Program-made: the position numbers and the translations under genes
Notes under the pieces: generated by a model
What the model was told of the DNA's origin: nothing
The model's input: the letters and a program-made list of their open reading frames with translations, nothing else
Database searches by the model: none
Shown: positions 1-45,599 of the stretch, one piece after another
Layout of the letters: each line of letters opens with the position of its first letter
How positions within the stretch are numbered: the stretch's first letter is position 1
Origin: a virus
Reading direction: 5' to 3' (one strand)
IMG/VR virus record: IMGVR_UViG_3300042557_000299
Coordinates: 1-45,599 of that record
Length of the DNA stretch: 45,599 nucleotides

Positions 1-168
1 TGTACCAGTTAAGTAAAATGAAACCTGCCCATAACGATATGAGCAGGTTACTAAACCATGAGTTTAGTTGGTTTTTGTCTAGGGCTACCATCGAGCCTGT
101 GTGCATTTATATACCGCAGAGGACAATCACGGTCAATAATAGTTTAAAGATGTATCAGTTAAGTAAAA
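1..168. repeat. Imperfect direct repeat, 150-bp period
   Basis: TGTACCAGTTAAGTAAAA (1-18) recurs as TGTATCAGTTAAGTAAAA (151-168), one mismatch in 18, exactly 150 bp apart. The first copy starts at the window edge, so more units may lie to the left. The segment between has two hairpins and no convincing gene. A tandem regulatory repeat or repeated leftward promoter or terminator element is possible; no function is shown. Confidence 0.5.
12..49 (-). terminator. Leftward intrinsic terminator
   Basis: Arms 22-30 and 41-49 form a 9-bp hairpin around a 10-base loop. Read on the minus strand, the one imperfect position becomes a tolerated U-G wobble (it is a C/A mismatch on the plus strand), and the hairpin is followed by TTTCATTTT. 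This fits termination of the leftward transcript from 178-351. A second hairpin, 50-56/62-68, followed by GGTTTTTG on the plus strand may act in the other direction. Confidence 0.5.
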
Positions 169-177
169 GATGCTTGC

Positions 178-351
178 CTAGAAAGGCAATTCATCTTCAG
201 TACTAATAGTTTCCATACAATCTTTGAGATCTAGTACATCAAAGTTTGCAGTTGGAGGATTCTCGTAGCATTCCCAGCATGCTGGCTCGTGTTGATTCTC
301 ATCAGGATAGTAGAGCAAGCGTGTGTCTCCGCAGTTACAAGTATTTTCCAT
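178..351 (-). CDS. Small cysteine-rich zinc-ribbon-like protein
   Basis: 57 aa on the minus strand, the only gene seen in that direction. The start chosen is the internal ATG at 351 (MENTCNCG...), because the 15 residues further upstream look like non-coding sequence. Four cysteines arranged as CNC near the N-terminus and CWEC about 22 residues later could bind one zinc ion; the C-terminus is acidic (STEDELPF). The function is unknown. It is divergent from all the rightward genes, so it probably ends the opposite (early or replication) arm of the genome. The short length keeps this call moderate. Confidence 0.55.
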   Translation of the reverse strand: MENTCNCGDTRLLYYPDENQHEPACWECYENPPTANFDVLDLKDCMETISTEDELPF

Positions 352-395
352 AGCAAAATAATTTACAATATATCTACTAGTACAAAGCTGTATCA

Positions 396-468
396 CCTGG
401 CTTGACCAGGGGGTACCACCTGCGCAGCCATGGGTGGGGGCTGTTTTACTAAGGAGTCACTACATCCT
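396..468. other. GC-rich hairpin cluster, possible pseudoknot
   Basis: CCTGG (396-400) pairs with CCAGG (406-410). CAGCC (425-429) pairs with GGCTG (439-443) and is followed by TTTT. CCACC (416-420) can pair with GGTGG (433-437), which lies in the loop of the previous hairpin, so an H-type pseudoknot is possible. AGGA (452-455) can pair with TCCT (465-468). It stands out from its AT-rich surroundings. It could be a structured RNA, a terminator or a protein-binding DNA site. Confidence 0.4.
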
Positions 469-549
469 CTAACTCACAACATTTTTTTTACCCAAAAAAA
501 ATTTGTAACTTTACCTCACATAAGTAGTCTTAGTTTAAATATCACAGAG

Positions 550-579
550 AGTCCCGGGTAGTATTACTTGGGACTTTTT
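550..579 (+). terminator. Intrinsic terminator hairpin
   Basis: AGTCCC (550-555) pairs with GGGACT (570-575), followed by a T run (575-579). It lies upstream of the first rightward gene, so it would end a transcript starting in the divergent spacer. Confidence 0.55.
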
Positions 580-582
580 GGT

Positions 583-654
583 TATATTTGTTTTAGATAA
601 ATGGTTATAGTAGTGTTAGGTGATCAAGAGCCTTGGATTTGTCCAGGGCTTTTT
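583..654 (+). promoter_or_regulatory. Promoter-to-terminator mini-unit A
   Basis: TATATTTG (583-590) matches the Bacteroidota -7 box TAnnTTTG; no well-spaced -33 TTG is evident. About 40 bases later comes TAGGTGA (617-623), then a 9-bp hairpin (629-637/642-650, loop TTTG) and a T run. The predicted product is an RNA of roughly 55-60 nt. A second box, TATCTTTA (658-665), follows immediately, just before the ATG at 669. The layout repeats at 2028-2143 and 3464-3546. Confidence 0.45.
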
Positions 655-668
655 GGTATCTTTACGGT

Positions 669-1295
669 ATGGCTTATTTAAATTCTAATGTACCCACGAT
701 AACTTGTTTTATAAGGAATCAGTTTTTATTTAATCATGAAAAAGGTGTTGGGGAATTTACTCTAGCAGACGTACACTCAGTTGCTAGTATACAAAAAAGG
801 GTTCCTCTGTTTGAAGCTTTTCTAGAGAATGGTGTTAACTGGACTAGAAGACCTATACATGCTTTTTGTTGGAAACAAGATGCTGAGCTTTTACCTCTTA
901 CAGAACATGTATATTGGGATTGCTTTTCTTCTTATATAGATGTTAATGTTAGAGAGAGGTTATCAGGGCTACGGGCTGATCTTATTTCTATTACTGGTGT
1001 GAAGCGTCCGGGTAGTTATATGTTTACTCTTGATTGGTCACATGAGAATCGTAATATGTTAGATACTAATTTCTCTGAGACTCCAGAGCATAAGTGTGGT
1101 CATGTGTTTAAGATGGATAATGGTAACTATTTCATCTATCCTAATAATAGAATCATATGGTCTGATAATGCTTGGACATATAATCGGATAGATAAGAATC
1201 CTGGATATAAGATTGATATGAATGTGTACTCAGTGGAAAATGCTGGAGGATATCAGACAGATTATAACTACATGACTGAGTTTACTAAAGAATAA
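669..1295 (+). CDS. Conserved phage protein of unknown function
   Basis: 208 aa from ATG 669 (MAYLNSNVP...). An upstream in-frame start would place the first 12 codons inside the terminator hairpin at 629-654, so the later start is preferred. Core signatures include LRADLISITG, YMFTLDW, HKCGHVF, and DNGNYFIYPNNRIIW near the C-terminus. I recognise this as a protein type scattered through tailed phages of Bacteroidota and aquatic bacteria, with no assigned function. There is no signal peptide, membrane segment or catalytic motif I can name. It is first in the rightward arm, which suggests early expression. Confidence 0.8.
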   Translation: MAYLNSNVPTITCFIRNQFLFNHEKGVGEFTLADVHSVASIQKRVPLFEAFLENGVNWTRRPIHAFCWKQDAELLPLTEHVYWDCFSSYIDVNVRERLSGLRADLISITGVKRPGSYMFTLDWSHENRNMLDTNFSETPEHKCGHVFKMDNGNYFIYPNNRIIWSDNAWTYNRIDKNPGYKIDMNVYSVENAGGYQTDYNYMTEFTKE

Positions 1296-1312
1296 TTTGT
1301 ATATTATAGTAT
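1296..1312 (+). promoter_or_regulatory. TATATTATA-class promoter motif
   Basis: TTTGTATATTATAGTAT lies across the gap between two genes. The ATG of the next gene (1311) is inside the motif, so any transcript starting just downstream could not use that ATG, or would use a later one. Nearly the same string is found at 1731-1744 and 3557-3573. This copy may therefore drive the following genes rather than the adjacent one. Confidence 0.4.
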
Positions 1313-1721
1313 GAAAAAAATAGATATGGGTAAGTTTATTTTGTTAATAGGTAAAGATGCTACAGAAATCTTTGACTATTATGGAGTAGACAAAATGCAT
1401 GGTCTTAATCGTAAAGACGCTCAGGCAGAAGAAATAGACAAGAGTGTTGGTAATGGTATTTACATATATGGATTTACTAACTATGATCCTAGAGACAAAA
1501 AGTTAAAAGCTAAAGCTCCGTATAAACCTTTTATCTTTTTAAATAAAAAGCATTTTAAAGGTAATGCTGAAGATATTACTATGGTAATGCATGAAACTGT
1601 ACATATGGGAATATTACTGAATGGATATAATATTGATTCTGAAGAAGACTTTACTTCACAAGCAGAAGAGTGGGCTAACAAAATTGTAAAGACACTTAAG
1701 TTAGATAAGTTTACAAATTGA
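1311..1721 (+). CDS. HExxH metallopeptidase-like protein
   Basis: 136 aa. Residues 94-98 read HETVH inside a hydrophobic helix (MVMHETVHMGILL), the zinc-binding and catalytic signature of gluzincin or IrrE-like metallopeptidases. Glu119 and Glu120 (SQAEEWANKI) are candidates for the third metal ligand. There is no signal peptide, so it should act in the cytoplasm. A start at codon 6 (MGKFIL, 1326) is possible because the first ATG overlaps a promoter-like motif. Phage proteins of this kind are small and uncharacterised; processing of a host or phage protein early in infection is inference. Confidence 0.6.
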   Translation: MKKIDMGKFILLIGKDATEIFDYYGVDKMHGLNRKDAQAEEIDKSVGNGIYIYGFTNYDPRDKKLKAKAPYKPFIFLNKKHFKGNAEDITMVMHETVHMGILLNGYNIDSEEDFTSQAEEWANKIVKTLKLDKFTN

Positions 1722-1730
1722 TGAATAGAT

Positions 1731-1744
1731 TTTGTATATTATAA
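1731..1744 (+). promoter_or_regulatory. TATATTATA-class promoter motif
   Basis: TTTGTATATTATAA lies 10 bases before the ATG at 1754, between the metallopeptidase-like gene and the mini-gene pair. It repeats the strings at 1296 and 3557. Confidence 0.45.
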
Positions 1745-1753
1745 GAAAGAGAT

Positions 1754-1894
1754 ATGGCAAAGGTAAAAGAAGTTAGCGCTCGCGGATACACAAGTAGTAA
1801 GGTATCACGTCCGGGTGTACACAGCAAGACAAAGACAAGTAAGTTAAAGTCTAGCAAGAATTACAAGAAGTTAAATAGAGGGCAGGGAAGATGA
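1754..1894 (+). CDS. 46-aa basic protein
   Basis: 46 aa, about one third Lys plus Arg. It reads MAKVKEVSARGYTSSK, then SRPGVHSKTKTSK, and ends in YKKLNRGQGR. I recognise very similar tiny basic proteins (the SRPGVHxKxKTSK...KNYxKxYxGQGR pattern) in many Bacteroidota phages, always without a function. Its stop overlaps the start of the next gene (ATGA, 1891-1894), so the two are probably co-translated. The charge suggests nucleic-acid binding. Conservation of such a short protein is the main argument that it is real. Confidence 0.65.
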   Translation: MAKVKEVSARGYTSSKVSRPGVHSKTKTSKLKSSKNYKKLNRGQGR

Positions 1895-1998
1895 GAGTAG
1901 TTGTTATGGTAGTAGTATTACTTACGGTATCTGCATGTAAGACCACCGGGCACAAGTGTGATGCATATGAGTCTCGGCCTGTAACAAAGAAAAAATAA
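1891..1998 (+). CDS. 35-aa mini-lipoprotein
   Basis: 35 aa. A one-Arg N-region, a valine/leucine-rich core and lipobox VSAC put the lipidated cysteine at residue 16, leaving a mature peptide of about 20 residues with one more cysteine (HKCDAY) and a basic end (TKKK). No acidic lipoprotein-export signal follows the cysteine, so the mature part probably faces the periplasm. It overlaps the preceding basic mini-gene by ATGA. Small phage lipoproteins can block superinfection (T5 Llp is the known case) or serve as outer spanins. Here the lysis genes are far away, so a membrane or exclusion role is the better guess. Confidence 0.6.
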   Translation: MRVVVMVVVLLTVSACKTTGHKCDAYESRPVTKKK

Positions 1999-2027
1999 TT
2001 TTTTTTAGTACATATTAAAAATATATT

Positions 2028-2143
2028 TATATTTGTGTCATCTCAAACTTCTCCAATAGTTTTTGATTTTAAACATTGATTTTGACGATTTAGGTAATAA
2101 GCTCCCGGGAAACTTGGAGCTTATTGTTTTTATATTATCTTTG
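2028..2143 (+). promoter_or_regulatory. Promoter-terminator-promoter unit B
   Basis: TATATTTG (2028-2035) is followed by TAGGTAA (2091-2097) abutting a perfect 10-bp hairpin (2096-2105/2116-2125), then GTTTTT. A second promoter follows: TTG (2114-2116), a 19-base spacer, and TATCTTTG (2136-2143), an excellent match to the Bacteroidota TTG/TAnnTTTG consensus. Its -33 TTG lies in the loop and arm of the hairpin. The second promoter sits 18 bases before the ATG at 2162 and should drive the following gene cluster. The first box plus hairpin would give an RNA of about 85-95 nt. Confidence 0.6.
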
Positions 2144-2161
2144 TCTCAAAACCAACACGTA

Positions 2162-2359
2162 ATGGAAGAATCAATTGTAGTACTGCAGGTAACACTGCAT
2201 GACAATGACGGAATTGAGATCCGCATTGGAGGAGGAGATAAGATAAACCCTCTTATGCTAGTAGGAATACTAGAGCAAGTTAAATCAGGTATCATAAATG
2301 ATCTAGCGCTATCAAGAGTAGATTCAGGTATGGATACTAATCAATCTTATGAAGCATGA
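2162..2359 (+). CDS. Small protein of unknown function
   Basis: 65 aa from ATG 2162. A longer reading from 2063 would run through the terminator hairpin and promoter at 2096-2143, so it is rejected. The sequence is amphipathic: a beta-rich first half (VVLQVTLHDNDGIEIRIGGG) and a helical second half with LMLVGILEQVKSGI. No family is recognised. It is the first gene after a consensus promoter and overlaps the next gene by ATGA, so it opens a tightly coupled operon running to 3461. Confidence 0.6.
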   Translation: MEESIVVLQVTLHDNDGIEIRIGGGDKINPLMLVGILEQVKSGIINDLALSRVDSGMDTNQSYEA

Positions 2360-2655
2360 AATCATTACACAACACAACGGCCAATGGTGCCACTAAGAAT
2401 GTAAAGGATATTCAGTTCTGGGGAAATGGTGATGCCTTTCAGTTAATTTGTAAAGCTTCATCTGAAGCAGAAGGTTGGATGAAATCAACTAAAGCTATGA
2501 AAGTTGGAACTGGTGTAGTAGTTCAAGTAACTACTCAACAAAGGAATCCGGACGGATCCTATGCAGTAGCAGAAGCACTCACCTTTGTACCTCATTGCGG
2601 TATTGTAACGCTTAAAGATGAAAACGGAGTAATAATAGAAAGACAAATAGTATGA
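2356..2655 (+). CDS. Conserved small phage protein
   Basis: 99 aa. Signatures are DIQFWGNGDAFQLICKASS, GWMKSTKAM and VVVQVTTQQRNPDGSYAVAE. I recognise this pattern (W-K-STKAM followed by a VQVTTQQxNPDGSYAVAEA strand pair) as common in Bacteroidota phage genomes, with no assigned role. The sequence looks like a small all-beta domain and has no membrane segment. It overlaps both neighbours (ATGA at 2356, and ATGA again at 2652), so it belongs to the same translationally coupled operon as the Acb2-like and GroES-like genes. Confidence 0.7.
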   Translation: MKSLHNTTANGATKNVKDIQFWGNGDAFQLICKASSEAEGWMKSTKAMKVGTGVVVQVTTQQRNPDGSYAVAEALTFVPHCGIVTLKDENGVIIERQIV

Positions 2656-2966
2656 GTCATATTAAAGGTATGCGCTATGTGCCACTAGAAGAGAAGCAGG
2701 CGGCACAGCCAAAGTTTGGAGATCTATTAGTAGGTAGATCATTCAATCCATCAGATGATACTAGAGTAGATAGAGTAAAGGAGATCTGTTCAGAGTTAGC
2801 AGAGATTTTAAAAGACTCTTATCAGACTAGTGATAAGAATCCGGTAACAAGTATATTGTTTGACCAAGCAGTGGGAGCAATAGTTACCGCACAGATGATG
2901 ATAGTAAAAGTAGTAACATTTAAAATTCCAGAAGATGCAATTGATGGGGAGAAGAGTACTGATTAA
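2652..2966 (+). CDS. Acb2/Tad1-like cyclic-nucleotide sponge (anti-CBASS candidate)
   Basis: 104 aa. After a variable N-terminus come VGRSFNPSDDTRVDRVKEIC, a polar helix, and a second helix ending AQMMIVKVVTF. This two-helix layout, FNPSxDxxVxxxK then ...AxxxxxxAQMxxVKxxT, is that of the Acb2/Tad1-like (DUF7681) family. Members form hexamers that bind cyclic di- and trinucleotides and so block CBASS or Thoeris signalling. The family is recognised from memory, and nucleotide binding by this copy is inference. Its place in an operon of small accessory genes behind a host-type promoter fits early anti-defence expression. Confidence 0.6.
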   Translation: MSHIKGMRYVPLEEKQAAQPKFGDLLVGRSFNPSDDTRVDRVKEICSELAEILKDSYQTSDKNPVTSILFDQAVGAIVTAQMMIVKVVTFKIPEDAIDGEKSTD

Positions 2967-3210
2967 CGTACCGCAAAAGAAAGAGTCTGTAATTGAACTT
3001 ACAGCAAAAGACGAAGAGCAAATTATGCAAGAAGCAATGAAGCTCTGGACAAAGTTAGAAGTATATGCTATTGGAGATACAGTAGAGAAAGTAGTACCAG
3101 GTGATAAGGTATACGTAACTACTACATCTTTACAGAATGCTGAGAAGGTAGAGCTTGAAGATGGCATGAAGCTTATGTTGAGTGAAGGTGACATTGCAAT
3201 CAAATGGTAA
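2944..3210 (+). CDS. GroES-like co-chaperonin candidate
   Basis: 88 aa from ATG 2944 (MGRRVLINVPQ); ATG 2935 in the same frame is the alternative. The order of elements resembles GroES/T4 gp31: an N-terminal strand RVLINVP, a loop-like insertion (residues 12-32), a strand pair LEVYAIGDTVEKVVPGDKVYV, and a C-terminal strand MLSEGDIAIKW. The GDxVEKxxxGDKVYV pattern is the best evidence. Phage co-chaperonins replace GroES to fold the capsid protein. It overlaps both neighbours. A different small beta-barrel is possible, since the mobile-loop segment here is helical and charged. Confidence 0.5.
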   Translation: MGRRVLINVPQKKESVIELTAKDEEQIMQEAMKLWTKLEVYAIGDTVEKVVPGDKVYVTTTSLQNAEKVELEDGMKLMLSEGDIAIKW

Positions 3211-3461
3211 CCTTCTATAGAAAGAAACCGGTGGTCATCCAAGCAGCGCAATGGAAGGGTGACAATGAAGCAGAGATACTTGAGTTCTGCTCTAAATGTT
3301 TTATAGTTACCGGAGATAGTCTTAAGATACATACTCTAGAAGGAGTAATGTCAGCTTCAGTAGGAGACTATATTATTAAAGGAGTTGAAGGTGAGTTCTA
3401 TGCATGCAAACCAGACATCTTCAAAAAAACATATGAACCAGTAGCCGTAAATGTAGAATAG
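3204..3461 (+). CDS. Conserved phage protein, [20 protein letters not shown] type
   Basis: 85 aa. It opens with [17 protein letters not shown] and closes with [27 protein letters not shown]. This is the hallmark of a very widespread small phage protein, usually written [26 protein letters not shown] and found in phages of many phyla, with no established function. The length and both end motifs are typical, so the gene is intact. It overlaps the GroES-like gene by 7 bases and ends the operon; a terminator follows at 3510. Confidence 0.85.
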   Translation: [85 protein letters not shown]

Positions 3462-3463
3462 CT

Positions 3464-3546
3464 TATATTTGAAACGGTTATAATTTTCACTATGCGAGTA
3501 TAGGTAAGGAAATCCCTGGGAAAATCTCTCAGGGATTTTGTTTTTT
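3464..3546 (+). terminator. Intrinsic terminator, preceded by a promoter-like box (unit C)
   Basis: A 9-bp hairpin, 3510-3518/3530-3538, is followed by TTTGTTTTTT. It ends the operon that closes at 3461. TATATTTG (3464-3471) and TAGGTAA (3501-3507) lie between the stop codon and the hairpin, the same order as in units A and B, so the terminator could also end an independent RNA of about 65 nt. Confidence 0.7.
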
Positions 3547-3556
3547 GGAAACTTTT

Positions 3557-3573
3557 TTGTATATTATAGTATA
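3557..3573 (+). promoter_or_regulatory. TATATTATA-class promoter motif before fibre genes
   Basis: TTTGTATATTATAGTAT lies right after a terminator and 17 bases before the first fibre gene (ATG 3591). The 17-mer is identical to the one at 1296-1312. Its place between a terminator and a late structural cluster makes it the best-supported member of this motif class. Confidence 0.6.
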
Positions 3574-3590
3574 CGATAAAATTAATAATC

Positions 3591-4127
3591 ATGGATATTT
3601 TAAATTGGATTTACATTAAGACACAAGGTCTTATCAAAACAACACCTAGTAATGCAGACACGGACCTAGTAGCTATTGGTGGACAAGTACCATTCACAAC
3701 TCGTGATGATGGATACTTAACTTATGGTATGACAATCAAAGATTTGTCAGTAGCAGGAGATGTAGCAAACACTGGATATTATACTGTAGACCTAGCTACT
3801 ACAAGTACTGTTGCTGTTACTACTCAGAAAGGAGTAATTGAAGTTACAATGAATGAAACAGATACAGATCCTTTACCGGCTTTTGCTTCTGCAGTACCGT
3901 TGATCATTACTAATGCAGATATGGATTTTACAGATCCTGATAAAATATATTCACAGTTCTCTGTATATTACAATCCTGTAATTGATGATACATTTATTCC
4001 ATATGTACTTGCTACAGGTGCTATATCAGGCGCAAACTATGCAATCTTTAATGCTAATCCTGCAGTAGCTGGAGCTAACCAGTTTGAAGGTAAGCTTTAT
4101 TTATATTATGAACTTTATAACTTCTAA
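3591..4127 (+). CDS. Virion/fibre-associated structural protein
   Basis: 178 aa. The N-terminus (WIYIKTQGLIKTTPSNADTDLVAIGG) shares layout with that of the long fibre protein at 5140 (a short hydrophobic helix, then K-T-x-(A/T)-x-x-x-DTDLxxxG), suggesting a common virion-anchoring module. The rest is Thr/Ala-rich and beta-strand-like, with NTGYYTVDL and KGVIEVTM. It resembles accessory fibre or baseplate proteins of aquatic Bacteroidota phages. It is first in the adhesin array behind a strong terminator and a TATATTATA motif, so it is probably a late gene. Confidence 0.6.
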   Translation: MDILNWIYIKTQGLIKTTPSNADTDLVAIGGQVPFTTRDDGYLTYGMTIKDLSVAGDVANTGYYTVDLATTSTVAVTTQKGVIEVTMNETDTDPLPAFASAVPLIITNADMDFTDPDKIYSQFSVYYNPVIDDTFIPYVLATGAISGANYAIFNANPAVAGANQFEGKLYLYYELYNF

Positions 4128-4130
4128 GTC

Positions 4131-4244
4131 ATGACTACTAAAAAGACAACAGAAAAGAAACCTGCAGCTGCTAAAAAACCTGCAGTTAAAAAAGAAGAAA
4201 AACCAAAGACATGGTTTGAATCCATGCAAGAAAAAATAAAATAA
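4131..4244 (+). CDS. 37-aa Lys/Ala/Pro-rich peptide
   Basis: 37 aa. KKTTEKKPAAAKKPAVKKEE is a low-complexity linker-like stretch, followed by a short helix (KTWFESMQEKIK). It starts 3 bases after the previous stop in the recurring start context AAGTCATG. The composition is like H1-type basic tails; the Trp/Phe-containing C-terminus could dock to a partner. No family is recognised. The gene-like spacing and start context support its being translated. Confidence 0.5.
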   Translation: MTTKKTTEKKPAAAKKPAVKKEEKPKTWFESMQEKIK

Positions 4245-4270
4245 GTTTAAACATTTAAAATTTAAAAGTC

Positions 4271-4546
4271 ATGGCAGATTTTTATCCAATTGTAAGAAAA
4301 CAAAATGTTACTGACTTGCTTTACACAGCAAGCTTGATTAACAACACAGATCTACAAGAATCCATTGCACTAAGTAATTTAGTTCTTGGAATTGCAGAAG
4401 AACGATATACTACTTTAGTAGATATTCAAAGTGCAGTTACTGCTGGAGATATTACTCTTGATACATACATATATGTAGATAGTAATGCATTTGCACCTAG
4501 AGAAAGATTTGTAGATACAGCAGGACGTATACTAGAACAATATTAA
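4271..4546 (+). CDS. Tandem paralogue 1, small fibre-locus protein
   Basis: 91 aa. First of three adjacent similar proteins. Shared pattern: an N-terminal N-(V/I/L)-T strand (KQNVTDLLYTAS), a helix with an ILxxLYxxI-type core, then IQSAVTAGDITLDTYI and VDTAGRILE at the C-terminus. The GDITLDTYI stretch and its DNA are almost identical in paralogue 2. The start is the ATG in context AAAAGTCATGG. Small fibre-tip, adaptor or decoration subunits are plausible because the gene sits between two virion genes. No known family. Confidence 0.65.
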   Translation: MADFYPIVRKQNVTDLLYTASLINNTDLQESIALSNLVLGIAEERYTTLVDIQSAVTAGDITLDTYIYVDSNAFAPRERFVDTAGRILEQY

Positions 4547-4570
4547 TAACACTTTAAAAAAATAGAAATT

Positions 4571-4846
4571 ATGGCACCTCCACTTAAAAACACTAACACG
4601 CAAAACATTACAGCTTTAACTTATAAAGCTACAGGTATTAACAACTCAGCAAAGACAATTTCTGCAGCAATGACTGCTTTGTATTTTGGGATTGACCAAT
4701 GGGGTACTTACGCATCTACAGTAAATATTCAAACGGCTATTACTAATGGAGACATTACTCTTGATACATATATAGCATTTAATGGTGGTCCTGGTATAGG
4801 AAAGTTAGTTGATACAGCAGGGAATATTCTTGAGCTGTACGCATAA
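4571..4846 (+). CDS. Tandem paralogue 2, small fibre-locus protein
   Basis: 91 aa, same length as paralogue 1. It contains TQNITALTYKATGINN, IQTAITNGDITLDTYI and LVDTAGNILELY. Similarity to paralogue 1 is strongest over the last 40 residues, where the DNA is nearly the same (4439-4475 against 4742-4778), which points to recent duplication or gene conversion. The leader TAGAAATTATGGC is shared with paralogue 3. Probably the same role as its neighbours. Confidence 0.65.
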   Translation: MAPPLKNTNTQNITALTYKATGINNSAKTISAAMTALYFGIDQWGTYASTVNIQTAITNGDITLDTYIAFNGGPGIGKLVDTAGNILELYA

Positions 4847-4864
4847 TAATAAAACATAGAAATT

Positions 4865-5128
4865 ATGGCAGAACAAAAAGCACTTTTAACTACAAGAAAT
4901 CTAACTCTTGTAAGTTATAGACTTGATGAGACTACAAGTTCAGAAGATACTCAAGCGGCTATCCTTACAGATTTGTATACAAGATTTAGAAACACACGTA
5001 GCTTTGAGAATTATGCACAAATAAATGAAGCTCTTAAAAAAGATCTTGCTGAAGGAACATTTGTTTTATTGTCTAATAAAGAAGCAGGAATAACAAGTAT
5101 AGTAGTTGCTAAGTATAGAGCAGTATAA
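4865..5128 (+). CDS. Tandem paralogue 3, diverged small fibre-locus protein
   Basis: 87 aa, the most diverged of the three. It keeps the N-terminal TRNLTLVSYRLDETTSSED strand-helix and the middle YAQINEALKKDLAEGTFVLL, in place of IQxAITxGDITLDTYI, but has a different C-terminus (ITSIVVAKYRAV). It begins with the same leader, TAGAAATTATGGC, as paralogue 2. Its divergence suggests the three may form a hetero-assembly or recognise different partners. Confidence 0.6.
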   Translation: MAEQKALLTTRNLTLVSYRLDETTSSEDTQAAILTDLYTRFRNTRSFENYAQINEALKKDLAEGTFVLLSNKEAGITSIVVAKYRAV

Positions 5129-5139
5129 AATTATAAGTC

Positions 5140-6948
5140 ATGTTTAATAACTTACCAAACTTCTTAAACCTTATTGTAAACCGTAAGATAAAGACTGCGG
5201 CTACAATTGAGGATACAGATCTTATCCCGTTAGGGACAAGAGATCCAAACTTCTTAGGAGGTTATCAGCCTACAGCAATTACATATCAGGAACTAGCTTC
5301 AGCTATTGGTGGTGGTACTGCAGTACAATCTGTAACCGGACTTGATACAGATAATACAGATCCACTAAATCCAGTAGTTCAAATATCTGTTGATGGTACA
5401 ACTGTTACAGGTGACGGTACTCCAGGTAACCCATTAGTTAGTTCTGGTTTACCTTCATGGGTAGAAACAGATGCAACAGACAAAACTATTTGGTGCAACG
5501 GTAATGGTAACATATTTCAAAACTGTGGATTTGGTGAATCAACCTTACAATCAGCTACAGCATCAGGTAATACAGCTTTTGGTACATCGGCATTATCAAG
5601 TACAACAAGTGGTGGAAATAACTCTGCTTTTGGTACTGCTGCGTTGGCTAATAGCACAGGTGGATTAGGATTTGAAAACTCAGCGTTTGGTAGAAGTGCT
5701 TTACAAAACGCTACAAGCGGTTACTCAAATTCAGCATTTGGTAACAGTGCTTTAGAGCAACTAACAACAGGAACATCAAATGTTGCAATAGGTAGTAGTG
5801 CATTATATTTAACCAGTACAGGTACAGGTAATACTGCTATTGGTACTCAAGCAATGAGACAAAATACTACAGGTGGTGGTAATATTGCAATTGGTAAAAA
5901 TAGTTTATACTTAAACACTACTGGAAACAATATAGTTGCTATAGGTTCTACTGCTTTAGAAAGCTTAACTGCAGGAGATGATCATATTGCAATTGGTTCA
6001 AGCGCACTGAGAAATTTATCCGCAGCAGTTGTAAATTTAGCAATTGGTAACTATGCAGGATATAATACAACTACAGGTGGAGCTAATGTATTTATAGGGT
6101 ATAATGCCGGTTATCAAAATACTATTGGTACAGACAATGTTGCTTTAGGAATAAATACAGGTTATTATATAACTACAGGTTCTTATAATACATTTTTAGG
6201 TAACAATGCTGGATATTTTAATCAAACAGGTGAGTACAATACAGGTGTAGGAAAAGATGCTTTAGCACTTAACGGAGCTTCAAATAATACAGCAGTAGGT
6301 TATGCTACTTTAGCTGGAACTACAACCGGAAATGATAATGTTGCATTAGGTTATAGAACACTCAGATTTAATACTACAGGAGCTTATAATGTAGGATTAG
6401 GCGATCAAGCTTTATTGAGTAATACAATTGGTCAATCAAATACTGCAATTGGAAATAATGCAATGCTAAACAATACAACAGGTGGCTGGAATATTGCTAT
6501 AGGACCAAGCTCGTTAACTGCAAATACAACAGGAAGTTATAATATCGCAATAGGTCTTTCAGCTCTAGAATCTACAACCGCAAACTCTAATATTGGTATT
6601 GGCATAGATGCATTAAAAGCAAATACCACAGGTACTGAGAATGTAGCTATTGGTGTTGCCGCATTAACCTCAGCAGTTACCGCTAATGGAAATACAGCAA
6701 TTGGGGCAGCAGCATTACTTACTGCATCTGGTAGTAATAATACTGCCGTAGGAGCAAATACTGTTTCTGGAGCATTTAACGGATCTGTTATACTAGGAAA
6801 TGGTGCAACTGCTACCGCAAATAATCAATTTGTTGTAGGATCAGCAGGTATAAATGCAGGTACAGTAACAAATGCTGCCGCTGCACAATCACATTACTGG
6901 ACAGTTAAGATTAATGGTACTGATTACAAAATTTTATTGTCAACTTAA
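5140..6948 (+). CDS. Long tail fibre with TGNTAIG-type beta repeats
   Basis: 602 aa. Residues 1-70 form an N-terminal anchor (FLNLIVNRKIKTAATIEDTDLIPLG) related to the protein at 3591. From about residue 130 to 560 there are roughly 18-20 repeats of about 23 residues built on (T)TGxxNxAIGxxAL, the YadA/trimeric-autotransporter-head-like left-handed beta repeats often found before receptor-binding tips. The end (SHYWTVKINGTDYKILLST) is a short beta cap; no S74 chaperone domain follows. The repeats are diverged at DNA level, but their number could change by recombination. Most likely an elongated homotrimeric fibre for host binding. Confidence 0.8.
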   Translation: MFNNLPNFLNLIVNRKIKTAATIEDTDLIPLGTRDPNFLGGYQPTAITYQELASAIGGGTAVQSVTGLDTDNTDPLNPVVQISVDGTTVTGDGTPGNPLVSSGLPSWVETDATDKTIWCNGNGNIFQNCGFGESTLQSATASGNTAFGTSALSSTTSGGNNSAFGTAALANSTGGLGFENSAFGRSALQNATSGYSNSAFGNSALEQLTTGTSNVAIGSSALYLTSTGTGNTAIGTQAMRQNTTGGGNIAIGKNSLYLNTTGNNIVAIGSTALESLTAGDDHIAIGSSALRNLSAAVVNLAIGNYAGYNTTTGGANVFIGYNAGYQNTIGTDNVALGINTGYYITTGSYNTFLGNNAGYFNQTGEYNTGVGKDALALNGASNNTAVGYATLAGTTTGNDNVALGYRTLRFNTTGAYNVGLGDQALLSNTIGQSNTAIGNNAMLNNTTGGWNIAIGPSSLTANTTGSYNIAIGLSALESTTANSNIGIGIDALKANTTGTENVAIGVAALTSAVTANGNTAIGAAALLTASGSNNTAVGANTVSGAFNGSVILGNGATATANNQFVVGSAGINAGTVTNAAAAQSHYWTVKINGTDYKILLST

Positions 6949-6967
6949 TTATTAATATATTTACATC

Positions 6968-7186
6968 ATGGAACTTATTTATACACCAGAAGAAGTAGCT
7001 AAATCAGTATCAGCGGCATACGATAGCGTAGGCCTCATTACTGAACTAAAGGCTAAAGGTACACTTACAGAAGAGGAGACTGCAGCACTTGCACGTAATG
7101 AGGAGCACATTCGCATTATGATGGGTAAAGAGTGGTTTGTTGCAGGTCTTACAGATCTACAAGTAACTGAATTACAAGCAATATGA
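6968..7186 (+). CDS. Small helical protein following the long fibre gene
   Basis: 72 aa, entirely helical in appearance: YTPEEVAKSVSAAYDSVGLI, then LTEEETAALARNEEHIRIMMGKEWFVAGLTDLQ. The ARNxEHIxIMxxKxWF segment resembles short proteins, or fibre C-termini, that follow tail-fibre genes in aquatic phages. It overlaps the next gene by ATGA. An adaptor or assembly role for the preceding fibre is inferred from position only. Confidence 0.65.
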   Translation: MELIYTPEEVAKSVSAAYDSVGLITELKAKGTLTEEETAALARNEEHIRIMMGKEWFVAGLTDLQVTELQAI

Positions 7187-7335
7187 GTCTAGAACAAGCA
7201 AGACAAATCCTTGAAGCAGCAATAAATCAAGGTATGTTAAAAGGAGTATACTCACTGCAAGATACAGCACAGATTCTCCAAGCATTACAAACTCTCTACT
7301 CTCTAGAGGAACCAAAACAAGAAGCCGCAGAATAA
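7183..7335 (+). CDS. 50-aa helical protein
   Basis: 50 aa: LEQARQILEAAINQGMLKGVYSL then QDTAQILQALQTLYSLEEP, two amphipathic helices in the pattern (Q/E)AxQIL...A...G(V/M)YxLxDxxxILxAL. It starts inside the stop of the preceding gene (ATGA at 7183-7186), and its stop codon lies in the loop of the following terminator. Short proteins with this pattern occur beside fibre genes in Bacteroidota phages. No function is known. Confidence 0.6.
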   Translation: MSLEQARQILEAAINQGMLKGVYSLQDTAQILQALQTLYSLEEPKQEAAE

Positions 7336-7346
7336 GCGGCTTTTTT
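7322..7346 (+). terminator. Intrinsic terminator
   Basis: AAGCCGC (7322-7328) pairs with GCGGCTT (7336-7342), followed by T6. The stop codon (7333-7335) lies in the loop. It ends the first fibre transcription unit. Confidence 0.85.
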
Positions 7347-7375
7347 GTTTATTACTTGGATAACTGAAAAAAATT

Positions 7376-7390
7376 CAGTATATTATACTG
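7376..7390 (+). promoter_or_regulatory. TATATTATA-class promoter motif with inverted repeat
   Basis: CAGTATATTATACTG contains TATATTATA (7379-7387) and is an inverted repeat (CAGTATA/TATACTG around one T). It follows the terminator at 7346 and precedes the ATG at 7408. The symmetry would suit a dimeric binding protein. Confidence 0.5.
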
Positions 7391-7407
7391 TATAATATAT
7401 TTTTATC

Positions 7408-8106
7408 ATGTCAATAGGAAATTTAAAAGACTCAGGAAACCAAGGTAATAACTTCCCATGGCAGTTGAAAATGCTGCTTGGTCAACAATGTGCATGTGAT
7501 GAGCTATCAGCAATTAACGCTAACACTGATCAGGTAGAATTCCTTCTATCTGCTATACTTACTGCATTGCAAGACGGTACAGAGTATGAAGCTAAGTTTG
7601 TAATAGATACATGTGATTCAGATAAAATTTATCTTGAAGTAAGAATATGGGATCCAACTCCAGCACCTGGATCATGGGGACCTATTACTTATTATCTTCC
7701 AGGTAGTTCAACACCAGTTACACCAGTAGGAGAAGGAACTCCAGGATGTCTACAGTATACAGATCCTACAGGAGTATTAGGACAAATTCTTGCAGAATTG
7801 CAATTACAAACTCCTCTCCTTACAACTATCGATTCAAATGTTGCTCAGTTAGTAACTAATACTACATCTGCAAATAGAACTCCAAACTTAATAAGACCTT
7901 CAGGAATATTTGGTAATACACCAGTAGGTACATATTCAGTATCTTTTGCAAGTGTAGGAACTGCTAACGCAACGGTAGGTGGTATGATACTTAAGCCAGG
8001 AGAAACAGTAAATTTTGATGGTGGAGCTATGAATAATACACTAGGTGTTATTGCATATGATACTACTCTAGCAGGAGCAGAGTTAATCATTACATATTTG
8101 ATATAA
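7408..8106 (+). CDS. Virion/fibre structural protein
   Basis: 232 aa. It opens SIGNLKDSGNQGNNFPWQLKML, a start I associate with structural proteins of Bacteroidota phages. A helical segment with a Cys pair (CACDE) follows, then a Pro/Gly-rich middle. The C-terminal 70 residues form a beta domain ending PGETVNFDGGAMNNTLGVIAYDTT, typical of capsid- or fibre-associated beta-sandwiches. Its stop TAA overlaps the next start (TAATG), so it is co-translated with the protein at 8106. Probably a connector or base of the fibre apparatus. Confidence 0.6.
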   Translation: MSIGNLKDSGNQGNNFPWQLKMLLGQQCACDELSAINANTDQVEFLLSAILTALQDGTEYEAKFVIDTCDSDKIYLEVRIWDPTPAPGSWGPITYYLPGSSTPVTPVGEGTPGCLQYTDPTGVLGQILAELQLQTPLLTTIDSNVAQLVTNTTSANRTPNLIRPSGIFGNTPVGTYSVSFASVGTANATVGGMILKPGETVNFDGGAMNNTLGVIAYDTTLAGAELIITYLI

Positions 8107-9356
8107 TGAGTACTATAATATCTACTCCTAGTAATTCTAATCAATCAATATTGGTTAATGATCCAATGTTGGGAGATGCATTTGGTAGGTTGCGTGTATC
8201 AAACCCTTTAACGCTATTTGATTCATCCCATAGATACAAAGATAATGGTCTATGGGCTACTTCAACAGCAAGTGGAGGAGCAGCAGTATTTAGTGCAAAT
8301 GAAGGGTTAGTAAATCTAAATGTAGATACTACAAGTGGATCACAAGTTCTAAGAGAGACATTTAAAGTAATGTCATATCAACCAGGTAAATCATTGCTAG
8401 TACTAAATACATTTGTAATGGCTCCTGCTCAAACTAATCTAAGACAGAGAGTAGGATACTTTGGTACACAGAATGGAATATACATTCAGTTAAACAATAG
8501 TACTTTAAGCTTTGTAGAAAGAAGTTTAGTTACAGGTGTAGTTACAGAATCAGTAGTTAATCAAGCTTCTTGGAATGCTGATACCTTAGATGGTAATGGT
8601 CCATCAGGAATAACTTTAGATATAACTAAGGCTCAGATATTATTCATGGATATTGAGTGGTTAGGAGAAGGTACTGTAAGATTAGGGTTTGTTATTGATG
8701 GTAACTTCATTGTATGCCATAGATTTAATCATGCTAACTTAATTGCCTCTACTTATATTACTACAGCTTCATTACCATTAAGATATGAGATAACTAATAC
8801 AGGAGTAACAGCTAGTGCTAGTACATTAAAACAAGTTTGTTCTAGTGCAATATCTGAAGGTGGTTATGAACTTAGAGGAGCTCAACAAGCAGTTGGAACA
8901 TCTATTACTGCTCCAAGAACATTTGCTGTAGCAGGAACGTATTATCCAATGGTAGGAATTAGACTTAAAACTACTGCATTAGATGCTATAATTATAACTA
9001 CAGCGGTATCTATATTAGGATTAGGTAATGGTAAAAACTATGCATGGAGAATTGTGCAATCTGCTATAACAACAGGAGGATCTTGGGTTTCAGCAGGAGT
9101 AGATTCATCTGTAGAATATAACCTTACAGGAACGTCTGTTTCAGGAGGTAGAGTATTAGCGCAAGGATATGTAAATTCATCTAATCAAGGTTCTCCAAGT
9201 ATCAATATATTAAAAGAAGCAATATTTGCTAGTCAGTTAGAAAGAAATACTTTTACAAGTACACCTCTTGAATTGGTTATTGAAATGGCTATTGATGCTA
9301 CAGGAGGAACTTTAGGAGCATACGTTTCATTAGATTGGGAAGAAGTAAGTAGATAA
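8106..9356 (+). CDS. Conserved virion protein, DAFGRLRVSxPxTLFDSSHRYxDN type
   Basis: 416 aa. Near residue 25 it carries GDAFGRLRVSNPLTLFDSSH, a signature I know from structural proteins of marine and freshwater phages. The rest looks like a jelly-roll or lectin-like beta-sandwich (strand-rich; VGYFGTQNGIYIQLNNSTLSF, VRLGFVIDGNFIVCHRFNHAN) followed by a second beta domain with YYPMVGIRLK and a final LEWE-type strand. No enzymatic motif was noticed. Position and fold point to a capsid fibre or receptor-binding protein. Confidence 0.75.
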   Translation: MSTIISTPSNSNQSILVNDPMLGDAFGRLRVSNPLTLFDSSHRYKDNGLWATSTASGGAAVFSANEGLVNLNVDTTSGSQVLRETFKVMSYQPGKSLLVLNTFVMAPAQTNLRQRVGYFGTQNGIYIQLNNSTLSFVERSLVTGVVTESVVNQASWNADTLDGNGPSGITLDITKAQILFMDIEWLGEGTVRLGFVIDGNFIVCHRFNHANLIASTYITTASLPLRYEITNTGVTASASTLKQVCSSAISEGGYELRGAQQAVGTSITAPRTFAVAGTYYPMVGIRLKTTALDAIIITTAVSILGLGNGKNYAWRIVQSAITTGGSWVSAGVDSSVEYNLTGTSVSGGRVLAQGYVNSSNQGSPSINILKEAIFASQLERNTFTSTPLELVIEMAIDATGGTLGAYVSLDWEEVSR

Positions 9357-9367
9357 AACATAATAAG

Positions 9368-11128
9368 ATGAGTACAGACATTAATTTAAATAAGAACATC
9401 TACAATTCAGATGGCACTGTTAACTCAAACAGAACTGTTGACTTAGATGGAAATACTGTAAATTTTGACAACGGTAGTGTAGGTATAAATGTTACTCCTT
9501 CAGTACCATTACACGTTATGGGTACTGCTATCCCATCTACTAATGAAAATCTTGCATATTTTCAAGTTACTGATGGAGCAGGAGCTTATTTTGCAATACA
9601 AAATGGATCAACTGCAGATGGGAGTTTTCAGCCTAAAATATTTGGTAGACAAGCTTCATCATCCAATGCAACTGCTGTAACTTACGCAGGTGTAATTGAT
9701 TCAACGCAAGATTCAGGAACAACACCTGTAGTTGGTTTTCAAGCTCATTTGCATACACTTGCTCCTATTGTAACAAGACCTTTATTTCAATTTAGAAACT
9801 GGGCAACCAACATAATGACTATCCTCGCTAACGGAAACGTTGGTATAGGAACAACTACTCCAACAGAGGCGTTAGAAGTTAGTGGTAAGACAAAGACTAC
9901 TACTTTCCAATTAACTACAACACCTACAGCAGGATATGTCTTGACATCAGATGCTAGTGGTAATGGTACATGGGCTTCTCCTTCATCTTCATCAGGAAGA
10001 TTTGGTGTTGCAGATTCAACAGGTACATATACTTATTACACTACTTTGTCAGCTGCAATAACAGCCGCAGTATCTGGTCAATGTGTAGAATTCTTTACTG
10101 ACTATACAGAAACAGGAAATGTTCCAATCAACTTAAAAGATAATGTAAACATTAATGGTAATGGTCATACATACACTTGTACATATTCAGCAGGTGCAAT
10201 ATCATTATTTGTTAATACAGTAGGAACGCAAACCATTTCTAATTTAAACATTGTAGGTACAGGGATGAACTCTTCATCTACAGGTTTTTATATCAATTTT
10301 ACCGCACAAAGAACCTATTTTAATGGTGTAGTTATTAGAATGGATAATGGTTATGGATCTTATACATTCGGAGGTGGTATTGTCGAGGGTCTTATTGTAA
10401 ATGTAACAGGGACTACAAGAGGTTTGGGACTTTTAGGTGGTAAATATATTAATTGTACTGCATATAGTACAAATGGTGAAGCAATATACTGTGCTTCAGC
10501 AAATGGAACTATAGAAAACTGTAGAGGTGAATCAACAGGAAATGTTGGTATTTATGGTGGGGGTATTTACAATTCATATGGTAGAGGTTTAGGAGCAGGT
10601 ATTTGGTTACAAGGTGGAGGCGGTGCATACAATTGTACAGGTGTTTCATCTTCAGGATATGGAATATATATTACAGGAGGTAGTGCAGTACATCATAATT
10701 TAACTGGAATTTCTACCGCATCATGGGGTATTAGAGTATTTGCTCCAGGAATTAAAATAAATGGATTCATGGCATATTCAACAGCAGGTTATGCTTTTGT
10801 AGGATTTGATGATACATATGCAGTTAATGGCTATGCTGAATCTACAGCAGCATCATCAGGATATGGTGGTGGACAAAATATGAATACTTATTTTCTATCT
10901 AGTTGGAACAATGCATCAGGTCATGCATTTACCATAACTGCTGCTTGTCAATTTGTAGAATGTGTAATGGAAACAACTAGTACATCTGCTAATGCAATTT
11001 ATTGCGCATCCCCTGTTACTATTAAATATACAGGTTGTAAATTTAAAACATCAACAACACCAGTAAATGCAAATGTATCTCAAGGTATGATTAACACAGA
11101 AGATGCATATGGTAACGTTAAACTTTAA
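9368..11128 (+). CDS. Tail fibre with right-handed beta-helix (pectate-lyase-like) domain
   Basis: 586 aa. Residues 1-70 are an N-terminal attachment region. Residues 155-200 hold a GNVGIGTTTPTEALEVSGK linker and TPTAGYVLTSDASGNGTWAS, both common in phage and bacterial fibre proteins. From about 210 to 560 there is a parallel beta-helix with NINGNGHTYT and many short G-x-x-x-N-C/G turns, as in tailspike depolymerases. Glycan binding or cleavage is plausible, but no catalytic set can be assigned by eye. Asn/Gly/Thr-rich throughout and probably trimeric. Confidence 0.7.
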   Translation: MSTDINLNKNIYNSDGTVNSNRTVDLDGNTVNFDNGSVGINVTPSVPLHVMGTAIPSTNENLAYFQVTDGAGAYFAIQNGSTADGSFQPKIFGRQASSSNATAVTYAGVIDSTQDSGTTPVVGFQAHLHTLAPIVTRPLFQFRNWATNIMTILANGNVGIGTTTPTEALEVSGKTKTTTFQLTTTPTAGYVLTSDASGNGTWASPSSSSGRFGVADSTGTYTYYTTLSAAITAAVSGQCVEFFTDYTETGNVPINLKDNVNINGNGHTYTCTYSAGAISLFVNTVGTQTISNLNIVGTGMNSSSTGFYINFTAQRTYFNGVVIRMDNGYGSYTFGGGIVEGLIVNVTGTTRGLGLLGGKYINCTAYSTNGEAIYCASANGTIENCRGESTGNVGIYGGGIYNSYGRGLGAGIWLQGGGGAYNCTGVSSSGYGIYITGGSAVHHNLTGISTASWGIRVFAPGIKINGFMAYSTAGYAFVGFDDTYAVNGYAESTAASSGYGGGQNMNTYFLSSWNNASGHAFTITAACQFVECVMETTSTSANAIYCASPVTIKYTGCKFKTSTTPVNANVSQGMINTEDAYGNVKL

Positions 11129-11138
11129 AATATAAACA

Positions 11139-11327
11139 ATGGATAATCTACAACAAATAGTAGTTCAAGAAACTACAGCTCCTTACAAAAGAGCATTAGC
11201 ACAATATGGTACAGGATTTATTCCTGAGACTCAAGTTGAAGTAATCTATGATGATCTATCTGCGTCAGAAAAAGTAGTATATGATGCATTCGTAGATATG
11301 ATTAAAACAAAACAAGCAGCACAATAA
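11139..11327 (+). CDS. Small protein following the beta-helix fibre gene
   Basis: 62 aa: a short N-terminal helix, a strand with TQVEVIYDDLSASEKVVYD and a C-terminal helix ending KTKQAAQ. No family is recognised. It lies between two fibre genes, with 10 bases before it and 3 after it, the same position as the proteins at 6968 and 12275. It may be a fibre-specific adaptor or chaperone, inferred only from this recurring position. Confidence 0.6.
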   Translation: MDNLQQIVVQETTAPYKRALAQYGTGFIPETQVEVIYDDLSASEKVVYDAFVDMIKTKQAAQ

Positions 11328-11330
11328 GAC

Positions 11331-12272
11331 ATGGCAGCAACGGCAATAAATCTTGGTTACATACCTGAAAAAGGTATTAACTATACTTACATAACGGATA
11401 GCTCAGCAGACTGGGCTTCTGTACCTAACAGTACTTACTTTTATGATAAGACGGATAAATTGCCGCATTATAAAGATAGTACTGGTACTGTACTTGAAAT
11501 ATTTGCAGGTGCAGGCTGGAGTGAAGATGTTTTAGACTTAATGTATCTAAAATCTTCAGAGATATTTAGAGGTTTTACTTTTAATAACAACTCTACAACT
11601 GTACAAACAGATGGTGGATTAACGGCTTCAGCTAGTGCTTCTACATTAGCTCAATCAGTTGCATCTACTAATTTTGTATCAAAACAAATAAGACTTAGAT
11701 ACTATGCAAGTGTAGTGTCAGCGGGTAGATATACAGGATTAAGAGGATCTGCATTACTATGGTATATTCATGGTGGATTTAGATTTGTATGTGATTTTAA
11801 TATTTCAGATACAGCTTATTCTGCAGGATGCCAACAGTTTTATGGATTAGCAGGTCAAACTACTGACTTAGCATATGGTACTGTATCAGGTACTTTAGTA
11901 AGTACATTGACTAATATAGTAGGTGTTGGAAGTGAAACTGGTGATACTAACCTACAAGTTTTCTACAATGATGCTACAGGTACTGCCAGTAAAATAAATT
12001 TAGGAGCTAGTTTCCCTGCTAATAGAGATGCTTCTAATGCTATGACAACTGTATATAGTGTAACATTAGTTAATGAACCTGCATCTACAAGTGTTACTTA
12101 TAGAGTAGTTAATAATGAAACGGGTGCTGTTGCGAGTGGTACAATATCAACTGACCTTCCTGCAACAACGCAAGGTTTAAATTTATTTGCTAGTAGATGT
12201 ATGTCTACAACGTCTGTAACTAACACAGGACAATTTGACTTAATGAAATTAGGAGTATACTCACAGCTATAA
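11331..12272 (+). CDS. Receptor-binding or fibre protein with a lectin-like beta-sandwich
   Basis: 313 aa. Residues 1-75 give a linker domain (INYTYITDSSADWASVPNSTYFYD, DKLPHYKDSTGTVLEIF) typical of Bacteroidota phage fibres. Residues 80-313 form a compact beta-rich domain with FVSKQIRLRYYASVVSAGRY, GFRFVCDFNISD and FASRCMS, ending TGQFDLMKLGVYSQL. It looks like a concanavalin-like or carbohydrate-binding sandwich, which would make this the distal receptor-binding tip. Assignment rests on general resemblance. Confidence 0.65.
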   Translation: MAATAINLGYIPEKGINYTYITDSSADWASVPNSTYFYDKTDKLPHYKDSTGTVLEIFAGAGWSEDVLDLMYLKSSEIFRGFTFNNNSTTVQTDGGLTASASASTLAQSVASTNFVSKQIRLRYYASVVSAGRYTGLRGSALLWYIHGGFRFVCDFNISDTAYSAGCQQFYGLAGQTTDLAYGTVSGTLVSTLTNIVGVGSETGDTNLQVFYNDATGTASKINLGASFPANRDASNAMTTVYSVTLVNEPASTSVTYRVVNNETGAVASGTISTDLPATTQGLNLFASRCMSTTSVTNTGQFDLMKLGVYSQL

Positions 12273-12274
12273 TT

Positions 12275-12517
12275 ATGGAACAGTTTATTTTAGTATCATC
12301 AATGATTGTTGAGTCTGATGGTGAAGCAAATGTATGTTTAAAGCCTGCAAGTGCTTTAATTGCAAATTATATTGCTACTTACAAAACGTTTATTGATGAA
12401 GCAACAGCAATAGCAGAAACACCTGATTTAATTATAGAAATGACACCATTATTATTTGCTCAATTTCAAGCAATGGATAATGTACCGCAATCAATTAGAG
12501 ATCAATATACATTATAA
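12275..12517 (+). CDS. Small acidic protein following a fibre gene
   Basis: 80 aa, acidic, with one cysteine. A beta-like N-terminus (FILVSSMIVESDGEANVCLK) precedes a helical body (IANYIATYKTFIDEATAIAE) and tail. No known family. It starts 2 bases after the stop of the receptor-binding gene and ends 2 bases before the holin-like gene, so it is the last gene of the fibre array. An assembly or adaptor role is guessed from location. Confidence 0.6.
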   Translation: MEQFILVSSMIVESDGEANVCLKPASALIANYIATYKTFIDEATAIAETPDLIIEMTPLLFAQFQAMDNVPQSIRDQYTL

Positions 12518-12519
12518 TT

Positions 12520-12744
12520 ATGAAAACACTTAAAGACAGATGGAGTGCTAAGACTCCTTCATTTTGGAAGAAAGTACAACGTGTAGGAATTGTAGCTGGT
12601 GCATTGGGTGCAGCTATTATTGCAGCTCCTATAGCACTACCAGCAGCTTTAATTACAGCTAGTGGATACTTAGTAGCTGTAGGAGGAGTAACAGCGGCTT
12701 TGTCTCAACTTACAGTAGAAGACAAAAAAGAACTAGAAGATTAG
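12520..12744 (+). CDS. Holin-like membrane protein
   Basis: 74 aa. A positively charged N-terminus (MKTLKDRWSAKTPSFWKKVQR) is followed by two closely spaced hydrophobic segments (about residues 24-42 and 46-62, rich in Ala, Ile and Gly with a central PIALPAA turn) and an acidic end (VEDKKELED). Length and topology fit a two-helix holin that permeabilises the inner membrane at lysis. It is the first of three adjacent genes with a spanin-like protein and an endolysin, which strongly supports the role. Confidence 0.65.
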   Translation: MKTLKDRWSAKTPSFWKKVQRVGIVAGALGAAIIAAPIALPAALITASGYLVAVGGVTAALSQLTVEDKKELED

Positions 12745-12750
12745 GATAAG

Positions 12751-12787
12751 TACGTATTTTTACTTATATTATACTTATAATATTTGT
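12751..12787 (+). promoter_or_regulatory. TATATTATA-class promoter motif within the lysis cassette
   Basis: TTATATTATACTTATAA (core TATATTATA at 12765-12773) lies between the holin-like and spanin-like genes, with an ATAAGTA...TACTTAT inverted repeat around it. It could give the last two lysis genes separate late timing. Confidence 0.45.
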
Positions 12788-12792
12788 AACTC

Positions 12793-13095
12793 ATGGAATT
12801 AACAATAACTCTTTTTGCTGCAGGTACAATACTTGCACTTATTGGTTTCTTCTTAAGAACTGCATATAATAATATTACAACAGATCTTAAGGAGCTGAAA
12901 GAATCAAGCCATCATCATATTGAGGAGCAAGGTAAGCTCAAAGGAAAGATTGAGTTATTGGAACAAGAGCATAGATTGAAATATCAGCTTATCCAAGAAA
13001 CAACTCAACAAGAGATTAAAACCATGGCTAGTAAAATAGGTGACCTATCTGATATGGTAGGTGAACTAGTCAAGGTTCAATTGAAAGGAAAATAG
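12793..13095 (+). CDS. Spanin-like or lysis-accessory membrane protein
   Basis: 100 aa. A single N-terminal transmembrane helix ([18 protein letters not shown], residues 4-21) is followed by a long polar coiled coil ([10 protein letters not shown]..., [14 protein letters not shown], about residues 28-95). This is the layout of an inner-membrane spanin (Rz-like) and also of some phage accessory lysis proteins. No outer-membrane partner lipoprotein is embedded nearby; the only mini-lipoprotein is at 1891. It sits between holin and endolysin and stops one base before the endolysin start. Confidence 0.55.
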
Positions 13096-13096
13096 T

Positions 13097-13564
13097 ATGT
13101 TAACTACAGCACAAGCAACAGCTAAATACGGTAAGCCAACAGAAACAGGGGCAGCGTATTTAACTACAATAATTTGTCCTTATCCATTGCGTATAGCATG
13201 GGATACTGATACTACAACAAGTAGAGTAAGATGTCATAAAGATATAGCAGATAATCTTCTTGCTGTATTCAATGATATTCTTTCTCATTATGGTTCTGCT
13301 AGAATAAAAGAACTTGGTATTGATTTATACGGAGGATGTTTTAACTACCGCAAAATGCGTGGAGGAACTTCCTGGAGTAAACATGCATGGGGTATTGCAA
13401 TAGATCTTGATCCTGCTAGAAATACCCTAAAAGAAACAAAACGTACTGCACGTTTTGCTAGACCGGAATACAAGCCAATGATAGATATTTTCTACAAACA
13501 TGGATTTATTTCTTTAGGACGTGAGAAGGATATGGATTATATGCACTTTGAAATAAAAGAATAG
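13097..13564 (+). CDS. Endolysin, M15-family L,D/D,D-peptidase
   Basis: 155 aa. Residues 94-103 read [10 protein letters not shown], the SxHxxGxAxD zinc site of the VanY/M15 peptidases, and residues 148-152 read YMHFE, supplying the last His ligand (His150). His96, Asp103 and His150 are the predicted zinc ligands. RKMRGG upstream (85-90) is the usual substrate-loop arginine region. It should cut peptide stems of peptidoglycan at lysis. There is no signal peptide, so release depends on the holin upstream. The length is normal for a single-domain phage endolysin. Confidence 0.88.
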
Positions 13565-13565
13565 T

Positions 13566-13724
13566 ATGAAGTTTAGAAACAGTTGGACAGTAAAAAACAA
13601 ACTTTGGGATAAGTTTGCTATTAGACTTAGACTAGGTGCAATTGATTTCTTAATTATAGAAGCAGACATATCAAGAGAGTTCTATATGTTTACTCTTCTA
13701 AACTTTACAATTAAAAACCGGTAA
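13566..13724 (+). CDS. 52-aa protein of unknown function
   Basis: 52 aa: MKFRNSWTVKNKLWDKFAIR, then LRLGAIDFLIIEADISREF and a short hydrophobic helix. It begins 1 base after the endolysin stop and ends 2 bases before the next start, so it belongs to the lysis transcript. The aromatic and basic N-terminus could associate with a membrane or be a folding core; neither is demonstrable. Confidence 0.5.
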   Translation: MKFRNSWTVKNKLWDKFAIRLRLGAIDFLIIEADISREFYMFTLLNFTIKNR

Positions 13725-13726
13725 CC

Positions 13727-13933
13727 ATGAAGAATACAAGAAAACCATATGCTATGGGTGGAGCTACAGATGCTCTATCTGTTGCACCTACAGCAAACTA
13801 TTCAGGACAAACTTTTATTCAAGACATGTCTGAAGCATGGCCTGGTAGAAGAGGAGCATCTAAAAAAGCTAATAAATACAATAAAAGAAATATTAATTGC
13901 AGAGGTAATAAATGCTATAAACCAAATCGTTAA
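13727..13933 (+). CDS. Small basic protein, lysis-module end
   Basis: 68 aa. KPYAMGGATDALSVAPTANY, a Gly/Ala/Ser-rich middle, and a basic C-terminus with a Cys pair (NCRGNKCYKPNR). An overlapping reading in another frame (13749-13967) is less gene-like and would run into the terminator. The composition recalls the basic, possibly packaged proteins at 26780-30166. It is the last gene before a strong terminator. Confidence 0.5.
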   Translation: MKNTRKPYAMGGATDALSVAPTANYSGQTFIQDMSEAWPGRRGASKKANKYNKRNINCRGNKCYKPNR

Positions 13934-13951
13934 CCACTCTACTAACGCTTT

Positions 13952-13982
13952 AACCCAACTAGTCTAACTGGTTGGGTTTTTT
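13952..13982 (+). terminator. Strong intrinsic terminator after the lysis cassette
   Basis: A 12-bp stem (13952-13963/13967-13978, one G-T wobble, 3-base loop CTA) is followed by a T run to 13982. It separates the fibre-lysis block from the packaging-capsid block. Confidence 0.9.
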
Positions 13983-14015
13983 GCTTTTAAATATATCAAG
14001 TTTAAACTTTTATTG

Positions 14016-14023
14016 TATATTTG
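14016..14023 (+). promoter_or_regulatory. TAnnTTTG promoter for the packaging module
   Basis: TATATTTG matches the Bacteroidota -7 box and lies 20 bases before the ATG at 14044, directly after a strong terminator. The surrounding 15-mer TGTATATTTGCTAAA (14014-14028) is repeated exactly at 38067-38081 before the tail-ring genes. A well-spaced -33 TTG is not obvious. Confidence 0.6.
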
Positions 14024-14043
14024 CTAAAACCAATACAGTAATT

Positions 14044-14322
14044 ATGGAAAGTAGAGTAGAAGAGCAAGAGCTCACGCATGAAGAATTGCAAGCAAGAAAA
14101 GATGAAATGCTACAGTTCTACACAGAATCAATTCCTTATCTAGAAGCTCAGTATAAACATGAGGAACTTCTAATGAAGATTGACAAAGCTCGTTTTGAAA
14201 GAGCACAGTATCAGCTTCAGTACGCAATGATGATGAATCCCCCACAGGAGTCTGAGTCACCAGAAGAACTACATGAAGAATTGCAAAAAGAACAAAAAGA
14301 AAGAAAGCTTAAAAAATCTTAA
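14044..14322 (+). CDS. Small coiled-coil protein, packaging-module leader
   Basis: 92 aa from ATG 14044; a longer reading would start inside the terminator. Mostly helical and charged: EEQELTHEELQARKDEMLQF, then a helix with KHEELLMKIDKARFERAQYQLQ, a MMMNPPQESESPEEL hinge and a basic end. Similar small helical proteins precede the IHF-like and nuclease genes in crAss-like genomes, but I know of no function. It could be a scaffold or DNA-packaging accessory. Confidence 0.6.
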   Translation: MESRVEEQELTHEELQARKDEMLQFYTESIPYLEAQYKHEELLMKIDKARFERAQYQLQYAMMMNPPQESESPEELHEELQKEQKERKLKKS

Positions 14323-14324
14323 TC

Positions 14325-14714
14325 ATGGCTTTAGTAAATCAAGTACAGAAGCGTGTGCGGATGCCTAAGTGGGAAGTAGTAAAATTTCAGATACTAACTC
14401 ATTGCTATATTAACCGTATAGCAGTGAGTGAATCTGATCTTAACTGTCTTACCTTACTTAGCTTCAATCAGCCAATAGAGCTGACACACTTTTGTTATGA
14501 TGCTTCAGCAGAGGAAGATTGGATCTTTAAAACACCACAGACTGTACGTAACTGTATTAACAAAGCAGAAAAGAATAAGCTTGTTATAAAGGATGCTAGT
14601 AACAAAAAAGTTATTATGCTTAATCCGGCATTACAAATACAGACTGAAGGAACAGTATTGCTTGACTATAAATTCTTAGGAAATGATACCCAAGAAGCCG
14701 CAGGAAATAATTAA
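14325..14714 (+). CDS. Conserved crAss-like protein, possible winged-helix
   Basis: 129 aa. Signatures are KRVRMPKWEVVKFQILTHCY, ESDLNCLTLLSFNQPIELTHF and QTVRNCINKAEKNKLVIK. The (I/V)xxSESDLxCLxLL...xTVRNCxxKxxxxxLI pattern is one I associate with a core protein of crAss-like phages. The order of helices plus the QTVRNCINKAEKNKLV segment looks like a DNA-binding winged helix, which is inference. Its last 32 bases overlap the next gene, suggesting translational coupling with the IHF-like protein. Confidence 0.65.
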   Translation: MALVNQVQKRVRMPKWEVVKFQILTHCYINRIAVSESDLNCLTLLSFNQPIELTHFCYDASAEEDWIFKTPQTVRNCINKAEKNKLVIKDASNKKVIMLNPALQIQTEGTVLLDYKFLGNDTQEAAGNN

Positions 14715-15048
14715 GCAAATATCTGAGGAATTAGATCTCCCTCAAAGCATGGTTGATGCAATTATAACATATTACTATAAAGAGTTCAGAAAAAATTTAT
14801 CAAGTTTAGAACACATCAGATTAAACTTACCAGGTTTAGGTCATTTCTTAATAAGAGCAAATGTTGTAAAAAAGTTAACTAGTAAATACAATATCCAAAT
14901 GGAAAAGTACAGTACGGATACATTTACTAATTATCATAACAAAAAGAATGCTGAGCATAGATTAGAAAGACTTATACATGCAAAGGAAAAAATTGATGAG
15001 TTCAGAAAGAAGAAAAAAGAATTTAAAGATGGCAGGAAAACTGAGTGA
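14683..15048 (+). CDS. IHF/HU-like DNA-bending protein subunit
   Basis: 121 aa. Residues 1-45 give the two N-terminal helices (EIIKQISEELDLPQSMVDAIITYYYKEF), and residues 50-65 read IRLNLPGLGHFLIRANVV, the (L)PxLGxFxxR turn of IHF/HU proteins where the beta arms begin. The tail is helical and very basic. An IHF-subunit-like gene close to the terminase is a recognised crAss-like feature. It probably bends or compacts DNA during packaging. It overlaps both neighbours. Confidence 0.7.
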   Translation: MIPKKPQEIIKQISEELDLPQSMVDAIITYYYKEFRKNLSSLEHIRLNLPGLGHFLIRANVVKKLTSKYNIQMEKYSTDTFTNYHNKKNAEHRLERLIHAKEKIDEFRKKKKEFKDGRKTE

Positions 15049-15334
15049 TATTTGGAAGAACCGTAAACAAATCATGGAAGGTATTAAGAACTCTGTAATC
15101 CGTGATGAGTTTGTAGAAGAAATAGCTTCTTATAGAATGGATATATGTACATCATGTATTCATAAGGATATAGAAGGTAAAGAATGTATGGTACCGGGCA
15201 CGCAACCTTGCTGTGGCCAGTGTGGATGTTCTCTTGGATTTAAAACAAGATCACTCTCATCAGACTGCCCAGATGGCAGATGGTACGCAATAGTATCAGA
15301 AGAAGAAGAAGATAAACTAGATAACCTTGACTAA
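15029..15334 (+). CDS. Zinc-ribbon protein conserved in crAss-like phages
   Basis: 101 aa from ATG 15029 (MAGKLSDIWKNRKQI); an earlier in-frame ATG at 14978 would overlap the IHF-like gene much further. Cysteines are arranged CTSCIHK...C...CCGQCGCSL...CPDGRW, a double-knuckle zinc ribbon of about 45 residues, with a C-terminal acidic tail (SEEEEDKLDNLD). Such zinc ribbons next to the terminase genes are common in Bacteroidota phages. Nucleic-acid or protein binding is expected; the role is unknown. Confidence 0.65.
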   Translation: MAGKLSDIWKNRKQIMEGIKNSVIRDEFVEEIASYRMDICTSCIHKDIEGKECMVPGTQPCCGQCGCSLGFKTRSLSSDCPDGRWYAIVSEEEEDKLDNLD

Positions 15335-15335
15335 G

Positions 15336-15659
15336 ATGAATGATCAATATTTAAACAATTATAATGGTACCAATACTGATACTAATATACTAGGTAATAC
15401 AATTACTACTACAGAAGGTTTGTGGAGTCAGATTAATGTTAATAATACAAATCCTTGGCGTGATACAACAACAGATAGACTTGATGAACTAGAAAAACAA
15501 ATAGAACTGGTTAGACTGGATAACAAGTTATTGAGATTAAAGATGCTTAGCATGGAAGGAAAGTTTACCTCAGAAGAAGTAACTAATATCCGGAAGATGC
15601 TTATGTCAAATGATGAGGCATCAAAAACATTAGCTGATTCAATTATAGAGAATGCATGA
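15336..15659 (+). CDS. Coiled-coil protein of unknown function
   Basis: 107 aa from ATG 15336, one base after the previous stop; a TTG nine bases earlier is the alternative. The N-terminus is Asn/Thr-rich (NNYNGTNTDTNILGN). Residues 50-80 form a heptad-like coiled coil (RLDELEKQIELVRLDNKLLR), followed by a helical C-terminus with EEVTNIRKMLMSND. It may be an assembly or scaffold adaptor. It overlaps the nuclease gene by ATGA (15656). Confidence 0.6.
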   Translation: MNDQYLNNYNGTNTDTNILGNTITTTEGLWSQINVNNTNPWRDTTTDRLDELEKQIELVRLDNKLLRLKMLSMEGKFTSEEVTNIRKMLMSNDEASKTLADSIIENA

Positions 15660-16489
15660 GTATAGTATTTAATGCTGCTGATCATAGCTACAAAAGCATT
15701 GAGGCAGATGACATAAAATGGATAAGTGTTACATCACTTGTTTCCAACTTCAAGAAACCATTTGATGCTAAAGCTATAGCAGCTAAAGTAACAAACTCTA
15801 AAAGATCTAAGTGGTATGGTATTGCACCTGAAAAGATTTTAGAGATATGGGATAATGAAGCAAACCGTGCTACTACCCTTGGTACTTACTACCATAATCA
15901 AAGAGAGTATGATCTATGCTCTCTTGCTTCTTTAGAAAGAGAAGGTGTAACTATTCCTATTGTACCTCCTGTAGCTGAGATAGAAGGATTAAAACAGGCA
16001 CCTGCGCAAAAACTAGATCCAGGGGTATATCCTGAGCATATGGTATTTTTAAAGTCTGCAGGAATATGCGGACAGTCTGACCTTGTAGAAGTAGTTAATG
16101 ATCATGTAAACATTACAGACTATAAGACTAACAAAGAGATTAAAACAGAATCATATGTAAACTGGGAAGGAATATCTGAGAAACTACTTTTTCCAGTAAA
16201 CAATCTAGATGACTGTCATTTTAATCACTATGCATTACAGTTGAGTATTTATATGTATATTATACTCAAACATAATCCAAAGTTAAAACCGGGCAAGATG
16301 TTTATACATCATGTACTGTTTGAAACTGAGGGAGAAGATGAGTATGGATATCCAATTGTAAAGTATACTTCAGAAGGTGATCCTGTAGTTAAAGAAGTTA
16401 TACCAATTGAAATACCATATTTAAAAGATGAGGTAATCAGCATCATTAACTGGTTACATGAAAACCGAGACCAAATAAAAAAGAAATGA
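15656..16489 (+). CDS. PD-(D/E)XK nuclease (Cas4/RecB-like fold)
   Basis: 277 aa. The conserved elements are in order: an N-terminal helix with His80 (LGTYYHNQRE), GQSDLVE with Asp142 (residues 139-145), DYKTNK with Lys157 (155-160), and HYALQLSIY with Gln195 and Tyr199. This is the motif I-III plus QxxxY signature of the RecB/Cas4-type PD-(D/E)XK superfamily. crAss-like phages carry such a nuclease near terL, where it may act on DNA ends during replication, recombination or packaging. A second overlap (ATGA, 16486) couples it to the next gene. Confidence 0.78.
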   Translation: MSIVFNAADHSYKSIEADDIKWISVTSLVSNFKKPFDAKAIAAKVTNSKRSKWYGIAPEKILEIWDNEANRATTLGTYYHNQREYDLCSLASLEREGVTIPIVPPVAEIEGLKQAPAQKLDPGVYPEHMVFLKSAGICGQSDLVEVVNDHVNITDYKTNKEIKTESYVNWEGISEKLLFPVNNLDDCHFNHYALQLSIYMYIILKHNPKLKPGKMFIHHVLFETEGEDEYGYPIVKYTSEGDPVVKEVIPIEIPYLKDEVISIINWLHENRDQIKKK

Positions 16490-17001
16490 TAGCTAAACTA
16501 TTTGATTTGCAAAATGGCATAGTTGTTCCAACAGAACACTGCTATACACTTAAATCACTAAAAGATATAATGGATAATTATCCTGAAGACTATCTTAAGA
16601 TTTATTTGTACTTGTTTTACATGACCTGTCCTAACCCGGACATGAATCCATTCTTCAATGTCCCACACATGGATAAAGAGGATATAGTATTAAATGAGAT
16701 AGAAGCAACTTTCTCTACAGAAGATGATGATATAGTAACTGCCCTTAGATTCTGTCAAAGAATGTATGAAACTCCTACCTCCCGCGCGTATGAGGGTATG
16801 CAGAAAGCACTAGATAGAATATCAAGATACTTGTCTACTACTCAGATTACTGACGGTAAAGATGGTAACATAGCTCAAATTAGAGCAATTGCTAAAGACT
16901 TTGATGCAATCAGACAATCTTTCAAAGGAGTATACAAAGACCTTCAGGAAGAACAACAAAGTAAAGTACGTGGAGGCCAAGGAATTGCATACGACCAATA
17001 A
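16486..17001 (+). CDS. Terminase-adjacent crAss-like protein (small-terminase candidate)
   Basis: 171 aa, helical and acidic. FYMTCPNPDMNPFFNVP in the middle and a C-terminal SRAYEGMQKALDRISRYLST and FDAIRQSFKGVYKDLQEEQQ are the recognisable parts, and the protein ends SKVRGGQGIAYDQ. I know this type as the gene immediately before terL in crAss-like phages. It may be the small terminase subunit or a TerL partner, which is inference from position. Here the HNH gene separates it from terL while keeping the TAATG junction. Confidence 0.6.
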   Translation: MIAKLFDLQNGIVVPTEHCYTLKSLKDIMDNYPEDYLKIYLYLFYMTCPNPDMNPFFNVPHMDKEDIVLNEIEATFSTEDDDIVTALRFCQRMYETPTSRAYEGMQKALDRISRYLSTTQITDGKDGNIAQIRAIAKDFDAIRQSFKGVYKDLQEEQQSKVRGGQGIAYDQ

Positions 17002-17703
17002 TGGATTATAGAAAAATATATAATGATTTGATGGTAAAAGCTAAAGGTGAGTATAGAACTAAATCTTCTAATACTTACTATGAAGCACATCATATAAAAC
17101 CAAAATCATTTGGTGGAGAAGGTGATTGTAGAAATACTAAACACCCAAATATTGTATTGCTCACACCTAAAGAACATTATATTGCACATTTACTATTAGT
17201 AAGTATTTATCCAGATTCACCAGCAATGCATAGAGCATTATGGAATATGTGCACTACAAAACAAAATGTAAGATATTCTCCCTCTTCCAGAACTTATTGT
17301 AGGATAAGAGTAGAGTATATAAAAAATACTATAGGTTCAAATAATCATTTTTTTGGTAAAGTTCATACTTCTGACTCTAGAAAAAAAATTGGGATTGCAT
17401 CAGTTGGAAGACAAACCTTTTTAGGTAAAAAGCATAGTTTAGAAACAAAACAAAAAATTTCAGAGTTTAGAAAAGGTAAATTACTATCTGCTGATTGTAA
17501 ACAAAAAATTAGTTTAAGTATTTCTGGAGGTAGACATTATAATGCAAAAAGAATAGAATGTACTAAAACTGGTAATATATTTGGATCAGGTAAGGAGTTA
17601 TCTGAATATTTGAGTATTCCCTTTAGTACTGTAAGAGCATACTTAAATGGATCATTGAGAAAACCTGATTGGTTTTCTTATAAAAGAATTGACATGTAAT
17701 GGA
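16999..17703. mobile_element. Freestanding homing endonuclease insertion
   Basis: The HNH gene is flanked by the direct repeat TAATGGA (16999-17005 and 17697-17703). In both copies TAATG is a stop-start overlap. Deleting the unit would restore a single TAATGGA joining the terminase-adjacent gene to terL. The insertion is therefore seamless and preserves translational coupling on both sides. Confidence 0.6.
17001..17699 (+). CDS. HNH homing endonuclease with NUMOD domains
   Basis: 232 aa. Residues 28-65 carry the HNH core: YYEAHHIKPKSFGGEGD, then HPNIVLLTPKEHYIAH (catalytic His30/His31, Asn50 and His59/His63). Residues 112-172 are NUMOD3-like DNA-binding repeats (GKKHSLETKQKISEFRKGK). Residues 184-222 form a NUMOD1-like/HTH module (KELSEYLSIPFSTVRAYLNG). 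It is a freestanding homing enzyme, expected to cut near the terL start in related phages and copy itself in. It is AT-richer than terL. Confidence 0.85.
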   Translation: MDYRKIYNDLMVKAKGEYRTKSSNTYYEAHHIKPKSFGGEGDCRNTKHPNIVLLTPKEHYIAHLLLVSIYPDSPAMHRALWNMCTTKQNVRYSPSSRTYCRIRVEYIKNTIGSNNHFFGKVHTSDSRKKIGIASVGRQTFLGKKHSLETKQKISEFRKGKLLSADCKQKISLSISGGRHYNAKRIECTKTGNIFGSGKELSEYLSIPFSTVRAYLNGSLRKPDWFSYKRIDM

Positions 17704-19903
17704 AGCATTCTGGGAAAACATACCTACTTGGGATAACGGAGTCTGGACAACTACTAGTTTTGCTACTAGAGAAGAATTAAGAACCTTCTTACTTACCATA
17801 TTTAAAGAACCTGGTCAGTATAATTTCAATGAAGACTCTAATAGGATCTTTAATGAGCAGGCACAGATCTTTAAAGCAACTAAGGTATATTGTACAGCAC
17901 CCTTTAGATCTAAAGACTTTATCAAGTATTGGGATGACCAAAAGACTAAGTGTAGAAATGGTGTACTAGTTAAGTCAGGAAAAGAAACTTGGTATCTTGC
18001 CCGGGAGTATTATATGTGGCTTAACTTCTTACCTATCTTCAACAAGGAGATACAAGCATTTGGATTTGCTGATATCCGTGATGCACAGTATCACATGGCT
18101 CTATATGAGCAACTAGCAGAGTTACACTATAAACATGCAGCTATACTCAAGAAACGTCAGATAGCTTCTTCTTACTACCATGCAGGTAAACTAATAAATC
18201 AGCAATGGTTTGAGGCCGGTGTTACTCTTAAGATGGGAGCATCTCTCAAGGATTACATCAATGAGAAAGGTACATGGAAATTCTTATCTGAATATGCTGC
18301 ATTCTTAAATGAGCATACAGCATGGTACCGTCCTATGTCACCTGACAAAGTCATGATGTGGCAACAGAAGATTGAAGTAAGAAAAGGAGATAGAAAAGCT
18401 GAAGTAGGTCTCAAAGGTACAATACAAGGTATGTCTTTTGAAAAGGATCCTACTAATGGTGTCGGTGGGCCGGTTAAATACTTCTTTCATGAGGAAGCAG
18501 GAATTGCACCTAAGATGGACACTACCTTTGGTTATATCAAGCCGGCTCTTAAATCAGGTATGATTACTACAGGTATGTTTATAGCTGCAGGATCTGTGGG
18601 TGACTTGGATCAGTGTGAACCATTAAAAGAGATGATCCTGAACCCAGAGGCTAATGATATCTATGCAGTAGATACTAATCTTATAGATAAAGATGGTACT
18701 ATTGGCATGTCAGGATTATTTATTCCTGAGCAATGGTCTATGCCACCTTATATAGATGACTATGGTAATTCACTTGTAGAAGAATCTTTAGAAGCCCTTG
18801 ATAAGTATTTTGAAGAATGCAAAAAGAAGATGTCTCCAGAAGCATATCAACTTGAGGTATCTCAGCATCCAAGAAACATTGAGGAGGCATTTGCACATAG
18901 AAAGGTATCTATATTCCCTCAGCATCTAGTCAATGCTCAGTTAAGAAGAATAGAAGATAAAGATTACTCATATGAGTTCTTGGATATACGCAGAGATGCA
19001 GAAGGAAAAGTTACAGTAAAAGAAACAAGCAAACTTCCTATATCTGAGTTTCCTATATCTAAAAAAACAGAAGATAAAACAGGTACACTTGTGGTATGGG
19101 AACGTCCAGTAAAGGATCCTAGCTTTGGAATGTACTATGCTTCTATTGACCCCGTATCAGAGGGTAAGACAAATACTTCAGAATCACTATGTTCTATCTA
19201 TGTAATGAAAGCTCCAGTTGAAGTAACCAAGGTTACAATGGGTGAAACTGAGACATTTATAGAACAAGATAAAATAGTAGCAGCTTGGTGTGGACGTTTT
19301 GATGACATTAAAAAGACACATGAAAGACTAGAGATGATAATAGAGTGGTATAATGCATGGACAGTAATAGAGAATAACATCTCCCTGTTTATCCAGTATA
19401 TGATATCACAGAAGAAACAAAGATATCTTGTACCTAGAACACAGATACTATTCTTAAAAGATTTAGGTGCTAATGCAAATGTATTCCAGGAATACGGTTG
19501 GAAAAACACTGGTGTATTATTTAAGTCACACCTCTTAAGTTATGTTATTGAATATACAAGAGAGGAATTAGATACAGTTACAAAAGAAGATGGTACTATT
19601 GTAAGAACTACATATGGTATAGAACGCATTCCTGACCCAATGTTGCTTAAAGAAATGAAAGCATATCAAGAAGGACTCAATGTTGACCGCTTGGTAGCAT
19701 TTGCAGCATTAGTAGCATTCATGCGGATTCAGCAGTCCAACAGAGGTTATATGAAGAGAATGGTAATGGATGATGCCTCTAAAAACTTGCAAAAGTCAGA
19801 AAATTTGTATAAATTAAATAACAGCCCTTTCCGTCATTTAGGAAAAGGGTCAAGAGGTGGTGGCCCAGGATTTAAAAGATCACCCTTTAAGAACTTTAAA
19901 TAA
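17699..19903 (+). CDS. terL: Terminase large subunit
   Basis: 734 aa. It cuts concatemeric DNA and powers its entry through the portal. The ATPase part shows a degenerate Walker A (LKKRQIASSYYH, 150-161, with no GKT) and Walker B plus catalytic Glu (KYFFHEEAGI, 260-269). The nuclease part starts with YASIDPVSEGKT (480-491, first acidic residue Asp484) and continues through ENNISLFIQYM. The lack of a canonical P-loop is normal for crAss-like TerL (R/K-QIAxSYY type). The basic Gly/Phe-rich tail is also usual. The start overlaps the HNH stop. Confidence 0.9.
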   Translation: MEAFWENIPTWDNGVWTTTSFATREELRTFLLTIFKEPGQYNFNEDSNRIFNEQAQIFKATKVYCTAPFRSKDFIKYWDDQKTKCRNGVLVKSGKETWYLAREYYMWLNFLPIFNKEIQAFGFADIRDAQYHMALYEQLAELHYKHAAILKKRQIASSYYHAGKLINQQWFEAGVTLKMGASLKDYINEKGTWKFLSEYAAFLNEHTAWYRPMSPDKVMMWQQKIEVRKGDRKAEVGLKGTIQGMSFEKDPTNGVGGPVKYFFHEEAGIAPKMDTTFGYIKPALKSGMITTGMFIAAGSVGDLDQCEPLKEMILNPEANDIYAVDTNLIDKDGTIGMSGLFIPEQWSMPPYIDDYGNSLVEESLEALDKYFEECKKKMSPEAYQLEVSQHPRNIEEAFAHRKVSIFPQHLVNAQLRRIEDKDYSYEFLDIRRDAEGKVTVKETSKLPISEFPISKKTEDKTGTLVVWERPVKDPSFGMYYASIDPVSEGKTNTSESLCSIYVMKAPVEVTKVTMGETETFIEQDKIVAAWCGRFDDIKKTHERLEMIIEWYNAWTVIENNISLFIQYMISQKKQRYLVPRTQILFLKDLGANANVFQEYGWKNTGVLFKSHLLSYVIEYTREELDTVTKEDGTIVRTTYGIERIPDPMLLKEMKAYQEGLNVDRLVAFAALVAFMRIQQSNRGYMKRMVMDDASKNLQKSENLYKLNNSPFRHLGKGSRGGGPGFKRSPFKNFK

Positions 19904-19908
19904 AAGCT

Positions 19909-22659
19909 ATGCAGGTATATAACGCATTACAGCTCAAAGGCGGAGCTAAAGTGAAACAAAATAGAATGGGTAGCATTACCCAACCACTTCAGTTTTTACC
20001 TAAAAATGAAAAAGATCAGGAGTGGGCAGCATGGAACTTAGACTGGTTAGAATGGAACGGTCTTAAGCAAATCCGTAAAAATGCCCGTAGACTTATGAAG
20101 AACTATAAGCTTGCAAAAGGTATTATAGATAAGTCAGATTATATTATTGAAGAGGATAATGAATACAGAGATATAGTAGAGACTTTAACAAAAGAAGATT
20201 ACTCTGCACTAGAACTTAAATTCTATCCAATTATCCCAAATGTAATTAATGTTCTTGTAGCAGAATTTGCAAAGAGATCTACTAAACTTACATACCGTGC
20301 AGTAGATGAGTTCTCTTACAATGAGATGATGGAACAAAAGCGTGGTGCTATTGAAGAAGTTTTAATGGCAGATGCTCAAATGAAAATTGTTGCAGCATTA
20401 ATGGAACAAGGATTAGATCCTAATTCTCCTGAAGCACAACAACAAATGGATCCGGGTCAATTAAGAACTCTTCCAGAAATTGAGGGATTCTATAAAAAAG
20501 ATTATAGATCACTAGTAGAACAGTGGGCAACACACCAACATAAAGTTGATGTAGAAAGATTTAAGATGGATGAATTAGAAGAGCGCGGTTTCCGTGACTC
20601 TTTAATTACTGACCGTGAGTTCTGGCATTTCCAAATGATGGAAGATGATTACAATGTAGAACTTTGGAATCCGGTGTTATCATTCTATCATAAGTCACCA
20701 GATGCAAGATACATCTCTCAGGCTAACTGGGTAGGTAAAACAGATATGTATACTGTAGCTGATGTTATTGACAGATATGGATATCTAATGACTACAGAAC
20801 AATTGGAGGCCTTAGAAGCTATCTATCCTATCAGATCTGCAGGTTATAACATTGGTGGACAACAGAATGATGGATCTTACTATGATGCTACTAAGACTCA
20901 TGAGTGGAATACTAACTTACCTTCTCTTGCATACCGTCAGTATACATCTATGGTATCAGGTAATGTACTTGAGGGAGGAGACGTTATATCTCAGATACTT
21001 GCAGAAGGTGAAGATTATAATGTAGCTGGTACAGCATACTTACTTAGAGTATCTACAAGCTATTGGAAGTCTCAGCGTAAAGTTGGTCACCTAACTAAAA
21101 TATCTGATAATGGTGAAGTATTTACAGAAGTTGTAACAGAAGATTATAAAATATCTGATAAAGCTCTATATGATACTAGACTGTTTAAAAATAAAACAAA
21201 GGACAATCTAATCTATGGAGAACATATTGATTGGATTTGGATTAATGAAGTATGGGGAGGTGTTAAGATTGGACCAAACATTCCATCATTCTGGGGTATG
21301 AACAACCCAGGAGGATTTACACCCATCTATCTTGGTATTGATAAAAACCATATTAGCCCGCTTAGATTCCAGTTTAAAGGTGACTCAAGTTTATATGGAT
21401 GTAAACTTCCTGTAGAAGGAGCAGTATTCTCAGATAGAAATACTAAGTCAACAGCACTACTTGATTTGATGAAGCCATATCAAATTGCATACAACATAGT
21501 AAATAACCAGATAGCAGATATTCTAGTAGATGAATTAGGTACTGTTATCATGCTAGATCAAAACACACTTCCTAGACACTCATTAGGAGAAGACTGGGGT
21601 AAAGGAAATTATGCCAAAGCTTATGTAGCAATGAAGAATTTCCAGATGCTTCCTCTAGATACATCTATCACAAATACAGAGAATGCATTAAACTTCCAAC
21701 ACTTCCAGAAATTAGATCTGTCTCAGACAGAGCGTCTCATGTCTAGGATTCAGCTTGCCAATTACTTTAAACAACAGGCGTATGAAGTAATTGGTGTGAA
21801 TCCTCAGCGTATGGGTCAGCAGTTATCACAACAAACTGCTACCGGAGTAGAACAAGCTGTGAATGCATCATATGCTCAAACTGAAGTATTCTTTATCCAG
21901 CACTGTGATTATCTAATGCCTAGAGTACATCAGATGCGTACAGATCTAGCTCAGTACTATCATTCTACTAAACCATCTTCAAGACTTACATATGTAACTA
22001 CAGCAGATGAAAAAGTAAACTTCCAGATAAATGGTACTGATTTGCTAATGAGAGATCTTAATATCTTTACTACAACTACAGCAAATCACAGAGCTATATT
22101 AGAACAACTTAAATCTATGGCACTTCAGAACAATACAACTGGTGCCAGTATTTATGATCTAGGTAAAATTGTTCAGTCTGATTCTATTGCAGATGTAAAC
22201 AGTGCTCTTAAAGCTTCTGAAGAAAAAGCTACTCAGATGAAGCAACAAGAAATGCAGGCTCAACAGCAAATGCAACAAGAACAACTTCAATCTCAAGCTG
22301 AACAACAAAAACTTAAACTTGATCATGATGCACTTGAAGCTGAGAAAAACAGACAGCGTGATGTTCTTGTAGCTGAGATACGTGCAGCTGGTATGGGCTC
22401 AATGGTAGATATTAATCAAAACATGCAGTCAGACTATATGGATGCTATGAAAGATATCCGTCAAGAGCAGCAATACCAAGACCAAACAAATCTTGAAAGA
22501 CAGAAAGAAGTAAATAGAAATATGCTTGCCTCTGAGAAAAATAACATTGAAAGAGAGAAGATGCAAATCCAAAGAGAGATAGCAGATAAGCAGTTGCAAG
22601 TAGCAAGAGAGAACAAAAACAAATATGATAAACCAAATAATAATAAGAAGGAAAAGTAA
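19909..22659 (+). CDS. Portal protein
   Basis: 916 aa. It follows terL by 5 bases, the crAss-like order. The portal dodecamer is the DNA channel at the head vertex. The N-terminus has a basic arm (KQNRMGSITQPLQFLPK) and the clip/wing region NAREAR-like IRKNARRLMKNYKLAKGI. The middle reads LRFQFKGDSSLYGCKLP and LLDLMKPYQIAYNIVNNQIA, segments I recognise from crAss-like portals. From residue about 760 on it is a Gln/Glu/Lys-rich coiled coil (barrel extension). The length is usual for the group. Confidence 0.85.
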   Translation: MQVYNALQLKGGAKVKQNRMGSITQPLQFLPKNEKDQEWAAWNLDWLEWNGLKQIRKNARRLMKNYKLAKGIIDKSDYIIEEDNEYRDIVETLTKEDYSALELKFYPIIPNVINVLVAEFAKRSTKLTYRAVDEFSYNEMMEQKRGAIEEVLMADAQMKIVAALMEQGLDPNSPEAQQQMDPGQLRTLPEIEGFYKKDYRSLVEQWATHQHKVDVERFKMDELEERGFRDSLITDREFWHFQMMEDDYNVELWNPVLSFYHKSPDARYISQANWVGKTDMYTVADVIDRYGYLMTTEQLEALEAIYPIRSAGYNIGGQQNDGSYYDATKTHEWNTNLPSLAYRQYTSMVSGNVLEGGDVISQILAEGEDYNVAGTAYLLRVSTSYWKSQRKVGHLTKISDNGEVFTEVVTEDYKISDKALYDTRLFKNKTKDNLIYGEHIDWIWINEVWGGVKIGPNIPSFWGMNNPGGFTPIYLGIDKNHISPLRFQFKGDSSLYGCKLPVEGAVFSDRNTKSTALLDLMKPYQIAYNIVNNQIADILVDELGTVIMLDQNTLPRHSLGEDWGKGNYAKAYVAMKNFQMLPLDTSITNTENALNFQHFQKLDLSQTERLMSRIQLANYFKQQAYEVIGVNPQRMGQQLSQQTATGVEQAVNASYAQTEVFFIQHCDYLMPRVHQMRTDLAQYYHSTKPSSRLTYVTTADEKVNFQINGTDLLMRDLNIFTTTTANHRAILEQLKSMALQNNTTGASIYDLGKIVQSDSIADVNSALKASEEKATQMKQQEMQAQQQMQQEQLQSQAEQQKLKLDHDALEAEKNRQRDVLVAEIRAAGMGSMVDINQNMQSDYMDAMKDIRQEQQYQDQTNLERQKEVNRNMLASEKNNIEREKMQIQREIADKQLQVARENKNKYDKPNNNKKEK

Positions 22660-22670
22660 GTTAGCTATAT

Positions 22671-22696
22671 AGTGCCAAAAATTACTCAGCACTTTT
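22671..22696 (+). terminator. Weak terminator-like hairpin
   Basis: AGTGC (22671-22675) pairs with GCACT (22689-22693), followed by TTTT. A promoter-like TTGTTATATTG (22727-22737) and an A-rich leader then precede the ATG at 22765. Partial termination here would separate the portal and scaffold transcripts. Confidence 0.35.
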
Positions 22697-22764
22697 AAAT
22701 TTCTGAAGTTTATTTCCTGAAAAATTGTTATATTGAATTAAGTAACATTAAAAACCAACACAAT

Positions 22765-24018
22765 ATGGAAGACACTAAGCCAACTAGTGATCAGACCCTT
22801 GATTCTACAACGGTAGGTCAAGTAGATGTAAATTTAGATGAGATCTTTGGAACTCCAGGAGCAGAAAGTATTATGCTACCTGAAACCAAAGAAGAAGAAA
22901 AAACAAAATCAGTATTCTCTAATGAGAACCTGGTAGATGTAACGTTCATTGACAAGCCTGCTTCTGGTGAAACAGTAGCAAGCAAAGAAGAAGCTAAGCA
23001 AGAAGTTGAAGAAACAATTGCAGAGTTAAACAACTTGATTTCTCAAGAAGAGGATGCGGGTAACAAAGGAAGACCAAAAGTAGATAAGTCTGGTCTTGCT
23101 GAGTTAGCAACTAAAATGATTGAAGAAGGTACATTAGTTCCTTTTGATGATGACAAACCATTAGAAGAATATACTACTAAAGACTTCCGTGAATTATTTG
23201 AAGCAAATTTTCAAGAGAGAGAAAACAAGATTAGAGAAAATACTCCAAAAGAGTTTTTCCAAGCTTTGCCTGAAGAACTTCAATATGCAGCTAAGTATGT
23301 AGCTGATGGTGGTCAGGATCTTAAGGGTCTATTCCGTACTCTAGCTCAAGTAGAAGAAATACGTGAGTTAGATCCTACAAATGAATATGATCAAGAAGAG
23401 ATTGCACGTCAGTATCTATATGCAACTAACTTTGGTACCTCAGAAGAAATTGAATCTGAGATTGATGATTGGAGAGATATAGGTAAACTAGAGCAAAAGG
23501 CAAATCAATTTAAGCCTAAGCTTGATAGAATGCAAGAAGAAATTGTTGCTAGACAATTGGCTGAACAAGAAGCTAGAAAAGAGCAACAGGAAAAAGCTGC
23601 AAAGGTGTATATGGATAACGTATATAACACACTTGTTAGTGGAGAACTTGGAGGAGTAAAACTAGATAAGAAAGTTCAAGGACTTCTTTACTCTGGTTTA
23701 GTTAATCCTAATTACCCATCTATCTCAGGAAAACCTACAAACTTACTTGGACACTTATTAGAGAAGTATCAGTTTGTAGAACCTAGACATGATTTAATTG
23801 CTGAAGCACTTTGGTTACTTGCAGATCCGGATGGATACAAGAACAAGATTAAAGATCAAGGTGGAAAACAAGCTACAGAAAAAGTAGTAAGACAATTGAA
23901 GACTGAAGAGCAAAGAAAGATTACTTCATCAACTCAAGAAGAAGATGAAGATAGACCAAGAAAAGCTTCTCAAAAAACAATACCTAGAAATCAAGGAAAT
24001 ATATTTAGACGATTTTAA
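22765..24018 (+). CDS. Scaffolding-type protein
   Basis: 417 aa, highly acidic and mostly helical. The first 100 residues are disordered (EDTKPTSDQTLDSTTVGQVD, then E/K-rich). The middle has FFQALPEELQYAAKYVADGG, and residues 245-285 form a coiled coil (QEEIVARQLAEQEARKEQQE). The C-terminus is basic (RPRKASQKTIPR, ending IFRRF), the usual capsid-binding end of a scaffold. It lies between portal and capsid genes, where the scaffold belongs. No protease signature was found in it. Confidence 0.7.
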   Translation: MEDTKPTSDQTLDSTTVGQVDVNLDEIFGTPGAESIMLPETKEEEKTKSVFSNENLVDVTFIDKPASGETVASKEEAKQEVEETIAELNNLISQEEDAGNKGRPKVDKSGLAELATKMIEEGTLVPFDDDKPLEEYTTKDFRELFEANFQERENKIRENTPKEFFQALPEELQYAAKYVADGGQDLKGLFRTLAQVEEIRELDPTNEYDQEEIARQYLYATNFGTSEEIESEIDDWRDIGKLEQKANQFKPKLDRMQEEIVARQLAEQEARKEQQEKAAKVYMDNVYNTLVSGELGGVKLDKKVQGLLYSGLVNPNYPSISGKPTNLLGHLLEKYQFVEPRHDLIAEALWLLADPDGYKNKIKDQGGKQATEKVVRQLKTEEQRKITSSTQEEDEDRPRKASQKTIPRNQGNIFRRF

Positions 24019-24022
24019 TTAT

Positions 24023-24048
24023 AAACAAACAAACAAAAACAAACAAAA
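24023..24048 (+). promoter_or_regulatory. A/C-rich unstructured leader before the capsid gene
   Basis: Repeats of AAAC/CAAA directly precede the capsid ATG and no Shine-Dalgarno is present. Bacteroidota mRNAs often depend on A-rich, unstructured leaders, so this probably boosts translation of a very abundant protein. Similar ACCAACAAAAA leaders precede 22765 and 25750. Confidence 0.5.
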
Positions 24049-25665
24049 ATGGCAACTCCAGTTTTAAACAATGGTATATTCCTGCGTGATACTGCGTACA
24101 ACGCTACATCACATGTGGATTCTTACCACCTTAGAAACATGTTGAAGGATGCAGAACCAATGGACCTTGGTCCGGTAGATCTATGGGCTATGGCTCAGAA
24201 GGTTGAAATGCCCCTTTATCAGATGTCCTCATTTGGAGGAAAGAATGTAATCATGGTTGACAATGCTCGTGGAGAGTACAAATGGCAGACTCCGGTTTCC
24301 ATTGACCTTCCATACATTGTTGAAGACATTGAGGATCCTAACACGTTCCTTGGTGTAGATGGTACTACATTCAAAATTAAACTTAACAAGCGTGAGTTTG
24401 GACATGGTGATATCATCACTTATGACAAATACAACGGTGTTGAGATGTACATCACAGATGAGGATATCCTTCCAATTGGAGATGGATTCATCTATACAGT
24501 ACAACTTGTGAACAATGATAACTACAAATATCTTGATCACAAATATTTGGCTAATGGTACTAAAGTGTTCCGTAAAGGTTCTGCTAGAGGTGAGTATGGA
24601 GAGCGTTTCTCTGACATCATCACTAATGCTGGATTCCGTGAGTTCTACAACTTTGTAGGAGGAGCAGAAGCACACGTACATTATTCTATTTCTTCCCGTG
24701 CTGATTTGATGATCAAAGGTGGAATGAATGCAGATGGTACAGTTCCTGTAACTGAGATCTGGCGTACATTTGACAAGAACATTGACCCTTCTGTAAACTC
24801 TTTGGAGGATATGGTTAAGGTTATGGGTAAAGACTCAGTTAAAAAAGCATTTGATAATGGAGATCTTTCACGTACATTCTTGACTAACATGGAAGCAGCT
24901 CACCTTTCTAAAGTTGCATCTGACATTGAGACTTACTTGATGTGGGGACAAGGAGGTAGAGTACGTCAAGATGGTCCAGATGATATCAGATTGTCTGTGG
25001 GTCTTTGGAAGCAGTTGGATAACTCATTCAAAAGAGTATACAACAAAAATAACTTTACACTTGATTTGTTCCGTGGAGAGATCTACAACTTCTTCAATGG
25101 TAAGGTTGAGTTCCAAGGTCCAGATCCAAAACGTTCTCTAGTAGTTCAAACTGGTATGGGTGGTATGCGTATGGTAAATGAAGCTATCAAGCGTGAGGCT
25201 ATCTCTTCAGGTTTGTTGATTCAGGCTGCTGATATCGGTGCAATCACTGGTAAAGGAATGGACTTGAACTTTGGATTTGCTTACACTTCTTATGTTATCC
25301 CATTCTTGGCTAACGTTAAGTTTGTGTTGAACCCAGCATTTGACAACGTTCATACAAATGATATTGAGAACCCAATCATTGATGGTTTCCCATTGTCTTC
25401 TTACTCATTCATTATCTTTGATATCACTGATAATACAAATGATAACATCTATCTATTGAAATTGTCTTGGGACAACCAATTGAAATGGTGGTATCAGAAT
25501 GGTACTATGGACTATATGGGCCGTACTCAAGGCTTCCAGTCTTCAGGACAATTCAATGGTTACCGTGTAATGATGTCTCAAACAATGCCAGCTATCTGGG
25601 TTAAAGACCCAACTAAAGTGTTGAAAATTGTTATGAGAAACCCAATCACAGGTGGATCATTCTAA
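24049..25665 (+). CDS. Major capsid protein
   Basis: 538 aa. It follows scaffold and portal, carries the richest leader of the module, and is followed by a strong terminator. The N-terminus reads NNGIFLRDTAYNATSHVDSY, and the middle GMGGMRMVNEAIKREAISSG and GLLIQAADIGAITGKGMDLN, matching my recollection of crAss-like HK97-fold capsid proteins (usually 480-540 aa). Codon use is clearly shifted toward CGT, AAC, TTC and TTG relative to its AGA-rich neighbours, as expected for the most abundant virion protein. No cleavage site for a prohead protease was identified. Confidence 0.85.
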   Translation: MATPVLNNGIFLRDTAYNATSHVDSYHLRNMLKDAEPMDLGPVDLWAMAQKVEMPLYQMSSFGGKNVIMVDNARGEYKWQTPVSIDLPYIVEDIEDPNTFLGVDGTTFKIKLNKREFGHGDIITYDKYNGVEMYITDEDILPIGDGFIYTVQLVNNDNYKYLDHKYLANGTKVFRKGSARGEYGERFSDIITNAGFREFYNFVGGAEAHVHYSISSRADLMIKGGMNADGTVPVTEIWRTFDKNIDPSVNSLEDMVKVMGKDSVKKAFDNGDLSRTFLTNMEAAHLSKVASDIETYLMWGQGGRVRQDGPDDIRLSVGLWKQLDNSFKRVYNKNNFTLDLFRGEIYNFFNGKVEFQGPDPKRSLVVQTGMGGMRMVNEAIKREAISSGLLIQAADIGAITGKGMDLNFGFAYTSYVIPFLANVKFVLNPAFDNVHTNDIENPIIDGFPLSSYSFIIFDITDNTNDNIYLLKLSWDNQLKWWYQNGTMDYMGRTQGFQSSGQFNGYRVMMSQTMPAIWVKDPTKVLKIVMRNPITGGSF

Positions 25666-25685
25666 TATATACACCATGTAGAAAC

Positions 25686-25714
25686 AGGGAGGGGTTCACG
25701 CTCCTCCCTTTTTT
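25686..25714 (+). terminator. Strong intrinsic terminator after the capsid gene
   Basis: GGGAGGGG (25687-25694) pairs with CTCCTCCC (25701-25708), loop TTCACG, followed by T6. It limits read-through from the capsid message. Confidence 0.9.
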
Positions 25715-25749
25715 ACTATATTTAACCAACAATTAAAAACCAACAAAAA

Positions 25750-26769
25750 ATGGAAAAAACAAATTTTACAATGGTAGAGACACGGGTGTCTAATAAAGTG
25801 TCCCCGGTTTCAGTCAAACCTTATTTTGACAATTCAGTATCAAACATGGGACTTGAAGATTATGGTCTATCTTTATTTGACGGTGTGACTCACACTGAGC
25901 AACTGGCTTGTCTAGAAAAAAACGGAGTAGTTCAGTACTTAACAGGACTAAATGAATTTGCTCCAGATATTAAATTAATGCAACCTGATGACAGGGAAGC
26001 AAAGATTAAAGAAATTAGAACTGCAGTAGCTGAGCTTGAAAAAGAACTAGCAGCAAATGTTCTTGATATTAATAGCTCAACTTTCTGGAATGAAGTTAAG
26101 TTATTACGTCCTGATAACTCAGAGTTCTGGAATAAGATTTCTATGTCATGTGGCAATGAGCCAGTATTCTTAGATCCTAAAGACCCTTTTGATAGAATTA
26201 AACTCTATGCTATTGAAGCAGGAGGTTTTTCTATTATAGCACGTAGCTATGATGAGGCTAGATCAAAAGCAGTACCACCTAAATTCTATTTGGATAAACA
26301 ACAAGAAACTGCTGGTGCTAGAACTGAATACAAGAAAATGCGTAACAAAGCTCTTGCTGAGTTGCAAAAATTATTTGATAAAAACAGCACTAAGTTGTTC
26401 TACATTGCTAAGGCAGTGGATACAGCAAGTGTACAGTATAAGAAACATACTCCTAATGATGTGATCTATGACAATATGGATAGACATATCAATGGTGAAG
26501 GTACGGAAGGTAACAAAGAAAGAGCAGCTCAAGGCTTCCTTGATGCAGCAGCTTTAGACATGGAAACATTAAAAATTAAAGCAATTGTGAAAGATTCCGT
26601 ATTTTTTAAGTATATTATAAGTAAGGCAGATGGATATATCTACCATGCTAAGTCAAACACTATGCTTGGAAGAAACCCATCTGACGTTGTTGAGTTCTTG
26701 AAAAACCCTCTAAATGAGGATGTTCTGAAGGATCTTAATAACAATGTTGAAAGGTTATGGAATTCTTAA
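25750..26769 (+). CDS. Capsid-associated structural protein
   Basis: 339 aa, directly after the capsid gene. A TATATTTA box (25718-25725) and an ACCAACAAAAA leader come before it. The N-terminus reads RVSNKVSPVSVKPYFDNSVS. The middle is helical (AKIKEIRTAVAELEKELAAN), and the C-terminus holds VFFKYIISKADGYIYHAKSN. In crAss-like phages the gene after the capsid codes for a conserved structural protein of similar size. A capsid-vertex or auxiliary role is inferred from this synteny. Confidence 0.6.
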   Translation: MEKTNFTMVETRVSNKVSPVSVKPYFDNSVSNMGLEDYGLSLFDGVTHTEQLACLEKNGVVQYLTGLNEFAPDIKLMQPDDREAKIKEIRTAVAELEKELAANVLDINSSTFWNEVKLLRPDNSEFWNKISMSCGNEPVFLDPKDPFDRIKLYAIEAGGFSIIARSYDEARSKAVPPKFYLDKQQETAGARTEYKKMRNKALAELQKLFDKNSTKLFYIAKAVDTASVQYKKHTPNDVIYDNMDRHINGEGTEGNKERAAQGFLDAAALDMETLKIKAIVKDSVFFKYIISKADGYIYHAKSNTMLGRNPSDVVEFLKNPLNEDVLKDLNNNVERLWNS

Positions 26770-26779
26770 TTTGTATATA

Positions 26780-26983
26780 ATGAAAACTACAGTAAAAAAA
26801 AGCAGCTCAAAAGTAGGTGGAGTTAAGGTAGGTCTTAACGGTAATCTTCCTGTACAGAAAGTACCAAGTACTAAAGGTGTTATGCCAGGACTTAATGGTA
26901 AAGTATCTGTACAAACTAACCCTGGTGGATGGGCAGGTGGTAAAGGTAATACAGCTCCTAAAACAGCTGAACCTTCTAAATAA
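26780..26983 (+). CDS. Small basic Gly/Lys-rich protein
   Basis: 67 aa from ATG 26780; a longer reading would overlap the previous gene. Two short internal repeats, VGLNGNLPVQ and PGLNGKVSVQ, flank a PSTKGVM linker. The rest is Lys/Ser/Gly-rich (KKSSSKVGGVK, GGWAGGKGN) and probably disordered. It is first of the run of basic proteins through 30166 and may be packaged with DNA or coat the capsid interior. No family is recognised. Confidence 0.55.
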   Translation: MKTTVKKSSSKVGGVKVGLNGNLPVQKVPSTKGVMPGLNGKVSVQTNPGGWAGGKGNTAPKTAEPSK

Positions 26984-26988
26984 TTGTC

Positions 26989-27327
26989 ATGCCAAAAGAT
27001 GCTTGCTATAGTAAAGTAAAAGCGCAGTACGCTGTGTTCCCTTCAGCTAGGGCTTCTCAAGCTATTGCCAAATGCCGTAAAGGTAAAGGGCAAGTAAGAA
27101 AGACTGAGAAGGGTACTGAGCTTAAAAGATGGCAAGCAGAGAAATGGCAAGATACTAAATCTGGAAAACCTTGTGGAGCCGGTGGTAAAAATGAATACTG
27201 CCGGCCCACTAAAAGGGTTTCTAGTAAGACACCTAAAACAAAGTATCAATTGACACCTTCTAAACTAGCTGCTAAAAAAGCTGAAAAGTCTAGAGTAGGT
27301 ATGGGTAGAAGAGTAAGTAAAGCATAA
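26989..27327 (+). CDS. DUF5872-like basic protein
   Basis: 112 aa. It starts PKDACYSKVKAQYAVFPSAR (the PKDACYxKVKxxYxVFPSAxASxAIAKCRK pattern) and continues with ERW-like LKRWQAEKWQDTKSGKPCG and CRPTKRVSSKTPKT. These are the hallmarks of DUF5872 proteins, found in phages and in large DNA viruses, with no known function. Cysteines at CYS, AKC, PCG and YCRP could form a metal site. The strong positive charge and the place in the head region suggest DNA binding inside the virion. Confidence 0.75.
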   Translation: MPKDACYSKVKAQYAVFPSARASQAIAKCRKGKGQVRKTEKGTELKRWQAEKWQDTKSGKPCGAGGKNEYCRPTKRVSSKTPKTKYQLTPSKLAAKKAEKSRVGMGRRVSKA

Positions 27328-27330
27328 GTC

Positions 27331-27906
27331 ATGGCAATTAAGAAAGTAACAGCTAAAAAATCTTTAGTAAAAGCTCAAGCAGGAAAAATAGTTAAAGACA
27401 CAACTTTAAATAAAGTTGATAATAAGAGAATGAAATCTGATCTTGATAAAATGAGAGAGATGGATTTGATTCCTCCAGCATATAGAGAAGAATATCTTAA
27501 ATTAAAAAATGGTCCTAAGCCAGCTAAAAAAGAATTAGAAAAAGCTAAGAAAGGTGGAACTGTTCCTAAAGCTCAGAGTGGACTTAGTATTGGACAAGGT
27601 CCTAATAACACTGCTGCTAAAAGTAACATAGGTCCTAAGATAGCTGCAGCTATAGGATCAGCTACTACTGCTGCCGGAGTTGCAGTAAATAAACTTAAGA
27701 AAAAAAGACAAGCTAAATTAGAAAAACTTAAAAATGAACAAACTCCTGAAAAGAAGAAAGGTGGATCTACAGGAGATAAGAAATGGATTCAAAAAGCTAT
27801 AAATCCAAAGCATAAAGGATTTTGTACTCCAATGACTAAACCTACTTGTACACCTAAGAGAAAAGCATTAGCTAAAACTCTTAAGGCAATGGCAAAAAAG
27901 AAATAG
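27331..27906 (+). CDS. Basic protein with KAQxG and KGG motifs
   Basis: 191 aa, about a quarter Lys. It contains VKAQAGK near residue 14, KKGGTVPKAQSG near residue 72, and KKKGGSTGDKKWIQKAI followed by NPKHKGFCTPMTKPTCTPKR at the C-terminus. The last part is a recognised end of basic proteins in Bacteroidota phages. A short Ala-rich stretch (IAAAIGSATTAAGVAVNKL, about residues 108-126) could be a helix that enters membranes. It may be packaged and ejected with DNA. Confidence 0.6.
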   Translation: MAIKKVTAKKSLVKAQAGKIVKDTTLNKVDNKRMKSDLDKMREMDLIPPAYREEYLKLKNGPKPAKKELEKAKKGGTVPKAQSGLSIGQGPNNTAAKSNIGPKIAAAIGSATTAAGVAVNKLKKKRQAKLEKLKNEQTPEKKKGGSTGDKKWIQKAINPKHKGFCTPMTKPTCTPKRKALAKTLKAMAKKK

Positions 27907-27908
27907 TT

Positions 27909-28682
27909 ATGAAAGCACCTAAGAAAGTTAAAGTTACTGCCGGTGGTGAAAAACACGTAGTCTATAAAAAGACAACAAAAAAAGGTGAAGGAAAGGTTGG
28001 TAATATAATGGTTAACCATCCTACCAAAGATAAAGGTCAGTGGGATACAATAGATCTTACTGCAAAGGGTAAAGCAAAAACTGTAGCTCAGGGTGTAGCA
28101 GCAACTAAGAAGTGGCATAAAGACAATCCTGATTATGAGTATAAAGGCAAAGGAATGGCAAAGAGTAGAGCACAACAAGCAGCAATAGCTATCTCAATGA
28201 AGAAAGCTGGTAAGAAACCTAAGAGTTTACCAAAAGCTCAAACAGGAGCTGCAAAAAAAAATATTAAATATGCGCCTTTAACATCTATGCCAAATCCAAA
28301 CTGGAAATATGATATGGATAAAAAATTTAGTTCTCAACCAGATACCGTTAAACTTAAAACTGATAAACCACTTAAATTTGACAAACAGGGAAATATTCAA
28401 TATAAAAAAGGTGGTTCTACTCCTGCATGGACACGTAAGGAAGGTAAAAATCCAGAGGGAGGTCTTAATGCTAAAGGAGTAGCTAGCTATAGAGCAGCAA
28501 ATCCAGGAAGTAAGTTACAGACTGCTGTTACTACTAAACCTTCTAAGCTTAAAGCTGGAAGTAAAGATGCTAAGAGACGTAAGAGTTTCTGCGCTAGGAT
28601 GTCTGGAATGCCAGGTCCTATGAAAGATGAAAAAGGAAGACCAACAAGAAAGGCTCTTTCTTTAAGAAAGTGGAATTGTTAA
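27909..28682 (+). CDS. Basic protein with a DUF6321-like C-terminal domain
   Basis: 257 aa. The C-terminal 90 residues carry WTRKEGKNPEGGLNAKGVAS, then SKDAKRRKSFCARMSGMPGP and GRPTRKALSLRKWNC, the (K)SPxGGLNxKGRxxY...AKRRKSFCARMxGMxGPMKD...KALxLRKWxC signature of DUF6321 proteins from phages and large DNA viruses. The N-terminal half is basic and has SLPKAQTG and KKGGSTP. A nucleic-acid-binding, capsid-internal role is inferred. Confidence 0.7.
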   Translation: MKAPKKVKVTAGGEKHVVYKKTTKKGEGKVGNIMVNHPTKDKGQWDTIDLTAKGKAKTVAQGVAATKKWHKDNPDYEYKGKGMAKSRAQQAAIAISMKKAGKKPKSLPKAQTGAAKKNIKYAPLTSMPNPNWKYDMDKKFSSQPDTVKLKTDKPLKFDKQGNIQYKKGGSTPAWTRKEGKNPEGGLNAKGVASYRAANPGSKLQTAVTTKPSKLKAGSKDAKRRKSFCARMSGMPGPMKDEKGRPTRKALSLRKWNC

Positions 28683-28700
28683 TTTAATTATATATAAGTC

Positions 28701-29471
28701 ATGGCAAAAATGGGATGTGCTAAGTGTGGCAAAATGATGAAAAAAGGTGGTGTTAAGAAAATGGCTGCCGGAGGTTCAACTACTAACAAGTTGAATAATG
28801 CTAAAGGATTTGCTCCTGCTCAAAAAGGTGGAGACAATGGTAAGAAAATGATATACGGTGTTCCTAATGCCGGTATGACTGGACCTAATAGAAACTCACA
28901 AACTGAGACTATGAAGAAAGGTGGAGCTAAGAAGACTACAGCTAAGAAACCACTTATGAAAAAAGGTGGTGCAATGAAACCTTTGCGTAAAGCTCAAGAC
29001 GGAGATAATTTTCAAGGACCAGTTACTCAAGAAGCCACAAATAAAATAAATAAAGACTATACACGTGCTGTTGGTGTTGGTCCTAGAGTATATGATCAAA
29101 CAGTAAAAGATGCTGATGATTGGAAGAATGTAAGAGAAAACTATGACAGAATACCTAAAGAAGTATTTGATGAATACAAAAAAGGTGGTTCAGTTAAAAA
29201 AACAACTAAGAAATATGCTAAAGGTGGTTCTACATTTGGAATGCTTTCAGTTAAAGCTGGAGTAGACAATAATCCTAAACCAACTGCAGCAGATAGAATT
29301 GCTGGAGCTAAAATGAGTTCTCCTAAGAAAGCTAAGTTTGGGGCATCTGTATCTGTACAGCGTTCTCCTAAAGCTGGTAAGATTAGATCTGCTTCTGCTC
29401 AAGGATATTCTGCAGTAGGTAAGAGAGAGCCAGGAAGAATTATCAAGAAAACAATTGGTAAAAAGAAATAG
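28701..29471 (+). CDS. Basic KGG-repeat protein with a zinc-knuckle start
   Basis: 256 aa. It begins AKMGCAKCGKMMKKGGVKKM, with a CxxC pair, and carries at least seven K(K)GG-type copies (KKGGVKK, QKGGDNG, KKGGAKK, KKGGAMK, KKGGSVK, AKGGSTF and AAGGST) plus RKAQDG. Lys/Gly/Ser/Thr-rich and probably disordered. It is flanked by two proteins with the same motifs. Likely a highly charged virion or ejection protein; no enzymatic features were seen. Confidence 0.6.
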   Translation: MAKMGCAKCGKMMKKGGVKKMAAGGSTTNKLNNAKGFAPAQKGGDNGKKMIYGVPNAGMTGPNRNSQTETMKKGGAKKTTAKKPLMKKGGAMKPLRKAQDGDNFQGPVTQEATNKINKDYTRAVGVGPRVYDQTVKDADDWKNVRENYDRIPKEVFDEYKKGGSVKKTTKKYAKGGSTFGMLSVKAGVDNNPKPTAADRIAGAKMSSPKKAKFGASVSVQRSPKAGKIRSASAQGYSAVGKREPGRIIKKTIGKKK

Positions 29472-29473
29472 TC

Positions 29474-30166
29474 ATGGCTAAGAATGATTTACCTAAAGCA
29501 CAAGCTGGTGCGGCCTTTAAAGCATTGCGTAAAGGCTTTAAAACTATTGGTACTGTTTATAAAGAAGAAAAAGCTATTGCACAAGCTGAAAAAATTGCTA
29601 AGCGAGAGAAAGCTGCGGCAGAAGCTAAAAAACTTCAACGTATAGAAAAAGCAAAAGCTACACGTGAGGCTAATAAAGCTGCTAGAATTAAAGCTGCTGA
29701 AGAGGCTGCGGCAAAACCAAAGAGAGGTAGAAAGCCAAAAGCTACTCCAGCTCCTGAAACTCCTACTACAAAAAAACGTGGTAGGAAACCAAAAGTCATT
29801 ACTGGTGAAAACCAAGGTTTTTCAAGTTCAGATAAAAAAGGTTTAGGTTGGTATTATGGCACTATTGGTGCTGGTACAGCAGCAACAATTCTTGCAAGCA
29901 AAGCTAAAAAAGCTAAATCTAAAAGTGCAACACCAACTGAAACAACAACTCCAACTGAAAGTACATCTCAACCAAAGGGTGTAGTTGGTAAAGTATTAAA
30001 GTCTGCAGGTAAATATAAATTTGCAAAAGGTGGATCTATGGCTTCTAAACCAGGTGCAGCTAAATATTCTAAGATGACTACTAAACAAACTAAGTCAGCA
30101 GCATCAGCAGTAAAAAGCACAGGTACTAGAAAACCAATGATGCGTCCATCTATTAAAAAAAGATAA
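29474..30166 (+). CDS. Basic H1-like protein with AT-hook-like KRGRKPK motifs
   Basis: 230 aa. The N-terminal half is a charged helix (EKAIAQAEKIAKREKAAAEA). Two copies of KRGRKPK (near residues 78 and 98) are AT-hook-like and should bind the minor groove of AT-rich DNA. An Ala-rich LGWYYGTIGAGTAATILASK follows. Motifs shared with its neighbours are LPKAQAGAAFK at the N-terminus and KFAKGGSMASK near the end. It ends 3 bases before the 20-codon remnant at 30170. DNA compaction in the head is the most likely job. Confidence 0.65.
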   Translation: MAKNDLPKAQAGAAFKALRKGFKTIGTVYKEEKAIAQAEKIAKREKAAAEAKKLQRIEKAKATREANKAARIKAAEEAAAKPKRGRKPKATPAPETPTTKKRGRKPKVITGENQGFSSSDKKGLGWYYGTIGAGTAATILASKAKKAKSKSATPTETTTPTESTSQPKGVVGKVLKSAGKYKFAKGGSMASKPGAAKYSKMTTKQTKSAASAVKSTGTRKPMMRPSIKKR

Positions 30167-30169
30167 CAC

Positions 30170-30232
30170 ATGCAGAATAGTGTACTGTCCATAAAGATTA
30201 AACAACGCCTGAACAAATTAGATAAAAAGTAA
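30170..30232 (+). pseudogene. Remnant start of the head-tail gene, 20 codons
   Basis: An ORF of 20 codons reads MQNSVLSIKIKQRLNKLDKK then stops. It matches the first 18 residues of the intact gene at 30641 (MLNSVIAIKIKQRVNKLD). The positions with the same residue are often coded differently in the two copies (AGT/TCT, AAG/AAA, CAA/CAG, CGC/CGT, AAC/AAT, TTA/CTT). It is therefore the severed original start of that gene, left behind when the endonuclease gene entered. Confidence 0.75.
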
Positions 30233-30233
30233 A

Positions 30234-30647
30234 ATGGGAAGAGATCTTGAACATAAGAAAAAATATCAGAAAGAGTACTATCTAAAAAATAAAGATAGGC
30301 TGCTTAAGTATAGAAAAAATTTTTATGAAGAAAATAAAGAACTTGCAATTCAAAGATCTAAAACCTGGGCAGAAAATAATAAAAGACAAAGAAAACATAA
30401 TGTATTAAAATCAACATATAATATTACTATTGATGATTTTGAAAAAATGTTAGCAGATCAAGATTATAAATGTTATTGTTGTTCAGTAGAGCATAGTGAA
30501 TTAAAAAATGGACTATATGTCGATCACTGTCATAACACAAACAAAGTTAGGGGACTTTTATGTTCAACTTGCAATTTAGCAATTGGTTATGCAAAAGATA
30601 GTATTGATATATTAGAAAATATGATAAAATATTTACAAAGATGTTAA
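30234..30647 (+). CDS. Endonuclease VII-family (HNH-type) endonuclease
   Basis: 137 aa. Residues 80-83 are CYCC; 97-100 are DHCH; 110-114 are CSTCN. The pattern C-x2-C...VDHCHxTxxVRGLLCxxCNxAxG is that of the recombination endonuclease VII family, treble-clef zinc His-Me nucleases often mobile in phages. A basic N-terminal helix (EHKKKYQKEYYLKNKDRLLK) should bind DNA. It starts two bases after the remnant's stop and overlaps the intact gene's start (ATG 30641). AT-rich relative to its neighbours. It behaves as a homing enzyme rather than as the phage's general resolvase. Confidence 0.85.
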   Translation: MGRDLEHKKKYQKEYYLKNKDRLLKYRKNFYEENKELAIQRSKTWAENNKRQRKHNVLKSTYNITIDDFEKMLADQDYKCYCCSVEHSELKNGLYVDHCHNTNKVRGLLCSTCNLAIGYAKDSIDILENMIKYLQRC

Positions 30648-31339
30648 ATTCTGTAATAGCAATAAAAATTAAACAGCGTGTCAATAAACTTGATAGCCAG
30701 GACTATGACAACATTGAATGTTGGCAAGTAGTAGAGGCTTTTAATAAAGCTCAGGTGGAATGGGCAAGAAGACAGCTTCACGGAATTAATGTAGTTAAAG
30801 AAGGTGATGAGGAGTCAACAAGAAGAATAGATGATTTACAAGTGTTGCTTAATACTCAACCACTTTCTGTAAGTAATCAACAAGTTCTTTATAGTGGAGT
30901 TGTTCCAGATAATTATCTTCAGTGGAAGAGAGTTGATACTTATGCTCAAAAAGATTGTTGTGATAATAGAAGAATGGTTGTATATCTTGCTGAAGAAGCA
31001 AATGTCAATCAACTTCTTAGAGATGTAGCAAAGAGACCAAGTTTTGAATGGGGAGAAACATTTGCTACTCTTAAAAACAACTTGATCAACATCTACACTA
31101 ATAATGATTTTGAAGTTGCGTCAGCACAACTAACTTATTATAGACAACCTGTGAAGATTCAAATTCAAGGTTGTGTAGATCCATACACCGGAGTTCAGTC
31201 TACTACAGAAGTTCAGTGTGAGTTTAAAGATGATATAATAGAAGTAATAATAGATGAAGCTGCAAGTATCCTAGCAGGAGATATTGAATCAGGAAACCAA
31301 TTCTCTAGAGGAACAGAAACAGCTGAACGTAACAACTAA
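30641..31339 (+). CDS. Head-tail connector or ring-type structural protein
   Basis: 232 aa. The start is SVIAIKIKQRVNKLDSQDYD followed by NIECWQVVEAFNKAQVEWAR, a helical pattern I recognise from crAss-like and other Bacteroidota phage connector proteins. A beta-rich middle (PDNYLQWKRVDTYAQKDCCD) and a final LxxxAASILAGDIES helix follow. The first 17 codons are a substitute for the severed copy at 30170. Since a functional copy was kept, this gene is likely essential. Confidence 0.6.
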   Translation: MLNSVIAIKIKQRVNKLDSQDYDNIECWQVVEAFNKAQVEWARRQLHGINVVKEGDEESTRRIDDLQVLLNTQPLSVSNQQVLYSGVVPDNYLQWKRVDTYAQKDCCDNRRMVVYLAEEANVNQLLRDVAKRPSFEWGETFATLKNNLINIYTNNDFEVASAQLTYYRQPVKIQIQGCVDPYTGVQSTTEVQCEFKDDIIEVIIDEAASILAGDIESGNQFSRGTETAERNN

Positions 31340-31342
31340 TTC

Positions 31343-31858
31343 ATGGAAACTTCAAGATTATTAAAAAGAAATCCTGAGCCTGCTAAAAGATTAAGTAGAC
31401 CAGAAGTAACTGTAACACAACCTAAAGAAGAACCTGCAAAACCACAACCTACTCCAGATGCAGGAGTTGGCGGAAGTTCATTAGATACAATGGTAGCAGC
31501 ATGTGCATCTGAACTTATGAATGCAAGAAATAGTTTTCATAAGTTACACCTTAAAGTTAAAGGTGATGGATCATATGCAGCACATATTGCACTAGGTGAC
31601 TTTTATGATGGTCTACCTGGACATGCAGATACTTTAGTAGAAGGTTATCAAGGAGTAGCTGAAAAGATCATTACATTAAAAGATGTATCTTGTAGAACTC
31701 TGGATACTGTATCAGATGCCGTTGCTTACCTAAGAGATATTTATGCTATGGTAAATAAGTTACAAGGTATGTTACCATATTCTGAAATTGTAAATAATCT
31801 TGATCTTGTAAAAGATTCAATTAACTCAACAAAATATAAATTACTTTTCTTAAAATAA
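31343..31858 (+). CDS. DUF5856-like, Dps/ferritin-fold candidate
   Basis: 171 aa. The first 45 residues are a Pro/Lys-rich arm (KRNPEPAKRLSRPEV, EEPAKPQPTPDAG). The body is a four-helix arrangement with FHKLHLKVKGDGSYAAHIAL, GDFYDGLPGHADTLVEGYQG and a pair of later helices. The HxxxHLKxKGxGSYAxHxALGDFYDxxxxxxDxxxEGYQG spacing is that of DUF5856 proteins, which look like Dps or ferritin relatives. Metal binding is possible through the His and Asp/Glu residues but is not shown. Its place in the virion module suggests packaging or protection of DNA. Confidence 0.65.
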   Translation: METSRLLKRNPEPAKRLSRPEVTVTQPKEEPAKPQPTPDAGVGGSSLDTMVAACASELMNARNSFHKLHLKVKGDGSYAAHIALGDFYDGLPGHADTLVEGYQGVAEKIITLKDVSCRTLDTVSDAVAYLRDIYAMVNKLQGMLPYSEIVNNLDLVKDSINSTKYKLLFLK

Positions 31859-31877
31859 TTTGGAAGAGTAAAAAGAT

Positions 31878-31896
31878 TTTACTATATTATAGTATA
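31878..31896 (+). promoter_or_regulatory. TATATTATA-class promoter motif
   Basis: TTTACTATATTATAGTATA (core TATATTATA at 31883-31891) precedes the ATG at 31923 by about 27 bases, before one of the most strongly expressed genes by codon use. Confidence 0.55.
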
Positions 31897-31922
31897 TTGT
31901 TTATTAACTAATAAAAAGAAAA

Positions 31923-33203
31923 ATGGCTTATTTTAATCACGCTTTTCAAAAGACTTTCCTTGGAACCGCAGGTTACACAGGATTGAACAATGGACAGCTT
32001 GGAACAACTGGTAACATTTTTGCTTCTGGTGAATTTGGTTTTGTAGATCCAAAAACTTGGACTGTACAAGATCCAGGATCACTTCCAACAAACTGTTGTC
32101 CACTTATCCTTGCTTCCGGATCTGTATTGTCTAATGACAAAATTGGACCTTTCCACGGAGGGTACCTTGAGTCTAACAAATCTAAGATCATCAACCCACG
32201 TTATGTAAACAAGTTTTACCGTGTTGACCCATGTGCTCCTACTCAAGCAGTATTGAACATTGGTTCTACACCTTATACACAAGATGAAGGAACAGCGCAA
32301 TGCTGCCCAGATTTCTTGTGTGGTGAAACTTACAGCTTACGTTTGGATGTTAAAGGTTCTCCAGCACTACGCTTTTTGAACCATAATGCATACTTGACTG
32401 TATCTGCATACACAGGATGTTGTCCTGCAGGAGCAATTGCTCCAACACCAGTAGACTCTACATTGGTAATGATTGATTGGGCTAATCAGATTATCAACTC
32501 TCCGTTGATTTCTCCATTCATCCTTCCAGTAGTATCTGCAGCAGATGGTACAATTTACTATGCACCAGGTACTCTAGATGTTAACGGTGATCCAGTTGCT
32601 GATACTTGGGATACTTATGTATCTCCAGGATATGTAGCAGGTGACTGTGCAGGTTTGATCCTTTACGGAGCTTATGTTGATACTAAGTTTGGTAACTGTA
32701 CATTCCAAATCTCTGACTTCTATGAAAAAGAGCCAGTGCGTCTTTATGCATCTGAAGTAGATTTGAATGGTGATCCTTGTACTTTCACAGGTATCTGTGT
32801 AGTTAATGAGTGTCTTGGTACTCAAGCTATGGGTCTTGGTGAGTCTGTAGTTCGTGACTTGATTCTTTCTGAGTCTTACCGTCAGAACTTCTTCCATTCA
32901 GATTTCCGTATCCGTGAGATTACTCAAGGGTATGATATCTTGAACTCAGTTAACCGTAATGCACTTTACACACGTTACTACTTGTTGCACAGTGTTCCAC
33001 GTCATAATAACCCTACAGGTACATTTGATAATGATCAGTACTTGCTTGAAGTTATTACTGATGGACCAATTGCACAATTTGAAAATGATGTTAACGATTG
33101 GGTAACTAACTGTTCACAGTGTGACGGATTTGAAGTGTTTGATTGTGTAACTGACTGTACTCCAATAGTACCAGTTGTACCACCAGCACCGGTTATTCCT
33201 TAA
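31923..33203 (+). CDS. Second abundant virion protein (sheath, tube or decoration candidate)
   Basis: 426 aa. It reads AYFNHAFQKTFLGTAGYTGL at the start and GPFHGGYLESNKSKIINPRY and SYRQNFFHSDFRIREITQGY later. I recognise this as a widespread but unassigned structural protein of aquatic Bacteroidota phages. It holds many cysteine pairs (NCCP, QCCP, GCCP and SQCDGF). Codon use is capsid-like, with Arg almost always CGT and few or no AGA codons. It has its own promoter motif upstream and a strong terminator downstream. Together these argue for very high expression. Confidence 0.6.
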   Translation: MAYFNHAFQKTFLGTAGYTGLNNGQLGTTGNIFASGEFGFVDPKTWTVQDPGSLPTNCCPLILASGSVLSNDKIGPFHGGYLESNKSKIINPRYVNKFYRVDPCAPTQAVLNIGSTPYTQDEGTAQCCPDFLCGETYSLRLDVKGSPALRFLNHNAYLTVSAYTGCCPAGAIAPTPVDSTLVMIDWANQIINSPLISPFILPVVSAADGTIYYAPGTLDVNGDPVADTWDTYVSPGYVAGDCAGLILYGAYVDTKFGNCTFQISDFYEKEPVRLYASEVDLNGDPCTFTGICVVNECLGTQAMGLGESVVRDLILSESYRQNFFHSDFRIREITQGYDILNSVNRNALYTRYYLLHSVPRHNNPTGTFDNDQYLLEVITDGPIAQFENDVNDWVTNCSQCDGFEVFDCVTDCTPIVPVVPPAPVIP

Positions 33204-33231
33204 TCTGGTAATTACTTAAACAACTATAAAG

Positions 33232-33264
33232 GGGAGAGAGAGTTGTGTACTCCTCTCCCTTTTT
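33232..33264 (+). terminator. Strong intrinsic terminator
   Basis: GGGAGAG (33232-33238) pairs with CTCTCCC (33253-33259), with an inner GAGT/ACTC stem (33240-33243/33249-33252), then T5. It ends the transcript of the second abundant virion protein. Confidence 0.88.
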
Positions 33265-33277
33265 ATATTTTAGCATT

Positions 33278-33820
33278 ATGGCAAATCACGTATTAAGTCT
33301 AGAAGTACCTACAGTAATGAATTCATGTATCTTGTCTATCAATGATACAAGTATTTATGCTGATATAGTTCCTGTAACTTGTCCTATATTAAATGTAACA
33401 GTTCCTGGATTTAGTTACTCTACTCAAATTGATGTTACTGCAGGCTTTAGTGAAATACTTACAGCTTGTGATCTACAATTACAAACAACTCAGTGCGGAG
33501 AAGTATATGGTAACTTACCTGATGGTATTTATATTATTAAATACAGTGTGTCTCCAAATGATTTAGTATATGTAGAATACAATCATCTGAGAATTACACA
33601 AGCTTTAATAAGATATAACAAAGCTTTATGTGATCTTGATCTAGCTGCGTGTACACCGTCAGACAAAGTGCAAGAAAAACTAGAAAAACTTAGAATGATT
33701 AGAATGTACCTTGATGCTGCTAAAGCTAAAGTAGAGTTCTGTCATGAACCTCAAAAAGGTATGAGCTTGTATAACTATGCTATCAAGCTTTTAAATAAAT
33801 TTGATTGTAAAACTTGTTAA
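33278..33820 (+). CDS. Structural protein with cysteines, unknown role
   Basis: 180 aa from ATG 33278; an earlier in-frame start would lie inside the terminator. TATATTTT (33264-33271) just before it is a possible promoter box. The N-terminal half is a beta domain (MNSCILSINDTSIYADIVPV, PGFSYSTQIDVTAGF). The C-terminal half is helical and ends FDCKTC (DKVQEKLEKLRMIRMYLDAA). It resembles small virion proteins of Bacteroidota phages. It may be a neck or tail accessory component. Confidence 0.6.
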   Translation: MANHVLSLEVPTVMNSCILSINDTSIYADIVPVTCPILNVTVPGFSYSTQIDVTAGFSEILTACDLQLQTTQCGEVYGNLPDGIYIIKYSVSPNDLVYVEYNHLRITQALIRYNKALCDLDLAACTPSDKVQEKLEKLRMIRMYLDAAKAKVEFCHEPQKGMSLYNYAIKLLNKFDCKTC

Positions 33821-33839
33821 CCCATTAAAACCAACAAAT

Positions 33840-34010
33840 ATGGCAACAACATGTCCAAATTGTAAAACAAGACTATCCTGTGGATGTCAGACTAGAAAAG
33901 CTTCTAACGGTGCAGCAGTATGTACTAACTGTATTGGTAAGTTTGAAGCATCACTGAAGATTGCTAGTCAGAATGCAAAACAAACAGGTACTAGTCCTAG
34001 AACAAAATAA
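33840..34010 (+). CDS. Zinc-ribbon mini-protein
   Basis: 56 aa from ATG 33840. CPNCKTRLSCGCQTRKASNG then CTNCIG gives CxxC, CxC and CxxC motifs, enough for a rubredoxin-like zinc ribbon, followed by a basic Ser/Thr tail (SQNAKQTGTSPRTK). The start follows an ACCAACAAAT leader typical of this phage. It could be a small virion or regulatory protein. Confidence 0.6.
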   Translation: MATTCPNCKTRLSCGCQTRKASNGAAVCTNCIGKFEASLKIASQNAKQTGTSPRTK

Positions 34011-34012
34011 TT

Positions 34013-35752
34013 ATGGCATCAGAAGACACTGGTTGCAAAAGCTATTATATTTTTACACCTTGTTGTGGAGGTACTCCTATAAGGTTTTGTAAAAATACAC
34101 CACCTTCATTAGTTGATGGAGCAATCTATCAGTATGATGGCCCTGACATAGTTGGCTATGGAGGACTTTTAGAAAATGGTCAATGCTATACTGTAACCAG
34201 CGTACCTCAAGCTGCTACTTATCCTTCAATCTATAATCAAGTTGTAGCTAATAACTTCATAAGAGCAACACAAGGATGTAATGATGAACTATGTCCTGAG
34301 TGTCCTAAAAAAGTACTTGTTTATTTATGCTGCGGTGGTGCACCAATAGAGTTTGCATATGATCCTGCATATCCTACAAATAATGATAGTCTTGCATATA
34401 TATACTCAGGCCTTTCTTTAGTATTTGGTAGTGGTGGTGTACTTTATCCTAATGATTGTTTTAGAATTGAAATTGTAAATACTACACAAGAAATAGCAGA
34501 TTCATTACCTCCAGGACCACCGGTGCTACAAGTTAGTTTAGCTGGAAAGTCTTGTGGTAATTATGAAGTGGGTATAGAGTGTAGAAATACATGTAATTAT
34601 TTTTATCAGATAACTAACTGTGCAGATGAAAATGAAACGTACTGTACAACAAGTAATCTATCAGCTTATATAAATAATCTCATAGAGGATGAGGCACTAT
34701 GGCCAGTAATTCAAGTTACTCAATATCCTGGTAAATGTTTCTATGTTGAACAAGTTGTTTCTTGTACAGGAGCCCTTCCAATTACACCTGTACCAAGTCT
34801 TCCAACTTATATAGGTTGTTTTGAGTGTCAACAAACGCTTACAGTTTATTATGAATTAATTAACTGTAATAACCCACAAGAAATAATTTATACAAGTACA
34901 GATCTAGAAGTATATGTTGGTCATTATATTACTCTAGCTGACTACGGAGATGATTGTTTTTATGTTACTGTAGCAGATGGATTAGTACCAAGTGATATAC
35001 CAGTAACTCCAAAAGATCCATACGATACTTGTGAAGAATGTTCTTTACCAAGATATATACTTGAAGATTGTTTAGGTATTGCAGATTCTATAATTACACA
35101 AACTGATTTATCAGCTTATGTAGGTTCAGTAATTACATTAACAACATGTCCTGATATTTGCTGGACTGTATCTGAAACAGAACTTACAACACTAAGTTCA
35201 GATGTATACTTTAGTAGTGAATTTATAGATTGTCCTACATGCTTAGTAGCTACACTTTCTGTTAATTGTTCAACAGTAACAAATATATACGAGGATCAAC
35301 AATCATTTCCATATTTAGATTTTAACGGTGATCCTCAAACAACAGAAACTTTACAGCCAGGAGAAACCTCACAAAAGTATTGTGTATTAGCTTGGACAAG
35401 TCAAACTCCAGGAACAATAACAAATTACGGAATTTGTGTAAATGGTGTTTGTCCTGCTGAACCAGCAAAGCCAAGAAGAAAAGTAAGACCAGGTTATGAT
35501 ACTCCAGCATGTACAGCTGAATACTATGAGAAAGTAGAATGCACATTCTCTGAATGGATGTACAAAGATGTATTAGAAAAGCGCTATGGTATTTCTAATT
35601 GTTGTCCTGCTGATCTTATGAGATGGGAAATTAAACATGAAATGCTTATGCTTGATGCTTTAATTAATCCTGACTATACGTGTGTTCCACCAGTTAACTG
35701 CGGATGTCCACAACCTAGTACTTGTAATTGTTCTTGTAATTCTGGAAATTAA
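34013..35752 (+). CDS. Very cysteine-rich virion protein with internal repeats
   Basis: 579 aa with about 43 cysteines. At least five modules of roughly 70-85 residues follow the pattern Y-x-(L/I)-x-(D/N)-C...(I/T)-x-T-x-x-L-x-x-Y-(V/I)-G...(D/E)-x-C-(F/W)-x-V, seen for example at ILEDCLGIADSII...CWTVS. Two related starts read FTPCCGGTPIRFCK and YLCCGGAPIEFAYD. The C-terminal 100 residues form a different helical domain (WMYKDVLEKRYGISNCC) and a tail CPQPSTCNCSCNSGN. Disulphide or metal crosslinking seems likely. A tail or collar spike is plausible. Confidence 0.65.
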   Translation: MASEDTGCKSYYIFTPCCGGTPIRFCKNTPPSLVDGAIYQYDGPDIVGYGGLLENGQCYTVTSVPQAATYPSIYNQVVANNFIRATQGCNDELCPECPKKVLVYLCCGGAPIEFAYDPAYPTNNDSLAYIYSGLSLVFGSGGVLYPNDCFRIEIVNTTQEIADSLPPGPPVLQVSLAGKSCGNYEVGIECRNTCNYFYQITNCADENETYCTTSNLSAYINNLIEDEALWPVIQVTQYPGKCFYVEQVVSCTGALPITPVPSLPTYIGCFECQQTLTVYYELINCNNPQEIIYTSTDLEVYVGHYITLADYGDDCFYVTVADGLVPSDIPVTPKDPYDTCEECSLPRYILEDCLGIADSIITQTDLSAYVGSVITLTTCPDICWTVSETELTTLSSDVYFSSEFIDCPTCLVATLSVNCSTVTNIYEDQQSFPYLDFNGDPQTTETLQPGETSQKYCVLAWTSQTPGTITNYGICVNGVCPAEPAKPRRKVRPGYDTPACTAEYYEKVECTFSEWMYKDVLEKRYGISNCCPADLMRWEIKHEMLMLDALINPDYTCVPPVNCGCPQPSTCNCSCNSGN

Positions 35753-35769
35753 TCATTATATTATATAAT

Positions 35770-37218
35770 ATGAAGCCTTTAAATTTAGATAACTCTCCTT
35801 GCAGCCCAATATCAAGTAACTGTGTGATTTGGTCAGGCAATGATATTCCTTGTATTAAGTTATGCAAAGGAGATACTATATCTGATGTTGTATTCAAGCT
35901 TGCAACTGAGCTATGTACAATAATGGATGAGCTCAATGTTTCTAACTATGATTTAGCTTGCCTTAATCTTGGGGGATGTGATCCTAAAGATTTCCAAGCT
36001 TTGATTCAGTTATTGATTACTAAAATTTGTGAACTTGAAAACTTACCTAATCCGACTCCATCACCTGATGGTGGAGGTTGCCCGGATAATTGTATTGTTG
36101 CAGTAGCTGACTGTTTAGGTGGAGGTACTGATACTTTAACTAATTATGTTAATACAATTGCTACAAAGGTTTGTGATTTAGTAGCAAACATTACATTACT
36201 ACAAGGACAGATTGATACATTGAATATTACAGTTGTTGATCTTCAAGATCAGATTAATAATATTCCTGTATATACATTACCTGATGTAACATCAACATGT
36301 CCAATTGATGGTAATACAACAGCAAGACTTGACATAATGTTTGAAGGTTTGTTGAGTGATTGGTGTGACTTTATTGCAGCTACAGGAACAGCTTCAGAGA
36401 TTGCAGCATCAATAACTCCAACATGTACTCTTACAGATATTATTTCTGAACCAGGATGGATTAGTCCTATTGGTACACTAGCTGATGCAATAAATAATAT
36501 TTGGGTTAGTATCTGTTATTTCTATAATAAACCTGTACCAACTACTGAGGTTACTGGATCATCAGGTATTACAGTTACTTCATCTACAGTAGGTAGTGTA
36601 ACTACATATGATGTATCACTTACATCTCCATTGAGCACATTAATGCCAACTGGAGCTGTTATGCCATGGGCTGGAACATCTGGTACAGCACCGGCAGGTT
36701 GGTTGTTCTGTGATGGTACAATATATGACGGAGCAGATCCTGCCTATAATGCACTCTTTACTGTTATTGGAACAGCATATGGAGCAGCACCAGTTGGATT
36801 CTTTGCTGTACCTAACATGGCAAATAGTATTCCTGTAGGTATTGGAACAAACTCTGATGGTTATGATCTTACTACAGTAGGTAACTTTGGTGGTGATAAG
36901 GCTATTGCTTTGTCTGCTGCAGAAGTTGCACCGCATACTCACAATGTTGCAGGAACAACATCAGGAACTTTTGTAGATTTAATTACAGCATCAACAGATG
37001 GTACTACAGGAGATCCTGCAGCTGATCCAAGAACAGGAGACTATACTAGACTTAAAGTTGGAGCAGATGGTAACTTACAACAAGATGATCATGCACAACA
37101 GTTTAGTGCACACACACATACATTCTCTGCAGCAACAGATACAGGTACTGGAGTAACAGGATCTGCACATGGTAACATGCAACCATATGTTGTAATGCAA
37201 TATATTATTAAACTATAA
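35770..37218 (+). CDS. Fibre protein with C-terminal tail-collar domain
   Basis: 482 aa. Residues 292-345 carry LMPTGAVMPWAGTSGTAPAG and WLFCDGTIYDGADPAYNALF, the opening of the Phage Tail Collar domain, and the C-terminus ends HGNMQPYVVMQYIIKL as is usual after that domain. The N-terminal 290 residues are Cys-containing, with an IWSGNDIPC...GDTISDVVFKLATELC motif shared with the next protein and coiled-coil spacers (LLQGQIDTLNITVVDLQDQI). Probably a trimeric short fibre binding the host surface. Confidence 0.75.
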   Translation: MKPLNLDNSPCSPISSNCVIWSGNDIPCIKLCKGDTISDVVFKLATELCTIMDELNVSNYDLACLNLGGCDPKDFQALIQLLITKICELENLPNPTPSPDGGGCPDNCIVAVADCLGGGTDTLTNYVNTIATKVCDLVANITLLQGQIDTLNITVVDLQDQINNIPVYTLPDVTSTCPIDGNTTARLDIMFEGLLSDWCDFIAATGTASEIAASITPTCTLTDIISEPGWISPIGTLADAINNIWVSICYFYNKPVPTTEVTGSSGITVTSSTVGSVTTYDVSLTSPLSTLMPTGAVMPWAGTSGTAPAGWLFCDGTIYDGADPAYNALFTVIGTAYGAAPVGFFAVPNMANSIPVGIGTNSDGYDLTTVGNFGGDKAIALSAAEVAPHTHNVAGTTSGTFVDLITASTDGTTGDPAADPRTGDYTRLKVGADGNLQQDDHAQQFSAHTHTFSAATDTGTGVTGSAHGNMQPYVVMQYIIKL

Positions 37219-37221
37219 GAA

Positions 37222-37989
37222 ATGGCTTGTACTCATACAAATATAGATTGCGGATGCAAGGATAGTTTCCTTACCAGCCCGGCACCATGTCCAACTCCAG
37301 AGGGATGTCCAGATCCTCAACCATGTTCAGAGGTATTTGATGCTCAATGTATAATTTATACTGGAGATGATATTGTATGTAATCAAACAACAGTAGTTGC
37401 ACAAGACACAAATGTTGCTGATGCCTTAAATGATATAACAGATACTTTTTGTGCAGCAATTACAATAGCTGATGATATTGACTGTAATCAAGATACAGTA
37501 GTAACAGCGGGTACACTAGTCGGAGAAGCAATAGCTGATGTAGTTGATTATTTTTGTAACAATAGCGGTGGATCTGTAAGTGAAGTAGCAGCAGGAGATA
37601 ATATCACTGTTACTGAAATAACTGTAGGAAATACAACCACATATACAGTTAATGCAGCATGCCCAATATGTGTAGATATTGTTAGGATTAGTCAGGACCC
37701 TGCTTATTTTCAAGCAACAGTTACTGGTGGAACAGCACCATATACATATTCTTGGTCATTTGCTGATACATTAAATAGTGATAGTACTGCCAGCATGTAT
37801 GTTTTAGTACCACATCCAACTGATGCAAATAAAACATGGTATGCTGATAATCCTGTAGTATCAAGTGTATTTGATGCTTGTTCTTCTGCTAATACGGGTA
37901 GAGCAGGTTTATTAAAAGTTAAGGTAACAGATGCAAATGGTTGTTCAGCAAAAGATACTCATCTAATTCTTAAAGTAGGATGTGAATAA
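37222..37989 (+). CDS. Virion protein with a PKD/Ig-like C-terminal domain
   Basis: 255 aa. The start is very Cys-rich (CTHTNIDCGCKDSF, CPTPEGCPDPQPC). Two copies of an (I)YTGDDIxCNQxTVVxxxTxVxxAxxDI...FC motif follow and match the N-terminal part of the preceding protein. The C-terminal 100 residues hold DPAYFQATVTGGTAPYTYSW and KVKVTDANGCSAKDT, a PKD-like (SprB-type) beta-sandwich common in Bacteroidota adhesins. A host-derived adhesion domain is plausible. It ends the fibre transcript. Confidence 0.65.
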   Translation: MACTHTNIDCGCKDSFLTSPAPCPTPEGCPDPQPCSEVFDAQCIIYTGDDIVCNQTTVVAQDTNVADALNDITDTFCAAITIADDIDCNQDTVVTAGTLVGEAIADVVDYFCNNSGGSVSEVAAGDNITVTEITVGNTTTYTVNAACPICVDIVRISQDPAYFQATVTGGTAPYTYSWSFADTLNSDSTASMYVLVPHPTDANKTWYADNPVVSSVFDACSSANTGRAGLLKVKVTDANGCSAKDTHLILKVGCE

Positions 37990-38031
37990 AGAATGTCGCA
38001 GTTTGTTGGTTTCTGTGGCTAACAAGTGGAG

Positions 38032-38058
38032 ACCCTGGGCAAGTGAGCCTGGGGTTTT
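38032..38058 (+). terminator. Intrinsic terminator before the tail-ring genes
   Basis: ACCCTGGGC (38032-38040) pairs with GCCTGGGGT (38047-38055), with two wobble pairs and loop AAGTGA, followed by TTTT. Confidence 0.75.
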
Positions 38059-38066
38059 CTATTTTA

Positions 38067-38112
38067 TGTATATTTGCTAAAGTCCATAATTTTTTGTATA
38101 TTAAATAGTATA
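38067..38112 (+). promoter_or_regulatory. Tandem promoters before the tail-ring operon
   Basis: TGTATATTTGCTAAA (38067-38081) contains a TAnnTTTG box and is identical to 14014-14028. TTTTTTGTATATTAAATAGTAT (38090-38111) is an imperfect copy of the TATATTATA class. Both lie between a terminator and ATG 38115, so one operon appears to have both promoter types. Confidence 0.55.
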
Positions 38113-38114
38113 GT

Positions 38115-38699
38115 ATGAGTAAACAACATAACTCACCAAACTTAACAGCACCAAGATTTAGACAACAGGCAGTTGATATCATGGATGCAGATTTTTATAA
38201 AGGGTTTAAAGAGAAGTACCCTAATTATAAAGAGATTAAGTTGAGTGATATAAAAAAGATTGTTAAACGCTTTAATGAAACACTTTGGGAAAATGTAATT
38301 GATAAAAGAGACGGTGTTCAGATTCCAGAAGGTATAGGATTTATTTTCATTGGAACATGCATGCCGCCAATAGTTGACAATATTGATTACGGTAAATCTC
38401 AAAAGTATGGTGTTAAAGTAACTAACAAGAACTGGGAAACAGATGGAAAGATTGCTAAAATCTTTTACTCAAGCTATGCTAACAAATATAAGTTTGCTTT
38501 TAGAGAATGTTGGAAGTTTATTCCATGTAGAAACTTTAAAAGAAAACTAGCAAAGCTATACCCAGAAAACTGGACAATGTATGTGCAGGTTGACAGAGAT
38601 AGAAAAATGAAAAGCCTCTATGCTGCAACACTGTATAAAAATTATAAAAACAGTCAGCTTAAAAAGCAATTAGAAGACTATAATGAATTTGATCTATGA
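38115..38699 (+). CDS. Conserved crAss-like tail/neck protein
   Basis: 194 aa. It reads RFRQQAVDIMDADFYKGFKE, then VKRFNETLWENVIDKRDGVQ, IPEGIGFIFIGTCMPP and NIDYGKSQKYGVKVTNKNWE. The RDGVxIPEGIGFIFIGTC...NIDYxKS pattern is one I associate with a small conserved crAss-like protein next to the ring genes. It is basic, with aromatic residues. It overlaps the next gene by ATGA (38696), giving a four-gene operon with the ring candidates and the muzzle gene. Confidence 0.6.
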   Translation: MSKQHNSPNLTAPRFRQQAVDIMDADFYKGFKEKYPNYKEIKLSDIKKIVKRFNETLWENVIDKRDGVQIPEGIGFIFIGTCMPPIVDNIDYGKSQKYGVKVTNKNWETDGKIAKIFYSSYANKYKFAFRECWKFIPCRNFKRKLAKLYPENWTMYVQVDRDRKMKSLYAATLYKNYKNSQLKKQLEDYNEFDL

Positions 38700-39367
38700 C
38701 AACTATAGGTGAAGCAATATCAAGAGTAAGAAATAGCCTTAAAGCTGTAAAGGATGATCCTTTTCTTACAGATAGAACAATTTACTTTTCTATCATTAAA
38801 TATGGTAAGACTCTACTTAAAAGAGAAGATAATCAGAATAGACTAATGAAGATTAGTTCATTGTTCACTTATCTACCATATGTAGAGTTAATTGATGTAG
38901 ATAAAGTAGAAGCAAGCTGCACTGGTGTATATTCAGAATGTTATTTTAAAAGGACTAAGGAAAGACTTCCAAATTTATTTACTGGATTGTTTGGACCTAT
39001 ATTCCGTACAGTATCTTCTATTGATGGTACTATAAAAGTTTTTAGAACTGAGCCTGGTACATATGCAACTATGACTAGGACAACTACATTCAAGTATAAC
39101 AAGAACTTTTATTTCTGGTTTCAGGATGGTTACTTGTATTTACCAAATGTAGAATGGGATGCGATTAAAGTTGAAGGAATCTTTGAAGGGGACACTGGTG
39201 ACTTTCAATGTAACCCAGAAGATCAATGTGTATTAAAACAAGATCAGAACTTACCTTTTCCTGAATATTTATTTTCAGAAATTGAACAGTATGTTCTTCA
39301 AGAATTTGTAACTACTATTAAAATTCCTGAAAATGGAGCAGATGATAGTCAAAATAGTCTTAGATAA
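38696..39367 (+). CDS. Tail ring protein candidate
   Basis: 223 aa. A helical N-terminus (IGEAISRVRNSLKAVKDDPF, then ISLIKYG-type helix) is followed by a beta domain with FRTVSSIDGTIKVFRTEPGT and NKNFYFWFQDGYLYLPNVEW. The end, EFVTTIKIPENGADDSQN, is a recurrent feature of crAss-like ring proteins. These form the stacked rings that join portal and tail. The stop overlaps the next start (TAATG, 39365-39369). Confidence 0.65.
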   Translation: MTTIGEAISRVRNSLKAVKDDPFLTDRTIYFSIIKYGKTLLKREDNQNRLMKISSLFTYLPYVELIDVDKVEASCTGVYSECYFKRTKERLPNLFTGLFGPIFRTVSSIDGTIKVFRTEPGTYATMTRTTTFKYNKNFYFWFQDGYLYLPNVEWDAIKVEGIFEGDTGDFQCNPEDQCVLKQDQNLPFPEYLFSEIEQYVLQEFVTTIKIPENGADDSQNSLR

Positions 39368-40404
39368 TGGACTTTAATTATACACTCAAATATAAGACTG
39401 CCAATCAACTTCTAGATGAAGTTATGGTTGACTTTCAAACTTATGCTCTTGAGAACATGATTGACCCTCAGACACTTATTAAAGTTGTAAGAAGAGTTAA
39501 TTATGATCTTGGCTTAAGAATCAATCAGCAGAGAGAAGCACTACTAGAAGTAGAACATGGGAAAGTAAAACTTCCTGATGATTTCTATACTTGGAACTTT
39601 GCGTTTATCTGTGCTGATTATACTTTGCATTCTGGTTATGATATTGGTGGAACTAATATACAAGAAGTACCATATAGAGAAGTACCTAGTACTGTAGATC
39701 AGTGTGCACCACTAACAGTTAACTGTTCAGTATGTAATGCTAATCCATGTAATCACACTGCAGCATGTGGAGTAAATACATTACCTGGTAATTACATTCC
39801 TGATGCATATGATCCTAACAATCCTTATGGTGACACATGCATACGCCCGCGTGTATTCATGAACTGTAAAGGAGAAAAGTATGAGATTATACAAATTATG
39901 CCTAGTGGGCAGACTAGACAATATACTACTTTGCTTCCATTAAGAATGAAGCCTAGTCAAAATATAGAATGTGAATGTCCTAACTTATACTTTAATACAC
40001 CTAACCAAGGATGGATTAAAGATGGATATCTATATACTACACTTAATACTTGTAAAGTCTATCTTAACTACCAAGGAGAGTTAGAAGATGATAATGGTAA
40101 CTTACTAGTACCGGATCATGCATTACTTAATGAGTATTATGAGTACGCTCTAAAACAAAGAATTCTTGAGAACCTTTACATGAATGGTGAAGAGGTATCA
40201 AACAGAATACAACTTATAGAAGGAAGATACCGTACTGCAAGAAATCAAGCTTTGAGTTTAGTTAATACACCAAACTTTGAAGAGATGAAGAAACTCTGGT
40301 GGGCTAACCGCAGAGCACAGTATGGAAAATATTATGATATGTTTAAGTCATATCCTATTGATCCAACTTACTTTAATTACTATACAGGAACAAGAGTAAT
40401 CTAA
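39367..40404 (+). CDS. Tail ring protein candidate
   Basis: 345 aa. N-terminal helices (ANQLLDEVMVDFQTYALENM, IKVVRRVNYDLGLRINQQRE) are followed by a beta domain opening KLPDDFYTWNFAFICADYTL, a Cys-rich insert (CSVCNANPCNHTAACG) and a C-terminal helical YEYALKQRILENLYMNGEEV. The LP-DDF(Y/F) strand after a VVRRVNYDLGLRI helix is the pattern I know from crAss-like ring proteins preceding the muzzle gene. A tail-hub role is the main alternative. Confidence 0.7.
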   Translation: MDFNYTLKYKTANQLLDEVMVDFQTYALENMIDPQTLIKVVRRVNYDLGLRINQQREALLEVEHGKVKLPDDFYTWNFAFICADYTLHSGYDIGGTNIQEVPYREVPSTVDQCAPLTVNCSVCNANPCNHTAACGVNTLPGNYIPDAYDPNNPYGDTCIRPRVFMNCKGEKYEIIQIMPSGQTRQYTTLLPLRMKPSQNIECECPNLYFNTPNQGWIKDGYLYTTLNTCKVYLNYQGELEDDNGNLLVPDHALLNEYYEYALKQRILENLYMNGEEVSNRIQLIEGRYRTARNQALSLVNTPNFEEMKKLWWANRRAQYGKYYDMFKSYPIDPTYFNYYTGTRVI

Positions 40405-40405
40405 G

Positions 40406-43400
40406 ATGGCAAAAAAGAGAACTACAGATATTGATACAACAGAAACTAATAGTTTTGTAAAAGGTCTCAATAAAGACTCGGATAGCTCTTTTATCCAAGA
40501 TGGTATGTGGACACATGCCCGTAATGTTGTAAACAATACGGTAGAAGGTAACTTAGGAACACTATCCGGTGAACCAGCTAATTACTTGTGTGCTACTGCA
40601 GGATTAACACTACCGGGTCTAAGAAAAACTATAATAGGTGCAATACACTTATATTCAGATAAGTGGATAATCTTTACTGTGTCTTATGGACCTTTCAGTT
40701 CTAACTCACTTAATTCTGAAATAGGATTATTTGAAGAAGACATTTGTAAGTATAGAATAATTGTACAGGATTCTTGTTTAAACTTTAGTGAGCTTAAACT
40801 TATCTACGGTGCTGCAAGAGAAAGAGAAGATTGTTCTTGGAGTGTATATTGGAATGATGGTTTAAATCCTGATAGAGTACTTAACGTAGGAGACCCTAAG
40901 ACATGGCCTGCAGATGATTATATATGGATAGGTAATAATACCTATTCAAATGGAGCATCTTCTATACAATGGCCAGGAGTATCTTGGGATCAAGAATGTA
41001 AAGATGAAAACGGTCAAGTGTTACCTGGCCCTACAGGATACACACCTTATGGATGTATTACTTGTACTGATCTTACTACACTAGATTGTGATAAGATTAG
41101 ACTTGCGCGTTTAATGAAGACTCCGTGTTTAAATGTACGTGCAGGTAAATCAGGAGGAACACTAAGGAATGGTTCTTACTTTGCTGTAATAGCATATAGT
41201 ATTTATGGTGAAAAAGTAACTGACTGGTTTTCTCCAAGTAATGTTCAACCTCTTTGGTATGAGGATGACTTACAAGGAGCGCTAGAGATTAATGTTGATG
41301 TAGATTCAGAAAGCTTTGATGAGTTTATTCTTGTTATTGTGCAGACTATAAATCAAGGTACTGTAGCAAAACAAGTTGGTACATATTCAACAAAGACACA
41401 GACTATTTATATTGATCAACTTAAAGAAGATTTAGTTAGTGTTCCAGTTGAACAGTTACCAATTCAAACTCCGGTTTATGAAAAGTCTGATCAGATTGTA
41501 GAAGTAAATAACTATCTACTAAGAGTTGGACCTACAGGTAAGTTTGATTTTAACTATCAACCATTAGCAAACCTTATTAAAACAAAATGGGTGTCTGTTG
41601 AATATCCGGCAGATTATTATGTTAAAGGAGGTTACAAACCAAGTTACTTAAGAGATGAAGTATATGCTTTCTTTATACGTTGGATATATGATACAGGAGA
41701 TAAATCTTCTGCTTACCATATTCCAGGAAGAAAAGCAGGACTTTATAATGGTGTATTAGAAACAGCATCTGTTGTAAGCAATCCTACATATCAACCTAAT
41801 GTTTTATTTACTGATCCTACAGAACCTGAAAGATTGTTTGAAGTTGCAAATACAGCAACATTTACTGCAGCATCAGAAACATTACCGGATGGCGGTGTTG
41901 TTATTGCAAGAGGGAATATGGGTTATTGGGAATCTTCTGAAAAGTATCCTGATAATAATGCTGTAGTATGGAATGCTTCATATCATTGTTGGACTGGTAG
42001 AGAGAATCAACCTGACCCAGCATATGATCTTTGTGGAGAACAGATAAGACATCATAAGTTTCCAGATAACATTACTCAAGGCTCAAGCTTAACAAATCAC
42101 TTTGCTCAAGGTGGTAATACTATAAGAATACTAGGTGTAGAGTTTGAAAATATTATTTGTCCAAAAGACAATGAGGGAAATGATATTAAGGGTATTGTAG
42201 GTTATGAAATACTAAGAGGATCTAGAGAAGGTAACAGATCAGTAATTGCTAAAGGTATGCTTAATAACATGCGTTATTATGAAACCAAAGGTACAAGTAA
42301 CCCTACAACAAGAAGAAAAGGTTTATACCCTAATCATCCATTTAATACAATCAAACCAGTTGGTCCAGTAAATACTGGTACACAGGCTAATGATCCATAT
42401 ATAAGAGTAATTGATGATGCCGGTGATAGAATAGATGTGGATGTTACAGATATTCCAAAAAACATCACCTCATTCCATTCCCCTGATACAAACTTTAGAA
42501 CTCCGTTTTTATCCGGTGTTGAGTTAAAACTATATGGTAATCTTAACGGGATAAGTCAACAAACATTTACTTATCCAAACGAGCATCCTAAAAATAAGTT
42601 ACTTTCTGATGCTGCATTATTTCCAATGATACTTGTAGGACTTGCTGAAGCAATTACAAGTTTAATGGGTAAGAAAACTACAACATCAGCTGGAGCAGAG
42701 TATCATAAAGTATGGGGTATTAATCAAGTTTGGGTAAACGGTGGTACAACAATTAATAGTGCTAATCAGGCATATTCTGCAAATATATCTGGACAAAATA
42801 GTTATGATTTAGCAAATAGCATTGGACCAACGTCATTTGATAAAAAACTATATGGTGCATTAAATGGATATTTTTTACAGGGCCCTGGAACATTTGTCAC
42901 TGGTAATAATGCCGTTGTAGATAGTGTACTTGGTGGTACAAAACTCAAAGATATTTATTTAGACTTTTTAGATAAAGGTAATGTATTTAAAGCACCTACA
43001 TTAACCACAGAACTTAAAGTAGGAGGACTTGCTGGATTAGCAGCATCAGTTGCACAACTAGCATATTTCTTTTCAGAAGGTGCAGATTTAGCACTGAGAG
43101 TTATATATGCTATTCTCCCAGATAGACAGTATGCAATTCAAATGCAGGCACATGGTTTCTATTCTGGTTTTAATCCAACAGCAACGGGTACTTTTTATAG
43201 GTTTAGAATTGAAGACTCCTTTTATATAAAGGATAATATTCAAGACATGAAACCTTATATAAACTCATCTACCGGTACTAATGAGTTATATAGAATAAAT
43301 AACTTAAAAAGACAAACCACAGTTGTATTAAGAACTAAATCAGGCCCATCAACAAATCAAGATACGGGACCTTATTTTATTAATACAGATAACTCATTGG

Positions 43401-45599
43401 TTACAATGGGTACTGCTAATGGTGAGATACTAACATCAGGTGGTACATCAATTTCAAGTAATATATTTAATACTGACGGTGGCTCATTTAGTTTTAATGC
43501 AACTATTGCAAGTCACTATGGTGCACTTAAGCTACGTATAAGAAATCAGTATGGTCAGCTTGAAAGTGTTAAACAGATTCCGATTACTCCATGTGAACAA
43601 AAGTTATCTGAGTCAAGTGTTGTTGTAAGAAATGCTGTAGCTTTTTGTGCACAAACAAGTTGTGAAGGTGTTACAAGACAAGTACCAATAAGTCATAAAG
43701 TAGTAACAAAAACTCCTGTACTATTTAATGGTGATACATACATTAACCGCTACACAGAAAAGAATAACATGTTCTTCTTCTATGATTGGTTATATGGACA
43801 ACCAAATGGATATGAGTATAATTACTTCTTGCGTCAAATGATACCTGAACCAAGATTTGGTATGAATACAATTAGGTATGAGGCAAGAGATCTTTTTGAT
43901 TGGAACTTATTTACTGGACCAGTACCAACTACATTAACAGGGCCTAAACCATCAGATAGATATAGACTAGATAACATTAACTATGATTATAGCAATGATA
44001 CTGTTTCTAACTATCCAGGAGCCCTTGGTGTAAAACAGTCATATATGTATGTATCTACATCTGCTATACGTGATTTCTTTGTTGAATCAGATGTTATAGT
44101 AGATTATAGAGAAGCAGGTCCTGAGCAGTATCAGAAGTTCTATAACCCATATGCGTTTACAGATTTAGCTACTCTCTTTGATATGAATCCAACAAATATC
44201 ACCAGAGGCAACTATTATGCATATGATTATTCATTAAGTATATCAAAACTTTATACACAGTATTTTTCACAGGGCAACCTTCAGTCAAAATACTATGACC
44301 CATATGTAGCTAGTTTGTGTTACACATACAGACCTGATAGAGTCATATACTCTTTACCTCAAGGATTTGAATCAGCAAAAGATTCTTGGTTTATCTATTT
44401 AGCTAATAACTATAAAGAATTTAAAGATCAGATCTCTGGAGTTAAGAACTTTGCTAGAACGGGTATATTTATTACGTTTAAAAATTCAAGTCCTGTAGTA
44501 TTCCAGGGTGTTGATCAATTGCAAACTGAAGGAGGTGTTAAAGTTACTCTAGGTGATGGAGGATTATTTAATCAAACACCACAGAGTATCTCACTTGCAG
44601 ATGCCCCATATGAGTATGGTTCTTGTCAGAATAAGAATTCTGTTATAGCTACTCCTGACGGTATGTACTACATGTCACAGAATCAAGGGAAGATATTTAA
44701 GTTTGGACAGTCACTAGAAGAGATATCACAACTTGGTCTTAAGTGGTGGTTTGTATTATACTTACCATATAAGCTTACAGAAGACTTCCCAGATTATCCA
44801 TATCAAGATAATCCAGTAGCAGGTATTGGTTGTCAGTCTATTTATAATAACAGAGATGGTATTGTATACTTCTGTAAAAAAGACTACAAACTAAAACCAG
44901 AATATGCAGGGCGCACTGTGTATGATGTATGTAGTAATAACTTTGTTGTAGATGGTTTATCAAAATATAAACTTGGTAATCCATTAATATTCCATGATGC
45001 TTCTTGGACAGTAAGTTATGATCCTAAGTCTAAATTCTTTGTATCATTCCATGACTGGCATCCTAATTTATTATTACCAAGTAAAAATACTTTTCTGAGT
45101 GTAAAGAGTAATTCACTATGGGTACATAATGATATATGCACACAGTTTTGTAATTTTTATGGTGAGCCTGCTGTAATGGAGATTGAACTTCCTATAACTA
45201 CAGGACAGTCAGTAACTACATTAAGAAGTGTAGAATATATTCTAGAAGCATACAGACGTTATGATTGTGTAGACCAGTTCCATATACTTGATCAGAACTT
45301 TGATCATGCATTTATATACAACTCAGAACAAGTTTCAGGTCACATGCATTTGAATCTTTTCCCTAAGAATAATATTACCTTAGCAGAACAATATCCAATC
45401 ATTAATCTAAACTCAATTGATATCTTGTATTCTAAAGAAGAAAACAAATATAGATTTAATCAATTCTGGGACATTACTAAAGACCGTGGAGAGTTTCCTA
45501 TTGGATCTAACTATCCTCCAACAGGTCCTGTAATTCCAGGAACAACAATACTGCAAGGACCAAAAGCTGACCCAAGAATATGGATAACAGAACCAAATG
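40406..45599 (+). CDS. Giant tail 'muzzle'/stabilisation protein (partial, C-terminus missing)
   Basis: At least 1,731 residues; the reading frame is open to the window edge, so the 3' end is missing. The N-terminus is SFVKGLNKDSDSSFIQDGMW then THARNVVNNTVEGNLGTLSG, a pattern of crAss-like muzzle proteins (xGLNxDxxxxxxPxGxxxxAxNxxxxxxEGxxxxxxxE). Later landmarks are EVYAFFIRWIYDTGDKSSAY, ARGNMGYWESSEKYPDN and EQIRHHKFPDN. Beta-rich, with few cysteines after residue 250. It should form the tail-tip barrel that closes the channel. It follows the ring candidates by one base. Confidence 0.75.
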   Translation, partial: MAKKRTTDIDTTETNSFVKGLNKDSDSSFIQDGMWTHARNVVNNTVEGNLGTLSGEPANYLCATAGLTLPGLRKTIIGAIHLYSDKWIIFTVSYGPFSSNSLNSEIGLFEEDICKYRIIVQDSCLNFSELKLIYGAAREREDCSWSVYWNDGLNPDRVLNVGDPKTWPADDYIWIGNNTYSNGASSIQWPGVSWDQECKDENGQVLPGPTGYTPYGCITCTDLTTLDCDKIRLARLMKTPCLNVRAGKSGGTLRNGSYFAVIAYSIYGEKVTDWFSPSNVQPLWYEDDLQGALEINVDVDSESFDEFILVIVQTINQGTVAKQVGTYSTKTQTIYIDQLKEDLVSVPVEQLPIQTPVYEKSDQIVEVNNYLLRVGPTGKFDFNYQPLANLIKTKWVSVEYPADYYVKGGYKPSYLRDEVYAFFIRWIYDTGDKSSAYHIPGRKAGLYNGVLETASVVSNPTYQPNVLFTDPTEPERLFEVANTATFTAASETLPDGGVVIARGNMGYWESSEKYPDNNAVVWNASYHCWTGRENQPDPAYDLCGEQIRHHKFPDNITQGSSLTNHFAQGGNTIRILGVEFENIICPKDNEGNDIKGIVGYEILRGSREGNRSVIAKGMLNNMRYYETKGTSNPTTRRKGLYPNHPFNTIKPVGPVNTGTQANDPYIRVIDDAGDRIDVDVTDIPKNITSFHSPDTNFRTPFLSGVELKLYGNLNGISQQTFTYPNEHPKNKLLSDAALFPMILVGLAEAITSLMGKKTTTSAGAEYHKVWGINQVWVNGGTTINSANQAYSANISGQNSYDLANSIGPTSFDKKLYGALNGYFLQGPGTFVTGNNAVVDSVLGGTKLKDIYLDFLDKGNVFKAPTLTTELKVGGLAGLAASVAQLAYFFSEGADLALRVIYAILPDRQYAIQMQAHGFYSGFNPTATGTFYRFRIEDSFYIKDNIQDMKPYINSSTGTNELYRINNLKRQTTVVLRTKSGPSTNQDTGPYFINTDNSLVTMGTANGEILTSGGTSISSNIFNTDGGSFSFNATIASHYGALKLRIRNQYGQLESVKQIPITPCEQKLSESSVVVRNAVAFCAQTSCEGVTRQVPISHKVVTKTPVLFNGDTYINRYTEKNNMFFFYDWLYGQPNGYEYNYFLRQMIPEPRFGMNTIRYEARDLFDWNLFTGPVPTTLTGPKPSDRYRLDNINYDYSNDTVSNYPGALGVKQSYMYVSTSAIRDFFVESDVIVDYREAGPEQYQKFYNPYAFTDLATLFDMNPTNITRGNYYAYDYSLSISKLYTQYFSQGNLQSKYYDPYVASLCYTYRPDRVIYSLPQGFESAKDSWFIYLANNYKEFKDQISGVKNFARTGIFITFKNSSPVVFQGVDQLQTEGGVKVTLGDGGLFNQTPQSISLADAPYEYGSCQNKNSVIATPDGMYYMSQNQGKIFKFGQSLEEISQLGLKWWFVLYLPYKLTEDFPDYPYQDNPVAGIGCQSIYNNRDGIVYFCKKDYKLKPEYAGRTVYDVCSNNFVVDGLSKYKLGNPLIFHDASWTVSYDPKSKFFVSFHDWHPNLLLPSKNTFLSVKSNSLWVHNDICTQFCNFYGEPAVMEIELPITTGQSVTTLRSVEYILEAYRRYDCVDQFHILDQNFDHAFIYNSEQVSGHMHLNLFPKNNITLAEQYPIINLNSIDILYSKEENKYRFNQFWDITKDRGEFPIGSNYPPTGPVIPGTTILQGPKADPRIWITEPN

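Follow-up and report, generated by a model that had tools for sequence, protein, structure and literature searches.

A putative endonuclease VII-type homing element in a phage virion gene that carries a recoded copy of the gene start

The DNA analysed here, referred to as the window, is the whole stretch of one virus record, 45,599 bases in length. Within it, the gene for a 232-aa protein is preceded by a 20-codon open reading frame (ORF), and an endonuclease VII (EndoVII)-type gene lies exactly between the two, as the preliminary description had reported (Table 1). The small frame reads MQNSVLSIKIKQRLNKLDKK* and is closed by a TAA at 30230-30232, after which the intact gene restarts at the ATG at 30641 and begins MLNSVIAIKIKQRVNKLDSQ. 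This start overlaps the stop of the nuclease gene by 7 nt (ATGTTAA), an overlap that is present in all five of the distinct elements described below. The 232-aa protein matches the annotated ring protein of phage csAssE-Sib, virion proteins of Cellulophaga phages and phrog_29507, a virion structural protein, and these matches fit with a crAss-like phage. Judging from this virion (ring) annotation and from its conservation, the gene, hereafter the ring gene, is probably essential. The inserted element is about 470 bp long and is placed after codon 18 of the ring gene, with a left edge that can be set at 30224 to within about 1-2 nt. The final 54 bp of the element repeat codons 1-18 in a diverged form that conserves the protein sequence and is in frame with the gene body.

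Table 1. Features of the locus in window coordinates, with EndoVII-type genes that follow the primase in other contigs
Feature	Position	Strand	Evidence or remark
Upstream gene, 230-aa ORF	29474..30166	+	Left-hand neighbour, given for context; its end is 3 nt from the remnant start
Remnant: native codons 1-18 of the ring gene, two junction codons and stop	30170..30232	+	Start tree, DNA identity
Inserted mobile element: junction stop, endonuclease, recoded start	30224..30694	+	Absent from 78/80 relatives
Endonuclease VII-type gene, 137 aa	30234..30647	+	PF02945, phrog_2914, alignment, dN/dS
Element-borne recoded copy of codons 1-18	30641..30694	+	Groups with other recoded starts
Recipient's ring gene body, codons 19 to end (intact gene 30641-31339)	30695..31339	+	Body tree; ring/virion protein matches
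EndoVII-type genes after primase	L218:3127-3573, L222:3148-3648, L255:3130-3642, L256:2964-3476, L257:2723-3235

The nuclease matches PF02945 (E 4e-22, above the family cut-off) and phrog_2914 (E 2e-29), and its relatives in the PDB are Hpy99I and T4 endonuclease VII. The catalytic domain of EndoVII-type enzymes is marked by the motif CX2-4C, DH(D)H, R, CX2C and N (PMC6083498). The window nuclease possesses this (DHHRN) catalytic motif in full, with C80, C83, D97, H98, H100, R106, C110, C113 and N114 all intact, and these catalytic and zinc residues are invariant across 16 aligned sequences. Among the latter is F-CphI, a homologue of the window nuclease and a demonstrated EndoVII-type homing endonuclease (PMC6083498). 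Between elements the nuclease is under purifying selection, with a dN/dS of 0.10-0.20. Compared with L057, to which it is 99.9% identical over 8.3 kb, the carrier contig L058 has a nuclease copy (L058:3595-3966) that lacks one base and is interrupted by an in-frame TGA; its recoded gene start is undamaged. The L058 nuclease is either a decaying copy or the product of assembly errors.

The likeness of the small ORF to the start of the ring gene, which the preliminary description had pointed out, is borne out by the alignment, in which 14 of the first 18 residues are identical. The accompanying statement that synonymous codon differences affect most of these identical residues was overstated, as another codon is used at 6 of the 14. 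In the window, the DNA of the two starts is 69% identical with a longest exact common run of 8 nt, and across elements the longest identical run is 8-11 nt. The protein alignment of the two scores 71 in the window, against a shuffle maximum of 49; these shuffles and a survey of 202 EndoVII contexts rule out chance similarity. In the window (V5) and in another carrier, L084 (E7), the recoded start and the recipient's remnant agree at a variable residue, which could be due to chance or to conversion.

A DNA search of the locus against cultured phages returned no match, and relatives were therefore drawn from IMG/VR, yielding 80 homologues of the ring gene with 73-86% protein identity. In 78 of these there is no nuclease before the gene, and a single start lies directly behind the previous gene. 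When a second start-like sequence was sought within 1.5 kb upstream in the 78 empty relatives, none was found, the best score being 37 compared with 71-79 for the upstream copy in the carriers. Nuclease-free phages with both starts, which the preliminary description would have counted against an insertion, are thus absent from this set. The same description had anticipated that gene starts in relatives without the endonuclease would resemble the remnant and continue into the body of the ring gene, and the closest ones do so. At the DNA level, the native start of L001-L004 is closer to the window remnant (89% identity) than to the recoded copy (72%), and it runs straight into a gene body that is 93% identical to the window gene over codons 19-36, with >30 identical bases right after the codon-18 boundary. 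Since the remnant is like the start of L001-L004 and the body is continuous with theirs, it is the remnant that represents the native start, and the first 18 codons of the intact gene are of foreign origin.

The same layout has been found in seven contigs that represent five distinct elements (the window, L057/L058, L082/L083, L084 and L325). In all five, both element edges lie at codon 18 and the recoded codons 1-18 are in frame with the body. A gene-body tree was built with the four carriers that have enough of the body (window, L082, L057 and L325). In this tree the window groups with L001-L004, L082 with L059/L078 and L057 with L071, and L325 falls inside the L021/L024/L079 group. The carriers are scattered among empty phages, and a single carrier clade is rejected (dlnL 187, p-AU 1.6e-5). 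In a tree of the 54-nt starts, all five recoded starts form one group with a support of 86, which is modest because the recoded tract has only 54 nt. Each recoded start is nearest to another recoded start, at 6-7 nt, and the remnants are nearest to native starts (the L084 remnant ties with that of L325); for the window, L082 and L325 the nearest native start belongs to the same body group. Serine 4 is coded by AGY in 56 of 56 distinct native and remnant starts and by TCN in all five recoded starts, a change that requires at least two substitutions. Between L057 and L082, identity is 92% for the nuclease DNA, 89% for the recoded start and 75% for the gene body.

The nuclease is thus patchily present at one site and has a history unlike that of its host gene, as befits a mobile gene. 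Independent insertions at the same codon, with recoded starts that fall into one group, show that the recoded start travels with the nuclease, and they uphold the earlier proposal that the element entered the 5' end of the gene and brought a diverged copy of it. A correlation of nuclease and recoded-start distances was sought within the five elements and was not found, so some reshuffling of the two is possible. The use of one codon in several lineages also suggests, from sequence comparison, that the nuclease cuts nuclease-free alleles in a site-specific manner.

The layout extends to other genes. Among the 202 distinct EndoVII contexts surveyed, 187 were scorable; clear cases scored 71-101 and a short helicase case 43, and all other contexts scored 56 or less, mostly inside their own shuffle range. 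A duplicated start was found in three further genes, namely a primase/helicase, a small gene by tail genes and a DEAD helicase. In the T7-like primase/helicase of L110, the remnant MTDSKYLKHIPCESCGSS matches the native alleles L207/L214/L216 at 47-49 of 54 nt, and the recoded start matches them at 27-31 of 54 nt. The divergence of this start is in excess of that of the body (p about 1e-9 for the same alleles), and the diverged tract extends about ten codons past the insertion point. In L180, a small gene adjoining tail genes has the remnant MSKNYFISGEFNVTCDVC and restarts as MKNHFDSGSWNVTCDRC. A homologue of this gene in L419 is accompanied by a different nuclease, whose best PHROG match is phrog_1035 (endonuclease VII). 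At L419:984-1487 this nuclease is fused in frame to a 15-codon native-start remnant and followed by the restarted gene, and it thus uses the host gene's own start codon. The DEAD helicase of L115 is a less sure case, because the same start occurs behind another nuclease, and without a remnant, in L302, which has a helicase with 98% identity over 256 aa.

Further EndoVII-type genes were seen in and around these targets. Two that differ from that of L115 (L302:1061-1504 and L299:1001-1489) lie directly before the same helicase, where they overlap or abut its start codon without a remnant; with several different EndoVII-type genes before one helicase, the helicase start seems to be a hot spot. 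In several phages, EndoVII-type genes are located just downstream of the T7-like primase without a 5' insertion (Table 1). At L186:1298-2795 the gene start behind an EndoVII-type ORF is similar to the end of an intein (VDRTENFIAN), and the context is possibly that of an intein. Weak survey matches (L167, L172, L043, L178, L186, L402 and others) lay inside genes, were of low complexity or were near the shuffle range, and they were left uncounted. In FE44-type T7-like phages, gene 13.5, which precedes gene 14, has the appearance of an ordinary intergenic insertion, with gp14 aligning from base 1 between FE44 and other records and no duplicated start. A duplicated start was likewise sought, and not found, at F-CphI and at the Stenotrophomonas and Salmonella examples, and a scan of prokaryote genomes (20 loci) gave no further case.

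A related arrangement occurs in cultured phages. In T7-like phages of Klebsiella, a nuclease lies before gp12 (nozzle protein, PF25675); it begins where the native ATG would be and extends into a rewritten gp12 start, and there is no remnant because the insertion is at the start codon. The carrier Kp_Pokalde_002 and the empty BUCT-3589 encode an identical MALVSQSIKNLK, and their DNA differs at 8 of the first 36 nt versus 19 of the next 1464 (Fisher p 8e-8). All 8 of the changes in these 12 codons are synonymous, and they stop sharply after the twelfth codon, followed by roughly 140 near-identical bases. The rescue logic is the same as that of the ring-gene element. LM33_P1 (L429:501-540) is without a nuclease before gp12, and its start resembles that of a carrier, the E. 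coli phage KM02 (L428:1833-1872), CAAAGCATAAAAAATCTTAA, and is unlike that of other empty relatives such as Bas105 (CAATCAATCAAGAACCTTAA). Such a start may represent a resistant allele, or else a scar left by an element since lost.

Taken together, the locus is read here, with a probability of roughly 85%, as a free-standing homing endonuclease element whose target is the 5' end of a conserved virion gene and which brings a repair patch of its own. At the level of sequence, the architecture, the common insertion point, the joint mobility, the native half-gene that was kept and the intact, selected nuclease are clear. It is likely that the native start is cut and that the recoded start is resistant. 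The nuclease would cut empty alleles near codon 18, and repair from a carrier would use the native start, later the remnant, as the left arm and the gene body as the right arm, copying in the whole element. The recoded start would keep the protein intact and remove the cleavage site from the carrier. Its divergence would also prevent two kinds of recombination: with the remnant, by which the element would be deleted, and with the recipient's start, by which it would be bypassed. Remnant, nuclease and ring protein would probably be translated in that order, coupled by the abutting or overlapping stop and start codons.

An alternative that is considered unlikely is ordinary intergenic homing with co-conversion, in which the normal start of a diverged donor was dragged along and the foreign allele was never selected for recoding. 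T4 free-standing nucleases are known to co-convert flanks (PMC2988022), and both the few amino-acid differences that the recoded starts carry besides the synonymous ones and the diverged tract of L110, which runs about ten codons beyond the insertion point, would be in keeping with such an event. However, co-conversion leaves unexplained the native remnant to the left of the nuclease and the position of both edges at codon 18 in five elements. The TCN serine occurs in no native allele, and the changes in Klebsiella gp12 are all synonymous and end sharply after 12 codons. Far less probable is the idea that the small ORF is conserved for a function of its own, as a free peptide or leader, and that its likeness to the gene start goes back to a tandem duplication that had nothing to do with homing. 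In each of the five elements the remnant frame has stayed open, and in four of them its stop lies within 2 nt of the nuclease ATG, which makes a role as translation leader for the nuclease plausible, but the ORF is present in none of the 78 nuclease-free relatives, and the remnant tracks the native start of its own lineage. These two observations rule out an independent conserved peptide, and a secondary leader role remains compatible with them. Least credible is a chimeric metagenome contig assembled from two related phages: the ring-gene carriers are all metagenome contigs, but, with the window counted, the layout recurs in seven contigs and five distinct elements, every one of which has a remnant of its own, and the related gp12 case is found in cultured, complete phage genomes.

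The closest precedent for a homing element with its own repair patch is its mirror image, the endonuclease ORFs of fungal mitochondria. These bring a foreign C-terminus to Allomyces atp6 and to Glomus atp6, atp9, cox2 and nad3, with a native end that is near relatives and an inserted end that groups elsewhere (PMC3630166). In both systems, a nuclease ORF lies in a conserved gene together with a diverged replacement end, and the differences are largely synonymous (PMC3630166). In both, the native end is retained as a remnant close to relatives, and the replacement end is in frame with the gene body, here in five elements. The fungal ORFs replace the 3' end, leave the remnant downstream, encode LAGLIDADG or GIY-YIG enzymes and reside in a mitochondrial host, whereas the phage elements replace the 5' (N-terminal) end, leave the remnant upstream, encode an EndoVII-type enzyme and have several target genes. 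F-CphI is of the same nuclease family, with the same catalytic residues and in a small free-standing phage gene, but it lies beside its psbA target (PMC6083498), and the present comparison showed no duplicated or recoded gene start there. Free-standing homing nucleases inside phage coding genes are also found in T-even phages, such as mobE in Aeh1 nrdA and others (PMC2988022). These split the gene into two polypeptides that must reassemble, whereas the phage element here restores the gene by a replacement start.

As in an intein or group I intron, the nuclease gene lies inside a conserved coding gene, and its flanks are the two halves of the target. Unlike in those elements, repair is at the DNA level by the replacement start, with no RNA or protein splicing. 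The insertion has neither an uninterrupted frame nor the form of a spliced insert, and joining the flanks would not yield one gene because the left flank duplicates residues of the restarted protein. The synthetic HomeR drives also have a nuclease that targets a conserved gene and a cassette with a re-coded terminal stretch that restores the protein, 22-27 aa in length (PMC7968924) compared with 18 codons here and 12 in gp12. They are engineered, Cas9-based and act at the 3' end in Drosophila, and the likeness to them is one of logic, not descent. Within the open-licence literature, no report was found of a phage homing endonuclease that replaces a 5' gene end with a recoded one. The principle of a replacement end is already known; what sets the present case apart is the 5' replacement, the EndoVII-type enzymes, the phage setting and the presence in several genes.

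Homing elements usually spare their host by an intergenic position or by splicing themselves out. The elements described here represent a probable alternative route, followed at the 5' ends of several phage genes, in which an important gene is cut and the replacement part is supplied, and as such they are a natural counterpart of engineered home-and-rescue drives. It is somewhat probable, beyond the single locus, that phages host general and repeatedly evolved natural home-and-rescue drives, in which more than one nuclease subgroup invades the 5' ends of conserved genes. In such drives the recoded start would serve as rescue, immunity and recombination barrier, the native start would take on new roles as homology arm and translation leader, and recoded alleles that are resistant would sometimes persist after loss of the nuclease. 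Carrier and empty phages that are near-isogenic exist in culture, and in them cleavage, biased inheritance, resistance alleles and loss are open to direct measurement. Ultimately, when a phage nuclease is preceded by a short "extra ORF", that ORF can be the fossil of a target site, and a block of synonymous changes at a gene start may be the trace of an earlier attack.
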